NCBI RefSeq assembly: GCF_000813985.1 | Contig: NZ_JWLJ01000001.1 | Coordinates: 62,001 to 126,000 of the forward strand | Direction of reading: 5' to 3' | DNA: 64,000 nucleotides | DNA from: Ruegeria sp. ANG-R | Lineage (GTDB): Bacteria > Pseudomonadota > Alphaproteobacteria > Rhodobacterales > Rhodobacteraceae | Shown: one piece after another, positions 1-64,000 of the stretch | Layout of the letters: each line of letters starts with the position of its first letter | Position numbering within the stretch: position 1 is the stretch's first letter | Program-made: the position numbers and the translations under genes | Notes under the pieces: generated by a model | What the model saw: the letters and a program-made list of their open reading frames with translations, nothing else | What the model was told of the DNA's origin: nothing | Databases searched by the model: none

Positions 1-2
1 TG

Positions 3-3000
3 ACCATTGACGGCGACAAGCAGCTGCTTGGCGGCGCGGGGTTTGACCTCGACAAGTTCGACTATGCCCACAATCTGGGTGCGTCTCGCTACTACCCTGC
101 ATTCAACAACACCGGTTACGACCCAATCCTGGAAGAGCAGGCCTATCTCGACGGCGCGCTGGAGGCGTATCAGAGGGTCGCGGATATCGGCCTTGCAGTT
201 GCCGGCGTCGGCGGCGGGATCGGTGCGCTGACCGCACGCGCAACGGGGGGACTTGGCGGCGCACTCTGGGCGGGCCTCATGGGGACCACATTCATCGCGA
301 TGGCGATACTGGAGAACACAAAGTTCAAGACCGCCTATCAGCCGATCCAGAGCCGCAAGTATTTTGGGGTGCATGGTGAACAGTACATTCTGGGCGAACA
401 GCAGGAAGGCGGCGGGCAAAAGCTGACGATCATCGTTGACCCCGAGGACACCGCTGCGCGGCAGGAGATCATCGTCAACAACTGGAAGCAGGGCGACTTG
501 GGCATCCGGCTCGAGATTCAGGCAGCCGGTCAGGGCTTTGATATTCCGGGCAACGGTACGGCACGAGATGGGAAGCTCGTCACCGAACAAGATCTAAGCG
601 ACGCGAATTTCTCGGACGAGTATATTCGCGGTCTTCTCGAGCCACTCGGCTTTGTTCCGCAGAATCTTTCGTCAGGACAAAACCCGGAGCCACCGATGGC
701 AGCGGCGGCGGCCGCGCCAGAGGGATCGTCGGGCAGCGATAGCGGTTTCGTGCGTCAGGGCTCGGATCAATCCGAAACACTCGGAGGGCGCGCAGGTGCC
801 GACACGCTGATCGGCCACGCGGGGGACGATACGCTGGTCGGCGCTGGCGGGCGTGATGTCTATGTGTTCGACGTCGGCGACGGTGCCGACACGATCATCG
901 ATACAAGTTCCGAAGGCGGCGTCATCCGGTTCAGAAGTGACGTGGATTTCGCATCCATCACTTATGAAGAAGTGCCGGGCGATGCTGGACAGACGGATTA
1001 TCTGATCACCTATGGCACCGGGGACAGTATCCGGATCAAGGACTGGTCGAAACTCGACACCGCGACCCAGGCGGCCTGGACGTTCGAGGAGTTGGGCCCG
1101 ACAGCGGATGTACCGCAAAGCTATCTGGACGTTCCCGATCGCAGTGAGCCGACGCCGATATTGCAGGGCACGGCAGACGACGACACATTGCGCGGCACGG
1201 AAAGAGCCGACGTAATGGAAGGTTACGGCGGCAATGACGATATTTCGGGCGGTGGCGGCGCGGATATCATCACCGGCGGATCTGGTAATGATCTATTGCT
1301 GGGCGGTGCCGGGCGCGATCAGCTTGATGGAGGGGACGGCGATGACATCCTGGCAGGTGGAATCGGTCGTGACATCCTGAACGGCGGCGGCGGCAACGAC
1401 ACCTATCTCTTCGATCTTGGTGACGGTGCCGATTCAATCACCGATAGCAGCGGTTTCAATACGCTGCGTTTCGGCCCCGGAATCGTTGCGTCAGATATCC
1501 AGATCACGCGCAGTACCGTGTCGAACACGGTCCTCACAATTGCTTCCAGCGGTGAAACCGTCACGATTTTCGGTCAGTATGCGTCCGACGGCAGCGCGGG
1601 TTCAGGCGGGGTGGATCGCATCGAGTTTGCCGATGGCGTCATCTGGAACCGCACCGATATCGAACAGATCTACCTTGCGCAAAACCGCACATCCGGAGCC
1701 GATAACCTGATCGGTTTCGACGGCCGAGATATCATGATCGGCGGGCAGGGCGACGATCATCTGTCCGGCGCTGGCGGGGCAGACGACTACATCTGGAACC
1801 TCGGTGACGGAAATGACCAGATCACCGATGGCGCGACCTCGTCCGACCCCTCGGCTTCGAACCGACTGTTGCTGGGCGAGGGCATCGCACCGGAAGATGT
1901 CTCCATCCAGCGCGGCGGTGGCGAGGTCTCGGGTGTCTATTGGAATGGTGAGGAATATGTCGAGACCGCTAGCAATCCCGGTGATCTGTTCCTGATCATC
2001 GCGGGCGATGACGGTGGAATGATCGAAATCAACGGTTATTTCGATGGCCGTGGGATCAATCTGATAAACTTCGCCGATGGGACAGTGTGGACCCGCGACT
2101 ATATTTACGAACGGTCCAACCAGGAGCAGGTTACAGATGGAAATGATCGGATCTACGGGACACCCGATGACGATGTGATCGACGGTGGTGCCGGCAATGA
2201 CCTTATTGAGGATGGTGCTGGCGATGATACGCTGATCGGCGGAGCGGGCGACGACGAATTGGGGCGCGCGTACTCCAGCGAAGGTGACGACACCTTTGTC
2301 GGTGGGGCGGGTGATGACACACTGATTGGGTGGACAGGTCGAGACACCTATGTCTTTGGTGCAGGGTTCGGAAATGACCGCGTCATCGACGGACGCAGCG
2401 AATTCGCTGACGGCTCTGAAAACCGTATGGTTTTCACGCACCATACTCTGAGCGACTTCACGTTCCTGGCAACGGGCGACCAGGGGTTGGACCTGTTGAT
2501 GCAAACCAGTGACGGGTTGAACAGTGTCTATGTTCAGAACTGGGTTCAACGCAAATGGGTAAGTACCAGCGGTGGATGGGGCGAAATCCGCTGGCAAAGC
2601 CTTGGTGATTTTGAGTTCGCGGACGGGCAGATCGTTTCCTCTGCACAAATCGCAGCCATCGCAGAAATCGCTGGCGAGATTCCTTCATCTCAGCATGGCA
2701 CCGATAGTGCCGACGTCTTGAACGGAACAGAACAGCGCGACCGTATTGTCGGAGGGGATGGCGATGATCAGATCTCCGGCGGCGACGGAGCGGATTATTT
2801 GCTGGGCGGATCTGGAGAGGACCAGATCACCGGCGATGATGGCGCGGACGTCATCACCGGCGGTGATGGTGGCGACACGGTCCATGCGGGAACCGGCGAC
2901 GACCTGATCTTTGGTGGGGCTGGCGCGGATGACCTTTCAGGCGACGGCGATAACGACTTTGTTGGAGGTGGCGCCGGTGCCGACACCCTGTCCGGAGGGG

Positions 3001-6000
3001 CGGGCGATGATGAGTTACACGGAGATGGTGGTGACGACATCCTGACGGGTGGACGTGGAAATGACGAACTAACCGGTGGTGCGGGCTCTGACACGTACCA
3101 TTTCAATTTCGGCGACGGTCAGGACGAGATCGACATGCGGTCCGGCGGTGCCTCGGGCGATGTGGAAATCCTTGAGCTGGGGCCTGGGTTGACGCTGAAC
3201 ATGATGCGGTTCGAGTTCTTCGATGGCACAGTAAATACGCCGCCTGGGCTGCGTATTTCTTTTGCAAACGGTACAACGGATCACATTCATCTGGTCGATG
3301 CACTCTCTGGCGGGCTGCCGACGGAAATCCGGTTCTCGGACGGTTTCAGCATTACCGGACAAGAGCTCTTAACCTTGGCAGTTGGCTCTACCGACGGGGA
3401 CGATGCAATTGTTGGTTCTGCGGAGTTTGAAGATCGAAACTGGAAGATTCAGTATGGCGGGGCCGGAGATGATTTCCACAACGATCTGAATGCCAATACT
3501 GCGATCATATTTGGCAGAAACGATGGCAATGATCGGGTCCATGTGCGCGACAATACATTCCTGTTCAACGGAGAGTATGACGTCAGAGTTCAGATCCTTG
3601 GCTATACCTCCGACGAAACGATCATCAGCCGGGGTGGACCCGAGAATGATGATCTGATCATCTCGTTCACCACGGGCAGCGATACACTTACCGATATTAA
3701 CCACTTTGGACCGGCAGGTCTGTTTGCGAATGACGGCATTGACAGCATCAGGTTCGAAGACGGAACGATCTGGAATGCGGATGAACTGGCACGGCGAACC
3801 GGCGATGCCTCGGGGACGGGTTCGGACGCCGATGAGACGATCACCGGAACCAGCTCCGATGAATCCTTCGATGGCGCAGGTGGTGACGATACCTATGTCT
3901 ACGAACAAGGCGGCGGTTCGGATGTGATCGCAGACAGCGGTGCGGAAGCTGGTGAAACCGACACCCTTGAACTGGGGGCGGGTATTGTACCGCAAAACGT
4001 AACGGTCGAGCGCAACGGTAATGATCTGATTTTGACTATTGGGTCTGAGACCATCACTTTGTCGGGTCAACTGTCGGGAGGTGGCGCGGGGGTTGAGCGC
4101 GTAGCCTTTACAAATGGCGATGTCTGGACCCGGGATACTCTGATCTCGAAGCTGGCGGAGGAACAGTCCAGCGCAGGAGATGACGTGATAAGCGGCGGCG
4201 AAGGCGAGCAGACGCTGGACGGCGGCACCGGGAGCGATACGCTTGATGGTGGAGCAGGTGGCGACACGTATGTCTATCGTCTTGGTGATGGTGACGATGT
4301 CATCGTTGAAGGCGCTACGACCGGCACGGATCGGTTGCAGTTTGAAACATCTGTCGACAGCCAATCCACGCAGCTATTGCGCGACGTAGCAAACCCGGAC
4401 GATCTTTTGATCCGTACACAGGATGGTGCCACGGTTCGAGTTGTCGATCAGTTTGCGGATGGCGGATTGGAAGAGATTCGCTTTACGGATGGCACTTTCC
4501 TAAATCGCGTTGCCATCGAAGAGCGGAGCCTTGCAGATTCACAATCTGATGGTGACGATTTTATCGTCGGCACAGACGGCGCAGATGTCTTCCGTGCCGG
4601 CAAGGGTAATGACCAGATTGATGGAGGTCTGGGAGCGGATGTCTACACCTTCAATCCCGGAGACGGCGTCAACGTCATCGCAGATAGTGGTGCGGGCAAT
4701 GAAGATGGTCTGACAATCGGCGGTGGCCTGACGTCTGACGATGTTTCCTTCGCGCGGGTCGGAGACGATCTGGTATTGACATTCCCTGGAATGCCCGGCG
4801 ACCAAATCACTATCACGGACCATTTCGATGGTCATGCGGTTGCGGGCATTTTGTTCTCGGACGGTGCCCTGTGGTCGGCGGAGATGGTCAGCCATATGGC
4901 TGAGAACGGCACAATGTTGCCGGGTGCTGAACCCGAAATGGTGCCCGTTCCCCCAAGTGGACCTTTTGAAGCGCAGGTGGCCATCGAAGACGAAGCGTTT
5001 AGCTTCACGCTACCATCGGGCGTGTTCCAAAATGCAGGAAGCGTTGTCATAAGTCTTGCAAATGGCGATCCGCTTCCTAGTTGGCTAAGCTTCGCGGATG
5101 GTACATTCACAGGAACACCTGGCGCGGATGATGTCGGAGTGCTGGAGCTTGAACTCTCAGGGCTTGATGCAAATGGTGATCCCAGGACCGAAACCCTGTA
5201 TGTTGGTGTTGCTGATGTAAATGACGCGCCTGTAGCCAACGGGAGCATTGCGGACACCGAAGTGCTTTCGAACCAGGACATGTTCGTTGATCTTTCGTCG
5301 GCTGACTTTTCCGATGAGGATGATTCTGAGCTATTCCTGAGGCTTGAAATGGCTGACGGTTCGGACCTGCCGACATGGTTGAGTTTTGACCAGGTGGCTA
5401 TGACGGTTACTGGCAGACCGCCATCTTACCTTGTGTCTGCACAAGACCCTGTGCTGGGGATTGAACTGAGACTGATCGCCGAGGATGATGCAGGGCTCAC
5501 AGTCGAACAGGACTTTACGCTCTCTGTTCGTAGAAGTGATCCGACAAGTACAAGGGACGGAACGACTGGCGACGACACCCTCACCGGCAGCCGCGGTGCA
5601 AATATTTTCCAAGGTTACGAGGGAAATGACACGTTCCGAGGAAACGGTGGCGATGATATTTACGTCTTCGGTCTGGGAGACGGGCAGGACTATATTGACC
5701 GCGACAATACCGACTCTCGACGCGATGATTCAACCGGAGGGACAATTCGTTTTGGCGAGGGTATCTCTGCGGATGACATTGTCCTAAGCCGCACAGGGTA
5801 CACTGATGATGCAGGTATTGCAGATTATGAGTATTACGAGAATGACCTGATCATCACCTTTGCCAATTCGCCGGGTGATCGACTTGAAATCGAAGGTCAG
5901 TTTGACCCAATGGTCGACGGAAAACCGACGATCAGTCGCGTGGAATTCCATGATGGAACGATTTGGACTGCCGATGATCTTGTTGCGCCGTTTCTCGTGC

Positions 6001-9000
6001 CGTCTTCGGAAATCGTTGGTGGTTCTACAGACGATATTATTACAGGAAGCGCCGCAGACGAGACGCTAATCGGACTATATGGCGACGATACTTTGGATGG
6101 CGGAGCCGGTGACGATGTGCTGGCAGGCGGTTACGGCAACGACACTTATGTGTTTGGATATGGGTCAGGCCACGACCAGATCATAGATCTCCGTGACGAC
6201 CACAAACCCATAACCATAGATACGCTCAGGTTCGGACCGGGAATTTCGGTGGATGACCTGACGTTCGAGTTAACGAATGAGGCACCCAACTGGCTTAGTT
6301 CATCACCAGGACGCGCAGGGTTGCGTATCGGGCTGAAGGATTCTCCGGATGACTCAATCCTTTTGACTGATCAATACATGTTCCAGATTGGTCGCTCGTA
6401 TGGAATTGATCGCTTTGTCTTCGAAGACGAAACGGAACTCACACTGCAGGACTTGGATAACCTGATCGTTGGTGACGGTGCCAGAACCGGAACTGCCGGA
6501 GATGATGTTATCATTGGCACAACTGCGGATGAGTTAATCACAGGCGGGGCGGGTGTTGATCGGCTTTACGGGGGGCTCGGGGATGACATTTATTTCTGGG
6601 CACCCGGTGATGGCAACGACGTAATCACTGAAAGCGACGACAGAACATTCGACATTCTACAGCTGGGTGGTAGCTTGACCGCCAACGACGTTGTTATGCG
6701 GCGTGGTGAAGGAAACCAATCGGATAATCTCTATCTCGATATCATTCCGACCGGTGAGTCCATTTTGATAAGTAGCCAATTCCAGGTGAGCTTAGAAGAA
6801 TTTGACCCCAACTCTTCCGATGAACGGCTTGTTTTGGTTCCGGTCATAGATGAAATTCGTTTTTCCGACGGCACGGCCTGGAATTATGAGTACATTCGAG
6901 ACCTGTTTACCACCGGTACACCTGACGATCAGGTGCTGCACGGCTACGAATTCCAGGATGATGTTCTGGATGGAGGGGCGGGCGACGATGTCCTAATGGG
7001 ATACGGCGGCGACGACGTGTATGTCTTCGGAAGAGGTTACGGTCACGATACAATCAAAGAGTACGGCCCGTATAACCTCTTTGAAAGAGACCTGAATGTA
7101 ATCCGTTTCGTTGGGAACATTCGACCCGAGGATGTTCGCGTCGAACGGATCGAGGGCCCCGATGCGCAATCGGGAGTCTACCATCGGTTTGTAATCGCAG
7201 ATACGGGTGAAAGCATCACCATCGGCGATGACATCGATCTTGGCAGACGGATGCAGTATGAAGTCAGGTTCGAAGACGCCGGGATAACTTGGGATTTGGA
7301 CGATGTCACCAAGGCCTATCTTGAGGCAATCCCGACCGATGGCGACGATCTATATCGCGGCAGCGGTACATACTCCTTCAGTAAAGGCGGTACAATTAAC
7401 ACAGGTGCGGGCGACGATACTCTGGTCTATACCGCCAATGATAATCTATCCGGCGGTTCTGGCAGCGATACTTATTTGCCAGGGGCGTTAGCGGACCATG
7501 GGGTGAGAATCGAAGATATCGGGGACGTGTCCGATGTTGATAGATTGCACCTTGAATTTGGTTCCGTGTCCGAACCCATCAATGTGAGTATCGATAACAA
7601 CGGTCGGGACCTCCTGATTTGGGAGTTCTCTGACAACCGGGCGATTACACTGGTTGATATGGTTGCTCCGGCACCTGGCAGCGGTATCGAAGAAATCATC
7701 TTATCTGACGGAACTATCCTCGATGGGGATTGGCTGCGCGCAAATGCGACAGCTTCGTCAGCCTCGGCGAATGTGCAAACTGGTACAACAGACGCGGATA
7801 CACTGAGCAACGGCACCAACTCGTACACCGATACCACCTTTGATGGCGGGTTGGGTGACGATGTGTTGACGGGTTCCATCAACGCAAGTGACGTCTACCT
7901 GTGGCGCCCCGGCGACGGCAACGATCGCATTGTAGATGCAACCGGCGGGGACTACGTCGAAGAGAGAGATATTCTGGTGATGCAGGGTGTTTCTATCAAC
8001 GACGTCACGCTCACTATTTCCGGTGACCATCTGTTGATTACACATGTTCCGACCGGAGAAGTTCTTGAAGTCACAGATCACCATAGCCGCACTGTGACCG
8101 ACGGGTATCGCGCTGGCGTTGAAGAGATAGTTTTCGACGATGGCAGATACTACGGTCGCGACCAAATCGACAATGCAACGCGCGTGCTAGGTACAAGTGC
8201 GGATGAACGTTTGGATGGTGGCTATTGGGGCGATACCTTCGATGGTGGCCTGGGCAATGATACTCTGGTTTCCGGACCCACATTCGAAGATGACGACGCG
8301 GCGGAAACTTTCCTGTATCGGGCGGGCGACGGAAACGACTGGATATTCGATGACAACCGGTCTTTCGACGCGGATGACCGCCTTGTTTTCCTCGACCTGA
8401 ATCAAGCTGATATTCAGCTCTCGCGTTCCGGACATACGTTGCGAATAGACATCCTGCCAACTGGCGAGGTCATCAACGTCGCCAACCAATTCTATCGCAG
8501 TTATGAGGCGCGCGGGATCGAACGGATCGAGTTCGAGGACGGTTCGAGCATTAACGGTCGTCAGGCGATTGCAAATCTAGCGCATATACGCGGAGATAGC
8601 GGCAACAACACACTTTCTGATCCCGGTTACGGCGGTGTGCTGGTCGGAGAAGAGGGTAACGATCTGCTGCGCGGTGGTTATGGCGATCATGAGTATTGGT
8701 TCTCAGCAGGCGATGGGGCTGATATCATTGATGAACATGTGACGACTGGATCAGACTCCATTGTTTTTGATGGCACTGTCAGCGAAGAGGATGTCAGCTT
8801 TTCACGCAGCAGTAATGGTGAAAACCTGATTGTCACCTACGGATCAGGCGACAGCATTACGGTCTTGGATCACCTGATCCGGCCCGGTGGTGAAATTGAC
8901 CGAATTGTTTTCGACAATGGCACCGAATGGCTTCAGGAAGAGTTCATTGCGCGCATGAACAACGCGGGTGCTGGCGATGATACCGTGATCGGCTCGGCGG

Positions 9001-12000
9001 ATGGTGAAACTCTGGCTGGTTTCGGCGGGGATGACATACTGCAGGGCCTTGGTGGCGAAGACATCTACGAATACGGACTTGGTGATGGCAGCGACATCAT
9101 TAGAGATGGCGGTTCGGATGAGCACGAAATCGATGTCCTGCGTCTGGGCGCGGGAATATTGCCGGACGAGGTTGTCGTATCTCGTGATGGCGATAACATC
9201 GTTCTGACGATCACTGCTACTGGCGACACACTGACGCTGGAAAACCGGTTGGTTGACGTTCGTGCCTCAGCAGATGCAGTGCAGTTCGACGACGGCACGT
9301 ACTGGGACTATTTCGAGCTTCTGCGCCTGTCCGATCCAGCTCTCAACAACGACGCTCCAACTCCGTCCGATGATCTGGCAACAACCGCTGTGGACACGGC
9401 TATATCCTTTGATGTCAGCGAACTTCTGGCCAATGACAGCGATCCGAACGGCGATGCGCTGACACTCACGTCAGTTCTGGCACCGGTTGGCGGTGATGTT
9501 GCACTTGATGGAAACACGGTAACTTTCACTCCGTCCGCCGGTTTCGCAGGCTTGGCAGAATTCGTTTACACCGTCACTGACGTTTTTGGCGCCATCAGTT
9601 CGGCGACCACCCAGATCAAAGTCGGTGATGGCAACATCCAACCTACGGCTGACAGTGACGCGGCGAGTGTAGTCGAGGATGGGTCAATTCTGATAGATGT
9701 CCTCGCCAATGATAGCGACTTTGACGACGATAGCCTGACAATAACCTCTGTGACAGGTGCAGCAAATGGCACCCTTAGCATCGAAGCTAATCAGATCCGC
9801 TATACGCCGAACGCCAACTACTACGGTGTCGAAACCTTGACCTACACGGTCGATGACGGAAATGGCGGCACGGCAACGGCGACGATTACCGTCGACGTGA
9901 TAGCTGACAATGATGCTCCGATCGCTGTCAGTGATGTGGCCACCGTTGCTGAAGACAGCGACACTCTGATCGATGCGCTGGCGAATGACAGCGACGTTGA
10001 TGGTGATACGCTTTCTATTACTGGCGTAAGCGGTGCGTTGAACGGCACGGCTGGTATAGAAAACGGTCAGATTCGTTATACACCGAACGCGAATTTCAAC
10101 GGCAGCGAGACACTGATCTATACGGTCGATGACGGGAATGGCAGCACGGCAACGGCGACTGTGATCGTCACCGTGACACCCGAGAACGATGGGCCAGTGG
10201 CCAATCAGGATGCGGCTGTTGTTGTCGAGGATGGCTCAATGCTTATCGATGTACTCGCCAACGACATCGACATTGATGGTGACCCGTTGACGATCAGCGA
10301 TGTATCGGGTGCGGTTAACGGCACAGCGACTGTAGAAAACGGCCAGATCCGCTATGCTCCGAACGCCGACTTCAATGGCAGTGAGACGTTGACCTATACG
10401 GTCGATGATGGAAATGGCGGATCGGATACTGCAAGTGTGACCGTCACGGTAACGGCTGAGAATGATGATCCCACCGCCATGGACGATAGCGTTGTTGCGG
10501 ATGAGAACATAGCGGTTGTGATTGATGTCCTTGCCAATGACGGGGATATCGAAGGTCATACGCTCACTATCACTGAGATAGACGGTCAGGCCGTGTCCGT
10601 CGGGTCTGTCGTAACACTAAACTCTGGCGCGTCGGTTGAATTGATGCCGGACAACAGTCTGCGGTTTGAACAGAATGGCGCCTATACCACCTTGAACGAC
10701 GGAGAAACCGCTCAGGAAACGGTCACCTACACGGTCGATGACGGCAATGGTGGCACGGCGACTGCTGTAGCGAACATCACCATCTCCGGTCGCGGCACCG
10801 CTCCGACGCCCATAGGCGAAAGTGGAACGGTTTCGGTCGCTCAGACGGGTCCCGATCAGTGGCACAGCGTTTCGTTCTCGGCAGCTATCAGCGACGCGGT
10901 GGTTGTTTTGGGGCCAGTAACAAACGTGGATGGCGATCCGGTGACGACACGTGTCAGGAACGTCACGGACACTGGCTTTGAATTCCAGATTGATGAATGG
11001 GATTACCTTGATGGGACCCATGGCCTGGAAAGCCTCGGTTGGCTTGCGGTTTCGGCCGGGACGCATGAACTGGAGTCTGGCCAAAAGATTGTGGCCGGAA
11101 CAGCGTCAGTCTCGACCGGCTTCACACAACTGAGCTATGGCGAGACCCTTGTAAATCCAATCGTGCTCTCGGAAGTCACATCCGTGAACGAAACGGATGC
11201 GGTCACAACCCGAATGCGCAACGTGACCAACACCGGGTTCCAGGCACAGATCGAAGAACAGGAAAGCAGCGGAGCGCATGTTGCGGAAACCGTTTCCTGG
11301 ATTGCGCTCGAAAGCGGGGCGGGTGCCGGGTTTGAAGCCTTCCGTACAGCGGATCAGCTGGACGAAAGGGTAGACCGGTTTGATTTTACAACCTCGTTCG
11401 GGTCGGCTCCCGTACTTCTAGCAGATATGCAAAGCACAGATGGTGGCGACACTTCAACTGTGCGGATGCAGAGCCTGGATGCGACGGGTGTGTCCTTGTT
11501 TGTGGCTGAAGAGCAATCCAAGAACGTTGAGGTTGGTCACACCAACGAAACTGCTGGAATCCTTGCGCTTTCCGGAGGCCTTCTTTTCGCGGGGGGTGCA
11601 ACAGCAAATTCGGCACCTGATGCCGTTGACGACAGCATCACCGTGACAGAAGACGGCACGGTTCTGATCGACGTCTTGGGCAACGACAGTGATGCTGACG
11701 GCGATGCGCTCACGATTACCGCCGTTTCCGGCGCAACAAATGGCACGGCTGTCATCGAAGCGGGTCAAATCCGTTATACGCCGACTACTGATTTCAACGG
11801 CACAGAAACACTGACCTATACAATCGACGACGGTAACGGTGAGGCGGATACCGCTACGGTGACAATCGACGTGATCGCGAGCAACGATGCCCCGGAAGCA
11901 GTCGACGATGCATCGAGTGTAGTCGAAGATGGCACGGTTCTGATCGATGTTCTGGCAAATGACACGGATATCGACGTGGATACGTTGACGATCACGGGGG

Positions 12001-13880
12001 TTGCCGGGGCAATAAACGGTACGGCTGTCATCGAAGCAGGCCAAATCCGCTATACGCCAAATGCCGACTTCAACGGCAGCGAGACGCTGACATATACCGT
12101 TGACGATGGCAACGATGGAACGGATACCGCAACCGTGACCGTCACCGTTACACCTGCGAACGACGCGCCGGTGGCCTCAGACGATATGGCAAGCCTTGAT
12201 GAGGATGGAACGATCCTGATTGATGTGCTTTCCAACGATAGTGACGTAGATGGCAATACGTTGACTATCGCGGGTGTCATAGGCGCGGCAAATGGGACTG
12301 CCTCCGTCGAAGCCGGTCAGATCCGCTACACGCCCAACGCGGGTTTCGCCGGGAGCGAGACCCTTACCTATACGATTGATGACGGCAATGGTGGCACGGA
12401 CACCGCAACCGTGTCTGTCACCGTGATACAGGGCAATGACGTCCCAATCGCAATCAATGACTCGGCAAGCCTGAATCAGGATGGCACGGTTCTGATCGAC
12501 GTGCTGGCCAATGACAGCGATCCGGATGGGGATGCTCTGACCATCACGGGCGTTGTGGGTGCGTTGAACGGGACAGCGGTAATCGAAGCCGGTCAGATCC
12601 GCTACACGCCAGCCAGCGGCTTTAGCGGGACCGACACAATCAACTATACGATTTCGGACGGAGCTGGCGGCACTGCATCGGCATCGGTTGCAATCCAGGT
12701 CAACGCGGTACCAACGGGCGCTCCAATCGTCGTGGATGACTATGTCACGATTGTCAGTGGCGGTACTATTCTTATTGATGCGCTTGCGAATGACAGCGAT
12801 CCCGAGGGTGGCCAGATTTACATCTCCAGTGTCGCCCCGACAATTGCCAAGAGTATTCAGTTTGTTGATGGCAAGATCCTATATGAAGCGTTCGAAAATT
12901 ACACCGGTATTGTCGAGATGGACTACACAGTGTCAGACTTTGACGGCAACAGCACTACCGGTACCGTGTTCATCGACATCGTTGCTCCAAACACCGGACC
13001 AATTGCGAATAACGACACGGCTTCGACCACAGAAAATGAATCTGTTCTGATTGATGTTCTGGCCAATGATGATGCCGGAGGCGGAACACTCAGCATCGCT
13101 TCGGTCACCGCCGCTCTGAGCGGCACGGCTGTGATCGAGAATGGGCAAATCCGCTATACCCCGAACACGGACTTCAACGGCTCGGATACGATCAATTACA
13201 CCATTTCAGATGGCAACGGTGGTGAGGCAACAGCTTCGGTGCAGATCGATGTGGCAGAACTGATCGACGGCGCTCCAATTGTCGTTGACGACTATGTCAC
13301 GGTCGAGAGCGGCGGAACGATTCTGATTGATGCCTTGGCGAACGACAGTGATCCGAATGGAGATGGTATATACATCTCAAATGTCGCTCCAACGATCGCC
13401 CAGAGTCTTCAATTCGTTAACGGGATGATCCAGTATGAAGCGCTGGCCAACTACACAGGCGTCGTTGAGATGGTCTACACGGTTACCGACTATGGCGGCA
13501 CCAGCTCAACAGGATCGGTGTTCATCGATGTTGTCGCACCCGGCAGTATCCCTCCGGCAGCGGCGACAGCCGCTGCGCCTCTCGAAGTTACTGGCACGTC
13601 TGGCAACAATATTCTCACCAGCACTGAGGCTGATGAGGTGTTCACTGGCGGCGGCGGAGCGGACGTCTTTGTTTTCAATGCTCTCGAAGCTGAAGGTGTC
13701 GATAGTATCACTGACTTCGAACTAGGGATTGATACCATCGAACTCGAAGGGAGCACCTATGCTGATTTGACCTTCATCGATACAGGTTCAAGCACACGGG
13801 TGGAATGGAACAATGGTTCTGTAGAGCTTGATGGCATTGCCGTTGCATCGTTGACTGAGGACCAGTTTTTGTTTGTCTAA
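3..13880 (+). CDS. Giant RTX/cadherin-repeat secreted protein, 5' end outside window
   Basis: The reading frame is open from base 3 to the TAA at 13878-13880, so the ATG at 279 is internal and the 4625 visible residues are only the C-terminal part. In order: a non-repeat region with a Gly/Ala-rich hydrophobic stretch (to nt 700); RTX nonapeptides (GGxGxDxL type) alternating with haemolysin-related domains ending in FADGT-W (nt 770-4920); two dystroglycan-type cadherin-like domains with the PSWLSF motif (4940-5560); more RTX/haemolysin-related modules (5560-9340); five cadherin-like repeats with the ANDSD motif (9350-10790); a lectin-like insert (10800-11590); seven more cadherin-like repeats (11610-13560); a last RTX piece and an acidic tail ending DQFLFV. 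The tail is typical of type I secretion substrates. Likely a calcium-stiffened cell-surface adhesin or extracellular protein. No catalytic domain is visible in this part. No secretion ABC/MFP/TolC genes lie immediately downstream. Confidence 0.93.
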   Translation, partial: TIDGDKQLLGGAGFDLDKFDYAHNLGASRYYPAFNNTGYDPILEEQAYLDGALEAYQRVADIGLAVAGVGGGIGALTARATGGLGGALWAGLMGTTFIAMAILENTKFKTAYQPIQSRKYFGVHGEQYILGEQQEGGGQKLTIIVDPEDTAARQEIIVNNWKQGDLGIRLEIQAAGQGFDIPGNGTARDGKLVTEQDLSDANFSDEYIRGLLEPLGFVPQNLSSGQNPEPPMAAAAAAPEGSSGSDSGFVRQGSDQSETLGGRAGADTLIGHAGDDTLVGAGGRDVYVFDVGDGADTIIDTSSEGGVIRFRSDVDFASITYEEVPGDAGQTDYLITYGTGDSIRIKDWSKLDTATQAAWTFEELGPTADVPQSYLDVPDRSEPTPILQGTADDDTLRGTERADVMEGYGGNDDISGGGGADIITGGSGNDLLLGGAGRDQLDGGDGDDILAGGIGRDILNGGGGNDTYLFDLGDGADSITDSSGFNTLRFGPGIVASDIQITRSTVSNTVLTIASSGETVTIFGQYASDGSAGSGGVDRIEFADGVIWNRTDIEQIYLAQNRTSGADNLIGFDGRDIMIGGQGDDHLSGAGGADDYIWNLGDGNDQITDGATSSDPSASNRLLLGEGIAPEDVSIQRGGGEVSGVYWNGEEYVETASNPGDLFLIIAGDDGGMIEINGYFDGRGINLINFADGTVWTRDYIYERSNQEQVTDGNDRIYGTPDDDVIDGGAGNDLIEDGAGDDTLIGGAGDDELGRAYSSEGDDTFVGGAGDDTLIGWTGRDTYVFGAGFGNDRVIDGRSEFADGSENRMVFTHHTLSDFTFLATGDQGLDLLMQTSDGLNSVYVQNWVQRKWVSTSGGWGEIRWQSLGDFEFADGQIVSSAQIAAIAEIAGEIPSSQHGTDSADVLNGTEQRDRIVGGDGDDQISGGDGADYLLGGSGEDQITGDDGADVITGGDGGDTVHAGTGDDLIFGGAGADDLSGDGDNDFVGGGAGADTLSGGAGDDELHGDGGDDILTGGRGNDELTGGAGSDTYHFNFGDGQDEIDMRSGGASGDVEILELGPGLTLNMMRFEFFDGTVNTPPGLRISFANGTTDHIHLVDALSGGLPTEIRFSDGFSITGQELLTLAVGSTDGDDAIVGSAEFEDRNWKIQYGGAGDDFHNDLNANTAIIFGRNDGNDRVHVRDNTFLFNGEYDVRVQILGYTSDETIISRGGPENDDLIISFTTGSDTLTDINHFGPAGLFANDGIDSIRFEDGTIWNADELARRTGDASGTGSDADETITGTSSDESFDGAGGDDTYVYEQGGGSDVIADSGAEAGETDTLELGAGIVPQNVTVERNGNDLILTIGSETITLSGQLSGGGAGVERVAFTNGDVWTRDTLISKLAEEQSSAGDDVISGGEGEQTLDGGTGSDTLDGGAGGDTYVYRLGDGDDVIVEGATTGTDRLQFETSVDSQSTQLLRDVANPDDLLIRTQDGATVRVVDQFADGGLEEIRFTDGTFLNRVAIEERSLADSQSDGDDFIVGTDGADVFRAGKGNDQIDGGLGADVYTFNPGDGVNVIADSGAGNEDGLTIGGGLTSDDVSFARVGDDLVLTFPGMPGDQITITDHFDGHAVAGILFSDGALWSAEMVSHMAENGTMLPGAEPEMVPVPPSGPFEAQVAIEDEAFSFTLPSGVFQNAGSVVISLANGDPLPSWLSFADGTFTGTPGADDVGVLELELSGLDANGDPRTETLYVGVADVNDAPVANGSIADTEVLSNQDMFVDLSSADFSDEDDSELFLRLEMADGSDLPTWLSFDQVAMTVTGRPPSYLVSAQDPVLGIELRLIAEDDAGLTVEQDFTLSVRRSDPTSTRDGTTGDDTLTGSRGANIFQGYEGNDTFRGNGGDDIYVFGLGDGQDYIDRDNTDSRRDDSTGGTIRFGEGISADDIVLSRTGYTDDAGIADYEYYENDLIITFANSPGDRLEIEGQFDPMVDGKPTISRVEFHDGTIWTADDLVAPFLVPSSEIVGGSTDDIITGSAADETLIGLYGDDTLDGGAGDDVLAGGYGNDTYVFGYGSGHDQIIDLRDDHKPITIDTLRFGPGISVDDLTFELTNEAPNWLSSSPGRAGLRIGLKDSPDDSILLTDQYMFQIGRSYGIDRFVFEDETELTLQDLDNLIVGDGARTGTAGDDVIIGTTADELITGGAGVDRLYGGLGDDIYFWAPGDGNDVITESDDRTFDILQLGGSLTANDVVMRRGEGNQSDNLYLDIIPTGESILISSQFQVSLEEFDPNSSDERLVLVPVIDEIRFSDGTAWNYEYIRDLFTTGTPDDQVLHGYEFQDDVLDGGAGDDVLMGYGGDDVYVFGRGYGHDTIKEYGPYNLFERDLNVIRFVGNIRPEDVRVERIEGPDAQSGVYHRFVIADTGESITIGDDIDLGRRMQYEVRFEDAGITWDLDDVTKAYLEAIPTDGDDLYRGSGTYSFSKGGTINTGAGDDTLVYTANDNLSGGSGSDTYLPGALADHGVRIEDIGDVSDVDRLHLEFGSVSEPINVSIDNNGRDLLIWEFSDNRAITLVDMVAPAPGSGIEEIILSDGTILDGDWLRANATASSASANVQTGTTDADTLSNGTNSYTDTTFDGGLGDDVLTGSINASDVYLWRPGDGNDRIVDATGGDYVEERDILVMQGVSINDVTLTISGDHLLITHVPTGEVLEVTDHHSRTVTDGYRAGVEEIVFDDGRYYGRDQIDNATRVLGTSADERLDGGYWGDTFDGGLGNDTLVSGPTFEDDDAAETFLYRAGDGNDWIFDDNRSFDADDRLVFLDLNQADIQLSRSGHTLRIDILPTGEVINVANQFYRSYEARGIERIEFEDGSSINGRQAIANLAHIRGDSGNNTLSDPGYGGVLVGEEGNDLLRGGYGDHEYWFSAGDGADIIDEHVTTGSDSIVFDGTVSEEDVSFSRSSNGENLIVTYGSGDSITVLDHLIRPGGEIDRIVFDNGTEWLQEEFIARMNNAGAGDDTVIGSADGETLAGFGGDDILQGLGGEDIYEYGLGDGSDIIRDGGSDEHEIDVLRLGAGILPDEVVVSRDGDNIVLTITATGDTLTLENRLVDVRASADAVQFDDGTYWDYFELLRLSDPALNNDAPTPSDDLATTAVDTAISFDVSELLANDSDPNGDALTLTSVLAPVGGDVALDGNTVTFTPSAGFAGLAEFVYTVTDVFGAISSATTQIKVGDGNIQPTADSDAASVVEDGSILIDVLANDSDFDDDSLTITSVTGAANGTLSIEANQIRYTPNANYYGVETLTYTVDDGNGGTATATITVDVIADNDAPIAVSDVATVAEDSDTLIDALANDSDVDGDTLSITGVSGALNGTAGIENGQIRYTPNANFNGSETLIYTVDDGNGSTATATVIVTVTPENDGPVANQDAAVVVEDGSMLIDVLANDIDIDGDPLTISDVSGAVNGTATVENGQIRYAPNADFNGSETLTYTVDDGNGGSDTASVTVTVTAENDDPTAMDDSVVADENIAVVIDVLANDGDIEGHTLTITEIDGQAVSVGSVVTLNSGASVELMPDNSLRFEQNGAYTTLNDGETAQETVTYTVDDGNGGTATAVANITISGRGTAPTPIGESGTVSVAQTGPDQWHSVSFSAAISDAVVVLGPVTNVDGDPVTTRVRNVTDTGFEFQIDEWDYLDGTHGLESLGWLAVSAGTHELESGQKIVAGTASVSTGFTQLSYGETLVNPIVLSEVTSVNETDAVTTRMRNVTNTGFQAQIEEQESSGAHVAETVSWIALESGAGAGFEAFRTADQLDERVDRFDFTTSFGSAPVLLADMQSTDGGDTSTVRMQSLDATGVSLFVAEEQSKNVEVGHTNETAGILALSGGLLFAGGATANSAPDAVDDSITVTEDGTVLIDVLGNDSDADGDALTITAVSGATNGTAVIEAGQIRYTPTTDFNGTETLTYTIDDGNGEADTATVTIDVIASNDAPEAVDDASSVVEDGTVLIDVLANDTDIDVDTLTITGVAGAINGTAVIEAGQIRYTPNADFNGSETLTYTVDDGNDGTDTATVTVTVTPANDAPVASDDMASLDEDGTILIDVLSNDSDVDGNTLTIAGVIGAANGTASVEAGQIRYTPNAGFAGSETLTYTIDDGNGGTDTATVSVTVIQGNDVPIAINDSASLNQDGTVLIDVLANDSDPDGDALTITGVVGALNGTAVIEAGQIRYTPASGFSGTDTINYTISDGAGGTASASVAIQVNAVPTGAPIVVDDYVTIVSGGTILIDALANDSDPEGGQIYISSVAPTIAKSIQFVDGKILYEAFENYTGIVEMDYTVSDFDGNSTTGTVFIDIVAPNTGPIANNDTASTTENESVLIDVLANDDAGGGTLSIASVTAALSGTAVIENGQIRYTPNTDFNGSDTINYTISDGNGGEATASVQIDVAELIDGAPIVVDDYVTVESGGTILIDALANDSDPNGDGIYISNVAPTIAQSLQFVNGMIQYEALANYTGVVEMVYTVTDYGGTSSTGSVFIDVVAPGSIPPAAATAAAPLEVTGTSGNNILTSTEADEVFTGGGGADVFVFNALEAEGVDSITDFELGIDTIELEGSTYADLTFIDTGSSTRVEWNNGSVELDGIAVASLTEDQFLFV

Positions 13881-13887
13881 GCTTCCA

Positions 13888-13924
13888 AAGCTGCTGTTTT
13901 CTTTCTCAAGGCAAACAGCAGCTT
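13888..13924 (+). terminator. Hairpin after the giant RTX gene
   Basis: A perfect 12-bp inverted repeat (AAGCTGCTGTTT and its complement) with a 13-base loop starts eight bases after the stop codon. No T-run follows, so it may act as a terminator or as an mRNA 3'-end stabiliser. Confidence 0.6.
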
Positions 13925-14602
13925 CGCTCGCGCATCGTGGCCATTGGCGAGTCATGCCGGGATTTGACCTGTACCCGAGGCTCCGCCATTCATAACGAGA
14001 GTCTGCAGGTTTAGTTTGTCTGACGTCAGCGCCTACCGGAAAGATTTAGGGCTTGACCGCGTTACGGATGCGATTGGTGATGGTAGATTGATATGGTGCA
14101 TTTCAAGTGATCCACAAGCTCACGGAGTGATCTAATGTAAGCGTTGCATCAAGCCTCCAATTGGCCCACTTATTGTTCATTCTATTAAGCTGTATGGTGG
14201 CGCCAACCTAACGACGAACATTCTGGGGTGTCGTCAGGCAAACTTACCGCGCGCAGTTTTCAACAGAATCTCTGTGCGGAACCTGGATTTGCTTTATGGT
14301 TACGCAAACAACATAGGCTCCTCACTTTGAGACAAAGTTATCCAAAACAAGATTGAAAGAAAATTGAATCAAACGTCGGTTTCCATCTCTGCCGGAAAAC
14401 GCAACACTTGGAAGTGTCTATTAAGCCTTTCCAGACAAGCTTTCTCCGCTTTGTGCGTACGAAAGCTTGGTGATGATAGTTGCTTGAAATGCTGACATTC
14501 GCCAAATCATAGAAATCGAGATGCAAACGAACTCATTGCTCGCGCATAATCCTGTCATGTGCCCGGACGATTTCAATGCCGAAAGGACGTTGGCCAAAAG
14601 GT
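13925..14602. other. Intergenic, no gene recognised
   Basis: About 680 bases between the giant gene and the converging response regulator. Only short open stretches exist. One on the plus strand, about 14010-14137, is open for some 40 codons without a start, and I cannot assign it. The rest looks AT-richer than its neighbours and may be decayed sequence. Confidence 0.5.
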
Positions 14603-15289
14603 TCAATTCGGGATCTCATCATATGAATACCCCACGCCATAAGAAGACCGGATGGGCTCCCAATCCTGCTGGAGCGCTCTCGCCTTCATTCTGATGTTTT
14701 GAACATGACTGTCGATTGTCCGATCAAAGACTTCCACGTCATCAGAGTACGCCATATCCAAAAGTTGACCGCGGGAATAAATGCGCCCTGGATGACGATG
14801 CAGAACCTGAAACAATTGGAATTCGCGCCGCGTCAGGTGAAGGTCTCTCCCGTCGAGCGAGACAACGCGGCGATCTGGATCCACCCGAACCCGCTCCTGC
14901 GTTAGATTCCTAGTCCGAGCGCGGCTGCGGCGAAGCACTGCTTTGACGCGGGCAACCATTTCGCGGGGGGAAAACGGTTTGCAAAGATAATCATCGGCAC
15001 CGATCTCAAGACCCAGTAGCCGGTCGATTTCTTCGGTTTTTGCGGTTTCCATGATGATCGGCACGTCGCTGGTGCTGCGCAGCTCGCGGCAGATGGACAC
15101 ACCATCTTTGCCGGGCAGCATGAGATCAAGCACAACCAGCGACGGATCTATCCGGGCGATGTGCTTCACTGCATCCGTGCCTTCTGAAATATGCGTTACT
15201 TCGAACCCGGCGTTTTCCAGATACTTTCGGAGGATACCTGCCAACGCTGTTTCATCCTCGACAATGACGATGCATTCACGCGCGGCCAT
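14603..15289 (-). CDS. baeR: OmpR-family response regulator, BaeR-like
   Basis: A 228-residue two-component response regulator. An N-terminal receiver domain shows the acidic pocket (VEDE), the phospho-acceptor Asp in VLDLMLPGKDG, and the conserved Lys in CKPFSPRE. It is followed by a winged-helix DNA-binding domain (LTRREFQLFQVL, then DRTIDSHVQNIRMK and YGVGY). The EIDRLLGLEIGADDY segment is very close to what I recall of E. coli BaeR, which controls envelope-stress and efflux genes. The ATG at 15289 is preferred over upstream alternatives because GGAAG lies just before it. The gene overlaps the 3' end of the sensor kinase by 14 bases, so the two form one transcript. As the partner kinase carries a stop codon, the signalling pathway may be impaired. 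The assignment to BaeR rather than another OmpR paralogue is by resemblance. Confidence 0.9.
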   Translation of the reverse strand: MAARECIVIVEDETALAGILRKYLENAGFEVTHISEGTDAVKHIARIDPSLVVLDLMLPGKDGVSICRELRSTSDVPIIMETAKTEEIDRLLGLEIGADDYLCKPFSPREMVARVKAVLRRSRARTRNLTQERVRVDPDRRVVSLDGRDLHLTRREFQLFQVLHRHPGRIYSRGQLLDMAYSDDVEVFDRTIDSHVQNIRMKARALQQDWEPIRSSYGVGYSYDEIPN

Positions 15290-16709
15290 GTTTGTCTTCC
15301 CTTGCTGGCAGTCCAATCAAAACCTGCAACCCCCCGAGCGGTGAAGCTCCGGCCGAGATCGTTCCGTGATGCGCCAGGATGATGGCTCTGCAAATCGCCA
15401 AGCCCAGCCCTGACCCGCCATGCGCGCGTGAGCGTGACGTCTCGGCGCGGTAGAACCGCTCAACGATCTGTTCGATTGTATCGGTCGCCGGGCCGGGAGA
15501 GCTGTCGTCGAATTGCAGGAAAACTTGACCTTGATCTGACCAGCCGCGAATGCACAACCGACCTGGCGCGTCGGTGTAGCGACAGGAGTTTTCAATTATA
15601 TTGTCGATCACCTGTGTAAGGCGCTTGGCATTGCCGGTGACGAAGGTATTGTTTTCAAACTGCAAATCGATTTGAATCCCAGCCGCTTTCAGCCGCGCTT
15701 CGGCACTGCGAACCTGTTCGTGCAGCACCTCAGACATGTCCAACGGGGCGGCGATACCAGCAGTCAACATCTGACCTTCACCCGCGAATGACAACGTCTT
15801 GATATCTTCCACCAATTGCGACAATCGCATCACCGCGTCGTGCATCAGCGCCAGTGTCCGCGCATCTGCAGACTCGATCCCATCCTGAATTGCCTCGACC
15901 TGAGCCCGCAAGATCGCCAACGGTGTTTGCAATTCGTGCGACGTGTCGGATATCCACTGCTTCTCTGCCGCTCGGGCCTTTTCAAGATTGTGTGCCATTG
16001 CGTTGGTATCATCAATTAACTCACCTAACTCATCGTGCCGGTCATTGGTGATCCGCACGCTCAGATCACCGCCGGACATGCGACGTGCACCCGCGGCAAG
16101 TTTCCGGATAGGATTCACCAACCTGCGTCCCAACAACAGCGCCGAGACAACCGAAAGCAACAGCGCCCCGATGAAGACGAAAAAGAGGTTGCGATGCTGG
16201 CCTCGCAAAAAGAAACTGGTGGTATCCACTTAAACATCGGCTACAGAAGAAAGTCCGACCCACCCGACCGGAGCTTCCTTTTGTCCGGGCAATAGTATCG
16301 GCAATGTCTCGACAACATCACCGCGGATCTGTGGCGCGATGATTTCGGCCCCATCTTGATTCAGCAGAAACAGCTTCGCTTCCAACGATGGAGGCCCGCC
16401 AACTGTCTCGCCCAGACCTGTGTCATTCTCTTCAATCTTTGGATGGGCGTAATGTTCGGCAACGAAGTCCTGCCAGGCATTCGGGTCGCTTGTCAGATCG
16501 GGCCAATGGGGGTTCTCAGGGTCATAGCGCTGCCCAAGAGTTTCAGCCATGCCCGCAAACATCCCCAACTCTTCATGCAGAAGATAGCGGGCAAAACCAT
16601 CGTGCATCGACCAAATCACTGCCGCCGCCAGCATGGCGATGATGAACATGGATGAGGCCACGAAGGCAAAGAAGAATTGAGCCGTAAGAGAGCGTGTCAT
16701 GTCATTCAT
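15276..16709 (-). pseudogene. baeS: BaeS-like sensor histidine kinase split by an in-frame stop
   Basis: Two abutting open segments in the same frame make one sensor kinase. The upstream part (16230-16709) has a first membrane helix near its start and a periplasmic domain. It ends at TAA (16230-16232) shortly before the second membrane helix. The downstream part (15276-16229, first codon GTG) holds the second helix (about its residues 15-33), HAMP, the phospho-acceptor His98 in SHELQTPL, the N-box (IIENSCRYT) and G-boxes (DDSSPGP, GGSGLGLA). All catalytic motifs are intact, so a cytoplasmic-core fragment with one membrane anchor could still be made from the GTG, but without sensing of the periplasm. 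The stop could be a real nonsense mutation or a base-call error. The order kinase then regulator with overlap is normal for baeSR-like pairs. Confidence 0.85.
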
Positions 16710-17013
16710 GCTATCGCTTGTGACGGCGAATTGTGCAGTAACTTTGCGAGATTCCATCAAAGATCAATTGCAAGGTTTTTCCGCTCAGATGTGACTACCA
16801 GACAGGCGGTGGAAAAGTCCCTGAAATGCAATGAGAGCAATGAATATCCGACTGGAAAACTTCTGATTGAGGCTAAGACACTGTGCCCACTTCGCGCGGA
16901 TTGCCCGTGCTTGTCCATGCTTGGAAAATAACCCTGGCCTGCAAATTTCCTGCACATTCTTATTTCAAACACGTTTCAAGACTTACCAGATTCCAATGAG
17001 ACAGGAACACATT
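16710..17013. promoter_or_regulatory. Divergent promoter region, kinase / YceI
   Basis: About 300 bases separate the divergently read kinase and YceI genes. It should hold both promoters. I see no convincing operator repeat. No gene is supported here. Confidence 0.4.
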
Positions 17014-17666
17014 ATGGATATGCAAAAACATGAACAGGCCACCCGCACCCCATCGCGTCTGGGTGGTTTCGCCAAACAAGCGTCGTTGGGTGCGGCCTGG
17101 GCGTCGCCGTGACTTCTCTGGGAGGTGCTCAGGTCAGCGCGCAGGAAGTCTACAAAGCCGACCCGACCCATACCGAGCTGCGCTTTGGCTGGAACCATAG
17201 CGGGATGTCAAACCAGTCCGGCGAATTTCACAAGGTTGATGGCACGCTTGTTCTGGACCGCGATGATCTGACCGCATCGACGATATCGGTCAAAATCGAC
17301 ATTAACAGCGTTTCGACCGGTGTCCCGATGCTGGACGAACATTTGAAAGAGCCGGACTTTTTCGATGCGGCGAGTCTGCCGGAAGCAACTTTTGAAAGCA
17401 CGCAGATCACCTTGACCGGTGAAAAGACTGCCGAAGTCACAGGCGATCTGACCATTCGTGACGTGACCTTGCCAATCACCCTGAGTACGACTCTGACCTT
17501 TGATGATGAACATCCGCAGGGCGGCGTGTTTGCCGAATACGCGGGTCACTGGGTTGCCTTCTCGGCCACCGGCACCATCGAATATCCGAAAGCCTTTGGC
17601 GTTGGGCCATTCCCGGTCGGAGAGATGGAGCTTGTCATCAACACAGAGTTGCAGATTCAGGAATAA
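17014..17666 (+). pseudogene. YceI-family periplasmic protein, frameshift in signal peptide
   Basis: YceI proteins are exported lipocalin-like beta-barrels that bind polyisoprenoid-type lipids. The mature part is complete: EVYKADPTHTELRFGWNH at its start, then a central DLTIRDVTLPITL stretch, ending about residue 185. The natural start is the ATG at 17014 (AGGAA 6 bases upstream), giving MDMQKHEQ and a signal-peptide n-region. That frame ends at TGA 17110-17112. The hydrophobic core and cleavage site (GLGVAVTSLGGAQVSA) are in another frame. One extra G near 17092-17096 would join the two frames into a normal signal peptide. So this is either a 1-base deletion (pseudogene) or a sequence error. 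Initiation at GTG 17109 would give a protein lacking the n-region and most of the core, unlikely to be exported. It lies divergent from the BaeSR-like pair and could be part of its envelope-stress regulon. Confidence 0.85.
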
Positions 17667-17685
17667 TCTTCGCTAAGACACGAGG

Positions 17686-17714
17686 AAGGTTTGGTGCCCC
17701 GTGCACCCAGCCTT
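17686..17714 (+). terminator. Hairpin after YceI gene
   Basis: Arms 17686-17697 and 17703-17714 pair over 12 positions with one mismatch and one G-U, around a 5-base loop, 20 bases after the stop. No T-run follows. Confidence 0.5.
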
Positions 17715-17954
17715 TCAGATGCATTCGGCAGCGACAGGCTCATTCTTTCTGATAGGTAACGCGCCAAAATCAATTCCCTGGAAAAACGCCTGCCGCGCCG
17801 ACGGAAACATCCATTGGTTTCGTTAAACAGTAAGCGCGATGCACTCTTGGCGTCCTAGAAGTCATTCCGTCTTCCCTCTGACCAAACGAGCCGCGTGTTG
17901 TCGATGATCATCCTCACCGTTCATGTGTGGTCCCCGTCATATCGGAGGCCGACT

Positions 17955-18145
17955 GTGTTGAACCGTTCTTCACCTTATTGGCTATGGGTATTGCTAAGCC
18001 TGCCACCGTTTTTTGGACCTACGAGGTCGTCGCCTCGACCGAACCCAGAATTTTCCACCTACTGGTTCACCCGACCGGTGAATGGGCTGCCCGGCTGTTG
18101 ATCCTCGCGATGATGATCACTCCTCTGATGCTCTTGTTCAAAACA
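17955..18145 (+). pseudogene. Remnant of ferric-reductase-like transmembrane protein
   Basis: Only the first one or two membrane helices of a ferric-reductase/MsrQ-like haem membrane protein can be read. In one frame from GTG 17955: a start resembling VLNRSSPYWLWVLLSLPP. In a second frame: VFWTYEVVASTEP, then HPTGEWAARLLILAMMITPL, which matches the usual beginning of this family. The frames switch at a run of six T near 18009-18014, where one extra T would restore a single frame. After LMLLFK the sequence stops resembling the family, so the gene is both frameshifted and cut off. Such proteins often sit beside YceI or cytochrome b561 genes, which fits its place. The family call rests on a short match, so moderate confidence. 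Confidence 0.6.
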
Positions 18146-18364
18146 GCAAGCCAAGCAATGACAGCGGGCAGGTTTCCAAGCAGGTTCAGCACAAGGCTGT
18201 CTGGCGAAAACATGAAAAGTCTGCACTCGTCAAATCGTTTGTGGGTTGGGCAAAAGACGCTTTGACTTAGTTGACGAAATTGCGGTCATTGAAACACGTG
18301 CAGCGAAAGCGGGGTTTGTCCGTAAAGCGGTCCCTGGCGTCAATGAGGGTCACACGTCTAGATA

Positions 18365-18805
18365 TCACGTCTCGATAGTATGAGTTGCATATTCATGGCT
18401 GACCCGGAAGAAACCAATGGCTTCATAGAACGCGTTTGCATTTTGATCAGGCGTGCGAAGTCTGACAGAAGTAAACGGGGTTTTGCTATGGTTCAGGAGT
18501 TGTTTGACCAATTTACTGGCGATTCCTTTTCTTCTGTAAGCTTTCAGAACGTAAATATGACGGAGACGTCCAATGTCTTGATCAGTGAAGGGGTCGACGT
18601 TGACCCCACCACATCCAACTAATACCTCGTCAATGAACACGCCAAGAAAGCACTCGCCTGTTTTATCGAAATTGTTGGTGCCAGATTTGGCTTCATTGAT
18701 CAGGCGTCCAACAAATGCATAACCTTGCTCTTTTGCCTCAATGGCCAACCTTTCAAGCTGACTTGAACTTGGTCTCAGGGGGGCAATCTTGATCATGTTC
18801 GACAT
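18365..18805 (-). CDS. GNAT-family N-acetyltransferase
   Basis: A 146-residue acetyltransferase of the GNAT fold, transferring acetyl from acetyl-CoA to an amine whose identity cannot be read from the sequence. The acetyl-CoA binding loop appears as RRKGIASKL after the strand GRLRHIYV (about residues 79-99). The C-terminal NANAFYEAIGF motif is typical. The length fits a single-domain GNAT. Met1 or Met4 could start translation; GGAG lies just before the first. It is isolated between remnants on both sides and points back toward the YceI gene, so no operon context helps with its substrate. Confidence 0.85.
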   Translation of the reverse strand: MSNMIKIAPLRPSSSQLERLAIEAKEQGYAFVGRLINEAKSGTNNFDKTGECFLGVFIDEVLVGCGGVNVDPFTDQDIGRLRHIYVLKAYRRKGIASKLVKQLLNHSKTPFTSVRLRTPDQNANAFYEAIGFFRVSHEYATHTIET

Positions 18806-19010
18806 GAACTCCGAATAGCAAGGTTCTTATTGGAAGGCAGCTTTGTTCTCGCCGTCGACATTCGCTTCCTATCGTTGACTTCGACGTCGATCATTCCGCC
18901 AAATTCATACGTTCGTGGCACTAGCGAAACTGCCGTCTTTCGCATTCCATGATTTCCGGAAGCGGTCATTTGCGTAGATGTAGCGAAATAGAACGTTGTC
19001 CTCCGCATAG

Positions 19011-19199
19011 CACGCATTCAAAGGCGCTGAAGAGACCTTCCGGCAGTCACTGCTGATGTCCGAAGGTGGTGCGATGATCTTTGTCGAGCGCCCAATCGCG
19101 CTGGCGTTCTTGGTCATAGGGGTCGCCGCCACCGCGTTCCGTATTCGTGGAATCCTAAGGGAACGCCGGATCGTAGCGGGAGAGCTGGAAGATGCTTGA
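19011..19199 (+). pseudogene. C-terminal remnant of TctA-type permease
   Basis: The last roughly 60 codons of a tripartite tricarboxylate transporter large permease (TctA) are readable, with GAEETFRQSLLMSEGGAMIF followed by VERPIALAFLVIG, a hydrophobic helix and a basic tail ending at TGA 19197-19199. The segment EE-FRQSLLxS-G-FxxRPIA is what the TctA C-terminus normally looks like. An in-frame TAG at 19008-19010 precedes it and the rest of the about 500-residue permease is missing. It reads into the overlapping start of the lyase remnant, as in a former uptake-plus-catabolism operon. Confidence 0.65.
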
Positions 19200-20297
19200 C
19201 TATGGTATCTACCGGGACTGTTTTTCCAACACCGAAATGCGCGCAATCTGGTCGGAACATGCCACGATTTCGGCCTAGCTCAAGACCGAACAGGTCCTTG
19301 CTGAGCGTCAGCCGAGCCTCGATCTGATCCCGGCCGAGGCTGCGGGGGCGATCCAAGCGGTTTCAATCTGCGATCTGAATCAAGCCGAGTTACAAGCCGA
19401 GATGATGCTTTTTGGCCGCCCAATCATTGGGCTGGTCCGGCAGTTGCGCGGATTGCTGTTGGATTATTATGCGTCCCATGCTCATTTCCGCGCGACAACG
19501 TAGGACATTATGGACACCGCGATGGTCTTGCAGATGAAGCTCGGGCTCAACCATGTCCAAAGCAGTATTACTGCAGTCTTGGCTTTGATCGATGGCTACA
19601 TCGCGGCCTGTCAGGATATGACGATCATGAGCCGCACCAACGGCCAACACGCTGTTCCGATCTACTTGGCATCGAAATTCAAGGTCTGGCGATCCGAGTT
19701 GGAGCTCAGGGTTCCGGCGTTGGATGCAACAGCGGGACGTGGCTTTAATGTTCAGATCAGCGGTCCCGTGGGTGATCTGCGCGGATATGAAAACGGCACA
19801 GGCCAGCAGGTTAAACAGGGGGGTGCAACTTCACTGGGTTCGAACGTGGTCGAACCACATTGGTAGAATGCGCGTGACGGCGTGGCCGACATCGTCATAG
19901 TTTTCGGTGCTCTATGCGGGACGCTTTGCAAAATCGCGCACAATGTCAATCAGCTTTCATCGTCTGACATTGGTGAATTCGCCGAAGTGCGTGAGCCTGG
20001 CAAAGGTGCATCCTCGGCAACGAAACACAGAAGAAATCAACGGGCATCAGAATTCGGTGTGGCGGTTGCTCGCTTGGGGCGCCAACGCGCTGAGCAGATT
20101 GGGGAATAACCCTGCACGAACATAAGCGATCCGGAGGTGTCCGGATTGGAGAGTGGGTCGTTGTGCCCGAGACGTTTCTTCCGACTTAGGGCGCGTTGCA
20201 GTGGTCAGGTCACATGCTGAAGTCGCTGGCCGTGGGTTCCGGCGTGATGCAGAGATTGGTGGCAGGCGGCCCTCACTCGAATGCCTCCCACGCATAG
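19192..20297 (+). pseudogene. Class II fumarase/aspartase-type lyase (PcaB-like), multiply broken
   Basis: A decayed lyase of the fumarase/aspartase/adenylosuccinate-lyase superfamily, most like 3-carboxy-cis,cis-muconate cycloisomerase. From ATG 19192: NTEMRAIWSEHA; then HAHFRATT(stop)DIMDTAMVLQ, where intact relatives have WGATTQDIMDT; then MSRTNGQHAVPI (relatives: RTHGQ-AVPI), FNVQISGPVGDL, NARDGVADI, and SSATKHRRNQRASE in place of the SSxMPHKRNP signature. In-frame stops are at 19276, 19501, 19864 and 20107. The last part (RIGEWVVVPETF, HMLKSLAVGSGVMQRL) continues in another frame to 20297 with a further stop. It cannot make an enzyme. The order of the parts is preserved, so decay was by point changes rather than rearrangement. 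Confidence 0.8.
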
Positions 20298-20356
20298 TCT
20301 CGCCTCCTATGTCGCAGCCGATAACGGATGGTTGTCCTTAAGATGAGAAAAGTAAA

Positions 20357-20405
20357 TTGTCATTATTGACAAATTGGCGCATATCGTTATTTATCAATAA
20401 TGACA
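20357..20405 (+). promoter_or_regulatory. Promoter with two operator-like repeats before tetR
   Basis: TTGTCATTATTGACAA (20357-20372) is a near-perfect palindrome. The same core occurs inverted at 20392-20405 (TATCAATAATGACA), 20 bases away. A -35-like TTGACA (20366-20371) and a -10-like TATTTA (20388-20393), spaced 16 bases, overlap the two copies. This arrangement suggests an autoregulating TetR repressor blocking its own operon. The operator role is inferred. Confidence 0.6.
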
Positions 20406-20420
20406 GCTTATGGGGCCAAT

Positions 20421-21011
20421 ATGCCACGACCTTCGTTGAAAGACCAAAGATCCCAAGAAATTTTGGAGGCGTATCTCACATGTGTGGCGCGGTTCGGGCT
20501 CGACGGTGCAACACAAGAACGGATTGCCGAGGTGGCTGGCGTCAAGCGTCCACTTCTTCGTCACTACCTTGGAAACAAGGACGAAATGGTAGCCGCCTTA
20601 GCGAAATACGTCGTTGCAGGTTTCGCTGAAGCGTTGGAAGGGCTGCGACAGGCCCTGCCAAGCGGAGCAACACCGTCTGACCTTGTGGAAGCACTATTTG
20701 CCGGAGATAGCGGGACTGATCCACGGTTGATGCTGGCCTATCAGGCCTTGGTGACCGCTGTTCCGGATCGTCCGGAGCTTAGACAAGATCTAATGGACAG
20801 CCTCACGGACTTTTTCGATGTGGTCGAGGATATCCTGAGGCGTGCCACCCCCAACGCGCCGGATACCAGCATTCGCGCAGTAACGCAGGGTATGTCCGCG
20901 ATCTTCGTCAGCATGGACGCCCTGTCGCCACTCGACCCGCCCAAAGTCTGGCGAGCGGAATTGAAATTGGCGGCGTCTTTGCTGGCTTCCACACTGGAGG
21001 CAAGCTCATGA
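20421..21011 (+). CDS. TetR-family transcriptional regulator
   Basis: A 196-residue TetR repressor starting MPRPSLKDQRSQEIL. The N-terminal helix-turn-helix is clear: ATQERIAEVAGVKRPLLRHY with GNKDEMVAAL following (about residues 30-60). The C-terminal part is helical and binds an unknown ligand. A start at ATG 20400 is also possible, but it overlaps the second operator-like repeat; GGGG stands 6 bases before the ATG at 20421. Its stop overlaps the start of the next gene (ATGA), so it is the first gene of the oxygenase operon. It presumably represses that operon through the paired repeats in its promoter, released by the oxygenase substrate. The ligand is unknown. Confidence 0.88.
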   Translation: MPRPSLKDQRSQEILEAYLTCVARFGLDGATQERIAEVAGVKRPLLRHYLGNKDEMVAALAKYVVAGFAEALEGLRQALPSGATPSDLVEALFAGDSGTDPRLMLAYQALVTAVPDRPELRQDLMDSLTDFFDVVEDILRRATPNAPDTSIRAVTQGMSAIFVSMDALSPLDPPKVWRAELKLAASLLASTLEASS

Positions 21012-21271
21012 GCCGTGCCAGAACCGCGAACTACATTGCTCTGCCCATCCTGCTGACTGCCGCTGTTTTTGGGTTCTACTGGGTTTGGGGGTTGCTCTTT
21101 ATCTGGTGGATCATTCCGACAATTCTAAATGGGCAGGCCTTTCTGGTCTTCGAGATCAACCGAGACGACGACCCGCTGCTTTACTGGGCCATAGTCTGCC
21201 TCTGGGCTTTGTCGGGATTGATGATGATCGCCGCCAGCCTGTTTCCCCAATACGCCTATCTGCTTGCCTGA
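21008..21271 (+). CDS. Small membrane protein of the Rieske oxygenase operon
   Basis: An 87-residue protein that I do not recognise. It is mostly hydrophobic, with likely helices around residues 10-28, 29-42 and 57-82, separated by a short charged loop (EINRDDDP). The start overlaps the tetR stop (ATGA) and the next gene follows after 9 bases, so it is translationally coupled and part of the operon. Possible roles are an anchor for the soluble oxygenase or a helper in substrate entry, but there is no sequence evidence for either. Confidence 0.75.
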   Translation: MSRARTANYIALPILLTAAVFGFYWVWGLLFIWWIIPTILNGQAFLVFEINRDDDPLLYWAIVCLWALSGLMMIAASLFPQYAYLLA

Positions 21272-21280
21272 GGAACTGAG

Positions 21281-22432
21281 ATGACGAAAATGTACCACCA
21301 TTTGCCGGTCGGGGCCTATACCTCGCAGGACTGGTTCGACCGGGAACAACGCCTGATCTTCTCGCGCACCTGGAGGTTCGCGGGACTGGTTGAGGACATC
21401 GAAGGTCCGGGGCACTACATTTCAGTTCAGGCAGGTTTGAACAACCTGTTCATTGTCATGGGTCGTGACCACCGCCTGCGTGCTTTTCACAATATCTGTC
21501 GCCATCGGGGCACCCAGCTGATCCGGGCGGTCGGCAAGACGCAAAAGGCATTGACCTGCCCGTATCATGACTGGACCTATGACTTGGAAGGTAACCTTAT
21601 CTCGGTCCCTGATGAGACGTCCGAGTTCCCTGACGGTGTCGATAAGTCCTGCTTGGGGCTCAAGCCTGCGAGCGTCGACGTTTGGCGCGGCATGATGTTT
21701 GTGCACCCTGACCCAGACGCGCCAACTTTGGCGGAATGGTTCGGAGAGGTTGATCCTTTGCTCGGTCCGCACAAGCCCGAAGAACTGGTCGAGTACGCCG
21801 AAGGGCGCAATAGTTATGAGATCAAGGCCAACTGGAAGATCGTCGTTGAGAACTACATCGACGTCTACCACCTGAGCCATCTGCATTCGAACACGCTGCA
21901 CATGTATGACCATGCCAAGGCCGAATACGGTTGGAAGGGTCCACACTATCACTTTTGGGAGCCCCCTTCAGCGGAGTACGCCAAAGACCATGAAGCCAAC
22001 CTGCCAATGCCGCGTACGATCCCTGAACCGCATGTCGGCGCATGGGTTCCAATGTTGTTTCCCGGGATCGGGATTGGAGCCAGCGAGGAAAGCTGGAACC
22101 TGTTCATTATCACTCCATTGGCGCCCGATCTGACACGGATCGAGAACCGCACAAAGCTCGCCAACGTATCGGACTGGGCGTTTCAGAAACAACAGTGGAA
22201 AAGCTGGGGCTTCTGGAAGGATTTTGGCGGTGCAAAATACCGAGGGGATGACGCCACTGGCGAAGACGACCCAATGGCATCCGGGGATTTCACGACCGAG
22301 GATATCTATGCTTGCGAACAACAGCAGAAGTCTCTGAAAAGCCCGTATCTTGAAATCGGTCCAGCCAGTGTCGGCGAAAGCCCGATCACCCAGCACCAGA
22401 AGGCTGTGCTTGCGTTCATGCAAGACGATTGA
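21281..22432 (+). CDS. Rieske-type ring-hydroxylating/demethylating oxygenase, alpha subunit
   Basis: A 383-residue Rieske non-haem iron oxygenase. The Rieske [2Fe-2S] ligands are Cys73-x-His75 (CRHRGTQL) and Cys93-x2-His96 (CPYHDWTY). The mononuclear iron site is in NWKIVVENYIDVYHLSHLH, with His197 and His202 and the electron-bridging Asp194. The third carboxylate ligand should lie in the C-terminal half. Length and the paired C-terminal-ferredoxin reductase two genes downstream resemble the glycine-betaine (GbcAB) and carnitine (CntAB) oxygenase systems that cleave N-methylated compounds, but the segment after the iron ligands (HMYDHAKAEYGW) is not one I can match. The substrate is therefore unassigned. 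A small-molecule oxygenase under TetR control suggests an inducible catabolic route. Confidence 0.88.
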   Translation: MTKMYHHLPVGAYTSQDWFDREQRLIFSRTWRFAGLVEDIEGPGHYISVQAGLNNLFIVMGRDHRLRAFHNICRHRGTQLIRAVGKTQKALTCPYHDWTYDLEGNLISVPDETSEFPDGVDKSCLGLKPASVDVWRGMMFVHPDPDAPTLAEWFGEVDPLLGPHKPEELVEYAEGRNSYEIKANWKIVVENYIDVYHLSHLHSNTLHMYDHAKAEYGWKGPHYHFWEPPSAEYAKDHEANLPMPRTIPEPHVGAWVPMLFPGIGIGASEESWNLFIITPLAPDLTRIENRTKLANVSDWAFQKQQWKSWGFWKDFGGAKYRGDDATGEDDPMASGDFTTEDIYACEQQQKSLKSPYLEIGPASVGESPITQHQKAVLAFMQDD

Positions 22433-22450
22433 ACGATGCGGAGACGGATC

Positions 22451-22924
22451 ATGAAACCAGCCCAAGCCACCGTGATCGGTGTTGCAGTCGCCTCGGCTTT
22501 GGTGCTGACGGCGCAGGCGGACGCCCCTGAGGACATCGCGGCGCGCATTCTGCAGGCCCAGGATGAACAGAGCCTGTTGGCCACATGGGGCAATTGGCAC
22601 CCCGAGGCCACGCACCGGGTCGTTCTTAAATACGGGCCGGGTCAGGAGGATGATAGCTTTTCATATCGGATCGCTGATAGCGCCGATGCGGAAGATGCCG
22701 ACCTCACCAAGGCTTTGGAGGGGTACTCGGAAACCGCACGATCTGAGCCTCGGATGACTGCGCGCTCCGAGGCAGACATCCAGTATGTCACTGCGGTGAG
22801 CCAGGTGGACTACGAATGGCAGGGATACGCTGGAAAGATGCGTCAGACCGACGCGTTTGTCTTTGAAACCTACCTGGGTGGAAACGTGATCCGGTCTTTG
22901 ACAACAACTTACGATTACCGATGA
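22451..22924 (+). CDS. Unknown exported protein between oxygenase and reductase genes
   Basis: A 157-residue protein with a cleavable signal peptide: a short basic n-region, hydrophobic core VIGVAVASALVLTA and probable cleavage after QADA. The ATG at 22451 is preferred because GGAG stands 9 bases before it; an in-frame ATG also exists at 22436. The mature part has no Cys and reads as a mixed alpha/beta domain (ATHRVVLKYGPG, VDYEWQGYAGKM, DAFVFETYLGGN), vaguely like an NTF2/SnoaL-type fold. I do not recognise a family. Its place between the two components of a cytoplasmic oxygenase is unusual for a periplasmic protein, and it may bind or deliver the substrate. Confidence 0.75.
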   Translation: MKPAQATVIGVAVASALVLTAQADAPEDIAARILQAQDEQSLLATWGNWHPEATHRVVLKYGPGQEDDSFSYRIADSADAEDADLTKALEGYSETARSEPRMTARSEADIQYVTAVSQVDYEWQGYAGKMRQTDAFVFETYLGGNVIRSLTTTYDYR

Positions 22925-22936
22925 TTGGGCTCGCTG

Positions 22937-23995
22937 ATGCAACGTGATTTTCATCCGCTGACCGTATCCGAAATCCGCAAGGAAATCGGCGGCGCGGCCA
23001 CCAGTGTTATCTTCGACATTCCGTCCTCGATAACAGATTTGTTCCGATGGACGGCCGGGCAACATCTGACGGTCAGGCTTCTGATCGACACAGAGGAGCA
23101 CAGGCGCAGCTACACCATCTCGAACCCGCCCGGGTCCGCGCTGCGTATAACTGTCAAACGCGTTAAAGGCGGGATCGTCTCGAACCACGTGGGTGACACC
23201 CTCAAGGCAGGCGACACGGTCGATGTCATGCCCCCGTTCGGACACTTCGCGCTTCAACCCGGAGCTTTGAAACGCCGGACCCACTATTTCTTTGGCGCAG
23301 GCAGTGGCATCACGCCGCTTTACGCGATGGTCAATGCTGTACTCGCGCACGAGCCGCATTCCTCGGCGCATCTGATCTTCGGGAATTCCAACGCGAACAA
23401 TATCCTTTTCAAGGACGAACTGGAGCAGTTGCAAGCGCAATACCCGCAACGATTCACTGTACGGCATGTATTGTCTCGTCCCGCCATGCTCAGTTGGTTT
23501 ACACCCTGGCGCACCGGTCGGCTGGATAGTGGTACCGTTCAGGAGGCGATCTCCGAAGCACCCCCGGTCGCGCAAGACACCCAGTATTGGATTTGCGGGC
23601 CGGGCAGCATGAACGCAGATATCCGCACTGTACTCAACAACATGGACGTCCCGAATAATCGCATTCACTCAGAGAGTTTCGGCGGTGATGCGGACGACGA
23701 CCTGAGTGTGTCGGGCGTCGCTGCAACGGCCCGGATAGAACTGAACGGAGCATCGACAGACGTTCCGATCAAGGCTGGTCAAACCGTTCTCGAAGCAGTT
23801 CGGTCAGCCGGATTAAACCCACCGTTCAGCTGTCAATCGGGAGTCTGTGGTGCTTGCGTAGCGAGGCTGACAGGCGGGACCGTCCATATGAGGAACCGCA
23901 TGGCACTTGAAGACGCCGACGTATCGAAAGGGCTTATTCTGACCTGCCAGAGTATTGCCACACATAAAAGCATCGCCTTGAGGTTTGAGGACTAA
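22937..23995 (+). CDS. Ferredoxin reductase (FAD/NAD plus C-terminal 2Fe-2S), oxygenase partner
   Basis: A 352-residue electron-transfer flavoprotein passing electrons from NAD(P)H to the Rieske oxygenase. Domains: FAD-binding barrel with RRSYTISNPP (about residues 56-65), NAD-binding domain with FGAGSGITPLYAM and CGPGSMNADI, then a plant-type ferredoxin domain with Cys ligands in CQSGVCGACVARL and a distal LTCQS. The order FAD-NAD-[2Fe-2S] is that of GbcB/CntB/PaaE-type reductases. The ATG at 22937 is used; a TTG upstream is possible. It is the last gene of the tetR operon. Confidence 0.9.
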   Translation: MQRDFHPLTVSEIRKEIGGAATSVIFDIPSSITDLFRWTAGQHLTVRLLIDTEEHRRSYTISNPPGSALRITVKRVKGGIVSNHVGDTLKAGDTVDVMPPFGHFALQPGALKRRTHYFFGAGSGITPLYAMVNAVLAHEPHSSAHLIFGNSNANNILFKDELEQLQAQYPQRFTVRHVLSRPAMLSWFTPWRTGRLDSGTVQEAISEAPPVAQDTQYWICGPGSMNADIRTVLNNMDVPNNRIHSESFGGDADDDLSVSGVAATARIELNGASTDVPIKAGQTVLEAVRSAGLNPPFSCQSGVCGACVARLTGGTVHMRNRMALEDADVSKGLILTCQSIATHKSIALRFED

Positions 23996-24043
23996 CTTTA
24001 GATTCTTGAAAACCTAAGATTAAAGGATGCCGATATGCCTGAA

Positions 24044-24155
24044 CCGTCGGCAGCAGCATCCGGTTGTAGACGGTGTAGGCGGTAACGCCCTTGTCTTCGA
24101 CGCCCTCGGAAAAAGGTGTCTGGCGCAGGCGGCGAGACTGGGACAGCAGACGCAT
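24044..24155 (-). pseudogene. N-terminal remnant of DmdA/GcvT-like protein
   Basis: Thirty-eight codons remain, starting MRLLSQSRRLRQTPFSEGVE and including GVTAYTVYNRMLLPTV. That is the usual beginning of the aminomethyltransferase-like family that contains the DMSP demethylase DmdA. After LPTV the resemblance stops abruptly near 24044, so the rest of the gene (over 300 codons) is missing. The ATG follows the stop codon of the acyl-CoA synthetase remnant by one base, suggesting a former coupled operon. DmdA itself versus another GcvT-like protein cannot be decided from this piece. Confidence 0.6.
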
Positions 24156-24156
24156 C

Positions 24157-25070
24157 TCAAAGGTCCATTGCTTTGGCGCGATCCCGAAGCTGGAACTTCT
24201 GAATCTTACCGGTGGAGGTTTTGGGAAGAGTTTCGAAAACGACGGCTTTGGGGGCCTTGAACCCGGCCAGATGGTTTCGGCAGAAGGCTATGATCTCGTC
24301 AGACGTTGTCTCGGCACCTTCGCGCAGTTCGACAAAGGCGCAAGGGACTTCTGCCCATTTTTCGTGGGGCATCGCAACCACGGCAGCGGCCTGCACGGCA
24401 TGATGGCGGTAGAGTACTGCTTCGACCTCGACCGAAGAGATGTTTTCGCCGCCAGAAATGATGACGTCTTTCAGCCGATCACGTATCTGGATATAGCCGT
24501 TTTCATGTAAGACAGCGCCGTCGCCGGACCAGAACCAACCGTCCTCAAAAGCTTTCGACGTGGCCACGGCGTCCTTGTAATACCCCGCCATCGCAGTGTT
24601 ACCTCGAATGGCGATTTCGCCCTGTGTAACACCATCGCGTGCTACAGGTGCGCCGCTGCTACGGTCGATCACCGTAACCTCTTCGACCATCGGAAAGGCG
24701 ATGCCTTGCTGTGCTTGCAATTCGGCTTGCTCCGCTGGGCTAAGGTGATCCCAATCATCCTGCCAAAGACATTGTGAGATATGGCCGTAGGTCTCAGTCA
24801 GGCCGTAGACCTGCATCACGTCGAGCCCCATCGCGCGAGTTTTTTCCAGCACCGAAGGCGGTGGTGGTGCCTCTGCCGTTAAAACGCGGATTGCAGGATC
24901 GAAGGGGGCCGCGTCGTTCCTAGCTTCGGCCAGCATTTGCAACACGATGGGTGCCGCACCAAAAATGAGTCACCCCATGGCTGCGGATCGCGTCCAGAAT
25001 ACGGTCTGCCGCCGGAACACGGGTAAATACGACAGTTGCGCCAAGCAAGGCCATCAACCACGGGTGTCCT
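24157..25070 (-). pseudogene. C-terminal remnant of acyl-CoA synthetase (AMP-binding), frameshifted
   Basis: The last about 300 codons of an adenylate-forming acyl-CoA ligase. Readable motifs are LDVMQVYGLTETYGH, GEIAIRGNTAMAGYY, FWSGDGAVLHENGYIQIRDR, KDVIISGGENISS and PKTSTGKIQKFQLRD, including the catalytic Lys of the last motif. Upstream, HPWLMALLGATVVFTRVPAA continues in another frame. The shift lies at a run of T near 24964-24968, where removing one T restores VTHFGAAPIVLQML. The first half of the gene is absent. With the adjoining DmdA/GcvT-like remnant this may be what is left of a DMSP-demethylation cluster (DmdB-like ligase), although the ligase type cannot be fixed. Confidence 0.8.
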
Positions 25071-25637
25071 CAGGCCGAAATGGATATCATTGAAGGTCTG
25101 CTTAGCGTTTGAGAGACTAGTCAGCTCACATGTGCGGCAAAAGTCTGCTTTCCGCCGCATGTGCCGATTTCCAAGCCGCTAGGCCGTATGCGCCGCGGTC
25201 GTTTTTGGAAGTGATTAAATCAGCCAACTAGGCCGAGAATCCACTATCAAACCCGCTGAAAGTTGCGTTCTTGGCCTACAAAAGTTGGCTTTCTAACCGG
25301 ACAAGTCGCGATTCATGCCGGACGGAACAATTAAGGGAAATGTGGCGTCCGGTGAATATTTGAATCTGGTGAATTCGTAACTTACTGATTTCATGAAGTA
25401 TTGGATTTCTCGTCCAAAAAGAGATTCGATTTAATCCAAGCAGAAGTTGAATCTTGTTAGTTCAAAGAATTCGGCCAGAAGCCAGTGCTAGAAAAACGGC
25501 CGTTAGGGAAGGGCGCGGCGAACCAACTTCAGGCATCTGGACTACCATCAGAGTTTACCCCGGATTTTTGCAACGGGTTCTATCGGGAAAATCTTGGTAT
25601 TGTGAAGGAAAGAAAGAGGGTCTGCTTTCTATTTGCT
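25071..25637. other. Intergenic, no gene recognised
   Basis: About 570 bases between the broken ligase gene and the regulator. No credible coding region, RNA or strong hairpin is seen. The minus-strand stretch from 25071 to 25160 could include unrecognisable ligase-gene debris. Confidence 0.4.
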
Positions 25638-27068
25638 TCAAACTCTCAGCAAACCCTCTAGCACGCGGACAGCTTTGGAAAGAACCTCTTGGGCAAATCC
25701 CGCATAGCCCAGCAAAAGCGCCTGAGGTTTATTTGGCAAGACGCAGTGTGCGGACAGTGCGCCGACAGAAAGGCCTGAGCGGCGTGCTTGGCTGCTGATG
25801 TCTTGATCGGTGGTTTTCTGGAGTAGGGTGGGCCGAAACGGCAAGCACAAGTGCATACCGGCATCATCTGGTTGGATCTCGAGTAGATCATCGACCACCC
25901 GAAGTTCAGAGATCAAATGAGATTGGCGCTGCGAATAGATGCGGCGCATCCTACGTAGGTGTACCGCAAACTCGCCGCTTTGCATGAATGCTGCCAAAGC
26001 CGGTTGTGGAACAAGCGATGCGCGGGGCCCAACCCGTTCGAGGTAGGCGCGGGCTGTACCAACAAGATGCTTTGGAACGACCAGGTAACCGATCCGCAAT
26101 GCGGTACTGATGAGCTTTGAGAAACTCCCAAGGTACAAAGTGTGCTGCAACCCATCGAGACCGGACAGGGATGGCAAGGGATGTCCTTGATACCGGAACT
26201 CGCTATCGTAGTCGTCTTCAATTATCAGGCTGCCACACTGGGTTGCCCAATCCAGTAGAGAAATTCGGCGTGGCATCGGAAGATTGCGACCTGTCGGATA
26301 ATGTCGAGAGGGTGTAACAATGGCCGCAGCAGATCCGTGTCGAATTCTCGCGGGATCTAACCCGTCGCGATCTATTCGAGTAGGCTGGGCGTGTAACCTA
26401 TTCATTCTCAGGACATCTCGGGTCTTGTGCCAACACGGGTCCTCGATGGTGACCGATTTTCCTTCTCCAATGAATGCGCGAGCGATCATCTCCAGAGATT
26501 CCCATGCGCTAGACGTGATGATGACTTGCTCTGGATCGCAGCTCAGATGCCGCCATGTTGCAAGGTGGTCCGAGATTGCCATGCGCAGGGGATACCAACC
26601 CAATGAATCCGCCCGCGCCAACAAGCCTGGTTCCGGTTTGCGCCACGCTCGGTCAAGGTGCCGCGCCCATTGGGCATGTGGCATGAGTGAAGTGTCGGGC
26701 AGGCCGGTCTGAAAGGGCTGCCAAGCCTTGATCATTGGTTGATCAGAAACGGGTCGAGAGGGCGGCGGTGTGAGATGACTTACGTTTTTGGCGACAAACG
26801 TTCCGCTTCCTCGGCGTGTGATTAGATACCCTTCGCTGATCAGTTGATCGTAAGCGGCTTGAACCGTCGTGCGCGAAACTGACAACTCGGCTGCGAGCAT
26901 CCTGCTGGCTGGGAGCCGCGCACCTGCATATGCGCGAGAAGACACAATGATGCGGCGCAACCCCTCTAGCAATTGCGCCTGCAAGGTTGGCTTTGCTTTC
27001 GGATCAAGCGAAAGAGCGAAGAGTTCTCCACTCAAATTGGTCTGGTATTTTTTATCAATATTGGACAT
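25638..27068 (-). CDS. MocR/PdxR-type regulator (GntR HTH plus aminotransferase-like domain)
   Basis: A 476-residue fusion regulator. The N-terminus is a GntR winged helix (LEGLRRIIVSSRAYAGARLP, SRTTVQAAYDQLISEGYL; about residues 28-95). The C-terminus is a class I aminotransferase-like PLP-binding domain, with NGxG-equivalent loops, the EDDYDSEFRY motif and the PLP lysine in SFSKLIST (Lys318). Such proteins sense PLP or an amino compound. It is divergent from a PPOx-family gene with 60 bases between the starts, the common arrangement for a MocR regulator and its target, so it most likely controls that gene and perhaps itself. Ends about residue 476, usual length. Confidence 0.92.
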   Translation of the reverse strand: MSNIDKKYQTNLSGELFALSLDPKAKPTLQAQLLEGLRRIIVSSRAYAGARLPASRMLAAELSVSRTTVQAAYDQLISEGYLITRRGSGTFVAKNVSHLTPPPSRPVSDQPMIKAWQPFQTGLPDTSLMPHAQWARHLDRAWRKPEPGLLARADSLGWYPLRMAISDHLATWRHLSCDPEQVIITSSAWESLEMIARAFIGEGKSVTIEDPCWHKTRDVLRMNRLHAQPTRIDRDGLDPARIRHGSAAAIVTPSRHYPTGRNLPMPRRISLLDWATQCGSLIIEDDYDSEFRYQGHPLPSLSGLDGLQHTLYLGSFSKLISTALRIGYLVVPKHLVGTARAYLERVGPRASLVPQPALAAFMQSGEFAVHLRRMRRIYSQRQSHLISELRVVDDLLEIQPDDAGMHLCLPFRPTLLQKTTDQDISSQARRSGLSVGALSAHCVLPNKPQALLLGYAGFAQEVLSKAVRVLEGLLRV

Positions 27069-27128
27069 TCACAAGTTACCACTATTGCTTCAATCCAAGC
27101 GGAGCAAGACAAACAATGGACTACGGAC

Positions 27129-27779
27129 ATGACAAACTCGCTCCCCGTCACCGAACGGTCGCGCCTGCGTCGTTCACATGCGCGCGGGCATTTCGACCGC
27201 GAAACCATCAACACCATTCTTGACGCGCAACCTATGTGTAGCGTCGGATATGTCATTGATGGCAAACCTTTCGTGACGCCGACGCTGCAATGGCGTGAGG
27301 GCGATCATGTCTATTGGCATGGCTCATCCGCCAGCCGAGCACTGCGCCAATCGCGCGATGCTGAGGTCTGCCTCAGTGTTGCTATTTTGGACGGCTTCGT
27401 TTTAGCGCGTTCCGGGATGCATCATTCCGTGAATTCACGGTCAGTCACTTTGTTTGGAACTGCCGCCAAGGTGGAAGATCCGGAAGAAAAGCTGCGGAAA
27501 CTGGCCCGTTTCGTGAATGGGTTGTTCCCAGGTCGCTATGAGGGGCTGCGCCCCGATCATGATCAGGATCTGAAAGCTACAATGGTTTTGGGAATGCAGA
27601 TCAGTGAAGGCAGCGCCAAAATCCGCACAGGCGGTCCCAACGATGAAGAGGCGGACTACGCTTTGCCGATATGGGCGGGGGTTATCCCCGTCCGAACTGA
27701 AGTTGGTGCGCCAATCCCGGACGAGCGAAATCTGCCTCAGGTCATGGTGCCCGAGCATGTAAACACCTTCAAATACTGA
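27129..27779 (+). CDS. Pyridoxamine 5'-phosphate oxidase-like flavin-binding protein
   Basis: A 216-residue split-barrel protein of the PPOx/NimA-like group. Starts MTNSLPVTERSRLRR and shows the family core: TINTILDAQPMCSVGYVIDG, TPTLQWREGDHVYWHGSSAS, then SVTLFGTAAKVEDPEEK. These proteins bind FMN or a related cofactor; true PNP oxidase activity is doubtful because the PLP-binding C-terminus of PdxH is not seen. It is divergently transcribed from the MocR/PdxR-type regulator and 88 bases before the RidA-family gene. The trio suggests handling of PLP-related or reactive amino compounds, by inference. No strong ribosome site precedes the chosen ATG. Confidence 0.85.
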   Translation: MTNSLPVTERSRLRRSHARGHFDRETINTILDAQPMCSVGYVIDGKPFVTPTLQWREGDHVYWHGSSASRALRQSRDAEVCLSVAILDGFVLARSGMHHSVNSRSVTLFGTAAKVEDPEEKLRKLARFVNGLFPGRYEGLRPDHDQDLKATMVLGMQISEGSAKIRTGGPNDEEADYALPIWAGVIPVRTEVGAPIPDERNLPQVMVPEHVNTFKY

Positions 27780-27867
27780 CTTTTGGCAGTATTTGTAAGG
27801 AGGGTTGAAGCCGCCGACGTCTTCGCGAAATACAGCTTACTGAGGCGGTAAGGAACAGGAGTTTGTT

Positions 27868-28338
27868 TTGGATACCATTGCAAAGAACCTGGAGCGGCTC
27901 GGGATTCAAATTCCCGACGCGCCGCGCCCTCTGGGGAATTTTGCCCCGTATCTCTTGGACGGTGAATACCTCTACATCTCCGGGCAGATATCGATTGACG
28001 CAGACGGCGAGGTCGTCAGAGGCAAGCTTGGTGCGGATGTTGATCTTGAACGGGGCTACGAAGCCGCGCGTTTTTGTGCGATTGGTATTCTTGCACGGGC
28101 CAAAGCCGCGATTGGCGATCTTGAGAAAGTTGAGAAGCTCCTAAAGCTTGGTGCGTTCGTAAATGCTGTTCCGGATTTCTCGGAGCACCCGAAAGTCGTC
28201 GACGGTGCGTCTGATCTGATGGTGCAAGTGTTTGGTCCGCAGAAAGCAAATCATGTGCGTTTTGCCGTTGGAAACGCAAGCTTACCAGCGAACGCAGCCG
28301 TTGAAGTTGAGGCGGTTTTTCGTGTCAAATCTCGATAG
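27868..28338 (+). CDS. RidA-family (YjgF/YER057c/UK114) protein
   Basis: A 156-residue RidA-family protein, typically a trimeric deaminase of reactive enamine/imine intermediates from PLP enzymes. The start is TTG at 27868: AGGAG lies 6 bases before it and no ATG or GTG fits as well. Motifs: EYLYISGQISIDADGEV, KAAIGDLEKVEKLLKLGAFVN, and HVRFAVGNASLPANAAVEVEAVF, which carries the conserved Arg of the active site. The longer length and weak match to the short RidA type put it in a subgroup whose substrate is unknown. Being next to a PPOx-like gene and a PLP-sensing regulator fits a role in PLP-linked metabolism. Confidence 0.9.
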   Translation: MDTIAKNLERLGIQIPDAPRPLGNFAPYLLDGEYLYISGQISIDADGEVVRGKLGADVDLERGYEAARFCAIGILARAKAAIGDLEKVEKLLKLGAFVNAVPDFSEHPKVVDGASDLMVQVFGPQKANHVRFAVGNASLPANAAVEVEAVFRVKSR

Positions 28339-28425
28339 CCGACCTACGCTGTAAGCCTTTGGTGAAGCGGACGGGTTTCTTCGCCCACCTTTGTCGCACG
28401 CTAGCCGTGATCAGCTACATACATA

Positions 28426-29214
28426 TTAACTCTCCATGCCGAACTCAAACTCGCAAAACTGGGTGTACTGCAATGTCAAATTGCCGTTTGCGATCTCAGC
28501 TACAGCATATTGCGGTGCTTCTTTTGCTGGCTTGAAGTTATCCCAGGTCCATGCTGGACGCGGCGCAGGCGCTTGAAAAGACAGCGCACCAATTGTCGCG
28601 AAGGGAATACCGCGAACGCTACCGCAGGTCGGCCTATGGACGTGCCCCATGAACAGGTGTTTTACGTTTGGATGCTGGCTAACGAGGTCGAGGAACAAAT
28701 CGCCGTCCTCAAGCATAATCTCATCCTGCTTGGGCAACCCGAGAGCCAGCGGTGGGTGATGCATAAAAATGTATGCCGGTTTATCACTGGTCTTGCGCAA
28801 CAACTCATCTAGCCAAGCTCGCCTCACCTCGCAAAACTGACCCGCATGTGATCCAACCTTATGCGTATCTAGGCAGATTATTGTCCCGTCTGCAGTGTCG
28901 AGCGAATACTGGACAAAATCCGACATCGAGGTCCGGGGCAAGGAAAGCTGTGAACGAAAGCCCTTCCTGTCGTCGTTGTTGCCCACCATTGGGTAGATAC
29001 GCAGTTTTGAGTTGGCTAAGTATTCCGCCAAGGCAGTATAGTCGCCCTCGATATCGTCCCCGACCAGGTCTCCGGAAAGTACGGCGAAATCGGCATCTGC
29101 GTGATGGGTGTTGGCGTGGTCGATTGCGGCGGCGAGCCGCGCGCGTGGATCCAGCCCGTCGATTGTGCCTTCATTCTGGAAATGCGGATCGGACATCCAA
29201 ATGATTTTGATCAT
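28426..29214 (-). CDS. Calcineurin-like metallophosphoesterase (CpdA/Icc type)
   Basis: A 262-residue phosphoesterase with all metal-binding motifs: Asp9-x-His11 (MSDPHF), Asp49 in LSGDL, the GNND segment at 78-81, His152 in MHHPP, and the GHVH motif at 190-193. The order and length match CpdA/Icc-type 3',5'-cyclic-nucleotide phosphodiesterases, although GNHD is usual where this protein has GNND, which replaces the catalytic His by Asn. It may therefore hydrolyse a different phosphoester. It is a single gene facing the RidA gene. No signal peptide, so cytoplasmic. Confidence 0.88.
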   Translation of the reverse strand: MIKIIWMSDPHFQNEGTIDGLDPRARLAAAIDHANTHHADADFAVLSGDLVGDDIEGDYTALAEYLANSKLRIYPMVGNNDDRKGFRSQLSLPRTSMSDFVQYSLDTADGTIICLDTHKVGSHAGQFCEVRRAWLDELLRKTSDKPAYIFMHHPPLALGLPKQDEIMLEDGDLFLDLVSQHPNVKHLFMGHVHRPTCGSVRGIPFATIGALSFQAPAPRPAWTWDNFKPAKEAPQYAVAEIANGNLTLQYTQFCEFEFGMES

Positions 29215-29336
29215 TCCAGGCCCTTCTAAACTGATCTTTCACTACGGTACCGGCAAAGGAGGCAATGCGGATTAAAGCGGGCATTCGCTATTGCAGCACG
29301 AATGCCTACTCTTAGGAGAATACAGGGCGATGTGTG

Positions 29337-30095
29337 TTACGATGCGTCAGCGTAAGCTTTCTTGAGATCTGCAAGAAACTGTAAGTAAGGCCCGTGGCCG
29401 TAGCTCACTCTGGACACCCCCATGGAAGCAACGTCATCAACCGCCGCCAGATCACCCATCATCATGACATTCACGGGCAATGACGCTGCGTCTGCGACCT
29501 GTAAGATCAATGAGGCTTCGGTGAGGCCCGGCACAAAAAAGCAGTCTGCGCCGGCCTCGGCATAAGCTGTCTCGCGCTCCAGCGCTTCCGGCAAACTGTC
29601 TTTATGCGTTTCAGGGTCTGTTCCGAGGAACAGGTCGGTGCGCGCATTAATAAAGAGAGGAACAGATTCTTCGGCAGCGACGGATCTGATTGCCTTGAGG
29701 CGGGCCACTTGCTCAGAGATTGGATGGAGCCCCCCACCCCCAACGATCCTGTCTTCGAAATTGATCCCGACGGCACCAGCACGGATCACCTTGCGGACAT
29801 TTTCAGCGACCTTGGTGGGCTCAGTCGCGTACCCACCTTCGAAATCCACGGTCACAGGCACATCAACACTGACACAGATGCGCCTGGCGATGCTCAAGAC
29901 CAACTCCAACGGTATCGCCTCGCCATCCTCATACCCGTGCGCTGCCGCCATTGACCAGCTCCCGGTGGCGATAGCAGGGGCACCCGCCTTCGCTAGAGCC
30001 TTCGCACCTCCCGCGTCCCAAATGTTGTGGAGCACAAGCGGATTGCCTCTTTGATGCAGGCCCGCGAAACGAGACGCCTTTTCAGCTTGCGACAT
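29337..30095 (-). CDS. Isocitrate lyase/PEP mutase-family enzyme
   Basis: A 252-residue TIM-barrel enzyme of the PEP mutase/isocitrate lyase superfamily. Visible: NIWDAGGAKALAKAGAPAIA, GSWSMAAAHGY, the metal site DFEGGY, GINFEDR, FINARTD and DCFFVPGL. The classic lyase catalytic Cys motif (KKCGH) is absent, as in the oxaloacetate decarboxylase-like/PEP phosphonomutase-like subgroup, so the reaction is C-C or P-C bond cleavage or rearrangement on an unknown substrate. Start MSQAEK at 30095 is chosen because GGAAAC precedes it and it overlaps the upstream ada stop by 14 bases. The two genes thus share a transcript. Confidence 0.87.
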   Translation of the reverse strand: MSQAEKASRFAGLHQRGNPLVLHNIWDAGGAKALAKAGAPAIATGSWSMAAAHGYEDGEAIPLELVLSIARRICVSVDVPVTVDFEGGYATEPTKVAENVRKVIRAGAVGINFEDRIVGGGGLHPISEQVARLKAIRSVAAEESVPLFINARTDLFLGTDPETHKDSLPEALERETAYAEAGADCFFVPGLTEASLILQVADAASLPVNVMMMGDLAAVDDVASMGVSRVSYGHGPYLQFLADLKKAYADAS

Positions 30096-31167
30096 GTTTG
30101 TTTCCTTTTGTTTTCTTTGGCAGATATTGCCGCTCAATTTCCAAGAGCTTCTGTTTGCGCCAGAGCCCCCCGCCATAACCGGTTAGCGATCCATCAGCTC
30201 CGATGACACGATGACAGGGAATGACTAGAGCGATCTGGTTTGCACCGTTCGCACGGGCAACTGCGCGGACGGCAGAGGGTCGTCGAATGCTTGAGGCAAT
30301 GTCGGAATAACTGCGGGTACTACCCGCCGGAATCTGTCTGAGCGCATCCCAGACAGATCCACTGAAATCCGAACCGTGATATGCGAGCGGGGTTTGAAAA
30401 TCTGACGATGACCCGTCAAAAAAGGCCGCAAGTTCCACCTTGATCTGCTCTGACGGCTCAGCCCGCCCGATGCCTAGGCGACCTTTGGCGAACGTATCGA
30501 GTCGCGCAAGCTCCTTCGGCAGTGCTTTGCGATCAAAGAACTCAAGGAGGTGCAGCTGTGACTTGCTGCTGACTGCGATCATGTCTCCAAGCGGCGTCGA
30601 AACCCAATCCGCAAATAGCAACGGGTCCGAGGACAAGTTGCCCGGTGCCTTTCCCATCAGTTTAAGGAAAGCTGTGCGGAACGCACTCGGAGAGTCAAAA
30701 CCGGCGTCAAGTTGGCCTTCGATCACCGCGCCGCCATCAGCGATTGTTTCAAATCCGTCCCGGAGCCGCCTTTGACGCGCCATTTCCAGAAAAGTCATTC
30801 CAAACTGGCGTTTGAAACTCCGCCGGACAGTGGAAAGATCGAACCCCATACGTTCAATATCTCCCTCGCGCCAACGATAGTCGGGGCACTCATTCAATGC
30901 GGCCAACAATGCCGCAATTGCTGGGTCTGCCAGCGCCATCGGTTGCAGCGGATGACAGCGCTTGCAAGCGCGGAACCCTGCTTCGATACATTCCCCGACT
31001 GTTCCGAAAAAGGTGCAGTTCTCTTGCTTGGGCTTGCGAGCCGGACAAGTTAGTCGGCAAAATACGCCGGTAGAAGAAACACAAACATAGGCCTGTCCGT
31101 CATACGAAGCATCACGGTCCAAAAGCGCCTGATACAAGGTGTCGTGGTCTGGAAGATCAAAAAGCAT
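30082..31167 (-). CDS. ada: Ada: bifunctional DNA-alkyl-repair protein and transcriptional activator
   Basis: A 361-residue adaptive-response protein. The N-terminal Ada zinc domain has Cys37, Cys41, Cys68 and Cys71 (VFCRLTCPARK, CKRCHP), where one Cys accepts methyl from phosphotriesters. A short AraC-type helix-turn-helix follows (about 82-185, FKRQFGMTFLEMARQRRLR). The C-terminal O6-methylguanine methyltransferase has the IPCHRVIG motif with the acceptor Cys318. In the family, methylation of the N-domain turns it into an activator of repair genes, including its own. It is followed, with overlap, by the PEP-mutase-like gene. Length and all key residues are normal. Confidence 0.94.
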   Translation of the reverse strand: MLFDLPDHDTLYQALLDRDASYDGQAYVCVSSTGVFCRLTCPARKPKQENCTFFGTVGECIEAGFRACKRCHPLQPMALADPAIAALLAALNECPDYRWREGDIERMGFDLSTVRRSFKRQFGMTFLEMARQRRLRDGFETIADGGAVIEGQLDAGFDSPSAFRTAFLKLMGKAPGNLSSDPLLFADWVSTPLGDMIAVSSKSQLHLLEFFDRKALPKELARLDTFAKGRLGIGRAEPSEQIKVELAAFFDGSSSDFQTPLAYHGSDFSGSVWDALRQIPAGSTRSYSDIASSIRRPSAVRAVARANGANQIALVIPCHRVIGADGSLTGYGGGLWRKQKLLEIERQYLPKKTKGNKHVAS

Positions 31168-31501
31168 GGCGACACAGCTACCACACTCAAATAAAGGTGC
31201 CGCCGAAAATCAGGCGTGTATTAAACTTCGAACCTGTGCGAAAGCCGACATTCGTCCGTCACGCAGCATTCGTCACTTTGTCTCTTTCCCGACTTGCGGC
31301 ATCTCAGCGACTGACGGGCGCGTGGCGCGCACGGTGAGGTTAGATCAAGGCGGCCAGATCAGCGGCGTAAAACAAGGTTCCAAAAGGAGCGAGAGTTCGC
31401 ATTCCGGCGAAAATCGACCAATAAACGTATAGGTTGTTGAGCCAAGGCTATCCTTCTGGTAACTTACGGAACTGGAAACCCTGATACAGGAGTGATCAGA
31501 T
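31168..31501. other. Intergenic leader region upstream of the small leader peptide
   Basis: About 330 bases between the divergent ada gene and the 17-codon leader. It must hold both promoters. A motif CCGACATTCGTC (about 31255-31266) recurs near 37922 in the tRNA island, perhaps part of a scattered intergenic sequence. No gene is seen. Confidence 0.4.
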
Positions 31502-31555
31502 ATGCTGAATTGTCAGACCTCAATGCTTCGCGCGGCAGGCGCAGTAGCCCGTTAA
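31502..31555 (+). CDS. Possible 17-residue leader peptide
   Basis: ATG 31502 to TAA 31555 encodes MLNCQTSMLRAAGAVAR, preceded by AGGAG 9 bases upstream. It lies inside a structured leader: GTCAGACC within the peptide (31512-31519) is perfectly complementary to GGTCTGAC just after its stop (31559-31566), and an intrinsic terminator follows at 31581. Translation could decide between folds, as in attenuation, with the small gene at 31653 downstream. The peptide is too short to have its own function assigned. The whole could instead be a small RNA that happens to contain a start codon. Confidence 0.5.
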   Translation: MLNCQTSMLRAAGAVAR

Positions 31556-31580
31556 AGCGGTCTGACAGGTTTCCGATCTG

Positions 31581-31607
31581 AAGGCCGCCTCATGAGCGGC
31601 CTTTTTT
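31581..31607 (+). terminator. Intrinsic terminator (leader attenuator or sRNA end)
   Basis: GGCCGC/GCGGCC stem with a 7-base loop followed by TTTTTT. This is one of the clearest intrinsic terminators in the window. It ends 45 bases before the small gene at 31653, so it could terminate a small RNA or act as an attenuator. Confidence 0.85.
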
Positions 31608-31652
31608 GTATTTTCCTCATGTGGCGGCTTTCCATCAACCATGGAGAGAACA

Positions 31653-31856
31653 ATGCCAAGCTTATCACTTTATGTTCCAATCAGCCGGTCGCGTGGTCTT
31701 TTGCTGCGGCTGGTGGCTATTTTCACCCCGCCACCCAGTGTGGGGCGGCCTGTTCTACGCAGGATAGACAAACTGCCGGATTATCTGAGGAAGGACGTTG
31801 GCCTCCCGCCGGAAGTTGAACGCCCACCGCCGACGCACCATCGGGTGCCATTTTGA
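31653..31856 (+). CDS. Small DUF1127-like basic protein
   Basis: A 67-residue protein starting MPSLSLYVPISRSRG, with GGAGA 5 bases before the ATG. Its core LRRIDKLPDYLRKDVGLPPE matches the short L--LPD-LL-DIGL pattern of DUF1127 proteins, which in Rhodobacterales are small stress-induced, RNA-related proteins. The first part is hydrophobic and Arg-containing and the end is Pro-rich. The gene lies behind a structured leader with a terminator and before its own hairpin, so it is a single tightly regulated unit. The DUF1127 link rests on one short motif. Confidence 0.6.
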   Translation: MPSLSLYVPISRSRGLLLRLVAIFTPPPSVGRPVLRRIDKLPDYLRKDVGLPPEVERPPPTHHRVPF

Positions 31857-31866
31857 GTAGCCGACC

Positions 31867-31896
31867 GAGCAGGGGCAGCTTTCTCTGCCCTTGCTC
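31867..31896 (+). terminator. Hairpin after the small DUF1127-like gene
   Basis: GAGCAGGGGCAG pairs with CTGCCCTTGCTC around a 6-base loop with one G-T pair, ten bases after the stop codon. No T-run follows. Confidence 0.65.
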
Positions 31897-31943
31897 ACAG
31901 CAATTGCACATTGTCCGGCGCGTGGGGCAAAACTGCTTTGCGC

Positions 31944-32408
31944 TTACGGCGAGATTTTTGTCTTGACCATTACAACCGTCTCTTCTTCCCCAAAGAACTG
32001 GCGACTTTCCTCAACATAGCCCAATGACGAGTAGAATTTTATCGCTGACAACGAAGACGAAACTTTGAGTTCTCTTAAACCTCGTTCGGAAGCAGCCTTC
32101 TCAAGCTCGGCCACTAAAGTGCTTCCAATACCCCTGCGATGCAGATCAGGTGTTACAAATAAAGACTTTAATTCATAGTCTTGCAGTGAACCTGTTCCGA
32201 CGACCTCGTTGTCAGATAAGGCTACGATGGTCAGCCTCTTCTTTAGGAAATCAAGAACATGAAATGTCGAGAAGTTGCTAACAAGCCGCCCAATCTCGGC
32301 GGCTGGGTAGTCTTCGGCGTTGACCCTTCGGATCGCATCGCAAATTACCTTGCTGATGCCTTCGGCGTGCTCTTCGTTTGCGGCGACAAATTTGATCTGA
32401 CCTGTCAT
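31944..32408 (-). CDS. GNAT-family N-acetyltransferase
   Basis: A 154-residue GNAT enzyme. The acetyl-CoA loop is HRRGIGSTLV (about residues 90-100), preceded by the strand ELKSLFVTPDL, with the C-terminal SAIKFYSSLGYVEES helix. Compared with the GNAT protein at 18365 it is a different subfamily, closer to the PhnO/ElaA-like small acetyltransferases with a VTPDLHRRGIG signature. The substrate is unknown. No operon partner: the downstream minus-strand sequence goes into intergenic sequence after the DUF1127-like unit, and upstream lies a gene remnant. Confidence 0.88.
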   Translation of the reverse strand: MTGQIKFVAANEEHAEGISKVICDAIRRVNAEDYPAAEIGRLVSNFSTFHVLDFLKKRLTIVALSDNEVVGTGSLQDYELKSLFVTPDLHRRGIGSTLVAELEKAASERGLRELKVSSSLSAIKFYSSLGYVEESRQFFGEEETVVMVKTKISP

Positions 32409-32453
32409 ATCAACATGGTATGATCAATAACTTCGAATGTCTCGCTTGGGTTC

Positions 32454-32785
32454 TTAATCGGTCCATTGAGTTAATATTCCTGCGTCGGCGTCAATCACGG
32501 TTTCAGCGCCAATTACTACGGATTCGGCATCCGGATGGTGCCCGATAGGCAGACCTCCCAAAATTGGCACATCGAAACCTTTAAGACCCCGGCGAAGGAT
32601 TTCTTCCGAAGTGATCGGCGGGTTGGGCGGAGTTCTGCAAACATGCCCGATTGCGACCCCAACGATCCCATCAAAGTGACCAGCCCTGACTTCACGCCAC
32701 TCTTCTGCCAGCCGCCTACCGTGCTGGATGGCAGACAGAACGATTTCATGAAGCTTTGCCTCAATCGATATATCTATGTTTTCAT
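32454..32785 (-). pseudogene. C-terminal remnant of LD-carboxypeptidase (peptidase S66)
   Basis: About 110 codons without a start, read from an in-frame TAG near 32788 to TAA 32454-32456. HFDGIVGVAIGH, TSEEILRRGLKGFDVPILGG and LPIGHHPDAESVVIGAE resemble the C-terminal domain of muropeptide LD-carboxypeptidases (P-LxG-P-GH---- then P-G). The N-terminal domain with the catalytic Ser is gone. An inverted repeat stands just beyond its broken end. This frame is very different from a nearby longer open frame on the same strand, which has no family resemblance. Confidence 0.65.
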
Positions 32786-32826
32786 CCTCCTAAGTATGAG
32801 ATTGCGAAGGGCAATCTCTCAAGGCA

Positions 32827-32848
32827 CTGGCAGATGACTGTCTGCCAG
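32827..32848. terminator. Short perfect hairpin
   Basis: CTGGCAGA and TCTGCCAG (8 bp, 6-base loop) stand between the carboxypeptidase remnant and the end of the gene at 32864. Read on the minus strand it would serve as a terminator for that gene, although without a T-run. Confidence 0.45.
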
Positions 32849-32863
32849 CGCAGGGCAGCCACC

Positions 32864-33232
32864 TCAGGCGGCGAGGGGGAGGGGGATTTCATCTACCGCA
32901 TCAAGGCAGAGAAGAACGTCGAAATAGGCTTCGGACAGTAGGCAGATATCCTCGACATAAGGAGCGCTGGGATCTAAGTCAGCGAAATAGGCGCTCTCGG
33001 GTCGTTTCGGATCATGGATGTGTTGCAGGGTCAGCAGATCCAAAAGGCGCAGCAGGCCTGTCTTGAGGCGGCGTGTCAGCACAGTGGTGGTGCATATGTC
33101 GTCTATTAGATCGGCGGTAGCCTTCAGTTCCGGCTTGCCGCCAAGCAACAAGGAGGCGTTTTGGAGGCCTTCGGAATGTGTCAGGAAGAAATCCTGTAGT
33201 TCCGCGAGACCGTCGGGAAATTGGTCGAACAT
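32864..33232 (-). CDS. Hypothetical helical protein
   Basis: A 122-residue protein, not recognised. It is soluble, largely alpha-helical, acidic, with a Leu-rich middle (RRLKTGLLRLLDLLTLQHI) and two cysteines close together in the C-terminal part. GGAG stands 8 bases before its ATG, supporting it as a real gene. It has no signal peptide or membrane helix. It is alone: over 400 bases without a gene lie upstream and a remnant downstream. Possibly part of the accessory region that continues to the tRNA-Gln site. Confidence 0.6.
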   Translation of the reverse strand: MFDQFPDGLAELQDFFLTHSEGLQNASLLLGGKPELKATADLIDDICTTTVLTRRLKTGLLRLLDLLTLQHIHDPKRPESAYFADLDPSAPYVEDICLLSEAYFDVLLCLDAVDEIPLPLAA

Positions 33233-33655
33233 AGTTGTTCTCCGTTTGGCGCCGGCCGCAGGATGCAGCCAGATTCAAGCGCGGCATGTTTGGTTTTCCT
33301 TTTGGGGTTTCATTGGTTTGCCCGGGCCTCCGTAAGAGGTGGGAATTAAGACCCAGGCTTCACTCGCGAAGGGCCAAAGTTCTTCAGCTTGAACTTACCT
33401 TGACCAACTCAAGAAGGGCGTTCGTTATCAGTTCGCTCCCTCACCACAAGGGAGCGAATGAAAACGGAATGACCTTTAGTGCATCAATGCGAAGAAATTT
33501 GATTGCCACTCGCGTTCAGGGCGAATATCGACTTAAGAAATGGGACAGAGGCATATTCTTGACCCTCACCCTTGTTAATTAAAATCAGATACTTAAACAT
33601 ATCCATGCAGGAGTAATAACCTGTGAAGTGACAACCAGGGAAGTTAATTCGACAA
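33233..33655. other. Intergenic, no gene recognised
   Basis: About 420 bases between divergently read hypothetical genes, AT-rich near 33560-33640. Open frames cross it but show neither start signals nor recognisable motifs. Confidence 0.4.
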
Positions 33656-34186
33656 ATGAAAAATGAAACTCTTGAGCTCTATCACGGCGGTAAATTTCCG
33701 GACCACAATTCTGTTTGGCCCTTGCAACACTTCGGGACTTTGGATGCGGCGTTGGGAAGAATCGCAACCAACTATCATGATTGTCTCCCTGGTCGGGAAG
33801 TAGCAAACATCCTCTACCGTTGCGAAGTAGACTTGGGCGATCACGTTAAACAAGTGTCAGACTGGATTGTGGCTCAGCCTGCAGGGTTCATTCTCCTGTT
33901 CGAGCAGATCAATTTGCTGGGCTGGGATCGGCGGTCTTACCGCGAACTTATGGCGAAAGTCTCGGAAATGCAGAGACAGGATCAGTTTTCAGCGCTGATG
34001 CAGGTGGTGGACAACCTCGTGCCAACAGGTGTTTCCGCTTTCCGTTATCCAAACGAACATGAAGGGCAAAAAGGTGAGGATTCCTATTGTGTTGTTGATC
34101 CAAAATCAGTTCGGGTCCTGAGCCATCGTATCGTCGAGCGGTGTGAGGTGGAGCATCTGCCGCCGTTCGCTGCCGAATTTACTTAG
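33656..34186 (+). CDS. Unknown protein with ADP-ribosyltransferase-like N-terminus
   Basis: A 176-residue protein. The beginning has LYHGG followed about 18 residues later by HFGTLDAALGRI, the spacing and residues seen in several ADP-ribosyltransferase-fold enzymes (a Y-H-G-T strand and an HFGT---A helix). Later, GEDSYCVVDPKSVRVLS could be the last strand with its acidic residue. I cannot name a family. ART-fold proteins in such accessory places are often toxins or effectors, but no immunity gene is obvious next to it. No signal peptide. Weak ribosome site, GGAAG at a distance of about 14 bases. Confidence 0.55.
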   Translation: MKNETLELYHGGKFPDHNSVWPLQHFGTLDAALGRIATNYHDCLPGREVANILYRCEVDLGDHVKQVSDWIVAQPAGFILLFEQINLLGWDRRSYRELMAKVSEMQRQDQFSALMQVVDNLVPTGVSAFRYPNEHEGQKGEDSYCVVDPKSVRVLSHRIVERCEVEHLPPFAAEFT

Positions 34187-34255
34187 TATGAATTCAAACA
34201 CATTGACAGCGACAACTTAGTGAATGTTGACCGTTGGCTCGGCTTAGATGTCAAT

Positions 34256-34787
34256 TCAGAAACTGAAGCCAGCCAACCAAGCTTGAGCGAGATCGGCCGC
34301 ATCGGTGCCTGCTCGGTGGGTCGACGATCTGTTTGCCCTGACCATGAAGATTTTGTGGATGCGGCCTGTCGCACTGGAGCCTTCCTGAGCGCAGGCCTGA
34401 CAGACGGACATATCGAAAGCACCCAGTTCGATACCATGGTCGGCATCGAACACACTCATTAGCCGGTCGAGCCAGTATTGGTCGAATACGGGCGCATCGT
34501 TGAGAGTGAATTCTCGGGCGACTTTATCAGTATGCCAGCCCGCGATGTCTTTCGCCAGTTCGGCATCTGCGAGTTCCTCCAACGAGATGCAATGGACGGC
34601 GGCGCTGTCCAGATGCCACTCCGACATGAACCATGATGGATGCGGCCGGATCAATTTGCTGTCGACAAGCATCTCCCTGTTCGATCCGTGCTATGCCAGC
34701 GTCGATCGACCAACTCGCGGGGCTCAGGCTCGAAGCCTCAAAGTCGATGAATACCGTCTGCCTTACGTTTTCCTTTCTGATCTGCGT
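34256..34787 (-). pseudogene. DnaQ-like 3'-5' exonuclease, frameshifted
   Basis: Two frames together make a DEDDh-type exonuclease. The upstream frame reads TVFIDFEASSLSPASWSIDA, the first catalytic Asp-x-Glu motif. The downstream frame from about 34672 reads VDSKLIRPHPSW, SAAVHCISLEELADAELA (helix after the usual H-x-I) and ends with the HRAGTDAADLAQAW motif, carrying the catalytic His and Asp. The join lies near 34660-34675 and needs one added base. With all motifs present but in two frames, the gene is either freshly broken or a sequence error is present. No start codon of the first frame is convincing. Confidence 0.7.
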
Positions 34788-34943
34788 TTCATACTGGTTG
34801 CGGCGTTGTGCCGGCGGCCCGCCGGACAAGTCGGTGCCGTCCACTGCAGGCGCGGGCCTGTCCGGTGGGCCGCTGTTGATCCGGTCCCATCTGTCAGGTG
34901 GTGATCTGGGTGGTGGGCGGGCTCTTTTCTCCCCTGCGTTCCC

Positions 34944-34966
34944 CAGGGGGTCTCAATACCCCCCTG
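34944..34966 (-). terminator. GC hairpin after the large integrase gene
   Basis: CAGGGGG and CCCCCTG with a 9-base loop, 25 bases beyond the integrase stop on the minus strand. No T-run follows. Confidence 0.4.
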
Positions 34967-34990
34967 TTGCGGACACGGACCTGTCCGGCC

Positions 34991-37471
34991 TTACGCAGTA
35001 GCCAATTCCGGCAAGGAATCGGCCTTTTTCAGCTCATAATACTTGGTCCTGCCGATGCCGAGTGCCAGCCAGGGCTTTGTCCGGGAGGCATTGTTCTCGG
35101 CCAGGTATTCGTCGCGTGTGGCTGCACCCTGTGCCGCCTGCCGCGCGCGCTCAGTAACCGCCTTGCGGTGCTTACGCTCTTCAACCGGGACGACCTGCCG
35201 CAAACCAAGATCCCGAGCCAACTGGGCCGAGATTCCCAGCTTTTCGGCGATCGTTGACCCCTTGTAGCTGTAGCGCCCATCCTTCCAGACACAATGGGAA
35301 GTCGGACGGCTTGCCTTGTCCAAGGCTTGCCTGATGGTTGCCCGCACGTCATTCGGCTTCAGCCCCGGTGTGGCGATGGCGGCCATGTTGGTGATCTGCG
35401 CTTCGATGTCACCGGCGTTCGGGAAATACGTCAGACAGGTCGCATAAAAATGCAGCCAGGTGTTACGATGGCCGACTGGAACCACCCCGCCGCAGTAGGT
35501 CCGGAAGGTCTCCAAGTCATCCATGATCTGTCGGAACCTCTGAGCTTGGGTGAGCCCCCTCGGCATGGCATCACCAGTCTTCGGCGACCTTTTCTTCCCT
35601 GCCTCTTTCCTGGTCAGGAGTTCCGCTCGGGTGTGCCCGGCGATGGCTTGGCGTTGACCGTCTGAAACCAGCGCGGAATTCAGCCTGCTCGACAGGGTTT
35701 TACGCATGGCGTAGAAGTCCTCGTCGAAATCACCAAGATCCAACCGGTCGAGAATACGGCGCAGATGTTTGCCGAAGGCGCTTGTCACATCGCCGCTGGT
35801 TGTCCGCCGTGCCGCTTCAGGGAAAAGGAGCACTCCATGCTCTTCCCGGAGTGAGTGGAACCAATCCATGAACCCAAGATCCAGAAGAAGCTGAGGCACT
35901 GGAACAACGCGCTTGCTTTCCTCGGTTTTGCCCGGTTGTTCTGGCCCTGTCCCGAGGGCAAAGCAATAGTGACCGTTACGATATCGGATGTCGCTGCGTT
36001 TCAGAAGCAGGATTTCCTCAATACGCGAGCCGATTGTGAGGACTACAAGTGGCACCCAATAAGTGGCGTCACGGATGATCATCGGTCCACGTTTCGAACG
36101 GCGATGCTCGGATGCGCAACCGGTGAATATCGGCGATGTCAGGAAGCTCGCCAGCCGCTCTTCCGTCCAGGGCATACGGATCTTGGGTTTGGTCACACGC
36201 ACATAGAGTTCGTCATTTGGAGCCTGTGCCGCGATATGCCATTCAACCTCCTTATAGGACAACGCTTCCGGTGGCTCGATGCCGAGATCTTTGGCGCTCT
36301 TGAACATGCGGTTCAGTCCGTCCCGATCTCGCTTGATGGTCGTCATCGTGCGGCGTGGTATCAGGTTATCGGCAAGGATCGCCCGCTTTTCCGCGATTGA
36401 AATATCATCCCGTTCCCTGATCTCTTCGGTCACCAAAAGGTCATGAGCATCAGCCGTTGAGATCTCAGTTGCCTTCAAGATTTTCTTGCCATCTTTGTTG
36501 AAGCGGTTTTTGCCGTGACTGCGACCTTGGGTGCGGGGCAATCGGGCTTCCCACGCAAAGAACTCTTTTTGACGTTCTTTTGAGATCGCTGGGACGGGAA
36601 TGTCCCCGAAGAATTCCAATGTCAGCCTTTCCAACGCATTGATATTGCCCTGCATTGACTTGGTTGGATAGTTCGCCCGAGTCTGGGCCCACGCTTGGGA
36701 AAGTAGGACGGGTTCCTGAACGAAGTTGTCAAAGTCCTCAATACCATGATCGTTGAGCAATGCGCGACTCGCTGACTGCACATCGTCGCCCTCTATGACG
36801 TCGCTTTCGACATCGTTGATGCGTCGTTTTAACGAAGTTGCCTGGCGACCAAGGTCCGGCGAGAGCGGGTCAGGCAAGGAAAGCGAGATCATTCCATTGG
36901 CTTGCTTGAGCAGGGCTTGCACTCCTGCCCAATCTTCGGTTCTGGCGGCACGGCGCAGTTTCTTGTTTTCAGCTTCGAGCTTCTCAATGCGCACATCAAC
37001 GTCTTCGTCGGACATGTTGCCCATGCTCTGTTGCTCGATAAGAATCCGGGCCAGTTCCGCCCGAAGGGCTTCGGTCAGCAGAGCCTTTGCATCGGCGGGG
37101 GCCAGGGTAGTTGTTTTCAGCATGTCCACGATTTCGATCTCCTTTTGCTCGTAGACCGCGAGGAGCCTTGCGGCGCGCATCACGGCGTCGTGCGGGAGAT
37201 CGGTTCGCAACGAAAAACAGAGAAATGAGTTTGTTTGTAAGTTTGTTAGGGTCTTCGGCAGGCGTTTGCGGAAATAGAAAAACCGGCCCCTTCGCATAAG
37301 GTAGGGACAGGCGCAGTGTTTGGGTTTTCGACGGGACGAGTCGGCACGCTTGCGGGCATAGCGCGCAACGGCATGTGTTACACTCTGTATCACAGTTTCT
37401 GAGGACTGTGACACGCGGCGCGTCAGGGACAGGTCTCGCCCTTTGATTTCATTGGCTTTTGGGAAATTCAT
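34991..37471 (-). CDS. Large atypical tyrosine recombinase-like protein with extra C-terminal domain
   Basis: An 826-residue protein starting MNFPKANEIKG. The middle has the recombinase catalytic fold: Arg483 in LTIGSRIEEILLLKRSDI, a Lys region, YAMRKTLSSRL (Arg590, where HxxR is usual, so the first His is lost) and IAGHT (His613). No Tyr follows at the expected 8-10 residues (RAELLTRKEAGKKRS follows instead). A coiled-coil-like Glu/Lys-rich stretch lies at about 155-176. From about residue 640 a different domain begins (PVGHRNTWLHFYATCL, YSYKGSTIAEKLGIS, GIGRTKYYELKKA at the end), resembling the C-terminal part of replication-type proteins with a final helix-turn-helix. The start ATG shares its A with the CCA end of the partial tRNA copy, so there is no ribosome site of its own. 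It belongs to a second element next to tRNA-Gln. Confidence 0.75.
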   Translation of the reverse strand: MNFPKANEIKGRDLSLTRRVSQSSETVIQSVTHAVARYARKRADSSRRKPKHCACPYLMRRGRFFYFRKRLPKTLTNLQTNSFLCFSLRTDLPHDAVMRAARLLAVYEQKEIEIVDMLKTTTLAPADAKALLTEALRAELARILIEQQSMGNMSDEDVDVRIEKLEAENKKLRRAARTEDWAGVQALLKQANGMISLSLPDPLSPDLGRQATSLKRRINDVESDVIEGDDVQSASRALLNDHGIEDFDNFVQEPVLLSQAWAQTRANYPTKSMQGNINALERLTLEFFGDIPVPAISKERQKEFFAWEARLPRTQGRSHGKNRFNKDGKKILKATEISTADAHDLLVTEEIRERDDISIAEKRAILADNLIPRRTMTTIKRDRDGLNRMFKSAKDLGIEPPEALSYKEVEWHIAAQAPNDELYVRVTKPKIRMPWTEERLASFLTSPIFTGCASEHRRSKRGPMIIRDATYWVPLVVLTIGSRIEEILLLKRSDIRYRNGHYCFALGTGPEQPGKTEESKRVVPVPQLLLDLGFMDWFHSLREEHGVLLFPEAARRTTSGDVTSAFGKHLRRILDRLDLGDFDEDFYAMRKTLSSRLNSALVSDGQRQAIAGHTRAELLTRKEAGKKRSPKTGDAMPRGLTQAQRFRQIMDDLETFRTYCGGVVPVGHRNTWLHFYATCLTYFPNAGDIEAQITNMAAIATPGLKPNDVRATIRQALDKASRPTSHCVWKDGRYSYKGSTIAEKLGISAQLARDLGLRQVVPVEERKHRKAVTERARQAAQGAATRDEYLAENNASRTKPWLALGIGRTKYYELKKADSLPELATA

Positions 37472-37516
37472 GGCTGGGGTGGTAGGATTCGAACCTACGA
37501 TACACGGTACCAAAAA
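37471..37516 (-). repeat. Inner att site: 46-bp copy of tRNA-Gln 3' half
   Basis: Identical over 46 bases to 41989-42034, the part of tRNA-Gln from the anticodon loop to CCA. The 5' half of a tRNA is absent, so this is not a tRNA gene but the attachment-site copy left by island integration. The integrase to its left starts at its first base. Confidence 0.92.
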
Positions 37517-37929
37517 AGTATAAAGTCCAACCGTGAAATTAGGATAAAATACAACATGTTGATTTTCAAGAGGTTAAGCTGATTCGCTTTGGTCATTAAA
37601 ACTGACAATCTTGGGAACTCATCTAAATTTAAAAAAATTGTAAGTTAAAATGACAAATTCACCCAATTTTGGGTAGCTGCCCAATACATTTTCGATTGGG
37701 GAAGCAAAAAGTGGCTTAATGTCTTAGAAATCGACTTGAAGTTGAAGTTCCTGAATTCAGAGAGAGATAACAAGAACATGGAAAATAAATTTGTGGCATC
37801 GCTGAAAGTCACAATTGTTGTATTGGGCGACCAAATCCTTGAAGGGGAACTGTGAAACACCAGACGTCGGCTGGAGGCTCCGCTGAACGGAAGGCTGTCG
37901 CTTTATTCCGAACTGAAGCACCGACATTC
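37517..37929. other. AT-rich island end, no gene supported
   Basis: About 410 bases between the att copy and the hairpin behind the ATPase gene. A minus-strand open frame (37645-37860) has no recognisable motif and is not called. The sequence is clearly AT-richer than the host genes, as for the end of a mobile element. Confidence 0.45.
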
Positions 37930-37966
37930 GTCGTTTGCCGAAGGACGCACATCATCGGCAAACGAC
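37930..37966 (-). terminator. Perfect 12-bp inverted repeat after the ATPase gene
   Basis: GTCGTTTGCCGA (37930-37941) and its exact complement (37955-37966) with a 13-base loop lie 9 bases beyond the ATPase stop on the minus strand. Likely its terminator, although the T-rich bases lie before rather than after it. Confidence 0.6.
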
Positions 37967-37975
37967 AATAAAAAG

Positions 37976-39583
37976 CTAGCCCGATAGGTACTCTAGGACT
38001 GATGCAATGGCGGCGTTACGCATACGCCTTGCTCTCACGTCACCAACATAGTGGGCTTCTTTTAATTTGGTTTCTGATGCAGCTAAAACGTCACCGACAG
38101 TCTTGAGTTCAAGTTCATCCAGTTTGGATCTTTGCCAATCGGTAATGTCCAAAACTGTGTTAGGCTTGGACAATTGGTCAGCCAAATCAAACCCTTCTTG
38201 AATCTGAGAAAGATCGATGTTCTGTTGGAGTAGTGGTGCAAATGCAGGGTGATTTGCCCCGTATTCGCTCATACGTTTGGGAGTGAGTGCAGTGGCGATC
38301 TGGAACGAAGTTGTCGCGGGTGTCGCCTCAAGGGCGAACAAACAACCTAAGTTGACTATGTACCTCTTGCCAACTTCGCTGCGGGTCGCACGAATACCCC
38401 CCGAGTGTTCTGTAAGTACGCCGGTGTAACATAGGATTCGAAGAGCTTCTTTGACTATTTCTGGGGCATCCCGATGAATCCAAATGTACGAAGTTGAGTT
38501 CTTTTCTCTTTCAAGATACCCATCATTCTTGACCTTAAGCTCCGGAAGAACGGTGTCTTCAAGGAAATCGCGGCCCCAGTCGATTACCGATTTATGACCA
38601 AGGTATTTATCTGACAGGGCAGAATGCTCCGCCCAAATTCCACCACGGTAAAACTCGCGGATGACAGAGTTCACTTCGCTAGAATTCATCTTTGGAGCTG
38701 TAGCAACTGTCTTAAGTAGCAGACGCGGATTTCCAGTAGCGGCGTAAGCCAAAATTGCGAAATTCTGCCGGTTACGGGTAATACTCTTCAACAGGCCAGA
38801 GTCAGCTTGTTTTTCAACGATTTTTCGCATGCTTGCGACGTATTCATCTGACCCAATGTCCCGATTAATGGAAACCATCGTGGCGTCATGAGTCGGCTGA
38901 AAAGTATCCCCGTAACTTGTAACTCCGGGGTAAACGGCGGCATTGCATGTCACGCAGTGGCTGCGAAGGTCACGAAAGAGGGTAAAGAACTGCCTTTGTT
39001 GAGTGGGCAGAAAGATGTGAGCAGCCTCGTCCATGAAGAGTGAGAATCTTTGGATGCCGAGCTCTTCCGACAAATCCTCCAAAGCTTCCTTAACGTCTTC
39101 GATGCCCGGTACTGCGCTGCTGTCAATCTTTTGGTTGGGATTTCTCCAAGACTCTTCGTAAGACTTAATTATTCGTTCCAAGCCATCGGTGTCGGAATGA
39201 TCTGCGGGTAACCCAGCAAGGATGTTGGCGCTGCTAGGCACGGTACCAAGCAAACCCATTTTTTTGACTTTGCGCAACACAGCTCTGCACACTCTTGCGA
39301 GCATCCAATGTCGGAATTGATCTGGATCACCAGTTCTCAAGAGTGAGCTACTAACGAACGTCACATAAACCGGCACCACTTTCGATGTTTTGTACTCGGT
39401 GGCCAACTCTTTCTCGGCTACACGCATCAGGAAGGATTTTCCGACACCTCGGCTGCCAACCAGTATTGTTGGATTTCTACCCTTCAATTGGTCTATGGCC
39501 AAACGATCTTCCTGAGTCTCGACAAAATATTTGAGGATGTCGGTTGGCCCGATGTCTTCCGTTCTATAAAAAAATTCATTCAT
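37976..39583 (-). CDS. ORC/Cdc6-like AAA+ ATPase of the tRNA-Gln island
   Basis: A 535-residue P-loop ATPase. Walker A is GSRGVGKS (43-50), Walker B FSLFMDE (180-186) and a sensor-2-like ATGNPRLLLK stands at about 282-291. A winged-helix-like region (about 375-420, YTGVLTEHSGGIRATRSEVG) follows. The C-terminus (about 487-535, LELKTVGDVLAASETKL then DVRARRMRNAAIASVLEYL) resembles a helix-hairpin-helix nucleic-acid-binding domain. This set recalls ORC1/Cdc6-type and STAND-like ATPases. It starts 5 bases after the stop of the HEPN-like gene, so the two are co-translated. In the family such ATPases act as switches or loaders; here it probably senses a trigger and controls the partner, by inference. 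Confidence 0.8.
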   Translation of the reverse strand: MNEFFYRTEDIGPTDILKYFVETQEDRLAIDQLKGRNPTILVGSRGVGKSFLMRVAEKELATEYKTSKVVPVYVTFVSSSLLRTGDPDQFRHWMLARVCRAVLRKVKKMGLLGTVPSSANILAGLPADHSDTDGLERIIKSYEESWRNPNQKIDSSAVPGIEDVKEALEDLSEELGIQRFSLFMDEAAHIFLPTQQRQFFTLFRDLRSHCVTCNAAVYPGVTSYGDTFQPTHDATMVSINRDIGSDEYVASMRKIVEKQADSGLLKSITRNRQNFAILAYAATGNPRLLLKTVATAPKMNSSEVNSVIREFYRGGIWAEHSALSDKYLGHKSVIDWGRDFLEDTVLPELKVKNDGYLEREKNSTSYIWIHRDAPEIVKEALRILCYTGVLTEHSGGIRATRSEVGKRYIVNLGCLFALEATPATTSFQIATALTPKRMSEYGANHPAFAPLLQQNIDLSQIQEGFDLADQLSKPNTVLDITDWQRSKLDELELKTVGDVLAASETKLKEAHYVGDVRARRMRNAAIASVLEYLSG

Positions 39584-39588
39584 CGGCC

Positions 39589-40293
39589 TTAATCCTCAAA
39601 AATTGCTTGAATTGGGGCCAGGTCACCAAACCCTTCGAGCACCAAGTCTTCAAGCTCGTTTTTCACTTCTGCCGAAGCATCCCTTAAGTGTCGACATATG
39701 AAAGCGAATTTAACGATCAGTCTTGCAGTGTCAGCTCGGTCAGCCCAAGCTTCTAGTACATCCGGATTATATGAAATCTCGGTATCTATGCCTTCATAGG
39801 ATTGTCTGTTCCCATGAACGAACTCCGAGCATTCTCTGTACAGGGTCTTTGCAAGGCTGCGGTATTGATCGCAGTGCTCTTTCATCTCTTCAAAAAAGGC
39901 CCCGACAAAGTGCTTAGAGAACACTCCGTTCTGTTCGTTTATGATTGATTGCCAATTCGAGTCTTTTTGATCTTTGAGCCACAAGCGAATGTCGATCTCA
40001 TGAGCTGAGAAAAGAATGCAGCATAGCGAAAGCTCGAAAAACAGCCGAAGGCTTATGTGCGCCTGACGGTATTGTGCGAATGAAGCCGAATAAAGAGCAT
40101 GTTGGTACTCAACTCGAGCCAGTTTGAACATGGTTGCTTCAGTTCTATCGGCTATTAGACGCTCTAGCTGATCAATATCTGCGGCGTCGTTGTGTGCTAC
40201 CGTGAATTGAGCCATTTTTTCGCCGTCATTCTGTAGCTCGCTAAGAGCTGTCTGACTGCGTGATAGTAACTGCGAGTAGTGATCTACAACCAT
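39589..40293 (-). CDS. HEPN-like protein with Rx6H motif, partner of the ATPase
   Basis: A 234-residue helical protein without a recognised family name. Residues 151-162 read LYRECSEFVHGN: Arg153 and His160 make an Rx6H motif, the catalytic signature of HEPN ribonucleases, in a helix with the usual aromatic/acidic neighbours. The rest is amphipathic helices (LISxRTEATMFKLARVEYQ, HISLRLFFELSLCC, ARLIVKFAFICRHLRDA), as expected for a HEPN dimer. It is the first gene of a two-gene operon with the AAA+ ATPase, on a mobile island. A toxin-like RNase kept in check or triggered by the ATPase is a reasonable hypothesis. The HEPN call rests on this motif and the helical pattern only. Confidence 0.65.
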   Translation of the reverse strand: MVVDHYSQLLSRSQTALSELQNDGEKMAQFTVAHNDAADIDQLERLIADRTEATMFKLARVEYQHALYSASFAQYRQAHISLRLFFELSLCCILFSAHEIDIRLWLKDQKDSNWQSIINEQNGVFSKHFVGAFFEEMKEHCDQYRSLAKTLYRECSEFVHGNRQSYEGIDTEISYNPDVLEAWADRADTARLIVKFAFICRHLRDASAEVKNELEDLVLEGFGDLAPIQAIFED

Positions 40294-40557
40294 GCTGCAA
40301 GCCTAATAAATTAGATATCAGTATATGCCTAAGACTTCTCGACATGAAATGCAGCCTCACACATTTCAGCTAGAAATCTCTGAGTTTAGGACAATCTAGG
40401 GGCTTTGTTAGCAACATTTTTTTCACAGTAAAAGCAATCAAATAGAGAATTTTGAAGGCCTGTGTATACGGGCACTGAAAGTGGGGGGCAAACACGAGGC
40501 TAGCACACGATCGGTGCATCGCGTTGAAGTTCATATGATGCCCCCTCTGTGACTTGG

Positions 40558-41841
40558 CTAAGACTCTGAGGAGTCGTCGCGATCAAGAGGTTCGCGTTCC
40601 TCAAGGTCGGTTTCTTCATTGTGTTTTGACGCTTCACCTGTGTCATCTTTTAGTGAAACTTGATCAGGGGGAGGCATGAAGGTCTCCGCTACCATTTCGG
40701 CTATGGCCTGCATTTTTTCTTTTTCATCACTGATGAGATGACCATACTGCGACATAGTGAACGACGCGTTGTGGTGACCAAGAAGTTTTTGAGCTTCCAA
40801 ATACTTCCCACGAAGCATCAACTCAGAAGCAAACTTGTGCCGCAAGGTGTGGAGGCCCCGTTGTCTGACCCCTGCAATTCTCTGGACTCGATACCAACCG
40901 TAGTTGTTGACTTGAGAATGATGCATTGGAAGCCCGGCTTTGGTGCAGAAAACAAAGTCGTGTTCATGGGTAGCAAGGTAATCAATTAACCAGCGTCGCG
41001 CCAGCGAACCGATGGGGACCGCGCGGTAGGCATTAGCAGACTTCATTTTCCCGACCCTGTCGCTGTCTGGTCTGCCGCGCCTACTTTGATCAACCTTCCT
41101 GCGCAGAGTAATAGACGTGAAATCCTCAGAAATATCGCTTCGCTTGATGCCAAGGGCTTCCGAAATTCTAACTCCGGTTGACGCAATCAATGCAATTAGT
41201 GCGCTGTATTTTATCCAACTCCGCCTAACTTGCTTGTTGGGGTGCTTGCGAAGTTCAGCGAGAGTTTGAAAAATGATACTGACTTCCGCTCGAGTATGCA
41301 GTGATCGTGAAGTAGGCCCGCTCCTGCCGTCGTTCAACTGAACTGCCAATTTGTAGGCAGGGCTTTTGACGATAAGGTCCCTCGCTACAGCCCAGTTCAA
41401 GATTGACTTGGAAAGGTCGAATGCATGCTTGGCGGTTTGTCTAGAGGTGAACTTCTCAGTGAGCTGTCCCATGAACATGCTCATTTTGTCTCTGGTCAGT
41501 TCGTTCAGAGGTACATTCCCAATGTACGGGAGTACGTGCTCGTCCAAGTAATGTTGATAGCCCTTAAGCGTTGAGTACTCGAGCGGCATTTTCCCATACC
41601 TGCCGCGCTTTGAAGCTTCCATATATTGTTCGGCGAGCTGAGAGAATTTCATCTCCCGCATGCCCGGACCGACCTGAGAAGCGTTCATTGCCTCGATTTC
41701 TCGCTTGCGTTGCTTAGCTTCAGCCAGAGACTTGAAAGTCTCCTCCTTATATTTTTCACTCCAATCACAGTACCAACGCACTCTGTACCGTCTGGAATCG
41801 CCAATGATTCTGTCACTTATACGAACGCTTTTGCTGCGCAT
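40558..41841 (-). CDS. Tyrosine site-specific integrase of the tRNA-Gln island
   Basis: A 427-residue phage/island-type integrase starting MRSKSVRISDRIIG, with GGGAGA about 7 bases before the ATG. An N-terminal arm-binding domain with an Arg/Trp-rich beta-sheet (RVRWYCDWSEKYKEETF) is followed by a SAM-like core domain and a catalytic domain: Arg in STGVRISEALGI, HTLRHKFASEL with His and Arg, LLGHHNASFTMSQYGHL with His and the nucleophile Tyr. All catalytic residues are present. It stands 147 bases from tRNA-Gln, read away from it, the normal position of an island integrase, and should catalyse exchange between the 46-bp att repeats. Confidence 0.94.
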   Translation of the reverse strand: MRSKSVRISDRIIGDSRRYRVRWYCDWSEKYKEETFKSLAEAKQRKREIEAMNASQVGPGMREMKFSQLAEQYMEASKRGRYGKMPLEYSTLKGYQHYLDEHVLPYIGNVPLNELTRDKMSMFMGQLTEKFTSRQTAKHAFDLSKSILNWAVARDLIVKSPAYKLAVQLNDGRSGPTSRSLHTRAEVSIIFQTLAELRKHPNKQVRRSWIKYSALIALIASTGVRISEALGIKRSDISEDFTSITLRRKVDQSRRGRPDSDRVGKMKSANAYRAVPIGSLARRWLIDYLATHEHDFVFCTKAGLPMHHSQVNNYGWYRVQRIAGVRQRGLHTLRHKFASELMLRGKYLEAQKLLGHHNASFTMSQYGHLISDEKEKMQAIAEMVAETFMPPPDQVSLKDDTGEASKHNEETDLEEREPLDRDDSSES

Positions 41842-41988
41842 GTCGTTGTCTCCCGTTGTTTTTTGGGGGACGCAGCCGGCCGGAACCGCGACCATGCACT
41901 ATCTGTGGGGGAGGTGTGGGGCAGAAATCAAGGTAAGTATAACTTACATCTTGATCGCTTCTAAGTATTTGATTTTTAAGAAGTTTTG

Positions 41989-42034
41989 TGGCTGGGGTGG
42001 TAGGATTCGAACCTACGATACACGGTACCAAAAA
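41989..42034 (-). repeat. Outer att site within tRNA-Gln
   Basis: The 46 bases from the anticodon loop to the CCA end of the tRNA gene, exactly repeated at 37471-37516. This is the crossover region used by the island. Confidence 0.92.
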
Positions 42035-42063
42035 CCGCTGCCTTACCACTTGGCTACACCCCA
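41989..42063 (-). tRNA. tRNA-Gln (anticodon UUG)
   Basis: A complete cloverleaf on the minus strand: acceptor TGGGGTG/CACCCCA, D-arm GCCAAGTGGTAAGGC, anticodon stem GCGGT/ACCGT with loop TTTTGGT (anticodon TTG), T-arm GTAGG-TTCGAAT-CCTAC, discriminator G and encoded CCA. The 3' half serves as integration target, restored by the island's own copy. Confidence 0.95.
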
Positions 42064-42431
42064 ACGGTGAGCGGCTATCTACGACTGTTGCTTTCGGGGT
42101 TCAAGGGCTTTTTTGGACAAAAATGATGCCGCTCTGCAAATTTATGCGGTTGCGGTTTGACTGTGGGCCTCGCTTCCTCATGGAGGGGTGAATGATCGGT
42201 GCGTGGCCTGTTTTTGCGATTCAAATCCAAGAGGCCATTCCTGGGCTTAATCGCCTGCGGGCACCGCCTGGGCAAAGTGTCAGGGCTTTTATCTGCGATT
42301 GCGTTTCAATTGCGCTATTGTGCGCGTAAATTATTGATTGGTATCGATAAACTAAGCTCTATGCCGATTGAATTTGAATGCCTGAAGGTCTAGCTAGTCA
42401 AAGTGTGCTATCCAGCAACAAGGAGCGAGCG
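42064..42431. promoter_or_regulatory. Region between tRNA-Gln and ferritin gene
   Basis: About 370 bases that should hold the tRNA promoter on one strand and the ferritin promoter on the other. The last 120 bases are AT-rich (around 42320-42370). I could not identify a clear iron-responsive operator. Confidence 0.4.
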
Positions 42432-42941
42432 ATGAAACTGAACACGCAAGTCGCAGAGGCGTTGAACAAGCAAATCAACAATGAGCTTCATGCCTCATAC
42501 ACCTATCTGGCGATGTCCGCCTATTTCGAAGCGCAGGACCTGCCCGGATTCGCCAGCTGGTTCCGGGGCCATTCTGCCGAAGAGGATACGCACGCGATGC
42601 GTATATTCGACTTTATCGCAAAGCGGGGCGGGCGGATCAATCTGGACGGGATCGCCAAGCCGCAAACGGAATATGCGTCGCCTGTAGACGTTCTCGAGCA
42701 GGCACTGGCGCAGGAGCAGATGGTAACGGGACAAATCAATGCGTTGTTTGAGCTGGCGCATGAGGTCAAGGAATACAGTACGCAGAACATGCTGAACTGG
42801 TTCCTGGCTGAGCAGATCGAGGAAGAGGATCTGTTTACGTCGATCCTGGATAAAGCAAAGGCGGCCAGCGGGGATCGTTGGAATCTGTTGCTGCTGGATC
42901 AGGAACTTGCCAAGCGTGGCGGCGGTCAGTCGGACGCATAA
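42432..42941 (+). CDS. ftnA: Non-haem ferritin
   Basis: A 169-residue bacterial ferritin of FtnA type, forming a 24-subunit shell that oxidises and stores iron. Start MKLNTQVAEALN with AGGAG 6 bases before the ATG. Ferroxidase ligands are readable: Glu18 (NNELHASYTY), Tyr25, Glu51 and His54 (EEDTH), Glu95 and Gln128/Glu131 region (EQIEEEDLF). No haem-binding Met is apparent, as in FtnA rather than Bfr. It stands alone next to tRNA-Gln and faces the SH3-domain gene. Confidence 0.94.
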   Translation: MKLNTQVAEALNKQINNELHASYTYLAMSAYFEAQDLPGFASWFRGHSAEEDTHAMRIFDFIAKRGGRINLDGIAKPQTEYASPVDVLEQALAQEQMVTGQINALFELAHEVKEYSTQNMLNWFLAEQIEEEDLFTSILDKAKAASGDRWNLLLLDQELAKRGGGQSDA

Positions 42942-42973
42942 ACACGACTGACAACGAGGGCAGGGGGCGTCCG

Positions 42974-43495
42974 CTATTCCCGAACTTCGGCAGGGTCGAC
43001 CCCCCAAAGATTGCTTTTGAGGGTCCAGCCGCGATAGCCACCTGCCGAGATACGGCACCAGTCGGGTGTGCACTTTTCCAGCCGGGCGACAACACCGGTT
43101 TCGAAATGCGCGTTAACCTGCGATTTGGGATCGGGCATCGCGTAAACCGACAGCAAATCGGATTCGATGAGGACAGTCCGCACGCCTGAAAGCAACGCGT
43201 AGTGTACCCAGCCTCCGGCGCCGTCGCGGTCCTGAACCTTGCGCCAGTTGCCGTATTCGGCCGTGATCTGCAAAGGCATGCCGCGTCTTTTGAAAACCCA
43301 GTCGATTCGGTGGGTCAGGGACGGTCCGCGTCGTACATTGCCTTCGGCTGCTTTCATCGAGACATATCGTGGTAGTGGCAGATTCGTCACCTGGCCACGT
43401 TTTTCCTGCGCAGACGCAGCGACGACGCCGAACGCGAGAAGAAATACCGAGATCAACGCCACAAAACGGCGGTTCACTGAAAAACTAGCACTCAC
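42974..43495 (-). CDS. Exported SH3-domain protein
   Basis: A 173-residue protein with a signal peptide (RRFVALISVFLLAFGVVAASA, cleavage near SAQE if started at GTG 43495; GTG 43477 is also possible). After it come two bacterial SH3-like segments: NVRRGPSLTHRIDWVFKRRG with YGNWRKVQDRDGAGGWVHYA, and YAMPDPKSQVNAHFETGVVA with PDWCRISAGGYRGWTLKSN. This is the common SH3 family (DUF1058-like) of periplasmic proteins thought to bind cell-wall material. No Met start is present, so the exact start is uncertain. It is divergent from the hydroxyacid dehydrogenase gene. Confidence 0.85.
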   Translation of the reverse strand: MSASFSVNRRFVALISVFLLAFGVVAASAQEKRGQVTNLPLPRYVSMKAAEGNVRRGPSLTHRIDWVFKRRGMPLQITAEYGNWRKVQDRDGAGGWVHYALLSGVRTVLIESDLLSVYAMPDPKSQVNAHFETGVVARLEKCTPDWCRISAGGYRGWTLKSNLWGVDPAEVRE

Positions 43496-43631
43496 TGCCT
43501 GTCTGCTCTTATGCCTGTGGATCGTATGCAAAAAAGGTTGAGACGATGCCCATGGGGTTCTTGTGCCCCGTGTAATCCTGCGCCACGATGCCATGGCGCG
43601 CGGCTGTTTGCAAAGCGGTAGGAGGGCTAAG

Positions 43632-44618
43632 GTGCCAAGAGAACGTCTGAGTGTTGTCGTTACGCGACGGTTACCCGAAGCGGTGGAAACCCGGTTGAGC
43701 GAGCTTTTCGATGTAAAGCTGCGCGACAATGACGACCCGATGACACGCGAGGAACTGGCCGCTGCGGTCAAAGAGGCAGATGTGCTGGTTCCAACGATCA
43801 CCGACACGATTGACGGCGGTGTTTTGGGGCAGGCTGGTGAAAATTTGCGCCTTATCGCGAATTACGGTGCCGGAGTTGACAATATCGATGTCGCGACGGC
43901 GCGCCAGCGGGGCATTCTGGTTTCGAACACACCGGGTGTTCTGACCGATGATACGGCTGATATGACAATGGCCCTGATTCTGGCGGTTACCCGACGTATC
44001 CCAGAGGGCTTGGGCGTGATGCAAAAGGGCGATTGGGCTGGCTGGGCGCCAACTGCATTGCTGGGTGGCCGGGTTGGCGGGCGTCGGCTGGGCATTCTTG
44101 GGATGGGCCGGATCGGGCAGGCGGTTGCCCGTCGCGCCAGCGCATTTGGAATGCAGGTGCACTATCACAATCGCCGCCGGTTGCGCCCGGAAGTCGAACA
44201 GGATTTGGAAGCGACATATTGGGACAGTCTGGACCAGATGGTGGCGCGGATGGATGTCATATCGATCAACTGCCCGTCGACGCCTTCGACATTTCATCTG
44301 ATGAATGCGCGGCGGCTGAAACTGATGAAACCTTCGGCTGTGATTGTGAACACCTCGCGTGGCGAAGTTGTCGATGAAAACGCGTTGACGCGCATGATCC
44401 GCGCGGGAGAAATCGCCGGGGCGGGTCTGGATGTTTATGAGCAGGGCACGGACGTGAACCCTCGCCTTCGGCAGCTACCGAATGTGGTGCTGCTGCCTCA
44501 TATGGGCTCGGCTACGCTCGAAGGGCGGATCGAGATGGGTGAGAAAGTCATCATCAACATCAAGACCTTCGAGGATGGCCACCGCCCGCCCGATCAGGTT
44601 GTTCCTGCGATGCTATAG
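43632..44618 (+). CDS. D-2-hydroxyacid dehydrogenase (glyoxylate/hydroxypyruvate reductase-like)
   Basis: A 328-residue NAD(P)-dependent dehydrogenase reducing 2-oxo acids to D-2-hydroxyacids. GTG 43632 is chosen because AGGAGGG stands just before it. The Rossmann fold has LGILGMGRIGQA (Gly157, Gly159, Gly162). The catalytic triad is Arg243 (VNTSRGEVVDE), Glu272-region (DVYEQ, Glu270) and His290 (LLPHMGS). Overall similar to glyoxylate reductases (GyaR). It is followed closely by a D-lactate/glycolate oxidase-like flavoprotein, which would act in the opposite direction on such hydroxyacids; the pair suggests a 2-hydroxyacid pathway. Confidence 0.92.
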   Translation: MPRERLSVVVTRRLPEAVETRLSELFDVKLRDNDDPMTREELAAAVKEADVLVPTITDTIDGGVLGQAGENLRLIANYGAGVDNIDVATARQRGILVSNTPGVLTDDTADMTMALILAVTRRIPEGLGVMQKGDWAGWAPTALLGGRVGGRRLGILGMGRIGQAVARRASAFGMQVHYHNRRRLRPEVEQDLEATYWDSLDQMVARMDVISINCPSTPSTFHLMNARRLKLMKPSAVIVNTSRGEVVDENALTRMIRAGEIAGAGLDVYEQGTDVNPRLRQLPNVVLLPHMGSATLEGRIEMGEKVIINIKTFEDGHRPPDQVVPAML

Positions 44619-44645
44619 GCTGCGGTCTGAGTGAAGGGGAACGCG

Positions 44646-46043
44646 ATGGTGCAGGCAGCCGCTTTGCCACGAAACGAGGCCGGGATAGAAACGGTCGTGG
44701 GAATCCTGAAGCAGAGGTTCGGCGCCCGGCTGCAGACCGGCGCGTCTATTCGTGAACAACACGGGCACACCACGACATGGATTGAGAACCAGAGCCCCGA
44801 TGCGGTTGTTTTCCCTCATTCAACCGAGGACGTGGCCGATATCGTCAGGGTCTGCGCCGAGCATAAGGTGCCGGTCATACCATTCGGAACCGGCACTTCT
44901 CTTGAGGGGCATGTGAATGCACCTGCCGGCGGCATTTCTGTCGATCTGAGCCAGATGAACAAGATACTGGCTGTCAACGTCGGGGATCTGGATTGCGTTG
45001 TGCAGCCCGGTTTGACCCGCGCCGATCTGAACACGCATCTGCGGGATCAGGGGCTGTTCTTCCCCATTGATCCGGGTGCGAATGCGTCGCTGGGCGGGAT
45101 GGCTGCGACGCGTGCGTCCGGCACCAACGCGGTGCGCTATGGGACGATGAAGGATAACGTGCTCAGCCTTGAGGCGGTGATGCCAGATGGCCAGGTAATC
45201 CGCACCGGGCATCGCGCACGCAAATCCTCGGCCGGGTATGATCTGACGCGTCTGTTGATTGGCGCGGAAGGCACATTGGGCATCATCACCGAAATCACAC
45301 TACGGTTGCAGGGTATCCCCGAGGCTATTCGTTCAGCCCGCTGTTCGTTTCCATCGGTTGATGCGGCCTGTCAGGCCGTCATGATGACGATTCAATACGG
45401 TATCCCGGTTGCCCGGATCGAGTTGCTGGACCAGATGTCGGTCAAAGCGGCAAATGCCTATTCAGGGCTGGACCTTCCTGAAACGCCTCTGCTGCTGTTG
45501 GAGTTTCACGGCTCGGACAGCGGGGCTGTCGAACAGGCTGAAACCTTTGGCCAGATTGCCGAAGATTTCGGCGGAACCGATTTCACCGCGACCTCAACGA
45601 CCGAAGAGCGCAACAGGCTTTGGCAGGCACGGCACGATATGTACTGGGCCAGTCTGCAACTGCGCCCGGGCGCGCAGGGGATTTCAACGGATGTCTGTGT
45701 TCCGATCTCGCGTTTGGCCGATTGCGTGACAGCAGCACAGGACAAGGCCGCAGAACTGGGATTGCTGGCCCCGATTGTGGGCCATGTCGGCGATGGTAAC
45801 TTCCACACCTTGTTATTGATCGACATGAGCGACGCGACCGAGGTCGCGGGCGCAGAGGAATTCGTGGGATGGCTGAACGAACTGGCTATTTCGATGGAGG
45901 GTACCTGTACCGGAGAGCACGGGATCGGGCAGGGAAAGCGCCCGTATCTGATGAAAGAACTTGGTGCGGCGACCACCTATATGGCGGCGATCAAAGCTGC
46001 GCTGGACCCTGACAATATCATGAATCCGGGAAAGATTCTTTAA
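44646..46043 (+). CDS. FAD-linked D-lactate dehydrogenase/glycolate oxidase (GlcD-like)
   Basis: A 465-residue flavoprotein. N-terminal PCMH-type FAD-binding domain with VIPFGTGTSLEGH and GGMAATRASGTNAVRYG, where a His or Ser/Thr near the first motif binds FAD; C-terminal cap domain with GHVGDGNFHTL and GTCTGEHGIGQGKRPYL. Length and order match D-lactate dehydrogenase (cytochrome)/GlcD, oxidising D-2-hydroxyacids to 2-oxo acids and giving electrons to the membrane. No membrane helix is visible. GGGGAA precedes ATG 44646. It is 27 bases after the hydroxyacid dehydrogenase gene, so probably one operon. Confidence 0.9.
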   Translation: MVQAAALPRNEAGIETVVGILKQRFGARLQTGASIREQHGHTTTWIENQSPDAVVFPHSTEDVADIVRVCAEHKVPVIPFGTGTSLEGHVNAPAGGISVDLSQMNKILAVNVGDLDCVVQPGLTRADLNTHLRDQGLFFPIDPGANASLGGMAATRASGTNAVRYGTMKDNVLSLEAVMPDGQVIRTGHRARKSSAGYDLTRLLIGAEGTLGIITEITLRLQGIPEAIRSARCSFPSVDAACQAVMMTIQYGIPVARIELLDQMSVKAANAYSGLDLPETPLLLLEFHGSDSGAVEQAETFGQIAEDFGGTDFTATSTTEERNRLWQARHDMYWASLQLRPGAQGISTDVCVPISRLADCVTAAQDKAAELGLLAPIVGHVGDGNFHTLLLIDMSDATEVAGAEEFVGWLNELAISMEGTCTGEHGIGQGKRPYLMKELGAATTYMAAIKAALDPDNIMNPGKIL

Positions 46044-46154
46044 CTTGCAGGTTGGAGGTCGACAGACAGACAATTCCAACGATCGGCCACACACACGCCT
46101 CAATTTTATGGAACTGAATCTCTTCGGAGCAGTACTTGATTCAGAGGTTGGTTT

Positions 46155-47402
46155 ATGGGCGCGCTGCGTTTCGTTGGATTTTTGCTGATCGCCGCGATTG
46201 TTGTCACGGGCCTTGACTATTACCAGCAAGACAAAAAGCACGACGGCACATTGTCTTTTGCCGGTTATGTCGGGACGATCAATGATCGTTTGGGTGTTTT
46301 CAAGGCCGAGCAGGCTGCCAAACAAACCGAACGTGATCGCAAGAAAAGCTGGGACACGGGTGCAAAATCTTATCTGCCTGCGCCACCCGAGGGGTGGAGG
46401 CGCCATGACCTGACAGATGCCGGTAGCGAGCCGGTCCAGACGGTCTTGTCGAGGTATGAACTTTCGCCATTGATCAGTTCCATTTCCGATCAGGCAGAGT
46501 TGCAACGCCTCACGAATGGGGGGCGCGAAGGTCTGATCCGTAAACTGGCCAGATCAGGTTATATTTATGAAAGAAATGGCGAAATCGTCTGGTTTGATAT
46601 CGCTTTGAAGCCCAAGAAGGCGCGCAACACATTGGTTGGTCTGGCGTTGGGTCGGCAAGCTGACTTTATGAATGCGATGGAGACGGCCAGCGGTTTCGCA
46701 GTCATTGATGGCGTGGCTTTTGCAGAAGTGACCGGCGGGGTTTCTGGCAACGCTCAGGAAAGTGATATCCGCAAAATCAAAGGCCGTATCGGGTTTGATG
46801 AAGAGGTTGTCCTGCGACTGCACACCAATGCAGATGACGCAACGATACGCCAGTTTCTGGAATCTGTCGACCTGGCCGGGCTGAACGCACTGCTAGAGTT
46901 CCCATCAGCCGCAACAGGGCAGGGAATCTCTGTTCCTCTCAGCGAGCAGCCTGAAAAGGCTGACATAATGCTCATCCTCTATGACAAGATGCAGGCTATG
47001 CAGGACAGGGTGACACAGCAGAAAATTGAAAATATGGATATCGGCGCGGTGATGTTGAATACGCTGACGGCGACAGACTTTAGTGCAGCCGGCTTGGAGG
47101 ATATCACAGGCGGCAAAGTTTTCGAGAATCAGGACAATTTGCAGATGGCCTATGGAAAGGCGCTTGAGATGATCTTGCTCTCGGATCAACGCCATGCCGA
47201 TGCTGGTCCGTCAAAATCGGGCGGCGAGTTCTTCAAGAGCCTGCTGCAGAAGATTCCCGTCTTTGGATCATCGGATGGGGGGAACGAAGTTGCGGCTGCA
47301 ACAAAGGCGGCACCAGCCGAAGTGCGCGTGCGTAAAGGAAATGAGGGCTCTTCCTGCGCGATGAGCGGAGCCGCCAAACGCTGCAGTTTCGGCAAGAACT
47401 GA
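46155..47402 (+). CDS. Unknown membrane-anchored protein
   Basis: A 415-residue protein not recognised. Residues 4-21 (LRFVGFLLIAAIVVTGLDYY) form one membrane helix or uncleaved signal; the remaining 390 residues are soluble, with a charged helix (EQAAKQTERDRKKSW), a middle of mixed structure and a C-terminus ending in a Cys-containing RCSFGKN, preceded by SSCAMSG. The periplasm is the likely location. Two closely placed C-terminal cysteines could form a disulfide. Followed by a good terminator, preceded by 110 non-coding bases, so a single gene. Confidence 0.75.
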   Translation: MGALRFVGFLLIAAIVVTGLDYYQQDKKHDGTLSFAGYVGTINDRLGVFKAEQAAKQTERDRKKSWDTGAKSYLPAPPEGWRRHDLTDAGSEPVQTVLSRYELSPLISSISDQAELQRLTNGGREGLIRKLARSGYIYERNGEIVWFDIALKPKKARNTLVGLALGRQADFMNAMETASGFAVIDGVAFAEVTGGVSGNAQESDIRKIKGRIGFDEEVVLRLHTNADDATIRQFLESVDLAGLNALLEFPSAATGQGISVPLSEQPEKADIMLILYDKMQAMQDRVTQQKIENMDIGAVMLNTLTATDFSAAGLEDITGGKVFENQDNLQMAYGKALEMILLSDQRHADAGPSKSGGEFFKSLLQKIPVFGSSDGGNEVAAATKAAPAEVRVRKGNEGSSCAMSGAAKRCSFGKN

Positions 47403-47423
47403 TCGGTTAATCATGCGCAAACA

Positions 47424-47452
47424 ACGGCCCGCATCAATTGCGGGTCGTTTTT
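47424..47452 (+). terminator. Intrinsic terminator
   Basis: ACGGCCCGCA pairs with TGCGGGTCGT (one G-T) around a 5-base loop, then TTTTT. It closes the gene ending at 47402. Confidence 0.85.
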
Positions 47453-47539
47453 CTATTATCACTGGTCGGATGAATGTCGCGCAGGGCGCCTCAAATGCGC
47501 CATATGGTGTCAACTGAATTCAAGGGGAGACGCCCGGTT

Positions 47540-50047
47540 ATGAAAACCCAAGTCAAAGCACTGGTTGTCGGCGGTGGCGCCGTTGGGACCTCGATTGCCT
47601 ATCATCTGGCCAAGGCTGGTTGGGATGATGTGATGCTGATCGAACGGGACGAACTGACGTCCGGCTCCACCTGGCACGCTGCCGGTCTGTTGCCGTTGTT
47701 CAATATGTCCTACGCGACGACCCATATCCACAAGTACTCGGTCGATTTCTATAAGACGCTTGAGGAAGAAACCGGGCTGAATGCTGGCTTCGCTGTCGTG
47801 GGCAACCTACGCATGGCACAGACGCAAGAGCGTATGGACGAATACATGCTCTACGCGTCGACCGCCGAGACATGTGACGTTGCCTATGAGTGGCTGACCC
47901 CCGACCAGATCAAAGAACGCTGGCCGCTGATCGAAACCAGCGATCTGAAAGGCGCGATCTACCACACCGAGGATGGCTATATTAACCCCGCCGACGTCAC
48001 TCAGGCGATGGCCAAGGGGGCTCGTCAGCGCGGTGTCGACATTGTTCGCAAGATGCAAGCTGATGCGTTCCACTGGAACGGCACCCACTGGGAAGTCACC
48101 TGTACCAAGATGGTTGAGAAGGGCGGCAACCTCGTTCCTTCAGATGAGCAGGTTGTGATCACCGCCGAACATGTCGTGACCGCATCAGGCAACCACGCGC
48201 AGCGGACGGCCAAGATGCTGGGCATCAAGATGCCTGCGATCCCGGTCGAGCATACCTTCATCGTCATGGACAAAGATCCTGAGCTGGTCAAATGGCGCGA
48301 AGCGGGCAACCCCGAACACCCTGTTGTCCGTGATGCCGACAACGAATCTTATGCGCGCGAAGAACGCGGCGGCTGGATTCTGGGTATCTACGAACATGGC
48401 GCTCCTGCGCAGTTCGAACACGGCGTGCCGGACAGCTTCCGCGCTGACCTGTTCCCGCTGGATCTCGACCGGATCGCCGATCAGTACATGGCGATGGCTG
48501 AGCGCGTACCTTCCTGCGCTGAATCCGGCCTGAAAGACGATTTCAACGGCCCGATCTGCTATACCCCGGACGGCAACCCACTGGTAGGCCCAGCTCCGGG
48601 CCTGCGTAACATGTGGCTGGCCGAGGGTTTCTCGTTCGGCATCACCGCCGCGGGCGGCACCGGCTACTATCTGGCGCAGATGATGGTCGATGGTGAAGCC
48701 GAGATTGATATGGCCTCGCTGGACCCCAAGCGCTACAGCAGCAACTGGATGACCACCGAGTTCGCGGCGCGCAAGAACGAAGAATGCTACGAACACGTCT
48801 ACATCCTGCACCACCCGGATGAAGAGCGTGAAGCCTGCCGTCCACTGCGTACTGTTCCGGCTTATGATCGGCAGAAAGCCCGTGGCGCTCAGTTCGGTTG
48901 GGTCAACGGTTGGGAACGTCCGAACTATTTCGGCCCGCTGGATGCGCCGGACAACTTTGACAAGGAAAGCCGTTCATTCCGCCGTGGTGGCTGGTGGCAG
49001 TATGCCGTCGAAGAAGCCAAAGCGATCCGCGAAGGCGTTGGCCTGATCGATGCGTCGGCCTTTACCAAGCATGTCGTCAAAGGCCCTGGTGCGACCCAGT
49101 TCCTGGATTGGTTTACGTGCAACAAGCTGCCCAAGGTTGGTCGCATCAACCTGACCTACGCGCTGACCTCACACGGCACCACCCGCACCGAATACACCAT
49201 CGTCCGCAACGGCGAGAACAACTACTACATCGTCTCTGCCGGTGCCTGGACCGAGTACGACGCCGACTATCTGCGCAAGGCGGCCGAGGACAAGATGGAG
49301 GAGTTCGGTTATATCGAGATCCAGGACGTGACCACCCAGTGGGGCGTATTCGCCATCGCCGGACCCAAGTCGCGGGACGTGCTGAAAGAGGTGATCAAGG
49401 ACGCCGATCCGGAAACTGCACTGTCCAACAAGCGCTTCCCGTGGTTGTCGGCCCGTCAGATCGAACTCGGCATGTGCCCCGTGAACGCGATCCGTGTGGC
49501 CTATACCGGTGAACTGGGTTGGGAACTGCACCACCCGATCGAGATGCAGAATTACCTGTTCGACCTGCTGGAAAAAGCCGGTGAGAAGCACGGTATGAAG
49601 CTGGTCGGTGCACGTGCACAAAACTGGCTGCGCCAGGAGAAATCCTATCGCGCGTTTGGTACAGAACTGGGCCGTGACGCGACCCCACTGGAAGCTGACC
49701 TGCCACGCTTTGTTGATCTGTCGAAAGACTTCTACGGCAAGGCCAAGCTGGAAGAGACCGGCGTACGCGTGAAGTGCTGCACCCTGCTGATCGACGGACC
49801 GGACGATGCCGATCCGTGGGGCCGCGAGGCGCTGTACACGCCAGAAGGCGAGCGCGTCGGTCGTCTGACCTCGGGCGGCTACTCGGTGGCGTTCGAGAAG
49901 TCCATCGGTATGGGCTATGTGAAGCCCGAACTGTCGGTCGAAGGCACCAAGCTTCAAGTCAAAATTCAGGACAAGCTGTGGGATGCGGTGGTGACTTGCG
50001 ACAGCCCCTATGATCCTAAAAACGAAACCATCCGCAAGGACGGCTAA
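47540..50047 (+). CDS. Dimethylglycine/sarcosine dehydrogenase-type flavoprotein
   Basis: An 835-residue N-demethylating dehydrogenase. The N-terminal half is a DAO-type FAD domain: VVGGGAVGTSIAYHLAKAG (Gly11-Gly16) and SGSTWHAAGLLP, whose His46 stands at the covalent-FAD position of mammalian dimethylglycine and sarcosine dehydrogenases. From about residue 420 a GcvT-like folate-binding half follows (THKHVVKGPG, FAIAGPKSRDVL, YTGELGWELHHP, LGRDATPLEADL, RLTSGGYSV). The reaction would be oxidation of an N-methyl group with tetrahydrofolate as acceptor. Substrate, dimethylglycine or sarcosine or another N-methyl amine, cannot be told apart here. GGGGAG stands 10 bases before the ATG. Single gene between two terminators. 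Confidence 0.9.
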   Translation: MKTQVKALVVGGGAVGTSIAYHLAKAGWDDVMLIERDELTSGSTWHAAGLLPLFNMSYATTHIHKYSVDFYKTLEEETGLNAGFAVVGNLRMAQTQERMDEYMLYASTAETCDVAYEWLTPDQIKERWPLIETSDLKGAIYHTEDGYINPADVTQAMAKGARQRGVDIVRKMQADAFHWNGTHWEVTCTKMVEKGGNLVPSDEQVVITAEHVVTASGNHAQRTAKMLGIKMPAIPVEHTFIVMDKDPELVKWREAGNPEHPVVRDADNESYAREERGGWILGIYEHGAPAQFEHGVPDSFRADLFPLDLDRIADQYMAMAERVPSCAESGLKDDFNGPICYTPDGNPLVGPAPGLRNMWLAEGFSFGITAAGGTGYYLAQMMVDGEAEIDMASLDPKRYSSNWMTTEFAARKNEECYEHVYILHHPDEEREACRPLRTVPAYDRQKARGAQFGWVNGWERPNYFGPLDAPDNFDKESRSFRRGGWWQYAVEEAKAIREGVGLIDASAFTKHVVKGPGATQFLDWFTCNKLPKVGRINLTYALTSHGTTRTEYTIVRNGENNYYIVSAGAWTEYDADYLRKAAEDKMEEFGYIEIQDVTTQWGVFAIAGPKSRDVLKEVIKDADPETALSNKRFPWLSARQIELGMCPVNAIRVAYTGELGWELHHPIEMQNYLFDLLEKAGEKHGMKLVGARAQNWLRQEKSYRAFGTELGRDATPLEADLPRFVDLSKDFYGKAKLEETGVRVKCCTLLIDGPDDADPWGREALYTPEGERVGRLTSGGYSVAFEKSIGMGYVKPELSVEGTKLQVKIQDKLWDAVVTCDSPYDPKNETIRKDG

Positions 50048-50082
50048 GTCGGAAACCGAAGCGGGCGGCGCGCCTAAAGAAT

Positions 50083-50123
50083 GTGCCGTTTGAACGGCAC
50101 ATGCCTCCGGCGGAGGTATTTTT
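50083..50123 (+). terminator. Terminator pair after the dimethylglycine dehydrogenase gene
   Basis: A perfect 8-bp hairpin (GTGCCGTT-TG-AACGGCAC, 50083-50100) followed at once by a CCTCCG/CGGAGG palindrome and TATTTTT. Together they make a strong forward terminator. Confidence 0.75.
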
Positions 50124-50288
50124 GAACAGAAGAAGTAACGGATCGTTAATTCTCCTTGCCGAGAATAGGGATGCGGTACAGGCGGAGGCGCCGATGACCG
50201 CAACAGGAGAAGGCCCCCTGCCAACAGCGGGGGGCTGGACTTTTTACGTCCCCGCTTCTTCTGTTTGAAAATACCTCCGCCGGAGGCA
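50102..50288. repeat. 187-bp element with 34-bp inverted ends
   Basis: Ends 50102-50135 and 50255-50288 are inverted copies matching at 32 of 34 bases, each with a CCTCCGGCGGAGG palindrome followed by an AT-rich stretch and an AGAAGAAG block. Inside is a GC-rich terminator-like hairpin (50213-50235) followed by five T. It contains no coding region that I trust. This resembles a miniature mobile element or a bidirectional terminator repeat between converging genes. Confidence 0.65.
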
Positions 50289-50315
50289 AGCCTGCATTTG
50301 CAGGCTTTTCGGGTC

Positions 50316-50651
50316 TTACGAACTGAGTTCGTCGAAGCACTCCAACGCCTTGGAGGCATACATCATTGATGGCCCCCCGCCCATTTGTATCGCCATCGCC
50401 AGGACATCCGAGATCTCTTCGCGCGTGGCGCCAGCCTTGGCCAATGCTTCTGTGTGCAGAGTGATGCAGGGCTCGCATCGAACGGCGATGGATATGCCCA
50501 ACGCGATGAACTCTTTGGTTTTGAAGTCTAGCGTCCCGCCCGCTTTGACCGATTTCCCTAATGCGCCAAAGGCGCGGGCGGTATTGGGAATGGCGCCGTT
50601 CAGATTGCGCAAACCTTTACGTGTGCCATCAAGTGAGTCCTGCCAGTTCAT
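50316..50651 (-). CDS. Carboxymuconolactone decarboxylase/AhpD-family protein
   Basis: A 111-residue helical protein of the CMD/AhpD fold, with the redox motif RCEPCITLHTEAL (Cys-x2-Cys-x3-His), KEFIALGISIAV before it and GGGPSMMYASKAL after it. AhpD-type proteins act as thiol-disulfide peroxidase partners; the CxxC-x3-H motif favours this over lactone decarboxylation. It is a single gene, converging with the dimethylglycine dehydrogenase gene across the inverted-repeat element. Confidence 0.9.
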   Translation of the reverse strand: MNWQDSLDGTRKGLRNLNGAIPNTARAFGALGKSVKAGGTLDFKTKEFIALGISIAVRCEPCITLHTEALAKAGATREEISDVLAMAIQMGGGPSMMYASKALECFDELSS

Positions 50652-50723
50652 TGCGACATCCTTCTAAATACATATGATAATGCGCATATGAATGAATGGG
50701 GATGGGGCAGACTTTGATCCTGA

Positions 50724-51377
50724 TCAGGTCACGGCCTTTTCGGCAACGAATGCCAGGTTGTTTGCAGGCATGTGAGTGATCTCGACCAGTTCCAGATCGC
50801 TGTTCTTCAGCAACGCAAGTAGCTCGGCGTCATCTTTGTACCCAATCTCAGGATCTTGCTGGACCAACGCATCGTGAAACCTCTGGTCGCCATCGCTTGT
50901 CAGCTGCCCGGCTCGCATGAACGGTCCATATAGCACCAGACGACCACCCGTGTTCAGTACACGCGCAGCTTCCGCGACAAGAGTTTTTGTCTCGGTCCAA
51001 CTGATCAGGTGCAGGAGGTTGATCAGCACAACCAGATCCTGTCGGGCAATGGTCTTGTGCCAGCCTGACGCGGTTGCGTCCAGATGAAGCGCTGCGGCTG
51101 TATTTGGTAGACCCTTGGTGTAGGCATCGATACTGCTGCGACGCTCGGCGGTGACGTCGCTTGGCTGCCAGTAAAGCCCCGGCAACCGCCGGGCAAAGGC
51201 CGAGACATGTTGCCCCGTTCCACTGGCCAGTTCCAATGCACGACCCGACGATGGGGCAACCCGAGCCATCAAACCGCATAGCGCCGCCGCGTTTCGGTTC
51301 GCGGCCGGAGCGATGAGCCTGCCGCCATTGCCCTCGGTGGCGACGCTGGCATTTGAAGGTAACTTGCGCATCGTCAT
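50724..51377 (-). CDS. DUF938-type SAM-dependent methyltransferase
   Basis: A 217-residue Rossmann-fold methyltransferase of the DUF938 family. The SAM motif is LELASGTGQHVSAFA; the family signature N-terminus APAANRNAAALCGLM and the LYGPFMRAG motif are present. Substrate unknown in the family. Its ATG overlaps the stop of the upstream FAD oxidoreductase (ATGA), so the two are coupled. Confidence 0.9.
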   Translation of the reverse strand: MTMRKLPSNASVATEGNGGRLIAPAANRNAAALCGLMARVAPSSGRALELASGTGQHVSAFARRLPGLYWQPSDVTAERRSSIDAYTKGLPNTAAALHLDATASGWHKTIARQDLVVLINLLHLISWTETKTLVAEAARVLNTGGRLVLYGPFMRAGQLTSDGDQRFHDALVQQDPEIGYKDDAELLALLKNSDLELVEITHMPANNLAFVAEKAVT

Positions 51378-52441
51378 CGACCCAGCCTATTGGGCGTCAA
51401 CGCCTTCACGCTTGCCATATCAAGCTTTGGTGCCGCACCGGTTGCAAGATCTGCCACGAGTTGCGAGGCGGCAGGAGCAGTCTGAAACCCGTACCCTCCC
51501 TGCGCGGCCGACCAGATGAACGACGGATCAGTTGGATCGGGTCCCAGTACCAGCGTGCCATCGGCGACAAAGCTGCGAAGCCCCGCCCAATTGGTTTCGA
51601 CGCGGGTTACAGGTTCTGTGACCATCGCTTCGTACCGCGCTAACCCTTCTGCGAGAACCATGTCATCGGCATAGGCGTCATGAGGCGTGGTCGGGTCCGC
51701 CTCGCAGGGCGAGACGAGCAGCTTGCCGGCGTCTGGTTTGGCATACCACGTCTCATCCACGCCCAGCATCAAGGGCCAGTTTCGCAGATCATGTCCTCCG
51801 GGGGCGGGAATGCGGGCTATAGATCGGCGATACGGTGTGATCCCGATCGTTGGTATTCCTGCCATCTGGGCAATCTCGTCGACCCATGCCCCGGCAGCGT
51901 TTACCAGGTTGCGGGTTTCGAACGTTTCAGAAGTCTCGACGATCCAGTGATCTGATTTGCCAATGGTCCTGACCTTCTGCCGTGTCAGGATTGATCCACC
52001 ATTTCGCCGGATGACCCGCGCAAAGCCCTGCAACATGCGATCGGTATCGATATCGAAGGCGTTGTCACTGATGGCTGCATAACCAACGGTGTCGGGATTC
52101 AGGATCGGGATGCGGCTTTGAGCATCGCTCAGCGTAATCTGCCGTACCCCAAGGTCGGCAGCTTCCTTTTGAAACGACTCGCGCTGTTTCTTACCACCGA
52201 CCAGCATCAATCCGCGTGGTGTCAGGTATTCATTCGTTTCAAGGAACCCGATGCTCGCTTCGTTCAAGGCTTTGACCGAGGCCGGACCGTACCCTTTGGC
52301 GAACATGGCGGCAGATCGGCCCGAAGTGTGATACCCCAGCGCATCCTCTGCCTCTAAAACTGTGACTAAGCCGTGGTTGGACAGTCGCGCTCCGGTGCTC
52401 AGCCCGGCGATGCCTCCACCAACAATCAGGAAATCAATCAT
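51374..52441 (-). CDS. FAD-dependent oxidoreductase, DAO family
   Basis: A 355-residue amino-acid-oxidase-like flavoenzyme. N-terminal FAD-binding motif IVGGGIAGLSTGARLS with EAEDALGYHTSGRSAA (SGRS as in glycine oxidases and GlpD-like enzymes). The C-terminal part has AAQGGYGFQTAPAASQL, the usual second FAD-contacting motif. It should oxidise an amino acid or N-methyl amino acid to the imine; substrate unassigned. It shares an operon with the DUF938 methyltransferase. Usual length for the family. Confidence 0.88.
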   Translation of the reverse strand: MIDFLIVGGGIAGLSTGARLSNHGLVTVLEAEDALGYHTSGRSAAMFAKGYGPASVKALNEASIGFLETNEYLTPRGLMLVGGKKQRESFQKEAADLGVRQITLSDAQSRIPILNPDTVGYAAISDNAFDIDTDRMLQGFARVIRRNGGSILTRQKVRTIGKSDHWIVETSETFETRNLVNAAGAWVDEIAQMAGIPTIGITPYRRSIARIPAPGGHDLRNWPLMLGVDETWYAKPDAGKLLVSPCEADPTTPHDAYADDMVLAEGLARYEAMVTEPVTRVETNWAGLRSFVADGTLVLGPDPTDPSFIWSAAQGGYGFQTAPAASQLVADLATGAAPKLDMASVKALTPNRLGR

Positions 52442-52620
52442 AGGCTCTCTTTCGCTTTCAATCGTCGGTGCAGCGGTGTGGTGGGTCTGCGGGGCAAGTC
52501 ATTGATCGACCATGGCATGGGGCTTGCCGGACGAAAAGTCCTAAGCAAAAGGCAATGGAAACTTGATTGCAAGCGGTCAGCCTGCTTTTAGTGCAAACAA
52601 CGCAAGATTCGGAGATAGAT

Positions 52621-53046
52621 GTGAACGCGGCAGATATTCACCCTATGGCGACGGGTCACATTCCGTCATATGTCACGCAGGCGGACGGGAGCGATTATCT
52701 CTTTACCTTTATGATCGTGTTCACTGTCGGGATGGTCGTGCTGATCGGAGTTGCCTATTTCACGCTGCATTCGATCCCGGAAAAGATGGCGCATGAGACC
52801 AATCACCCTCAGTTTCAGCTGGTTGGGATTCTGGCGCTTTTGGCCTTGTTCACCCATAATGGCATTTTCTGGATTGCGGCAATTCTTGTTGCCGGGTTCC
52901 AGTTCCCTGATTTTGCTGCTCCGCTGCGGTCGATCGCGGATGCGATCCGATCTTTGGGGCCTGGGCGGGACGACGAGGTGGCGCCTGATCCTGCTGAACC
53001 GGATATTGAGCCCGAACCAACCGAACCCACAGCGCAGGGGCACTGA
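52621..53046 (+). CDS. Inner-membrane protein, partner of HlyD-like protein
   Basis: A 141-residue protein starting at GTG 52621 (GGAG 5 bases upstream). Two membrane helices are visible (about residues 24-45 YLFTFMIVFTVGMVVLIGVA, and 63-90 FQLVGILALLALFTHNGIFW) and a cytoplasmic or periplasmic acidic, Pro-rich tail ending PTEPTAQGH. It resembles the small inner-membrane proteins found directly before YibH/YiaV-type HlyD proteins. The following gene starts 4 bases after its stop, so they form a pair. Confidence 0.82.
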   Translation: MNAADIHPMATGHIPSYVTQADGSDYLFTFMIVFTVGMVVLIGVAYFTLHSIPEKMAHETNHPQFQLVGILALLALFTHNGIFWIAAILVAGFQFPDFAAPLRSIADAIRSLGPGRDDEVAPDPAEPDIEPEPTEPTAQGH

Positions 53047-53049
53047 ACC

Positions 53050-54282
53050 ATGATCGAGACAATGCTGTGCGCACTGGTTACTGTGCTTCCCGACTATTTG
53101 TATCGCCGCTTTGTTCAGGGGAAACGGATCGGGCACGAGATCACATTGTTCACCATGTGGTACGAATTGCGTTGGGGGCTGACGACCTGTGCCATACTGG
53201 CGCTGACCGTGATCACTACGCTGTTCTATTTCCACCCGTCCAGCAAAACGGCGGCCTCCTATTTCCGGACGGTCACGATCCTTCCACAACTCGGCGGTCG
53301 CGTTTCCGAGGTCTATGTGCGCAACAATGAACAGGTGACCGCCGGGCAGCCGATTTTCCGGATCGAGGATTTCACCCAAACGGCCCAAGTCGAGGCAGCT
53401 CATGCGCAGATCGCTCAGGTGCAGGCGTCGCTGAAAGTGGCAGAAACCGATCTTGCCGAGGCCGAGGCAGGCATCGCGGGGGCAAGGGCGGCACTGGCTC
53501 AGTCGCTTGAAGATCTTGAGCGTAATACCACGCTGCGTGACGAAGGCTCCAGTGCCGTGCGCATGGCCGAAATTGACCGATTGGAAAACCTGGTTGCTGA
53601 GCGTGAGGCGCAGGTCACCGCCGCGACATCTCAGCGGGCTGCCGTTGTACAGCAGATCGAGGAATTGATCCCGGCCCAGCTTGCCAGCGCCAATGCCCAG
53701 CTTGATGCTGCGCTGACCGAACTGGACAAAACCATAGTCAGCGCCGGGGTAACCGGCCGGGTCGAACAATTTGGGCTTCAGGTCGGGGACTACGTCAGCC
53801 CTCTGCTGCGCCCGGCGGGTATCCTTGTGCCGTCCTCTTCCGGACATGACCGGTTTCAGGCAGCGTTCAGCCAACTCTCGGCACAGGTGATCAAGCCGGG
53901 TATGATTGGCGAGCTGGGCTGTATGACCAAACCCTTCACAGTGATCCCCGTTGTTGTCGTCGAGGTGCAGGATGTGATCCCATCGGGGCAGATCCGGCCA
54001 ACCGATGAATTGCGCGATGTCCAGACCAATACCAACCCGGGTTCGATTCTCGTCTATCTTGAGCCGCTTTATGAAAGCATGGCGGATGACGTGCCGCCGG
54101 GCAGCAACTGTCTGGCGAATGTCTATACGGACAACCATGCCAAGCTTGAAGACGAGAACATCGGATTCTGGGAGAAGTCTTTCCTGCATGTGGTGGACAC
54201 CATCGGTGTCGTTCACGCTGCAGGTCTACGCCTGCGACTGATCCTGATGCCGGTGAACACGCTCGTGTTGACTGGGCACTAG
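53050..54282 (+). CDS. HlyD-family membrane fusion protein (YibH/YiaV-like)
   Basis: A 410-residue periplasmic adaptor. An N-terminal membrane helix (about residues 38-62 RWGLTTCAILALTVITTLFYF) is followed by a biotinyl-lipoyl-like half (PQLGGRVSEVYVRNNEQVTAGQPIF), a long coiled coil (about 110-220, heavy in Ala/Glu/Gln) and the second half (TIVSAGVTGRVEQFGLQVGDYVSP). The C-terminal part has PGMIGELGCMTKPF. Such proteins bridge inner and outer membrane for export; here no ABC or MFS partner follows, only the preceding small membrane protein, as in the EmrA-like YibH/YibI pairs. Confidence 0.9.
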   Translation: MIETMLCALVTVLPDYLYRRFVQGKRIGHEITLFTMWYELRWGLTTCAILALTVITTLFYFHPSSKTAASYFRTVTILPQLGGRVSEVYVRNNEQVTAGQPIFRIEDFTQTAQVEAAHAQIAQVQASLKVAETDLAEAEAGIAGARAALAQSLEDLERNTTLRDEGSSAVRMAEIDRLENLVAEREAQVTAATSQRAAVVQQIEELIPAQLASANAQLDAALTELDKTIVSAGVTGRVEQFGLQVGDYVSPLLRPAGILVPSSSGHDRFQAAFSQLSAQVIKPGMIGELGCMTKPFTVIPVVVVEVQDVIPSGQIRPTDELRDVQTNTNPGSILVYLEPLYESMADDVPPGSNCLANVYTDNHAKLEDENIGFWEKSFLHVVDTIGVVHAAGLRLRLILMPVNTLVLTGH

Positions 54283-54391
54283 GTAAACCACTACACCAAT
54301 CCACTTGGTGCCCCTGTCTCCGACACCCGCGCGTAGAAGGCGGCGGGTTTCCTGATCGCGGTTCGCCTGTGTTATTGTGCCTCAGCGCCAC

Positions 54392-54422
54392 CTCAGCCGA
54401 GTTTGTTCGGCTGAGCTTTTTT
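54392..54422 (+). terminator. Intrinsic terminator
   Basis: CTCAGCCGA and TCGGCTGAG (9 bp, 6-base loop) followed by C and six T. Closes the HlyD-like operon, 110 bases after its stop. Confidence 0.85.
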
Positions 54423-54442
54423 GAGGCGCAAAGGAGGCGGCA

Positions 54443-55249
54443 ATGGTTGATACAAATTCTGCATTTGTGGGAGATATCCCGGGGAATTACGACCGAGAGA
54501 TGGGGCCGGTGATATTCGATCATATGGCCCGCATTATGGCGCAGAAAACTGCGGCTGTTTCGCCCGGACATGTTTTGGAACTCGCTGCAGGCACGGGGAT
54601 TGTGACCCGGCATCTGTCTCGTGCGTTGGATGATGCGCATGTTGTGGTCACAGACCTCAACGAACCGATGCTTGATATCGCACGCACCAAGTTCAGTGAG
54701 ACAAGTAACGTGAGTTTTCAGTCGGCAGATGCGCAGGAGCTTCCGTTTGCTGACTCAAGTTTTGACGCTGTCATCTGCCAGTTCGGGCATATGTTTTTCC
54801 CTGATCGTGCCCGGGCCTATGCCGAGGCGCGTCGCGTGTTGAAGCCAGGTGGCATTTACTTGTTTTCGACATGGGGTACCAACGCCGAGAACCCATATTC
54901 CGAAATGGTCATCGAAACGTTGTCCGGTGCGTTTGAAAGTGACCCGCCGGGTTTCATGAAAGTCCCGTTCTCACTACACGACGCCGCCGCGATTCTGGAT
55001 GAGGTTGTGCAAGCGGGGTTTGTTGAGCCATGTCACGAATGTGTGGAACATGCTTCATCTGTTGCGAATTTTGATAATTTTGCGCTGGGTTTGATGCTTG
55101 GCAGCCCTGCGTATTTCGAGGTTCTCGAACGTGACGGGGACCATGGCGAAATTGCCGGCGACCTCGCAAACAATATGCGCGCACGTTTCGGACCAGAGCC
55201 GTCGACAATGCCGCTGAAAGCCCATTTCTTTCAGATGATGTCACCCTGA
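54443..55249 (+). CDS. Class I SAM-dependent methyltransferase
   Basis: A 268-residue methyltransferase of the UbiE-like class I fold. SAM motif VLELAAGTGIVTRHLS, then VVVTDLNEPMLDIA, ADAQELPFADSSFDAVICQFG and RRVLKPGGIYLFSTWG. The rest, a helical cap (VPFSLHDAAAILDEV), sets the unknown substrate. AGGAGG 6 bases before the ATG gives a strong ribosome site. A single gene between two terminators, converging with the ABC transporter operon. Confidence 0.9.
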   Translation: MVDTNSAFVGDIPGNYDREMGPVIFDHMARIMAQKTAAVSPGHVLELAAGTGIVTRHLSRALDDAHVVVTDLNEPMLDIARTKFSETSNVSFQSADAQELPFADSSFDAVICQFGHMFFPDRARAYAEARRVLKPGGIYLFSTWGTNAENPYSEMVIETLSGAFESDPPGFMKVPFSLHDAAAILDEVVQAGFVEPCHECVEHASSVANFDNFALGLMLGSPAYFEVLERDGDHGEIAGDLANNMRARFGPEPSTMPLKAHFFQMMSP

Positions 55250-55259
55250 GCGGGTGAAC

Positions 55260-55290
55260 AAAAAAAGGCCCGCAGGATTCTACGAGCCTT
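55260..55290 (-). terminator. Intrinsic terminator of the purine operon
   Basis: On the minus strand AAGGCTCGTAG pairs with CTGCGGGCCTT around a 4-base loop (two G-U pairs), followed by seven T. It closes the operon that runs from the right edge to 55315. Confidence 0.8.
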
Positions 55291-55314
55291 GATCTTGTCA
55301 AACAGGTTCGGTTC

Positions 55315-56388
55315 TTACTGCGGAATTTCGCCTTCCAGTCCTTCGACATAGAAGTTCATGCCTGCCAGCGTGCCGTCATCGGCGGTTTCGCCCTCGGCCA
55401 GCCAGACGCTTCCGTCCTGCTTGTTGATCGGGCCTGTGAACGGATGATATTCACCAGACGCAATCGCGTCCTTCAGCGCAAGCGCCTTTTCTTTGACATC
55501 CGCTGGAACCGCGTCCGAAATCTCACCTATGCCGACCATGCCGTCACCAATACCGTCCCAGGTGTTCACGGTTTCCCATGTGCCGTCCATCACAGCCTGC
55601 GTCCGGTCAATGTAATAGGGTGCCCAGTTGTCAATGATCGAGGAGACCCGCGGCATTGGAGCGTATTCGCTCATGTCCGATGCCTGACCAAAGGTGATCA
55701 CGTTGCCCGCCTCTTGCGCGGCGGCTTGTGGCGCGGTTGAGTCGGTGTGCTGCAGGATCACGTCAGCGCCCTGTTCGATCAGAACTTTCGCAGCATCTGC
55801 TTCTTTGGCCGGATCAAACCAGGTGTAGGCCCACACGATCTTGAACTCGACATCCGGGTTGACTTCCTTTGCCGCCAGATATGCTGCGTTGATGCCCCGG
55901 ATCACCTCGGGGATCGGATAAGAGCCGATGTACCCGATGATGTTCGATTTGGTCATGCTTCCGGCGATCAGGCCCTGAACTGCGCGACCTTCATAAAACC
56001 GGGCAGAATAAACGGACACGTTTGGTGCGGTTTTGTAGCCGGTAGCGTGTTCGAATTTAACGTCCGGGAATTTCTTTGCCACGTTGATGGTCGGGTCCAT
56101 ATACCCAAACGATGTGGTAAAGATCAGGTCAGCCCCCTCCAGCGCCATCTGCGTCATCACACGTTCGGCATCCGGGCCTTCGGGTACGGATTCGACGAAA
56201 ACCGTCTCGACCTTATCGCCAAAGTGTTCTTCGACGGCCAGACGACCTTCGTTATGTTCGTAGGTCCAGCCGCCGTCGCCGACCGGGCCGACGTAGACAA
56301 ATCCGACCTTGGTTTTGTCCTGAGCCATGGCGCCGGTCGCCAGACCCAGGGCCATGGCGGCGCTTGCAAGAAGTGACGTGAATTTCAT
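55315..56388 (-). CDS. BMP-family substrate-binding protein of ABC transporter
   Basis: A 357-residue periplasmic binding protein. Signal peptide MKFTSLLASAAMALGLATG with cleavage near AMAQ. The BMP/Med (nucleoside-binding) fold is recognised from VGFVYVGPVGDGGWTYEHNEG, FTTSFGYMDPT, GYIGSYPIPEVIRGIN and DVILQHTDSTAPQAAAQE. In other bacteria the family binds purine nucleosides. The adjacent xanthine dehydrogenase genes fit a purine or purine-nucleoside ligand. It is the last gene of the operon, expected to be the most abundant product, which fits the terminator position. Confidence 0.93.
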   Translation of the reverse strand: MKFTSLLASAAMALGLATGAMAQDKTKVGFVYVGPVGDGGWTYEHNEGRLAVEEHFGDKVETVFVESVPEGPDAERVMTQMALEGADLIFTTSFGYMDPTINVAKKFPDVKFEHATGYKTAPNVSVYSARFYEGRAVQGLIAGSMTKSNIIGYIGSYPIPEVIRGINAAYLAAKEVNPDVEFKIVWAYTWFDPAKEADAAKVLIEQGADVILQHTDSTAPQAAAQEAGNVITFGQASDMSEYAPMPRVSSIIDNWAPYYIDRTQAVMDGTWETVNTWDGIGDGMVGIGEISDAVPADVKEKALALKDAIASGEYHPFTGPINKQDGSVWLAEGETADDGTLAGMNFYVEGLEGEIPQ

Positions 56389-56423
56389 GTGGTTACTCCC
56401 AAAGTTGGTTCAGTTGGCCCCGT

Positions 56424-57344
56424 CTAGTGCGAGGCATGGAAGGTCCGGCCCAGTGAGGCAGGTGCGCTGCTCTTGTCGGCCGAAAGGATCACAAGCACAA
56501 GGATCGTGATGATGTAGGGCGACATTGCCAGATACTCGACGGGAATGGCAACGCCTGCCGCCTGCAAATTAAGCTGCAAGACGGTGATTCCGCCGAACAA
56601 ATAAGCGCCTAACAGGACACGCCATGGCTTCCAGCTGGCGAACACCACCAATGCCAGAGCGATCCAGCCGACACCGGCGGTCATGCCTTCGGTCCACTGT
56701 GGAACCCGGATCAGGCTGATATAGGCGCCCCCCAGTCCGGCACAGGCACCACCAAACATGATTGCCATGATGCGGATCTTGATGACCTTGTAACCCAGCG
56801 CATGGGCGGCATCGTGGTTTTCGCCCACCGCACGCAGGATCAGACCGGCGCGCGTGTATTTCAGCGCGGCCCAGACGGCGGCAGTCAGGGTGATGCCGAC
56901 ATAGAGTATGGGATCATGCTGGAACAGGATCGGGCCAATCACCGGGATGTCGCTGAGGACCGGGATATGGATTTCGCCCATGCTGGGTGGTTTGATTCCC
57001 ACATAGCTCTGACCCAACAGAGCGCTGAATCCCAAGCCGAACAACGTCAGCGCAAGCCCGCTTGCCACCTGATTGGCCAGCGCCACTTGCGTCAGCAGGA
57101 CGAACAGCAGCGACAGTACGGCGCCTCCAATGGCGGCGGCAACGAAACCCAGCCAGGGTGAACCGGTCTCGACCGAGATGGCAAAGCCGCTGATCGCACC
57201 AACGATCATCATGCCCTCGACACCGAGATTCAGAACACCTGCCTTTTCTACGACCAGTTCGCCGATCGCGGCCAACAGCAGGGGGGTTGCGGCCACCATC
57301 AGTGAGGCGACTAGAAGTACCGGATTGATTTCACCAAGGTCCAT
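56424..57344 (-). CDS. ABC transporter permease, nucleoside/BMP type (second)
   Basis: A 306-residue membrane permease of the BPD_transp_2 family: repeated hydrophobic helices (LLAAIGELVVEKAGVLNLG, then GMMIVGAISGFAIS) with the GVLNLGVEGMM motif conserved in nucleoside permeases and the RAVGENHDAAHALGY cytoplasmic loop that contacts the ATPase. Encoded 3 bases after the first permease, so coupled. Together with the other permease it makes the inner-membrane channel. Confidence 0.92.
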   Translation of the reverse strand: MDLGEINPVLLVASLMVAATPLLLAAIGELVVEKAGVLNLGVEGMMIVGAISGFAISVETGSPWLGFVAAAIGGAVLSLLFVLLTQVALANQVASGLALTLFGLGFSALLGQSYVGIKPPSMGEIHIPVLSDIPVIGPILFQHDPILYVGITLTAAVWAALKYTRAGLILRAVGENHDAAHALGYKVIKIRIMAIMFGGACAGLGGAYISLIRVPQWTEGMTAGVGWIALALVVFASWKPWRVLLGAYLFGGITVLQLNLQAAGVAIPVEYLAMSPYIITILVLVILSADKSSAPASLGRTFHASH

Positions 57345-57347
57345 GGA

Positions 57348-58430
57348 TCACGCCACCTCGCTACGGGCCGCACGGATGCGGTAATTGGTCAAAAGATCGA
57401 AGGCCAGCAGGAAGAACAGAAGCATCCCCTGAAACACCTGAATGGCGGCGGCAGGCAGACCCAGCTGAGACTGCGCGATTTCACCACCGATATAGGTCAG
57501 CGCCATTATGCCGCCGGCCAGTAGGATGCCCACCGGATGCAGACGGCCCAGAAAGGCCACGATGATCGCAGTGAAGCCGTAGCCCACGTTAAAGTCGATG
57601 CTGACCACACCCGACGGGCCGGACACCTCGAACATTCCCGCCAAACCCGCCAATGCGCCGGACAGACCAAGGCAGAACAGGATCAGGCGCGCCGGGTTCA
57701 CACCGGCAAACTTTGCCGCGCGCGGGGCCTCACCGGTCAGACGGATGTGAAAGCCCAGCATGTGTCGGTTCAGCAGCACATAGGCAAAGATCACCGCGAT
57801 AAACGCGGCAACCACGCCCCAGTGCATACCCGATCCCGCGATCAGTTCTGCATTATGCGCACTCTCATAAGATTGCAGGTTGCGTGAGCCGGGAAAGCCG
57901 AAGCCTTCGGGGTTTTTCAGCAGGCCCAGCGACACCGAGGCCAGAAACTGCTCGGCGACATAGACCAGCATCAGCGAAACAAGGATTTCATTGGTGCCAA
58001 AGCGCACTTTCAGAAAGGCCGGGATCGTCGCCCATAACCAGCCGCCAAACGCACCGGCCAGCACCATGATTGGAAAGATGAACCAGGCCTCCAGCGGATA
58101 AAAGGCCAGCCCCGCACCCGCGCCGAAAATCGCACCCATGATGTATTGCCCCTCGGCGCCGATATTCCAGATCCCCGCGCGAAAGCCCAAAGACAGACCA
58201 ATCGCGATCAATACCAGAGGGGCGCCCTTCACCAACAGTTGCGGGCGGTAATAGAAGGCGAACTCGCCGAAAAGCGGCTCCCAGAAAATCGTTCCGATGG
58301 CCTCGATGGGGTTCTTGCCCAGAATAGCGAACAGAATGCCGCCAAAGACCATCGTTGCGATCACTGCGACCAGAGGGGTCGCATATGACCACGCCTTTGA
58401 TGGCTGTGGCCGTTTCTCCAACACAATCAT
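57348..58430 (-). CDS. ABC transporter permease, nucleoside/BMP type (first)
   Basis: A 360-residue permease of the same family, longer at the N-terminus. Membrane helices throughout; IWNIGAEGQYIMGAIFGAG and RFGTNEILVSLMLVYVAEQ are the characteristic segments, with LTGEAPRAAKFAGVNPARL as the ATPase-contact loop. It stands 63 bases after the ATPase gene, the only gap in the operon. Pairs with the permease at 56424 as a heterodimer. Confidence 0.92.
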   Translation of the reverse strand: MIVLEKRPQPSKAWSYATPLVAVIATMVFGGILFAILGKNPIEAIGTIFWEPLFGEFAFYYRPQLLVKGAPLVLIAIGLSLGFRAGIWNIGAEGQYIMGAIFGAGAGLAFYPLEAWFIFPIMVLAGAFGGWLWATIPAFLKVRFGTNEILVSLMLVYVAEQFLASVSLGLLKNPEGFGFPGSRNLQSYESAHNAELIAGSGMHWGVVAAFIAVIFAYVLLNRHMLGFHIRLTGEAPRAAKFAGVNPARLILFCLGLSGALAGLAGMFEVSGPSGVVSIDFNVGYGFTAIIVAFLGRLHPVGILLAGGIMALTYIGGEIAQSQLGLPAAAIQVFQGMLLFFLLAFDLLTNYRIRAARSEVA

Positions 58431-58493
58431 CTGCTCATCCCCCGGGTTTTTTCATCTTTTTGTAAATACTCTCGCCGAAGGCGGATTTGACGG

Positions 58494-60011
58494 TCATACA
58501 TGCGCCACCTCCATGCCATGCGCGCCACCCATCATCAGGCCGATCTCATCGACCGTCAGACCTGTGGTCGAGCGCGGGGCGCTGAGCCGTCCTTCGTTCA
58601 GCGCGGCAAAGCTGTCCGATATCTCCATCAGCTCATCCAGATCCTGGCTGATACAGACAACCGCTGTGCCTTTGGCCGCGAGATCCAGAATGGCCTGTCG
58701 GATCGAAGCCGCGGCGGCTGCATCCACCCCCCAAGTCGGCTGGTTCACCACCAGCACATCCGGGTTCTGCAACACTTCGCGACCAATCACGAACTTCTGC
58801 AGGTTTCCGCCCGAAAGCGACCTTGCCGCGTTCTCGGGTCCCGGAGTGCGCACATCGAACGCCTCGATGATTTTCTCGGCGAACCCTTTGGTTTCGTTCC
58901 ATTTCAGGAAGCCGTTGCTTTCCAATCCTTCGCGAACCGAGCCGGTCAGCAGAGCATTTTCGGTCAAACTCATATCAGGTGCAGCCGCGTGGCCCAGCCG
59001 TTCCTCGGGCGCGGTTAACACGCCCAGTTTGCGGCGAGCCGTGGGGCCTTTCTTGCCAATGGCTTGTCCGTTGAACTTGATAGCATCGGCAGCAGTTTGA
59101 ATCTCGCCGGAAAGGACGCCCAGTAGTTCGTCCTGACCATTTCCTGCGACACCGCCAATGCCCAGTACCTCGCCCTTGCGCACAGTCATGTGAACGTTCT
59201 TCAGCGCGGTGCCAAATTCTGATGGAGAGGGGACCGAGAGGCCGCTTACATCCAACGCAACTTCCCCAAACTCACGCCCTGAGCGTTCCGGAGTTTGCAG
59301 GGTCGAGCCGACCATCATCTCGGCCATATCTCTGGCCGAGGTTTCGCTTGGCACGCACTCGCCAACATTCTTGCCGAGACGAAGGATTGTGGCGTGGTCG
59401 CACAGCGTTCTGATCTCTTCGAGCTTGTGCGAGATGTACAAGATCGAAGTACCCTCGGAACGCAATTTATTCAGCGTTTCGAAAAGGATATCAACTTCCT
59501 GCGGGGTCAGGACCGAAGTTGGTTCATCCATGATCAACAGCTTGGGGTCCTGCAACAGGCAGCGGATGATCTCGACCCGTTGGCGCTCACCAGCCGACAG
59601 GTCGCCCACAGTGCGGAACGGGTCCAGTGGCAGCCCGTATGTTTCCGAAACCTCGCGGATACGGGATGCCAGATCACCCATTGGAGGTGGATTTTCCATC
59701 CCCAGCGCAATGTTTTCGGCGACGTTCAAAGCATCGAACAACGAAAAGTGCTGGAATACCATCGCAATCCCGTCAGCGCGGGCGGCCCGTGGTTCAGGTG
59801 GTGCAAAGGCCTGGCCGCGCAGAAGCATCGTGCCGCTATCCGGTTTCACCAGACCATAGATCATCTTGACCAGTGTGGATTTACCTGCGCCATTCTCGCC
59901 CAGCAGGGCGTGAACCTCGCCTTCGCCGATGTCAAAGGACACCTGATCATTGGCCACGACGCCGGGATAGGCTTTGGTCAGCCCTTGCAAGCTCAGTAGT
60001 GGAGTGGTCAC
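58494..60011 (-). CDS. ABC transporter ATP-binding protein with two ATPase domains
   Basis: A 505-residue fused ATPase of the sugar/nucleoside-importer type. Domain 1: Walker A GENGAGKST, signature LSAGERQRVEI, Walker B LLIMDEPTSVL. Domain 2: degenerate GVAGNGQDE in place of Walker A, signature LSGGNLQKFVIGRE, Walker B LVVNQPTWGVD, so only the first site is likely to be fully active. Such two-domain ATPases work with two permeases and a BMP protein, all present here. Its start overlaps the xdhC stop by 4 bases, linking transport and oxidation. Confidence 0.93.
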   Translation of the reverse strand: MTTPLLSLQGLTKAYPGVVANDQVSFDIGEGEVHALLGENGAGKSTLVKMIYGLVKPDSGTMLLRGQAFAPPEPRAARADGIAMVFQHFSLFDALNVAENIALGMENPPPMGDLASRIREVSETYGLPLDPFRTVGDLSAGERQRVEIIRCLLQDPKLLIMDEPTSVLTPQEVDILFETLNKLRSEGTSILYISHKLEEIRTLCDHATILRLGKNVGECVPSETSARDMAEMMVGSTLQTPERSGREFGEVALDVSGLSVPSPSEFGTALKNVHMTVRKGEVLGIGGVAGNGQDELLGVLSGEIQTAADAIKFNGQAIGKKGPTARRKLGVLTAPEERLGHAAAPDMSLTENALLTGSVREGLESNGFLKWNETKGFAEKIIEAFDVRTPGPENAARSLSGGNLQKFVIGREVLQNPDVLVVNQPTWGVDAAAAASIRQAILDLAAKGTAVVCISQDLDELMEISDSFAALNEGRLSAPRSTTGLTVDEIGLMMGGAHGMEVAHV

Positions 60012-60985
60012 GCGCTCAGGTCCTTCTTCAATTCGTTCTGTCGGGCCGGGCGCAGAAGATGTGCTGCGACGCCAACGGCGATCATCTGTGGGTGTTTGCC
60101 CAGCGAGGGATCACCAATCGGGCAGGTAATCCGGCTTATCCGTTCGGGCGGATGCCCAAGTGCCGCCAGCCGCGACCGGAATCGCGCCCATTTGGTAGCT
60201 GAGCCAATCAGTCCCGCAAAGCGGAAATCATGCAAAAGCAGCCTGTTGCACAGTTCCAGATCCAAATTGTGTGAATAAGTAAGCACCAGATGTTCCGCTT
60301 CGCTGGGTGCATGGCGTACGAGTTCGGCCGGTTTCCTAGCCGGAACAGCAGTCACGCCCGTAGCGATTGCATCCGGAAAGCGTTCAGGTCCTGTATCAAC
60401 CCAAGTAATCGCGAGATCGGGCAGGGGAGACAGAACATCCACCAAGGCACGGCCAACATGCCCTGCGCCCCAGATCCACAGATTGCGGGTTGGCTTGTGG
60501 ACGGGCTCGATCATCCAGCCCTCAATCAGTTGCGGCTCGGGCGCGACTCCCTGACCACGGGATCGTGCCAGAACACGTTTGACTGCCATCGGCTGGGAGC
60601 TGGAGACCTGCGAGGTTTCCGGTCCGTTTTCCGTTTCGGAAAAAGGGGCTACCGGCCGCGCGATCACCTCTCCTTCGAGGCGCACCAAGGATGCGGTGTC
60701 GTGGATTTCTGATAGCAATGAAACAGCGCCGCCACAGCATTGGCCCATGTCGGGGCCAAGTGCGTGCTGGCTGAACCGTACCGGATCTATTTGACGGCGC
60801 GCGGCCTCCGCGGCCTGATACTCCAGCGTGCCACCGCCGATCGTACCACTTTGCCCGTCTTTCCAGACCAGCATTGACGCGCCAACTTCGCGGGGGGACG
60901 ATCCCTTGATCCCGGCGATGACCACGCGGACCACAGACCCATGGGTTTTGACGGCCTCCCTCAAAGCTTCCCGATCAAATCCCAT
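60008..60985 (-). CDS. xdhC: XdhC, molybdenum-cofactor sulfuration/insertion factor
   Basis: A 325-residue XdhC/CoxI-family protein that binds molybdenum cofactor and helps its sulfuration and insertion into XdhB. N-terminal: VVRVVIAGIKGSSPREVGASML, WKDGQSGTIGGGTLEYQA and QCCGG, a Cys pair typical of XdhC. C-terminal Rossmann-like domain: IWGAGHVGRALVDVL, VLTYSHNLDLELC, GLIGSATKWARFRSRL, CPIGDPSLGKHPQMIAVGV. Start overlaps the xdhB stop by one base (TGATG) and its own stop overlaps the ATPase start. Confidence 0.95.
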   Translation of the reverse strand: MGFDREALREAVKTHGSVVRVVIAGIKGSSPREVGASMLVWKDGQSGTIGGGTLEYQAAEAARRQIDPVRFSQHALGPDMGQCCGGAVSLLSEIHDTASLVRLEGEVIARPVAPFSETENGPETSQVSSSQPMAVKRVLARSRGQGVAPEPQLIEGWMIEPVHKPTRNLWIWGAGHVGRALVDVLSPLPDLAITWVDTGPERFPDAIATGVTAVPARKPAELVRHAPSEAEHLVLTYSHNLDLELCNRLLLHDFRFAGLIGSATKWARFRSRLAALGHPPERISRITCPIGDPSLGKHPQMIAVGVAAHLLRPARQNELKKDLSA

Positions 60986-63387
60986 CAGATGCCTCCCTTC
61001 ATCCTTTGGACACCGCGCCAGACCTCTTCTGCGGTCGCGGGCGCATCCAACGCAGGGTACCTATCCCCGCAGGCCGCCACCGCGTTTGACAGCGCCAACC
61101 AGGCGGAGATGCCCAACATAAACGGCGGTTCCCCTACCGCCTTGGAGCGATAGATTGTGTCCTCGCGGTTTTCGCCATTCCAAAGTGCAACATTGAAGAT
61201 GTCGGGTCGATCGGAACAGGCTGGAATCTTGTAGGTCGAGGGCGCATGAGTTCGCAGGTTACCCTTGTCGTCCCAGACCAATTCTTCGGTCGTCAGCCAA
61301 CCCGCGCCTTGCACATAGCCACCTTCGACCTGTCCGATATCCAGCGCTGGATTCAGTGACGCACCAGCGTCATGCAGGATATCCGTGCGAAGGATGCGGT
61401 TCTCACCGGTCAATGTATCGACAGCGACTTCGGTGATGGACGCACCATAGGCAAAATAGAAGAATGGACGACCGCGCCCCTTGATCCGATCCCATTCAAT
61501 CTTGGGAGTCTTGTAGAAACCTGTGGCTGAAAGGCTGACCCGGCCTTGATAGGTCAGTGCTGCAGCTTCGGCGAAGGTATAGCGTTCCTCGCCGACCGAA
61601 ACATGTCCGTCGGCGAATACCACGGAAGATGGGTCCGCCTGATGCCGCTCGGCCAAATAGTCGGCCATCCTGTCACGGATCGTGTCGCAAGCCGCTTTGA
61701 CCGCCATGCCGTTCAGGTCGCTTCCCGAAGATGCCGCCGTCGCCGAGGTATTGGGCACTTTTGCCGTATCGGTCGCGGTGATTTTCACCATATCCAGCGG
61801 AATGCCAAAACGAGATGCCGCTACTTGCGCCACTTTCTGGAACAACCCCTGGCCCATCTCGGTTCCGCCATGGTTCAGGTGAACCGAGCCGTCCTGATAG
61901 ACATGTACCAGCGCTCCGGCCTGATTGAGGTGTGTCAGCGTGAAGGAAATGCCGAACTTGACCGGAGAGAAGGCGATGCCTTTCTTGATTACGCTGTTCT
62001 CGGCGTTCCATTTTTCGATGGCTACTTTGCGTGCGGCATAGTCGCTGGATTTCAGCAGCGCTTCGGTCATGCCGTGCAGTTCGAAATCGCTGACCTCCAT
62101 GCCGTAGGGCGTCGTGTTGCCGCCTGCGGGCAGAGGGCGAACCGGGGCAAAACCCGTTTTCACAGCTCCTCGGCTGGTCAGGTCCTGATGTGGGTCCGCG
62201 TGCCCCACGGATTGCTCTGCCGGTTCGCGTTCCACAGCTTCATGGGCTGGTTCATAGTAGTTCCGTCGACGCAACTCGACCGGATCAACTCCAAGTTCAT
62301 GGGCGGCATGGTCCATCACGCGCTCGATCCCGACCATCCCTTGTGGGCCGCCGAAACCGCGATAGGCGGTGGCGGATTGGGTGTTGGTTTTCAACCGGTG
62401 GCTTTCGATCCGCGCATTGGGCAGCAGATAGGCATTGTCCGAATGCAACATCGCCCGATCCGCGACGGGCAGGGACAGATCCTGCGCCCATCCACAAATC
62501 GCATGGTGCAGGAACGAGACGCCCTGAATATGCCCATGCTCGTCGAACCCGGCGCGATAGGCAATTCGGAACGCATGGCGTTTTCCGGTGATGATCATGT
62601 CATCATCGCGGTCATAGCGCATCTTGCAGGCCTTACCGGTGATGCGGGCGGCGACGGCGCAAGCGACGGCCAGTGCATTGCCCTGGCTTTCCTTGCCGCC
62701 AAACCCTCCACCCATCCGGCGGGTTTCAACACGGACGGCGTGCATGGGAACACCCAATGCATCCGCCACTTTGTGCTGAATCTCGGTGGGATGCTGGGTC
62801 GAGGAATGCACAAGCATATCCGCACCTTCGTTCGGTACGGCCAACGCAGCCTGTCCTTCCAGATAGAAATGCTCTTGCCCGCCCAGTTCGAAGCTGCCCT
62901 CAATCACATGTTCCGATCCTGCAATGGCCGCATCCGCATCCCCTTTAGTGTAGATGCGCGGGCCTTCCTCGAACCGGCTATCGGCCGCGAGAGCTTCTTC
63001 GACGGTCAGGATCGGGGTCTCTTCGGCATAGTCGATCTTGCCCATCCGTGCCGCCTTGCGTGCAGCCAAATGGCTTGTTGCGGCGACAAGAAAGACGGGT
63101 TGTCCGATGTAATTGACCGTGCCGTCAGACAGTAGCGGCTCGTCATGGATCGACGGCGATACGTCGTTGGCAAAGGGCAGATCCTCGGCCGTCATAACCA
63201 AGACAACGCCTTCGGCGGCCTTTACCGCCGACAGGTCCATTGACCTGATTCTGCCTTTGGCAATCGGGCTGACACCAAAGGCCAGATGCAACGTGGCCTT
63301 GGGCGTCGGGATGTCGTCAACATAGCGCGCTGCGCCAGAGACATGCAGAGGTGCCGCGTCATGCGGGAGAGGTTTGGTCACGCTCAT
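60985..63387 (-). CDS. xdhB: Xanthine dehydrogenase, molybdopterin-binding subunit
   Basis: An 800-residue large subunit that oxidises hypoxanthine to xanthine and urate. Ald_Xan_dh N-terminal domain ([20 protein letters not shown]), substrate and cofactor contacts ([40 protein letters not shown] with the Arg of purine hydroxylases, [12 protein letters not shown]) and the catalytic Glu in [11 protein letters not shown] near the end. The length and motif order are of the bacterial XdhB type. Overlaps xdhA by 4 bases (ATGA). Confidence 0.95.
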
Positions 63388-64000
63388 GCCGACACCTCCA
63401 GTACATTGGCCACCTCGCCCTGATCCTCCAGAAAGTACCTCTCAAGCATCGCTTTGGCGGTCTCCAACCGATATGTGGCCGAGGCGCGCATGTCTGTCAT
63501 CGGAGTATAGTCTTTCGTGAATTCCGGCAGCGCGGCAGTGATAGTTTGACGCTCCCATGGCTTGCCAATCAATGCTTCTTCGACATGCTTCGCGCGCTTC
63601 GGAATCCCGGCCATGCCGCCAAAAGCGATACGCGCATCGGTGATCACACCTTCTGAAACCGTGATATTGAAGCATCCGCAGACTGCCGAGATGTCCTGAT
63701 CAAACCGTTTGCTGAGCTTGTAGGTTTTCAGTCGATCAGTCTGACGCGGAAAGCTGACCGCCTCGACGAACTCGCCGGGGGCGCGATCTTGCTTGCCATA
63801 GTCGGCAAAGAACTCTTCCAACGGGATCGTGCGGCGGGCATCGCCTTTACGCAGGTGGAGCGTGGCACCCAGCGCAATGAGCGCGGGCGGGTTGTCTCCG
63901 ATAGGTGAGCCATTGGCGATATTGCCACCGACGGTAGCTGCGTGGCGGACCTGAACACTGGCATAGCGTCGGATCATCTCGGCATAGGACGGGTGCAGAT
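63384..64000 (-). CDS. xdhA: Xanthine dehydrogenase small subunit, FAD domain (partial)
   Basis: Continues beyond the right edge; the frame is open to base 64000. The visible 205 residues are the C-terminal FAD-binding part: [58 protein letters not shown] and [11 protein letters not shown]. The [2Fe-2S] N-terminal domain should lie outside. It transfers electrons from the molybdenum centre to NAD+. First gene of the operon known here. Confidence 0.93.

Follow-up and report, generated by a model that had tools for sequence, protein, structure and literature searches.

An ORC/Cdc6-like ATPase paired with a HEPN-like protein on a minimal integrative element of Ruegeria sp. ANG-R: a candidate two-gene anti-invader module

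A small tRNA island whose integrase is accompanied by just two genes raises the question of what those two genes do. Such an island was found in the window, that is, the whole stretch of 64,000 nucleotides of Ruegeria sp. ANG-R that was analysed (assembly GCF_000813985.1, contig NZ_JWLJ01000001.1, positions 62,001 to 126,000). The initial annotation had read the pair, from the letters alone, as a HEPN-like protein with an Rx6H motif and an ORC/Cdc6-like ATPase, and had proposed it as a candidate anti-phage system. Both open reading frames were recovered exactly where it had placed them, on the minus strand: the 234-aa HEPN-like protein, a probable RNase effector, at 39589..40293 and the 535-aa ATPase, a probable sensor and switch, at 37976..39583.

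The island itself was resolved as an integrative element of 4,518 bp, bounded by perfect 46-bp direct repeats with a spacing of 4518. The right attachment copy (41989..42034) lies in the 3′ half of a tRNA-Gln (TTG) gene, located by ARAGORN and Rfam at 41989-42063 on the minus strand, and the left copy occupies 37471..37516, the side to which element-free relatives join the tRNA. A tyrosine integrase of 445 aa (40558..41895, minus strand; Pfam Phage_integrase, E 5e-18) adjoins the tRNA copy and is the only other gene assigned to the 4.5-kb unit, so that the HEPN-like and ATPase genes are indeed its sole cargo. A site without the element was seen in L042, of the same genus, where a single alignment runs from within the tRNA to window position 37184; the site of L041, also of this genus, was similarly element-free, and L032 agreed in order, though a gap interrupts the alignment. 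In 54/54 same-genus genomes (that of the window, G000, included) the tRNA side was matched, many of these matches spanning just the tRNA and some 60 bases, whereas the search of relatives, which covered 36 members of the genus besides G000, found the HEPN gene in none of them. These repeats, the tRNA copy, the integrase and the element-free relatives bear out the proposal of a small tRNA island. Scans for promoters and terminators remained at chance level, and Rfam gave no match other than the tRNA. An 840-aa ORF at 34991-37513, outside the 4.5-kb unit, is a second integrase-like gene.

For the HEPN-like protein, no family over its cut-off was found in Pfam, NCBIfam or PADLOC; the sole Pfam match was BP74_N (E 0.065), and NCBIfam and PADLOC gave none at E ≤ 1. 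As no sequence family was matched, a comparison of folds was needed. The top seven structural matches of the predicted model were all HEPN domains, VIA scores under about 13 being not decisive for helical bundles, and Foldseek gave no match at E ≤ 0.001. The Rx6H motif, RECSEFVH, extends from Arg153 to His160 (39814..39837, minus strand). In the alignment, from which L005 (the same locus as L022), L013 (a C-terminal fragment) and L029 (an internal stop) were left out, His160 was kept in 25/25 rows and Arg153 in 24/25, with Lys in L026. The motif that had been picked out from the single sequence is therefore conserved and not a chance occurrence, and no profile placed the protein outside the HEPN folds. 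By this motif and its predicted helical-bundle fold the protein is HEPN-like and may be taken as a putative member of the HEPN superfamily.

The second protein matched Pfam ORC-CDC6-like (PF24389) with E 1.6e-13 and a score of 50.7 bits, where the cut-off is 27, in two stretches of which the best spans residues 6-56 only. Walker A, GSRGVGKS (residues 43-50; 39434..39457, minus strand), was defined in a 26-row alignment in which G43, S44, R45, G46, G48, K49 and S50 were invariant (26/26), as were Asp185-Glu186 of Walker B (39026..39031, minus strand), Arg241 and the GNPR (GxPR) motif with G284 and R287. The best Foldseek match of the model was archaeal Cdc6/Orc1 (E 1.2e-5; 15 chains at E ≤ 0.001), and the best VIA matches were archaeal ATPases, CED-4, a plant resistosome, Cdc6 and TnsC. 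Thus, Walker A and B, the GxPR motif and the predicted fold identify an AAA+ ATPase of the ORC/Cdc6-STAND kind, in line with the ORC/Cdc6-like ATPase that had been proposed. Of the two DNA-binding-type ends also proposed, the C-terminal one, a helix-hairpin-helix or alpha-CTD-like domain at about residues 468-534 (37982..38182, minus strand), was recovered by profile matches: profile positions 438-528 matched the RNA polymerase alpha subunit (6wmp, E 7.9e-4), four more alpha-subunit chains matched with E 0.002-0.009, and the C-termini of relatives gave weak matches to helix-hairpin-helix profiles. The winged helix (residues 363-417; 38333..38497, minus strand) stands as a prediction from the order of helices and strands in the model, assigned by eye.

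The two genes are 5 bp apart in the window and between -8 and +24 bp apart in 28 homologous pairs, the ATPase starts of the latter being taken from the homology match. In a collection described as holding a single genome per species (84,980 species), 25/25 further ATPase loci had a HEPN-like gene directly upstream on the same strand, so the co-occurrence expected of a real system was found. These 25 included L013 and L016, where the HEPN gene is cut by contig ends, L029, with its internal stop, and L022, which is the same locus as L005/G223; G684 and L009 are one and the same contig. Since the scan used two peptide patterns drawn from three aligned ATPases that were already paired, it would overlook remoter ATPases whose partners are different. 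The pair was additionally present on one Planktothrix plasmid and in 3/3 viral contigs of the same ATPase clade; the viral contigs gave no match when scanned with the HEPN protein alone, whereas ATPase alignments did match, and the "phages" collection gave none. In L072, a single third case, the upstream partner, of 252 aa, has retained the motif's Ser and His and lacks its Arg.

Carriers were found in Pseudomonadota, Myxococcota, Verrucomicrobiota, Bacteroidota and Cyanobacteria (L004, L028). The ATPases of Pseudomonas viridiflava and Trinickia (Burkholderiaceae) share 91% identity, a sign of transfer. The distances of the HEPN-like proteins followed those of the ATPases closely (Mantel r 0.954, with 0/5000 permutations as high; n=22 pairs, leaving out the partial L016 and L028 and rows without a partner; the tree left out L028). 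As far as sequence distances go, this shows a shared history of the two genes and not an interaction; the HEPN and ATPase profiles had no relation to each other. The module is rare, having been found in 2/398 genomes of the phylum sample, 1/61 relatives and 3/385 genomes of the class sample (one of them weak), each count including the window's own genome.

Close linkage of this kind could also be explained if the pair kept the element stable as a toxin-antitoxin or addiction module, with the HEPN protein as toxin, the ATPase as its neutraliser and phage protection at most as a by-product. Two genes that overlap or almost touch, carried by so small an integrative element, fit this explanation, as does L029, which retains the ATPase while its HEPN gene has an internal stop, and a passage of PMC3710099 describes HEPN domains as frequent toxins. 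We nevertheless regard it as unlikely: antitoxins are typically small, whereas the AAA+ partner here is large, is highly conserved and has ends of a DNA-binding type, and many copies lie beside restriction or defence genes, while integrase-like genes were seen by eye in only some of the flanks.

Defence or restriction genes were recorded in the fetched flanks of 13/25 loci. They comprised Ssp phosphorothioation genes (L022, and also L026 and L028, which cluster with L004 and have DUF4007), BREX (L015), type I (L018) and type II (L012) restriction-modification, C5-methyltransferases (L019, L023), Gabija (L023), RdrA/RdrB-like genes (L014), DRT (L006), PD-Lambda-1 (L027), a DUF262-like HEC-05 gene (L020) and HNH (L030). 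Thirty neighbour ORFs, picked by eye, were scanned against PADLOC, where 20/30 matched; other neighbours were scanned against Pfam and NCBIfam. At the other 12/25 loci, several of them on short contigs, no defence neighbour was recorded. When marker families were tallied within 16 kb of the pair in the 25 carrier genomes (without G000, with nearby pieces merged and PF02384 matches weaker than E 1e-50 excluded), 7 were observed against 0.41 expected; DUF4007 accounted for 3 (0.033 expected), C5-methyltransferases for 2 (0.22 expected) and N6-methyltransferases for 2 (0.16 expected), the one of L006 lying at 13 kb if contig C9 is the contig of that locus. The marker families and the 16-kb distance were chosen after the neighbours had been seen, which makes the tallies descriptive. 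L006 and L018 had integrase-like genes, named by eye, that fall into a single cluster, and tRNA genes lay less than 500 bp from the pair in L007, L009 and L027. Both kinds of neighbour that the initial annotation had proposed to look for, known defence genes and integrases, were thus encountered at some loci, the latter as integrase-like genes.

The Ssp neighbours suggested an alternative, in which the pair is an accessory of DNA-modification systems (Ssp/Dnd or restriction-modification), the ATPase tracking along DNA and the HEPN protein serving as a structural adaptor and not as an RNase. In the Sphingomonas loci L022 and L074 the pair stands beside a seemingly complete ssp island (partly by eye), it adjoins SspBCD in L004, L026 and L028, and SspC itself is placed in the ORC/Cdc6 clade of ATPases in a passage of PMC10853773. 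Against this, DUF4007/SspB is absent from the window genome and from 21/25 other carrier genomes, and the catalytic-type Arg and His are retained nearly without exception, which makes a purely accessory role quite improbable. An exclusive tie to phosphorothioation, hinted at by the first two neighbourhoods, failed likewise, DUF4007 being found in only 4/26 carrier genomes, in 3 of these within 16 kb of the pair.

A function for the mobile element itself, with an ORC/Cdc6/TnsC-like ATPase helping the island to replicate or to choose its target, was considered as well. The pair is carried here on an integrative element, and TnsC and Orc1/Cdc6 both rank high in VIA. Many loci, however, show no integrase-like gene adjoining the pair (by eye), in Pseudomonas (L012) a Burkholderiales-like form of it lies within a region that resembles a phage, and the HEPN motif would be left without a purpose; we hold this explanation to be very improbable. 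Because the two genes are found together in several groups of bacteria, and often next to known anti-phage systems, the pair looks like an undescribed defence system.

Its relation to described systems was then considered from the sides of both proteins. RdrA rings of RADAR (8hrb, 8hr8) were among the structural matches of the ATPase, and RADAR likewise joins an ATPase to an effector acting on RNA; RdrA was absent, though, from the PADLOC matches of the window ATPase at E ≤ 1. RdrB is an adenosine deaminase and not a HEPN protein. The ORC/Cdc6 ATPases of BREX, Ssp and systems related to them, as well as HEPN-DUF499 ATPase fusions and STAND-HEPN proteins, are described in passages of PMC12839542, PMC10853773, PMC3710099, PMC13092281 and PMC9519451, in which the present pair does not figure. 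The window ATPase belongs to the same clade as the SspC- and BrxC-type ATPases, as that clade is described in PMC10853773 and PMC12839542, and BrxC (9zll) was among the structural matches of its model. Unlike in Ssp and BREX, the ATPase of the window has 535 aa and a single HEPN partner, no modification gene is present in the element, and the pair does not lie within a BREX or Ssp operon. The DUF499 ATPase-HEPN fusions related to Type-1 BREX, as portrayed in part of PMC12839542, likewise combine an ORC/Cdc6-STAND ATPase with a HEPN endoRNase, but they are fusions inside methyltransferase-helicase systems, whereas the pair consists of separate, stand-alone genes.

DS-41 (NCBIfam NF053860; DefensePredictor, in the text of PMC13092281) showed a weak likeness to the N-terminus of the window ATPase (E 7.7e-4) and a closer one to the Planktothrix ATPase (E 3.1e-6). 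It was rejected as a named relative, the window ATPase scoring 18.5 bits against a cut-off of 370, and the one DS-41 member over the cut-off that was inspected (L087) had no visible HEPN-like neighbour. No name for the pair was found in PADLOC, NCBIfam, Pfam or the part of the open-access PubMed Central literature covered, in agreement with the initial annotation; a match is possible in the figures and supplementary tables of DefensePredictor, which depict some validated HEPN and ATPase systems. The pair is filed here as a variant of NTPase-gated HEPN effector systems.

Furthermore, a second clade of related ATPases (clade 2) was found with a HEPN-like partner of another kind. Clade-2 ATPases from four plasmids are 22-25% identical to the window ATPase, align with it over most of its length, the C-terminal helix-hairpin-helix-like end included, and contain a zinc ribbon. 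Each of the four plasmid ATPases is followed by a protein of a different family with a conserved R-x4-H, (I/V/L)RH..VH. A scan of viral contigs with clade-2 ATPases yielded 13 loci, to which L109 was added by a further search, and a homologous RH(x)3H gene directly followed the ATPase in 14/14 viral contigs (18/18 with the plasmids); L108 and L110, on the same contigs as L104 and L103, were left out of this count, and the 14 contigs represent fewer independent cases, L092-L094, L095-L096 and L099-L101 being copies or near copies. A DNA methyltransferase of one family precedes the ATPase in 10/14 contigs and 3/4 plasmids. The module is therefore like the window pair in joining a related ATPase to an adjoining HEPN-like partner, and unlike it in that the partner is downstream and not detectably homologous and that a methyltransferase is located upstream in 13/18 cases.

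In PADLOC the clade-2 methyltransferase was matched strongly, the ATPase and the HEPN-like partner without a strong match: the partner of L092 gave a weak HEPN model (E 0.004), that of L103 AbiP (E 0.0053) and that of L099 no match. One of the four plasmid partners matched Pfam HEPN_RiboL-PSP with E 0.0012, under the cut-off, and neither clade's partner had a convincing match in PADLOC, NCBIfam or Pfam. Profile comparison detected no relation between the HEPN families of the two clades, so common descent of the partners is not claimed. RefSeq names the clade-2 ATPase, on the records listed, "ORC-CDC6 family AAA ATPase" or "zinc ribbon domain-containing protein", and the third gene "hypothetical protein". 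Searching the class sample with clade-2 ATPases gave no clade-2 member, only the ATPases of the window, L009 and L072 (3/289). In Escherichia coli HS, a commensal in which BREX has already been studied, the three-gene module (ECHS_RS01665-01675) sits about 1.7 kb upstream of brxA. Of 5,426 complete E. coli genomes, 145 contain DNA that matches the query with ≥99% identity across ≥80% of its length.

Taking these results together with the alternatives weighed above, we consider it probable that the pair is a two-gene anti-invader module on a minimal integrative element, in which the ATPase is a sensor and switch that releases or activates an RNA-cutting HEPN protein. ORC/Cdc6, TnsC and STAND proteins bind nucleotides and oligomerise, and ORC/Cdc6 and TnsC embrace DNA. 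By analogy, the ATPase, with its ORC/Cdc6-STAND-like core, winged helix and helix-hairpin-helix/alpha-CTD-like tail, would most likely sit on DNA as an ATP-dependent oligomer and watch the DNA or a phage product; that it senses invading DNA, as originally suggested, is plausible. On a sign of infection the HEPN protein would be released or activated and would cut RNA through Arg153 and His160, so that growth would stop before the invader multiplies, in the manner of abortive infection. That the modification state of DNA is the signal is a guess, prompted by the methyltransferase linkage of clade 2 and by the Ssp, BREX and restriction-modification neighbours of clade 1.

Across the two clades the ATPase is constant and the HEPN-type protein, with its conserved Arg and His, is variable. 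A broader and decidedly tentative proposal, which we find possible but rather doubtful, is that ORC/Cdc6-like ATPases of this family are general gates of RNases that read a state of DNA and trigger a HEPN protein, the effector having been swapped between HEPN families while the ATPase was kept. The DNA state in question might be a methyl or phosphorothioate mark, or it might be an intermediate in the replication of the invader. If this proposal were true, the "restriction" arm of a modification-linked system would cut RNA and not DNA.

The pair adds a compact, putatively ATPase-gated RNase to the repertoire of candidate defence systems, and in the wider family an effector that probably cuts RNA is linked to genes of DNA modification. 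What an ORC/Cdc6-like ATPase senses, and how it would switch on a HEPN RNase, becomes directly testable, since E. coli HS has a related copy of three genes next to BREX and near-identical DNA is present in the 145 E. coli genomes.

The left copy of the 46-bp attachment repeat (37471-37516) of the 4,518-bp tRNA-Gln element was adjoined by a second, divergent integrase-like gene (34991-37513, minus strand), an 840-aa ORF that carries DUF6538 and matches Phage_integrase weakly. Because sequence similar to the region of this ORF directly followed the tRNA in relatives, one tRNA gene seems to hold two stacked elements. Two ORFs beside the second integrase-like gene, of 176 aa (33656-34186, plus strand) and 138 aa (34256-34672, minus strand), gave no Pfam matches and are possible cargo of the neighbouring element. 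At a different place in the same genome, a fragment with 73% identity to the tyrosine integrase of the tRNA-Gln element was found (G000:C1:55446-55697); it contained an in-frame stop and is perhaps the remnant of an older visitor.

Homologues of the pair formed by the HEPN-like protein and the ORC/Cdc6-like ATPase were also located beside restriction genes. In Pseudomonas viridiflava (L012, 6342-11611), the pair lay between a type II restriction-modification system and genes judged phage-like by eye, and its ATPase shared 91% identity with the Trinickia (Burkholderiaceae) ATPase. Near the pair at two other loci, L019 and L023, a C5-methyltransferase was adjoined by a protein of 346-376 aa belonging to one cluster (L019, 4391-5431; L023, 8035-9165). 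Neither copy of this protein, possibly an unrecognised restriction partner, matched any Pfam family, and the L023 copy gave no match in PADLOC.

The HEPN-like gene was interrupted at one locus and may be altered at another. The Jiella copy (L029, 9262-9994) was broken by an in-frame stop 5' of the motif, with the ATPase frame intact. The partner gene overlapping and upstream of a distant ATPase (L072, 6431-8697) contained YSTLSKGVHWE, in which the Ser and His of the motif were retained and the Arg was gone; its product is perhaps an inactive or altered HEPN.

A three-gene relative was observed in Escherichia coli HS (335287-339242; L111, 6001-9956), consisting of a methyltransferase, an ORC-CDC6 ATPase and a hypothetical protein with RHCCVH, flanked by an integrase on one side and BREX-1 genes on the other. 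This module was present in 145 of 5,426 complete E. coli genomes (DNA at least 99% identical over at least 80% of the query).
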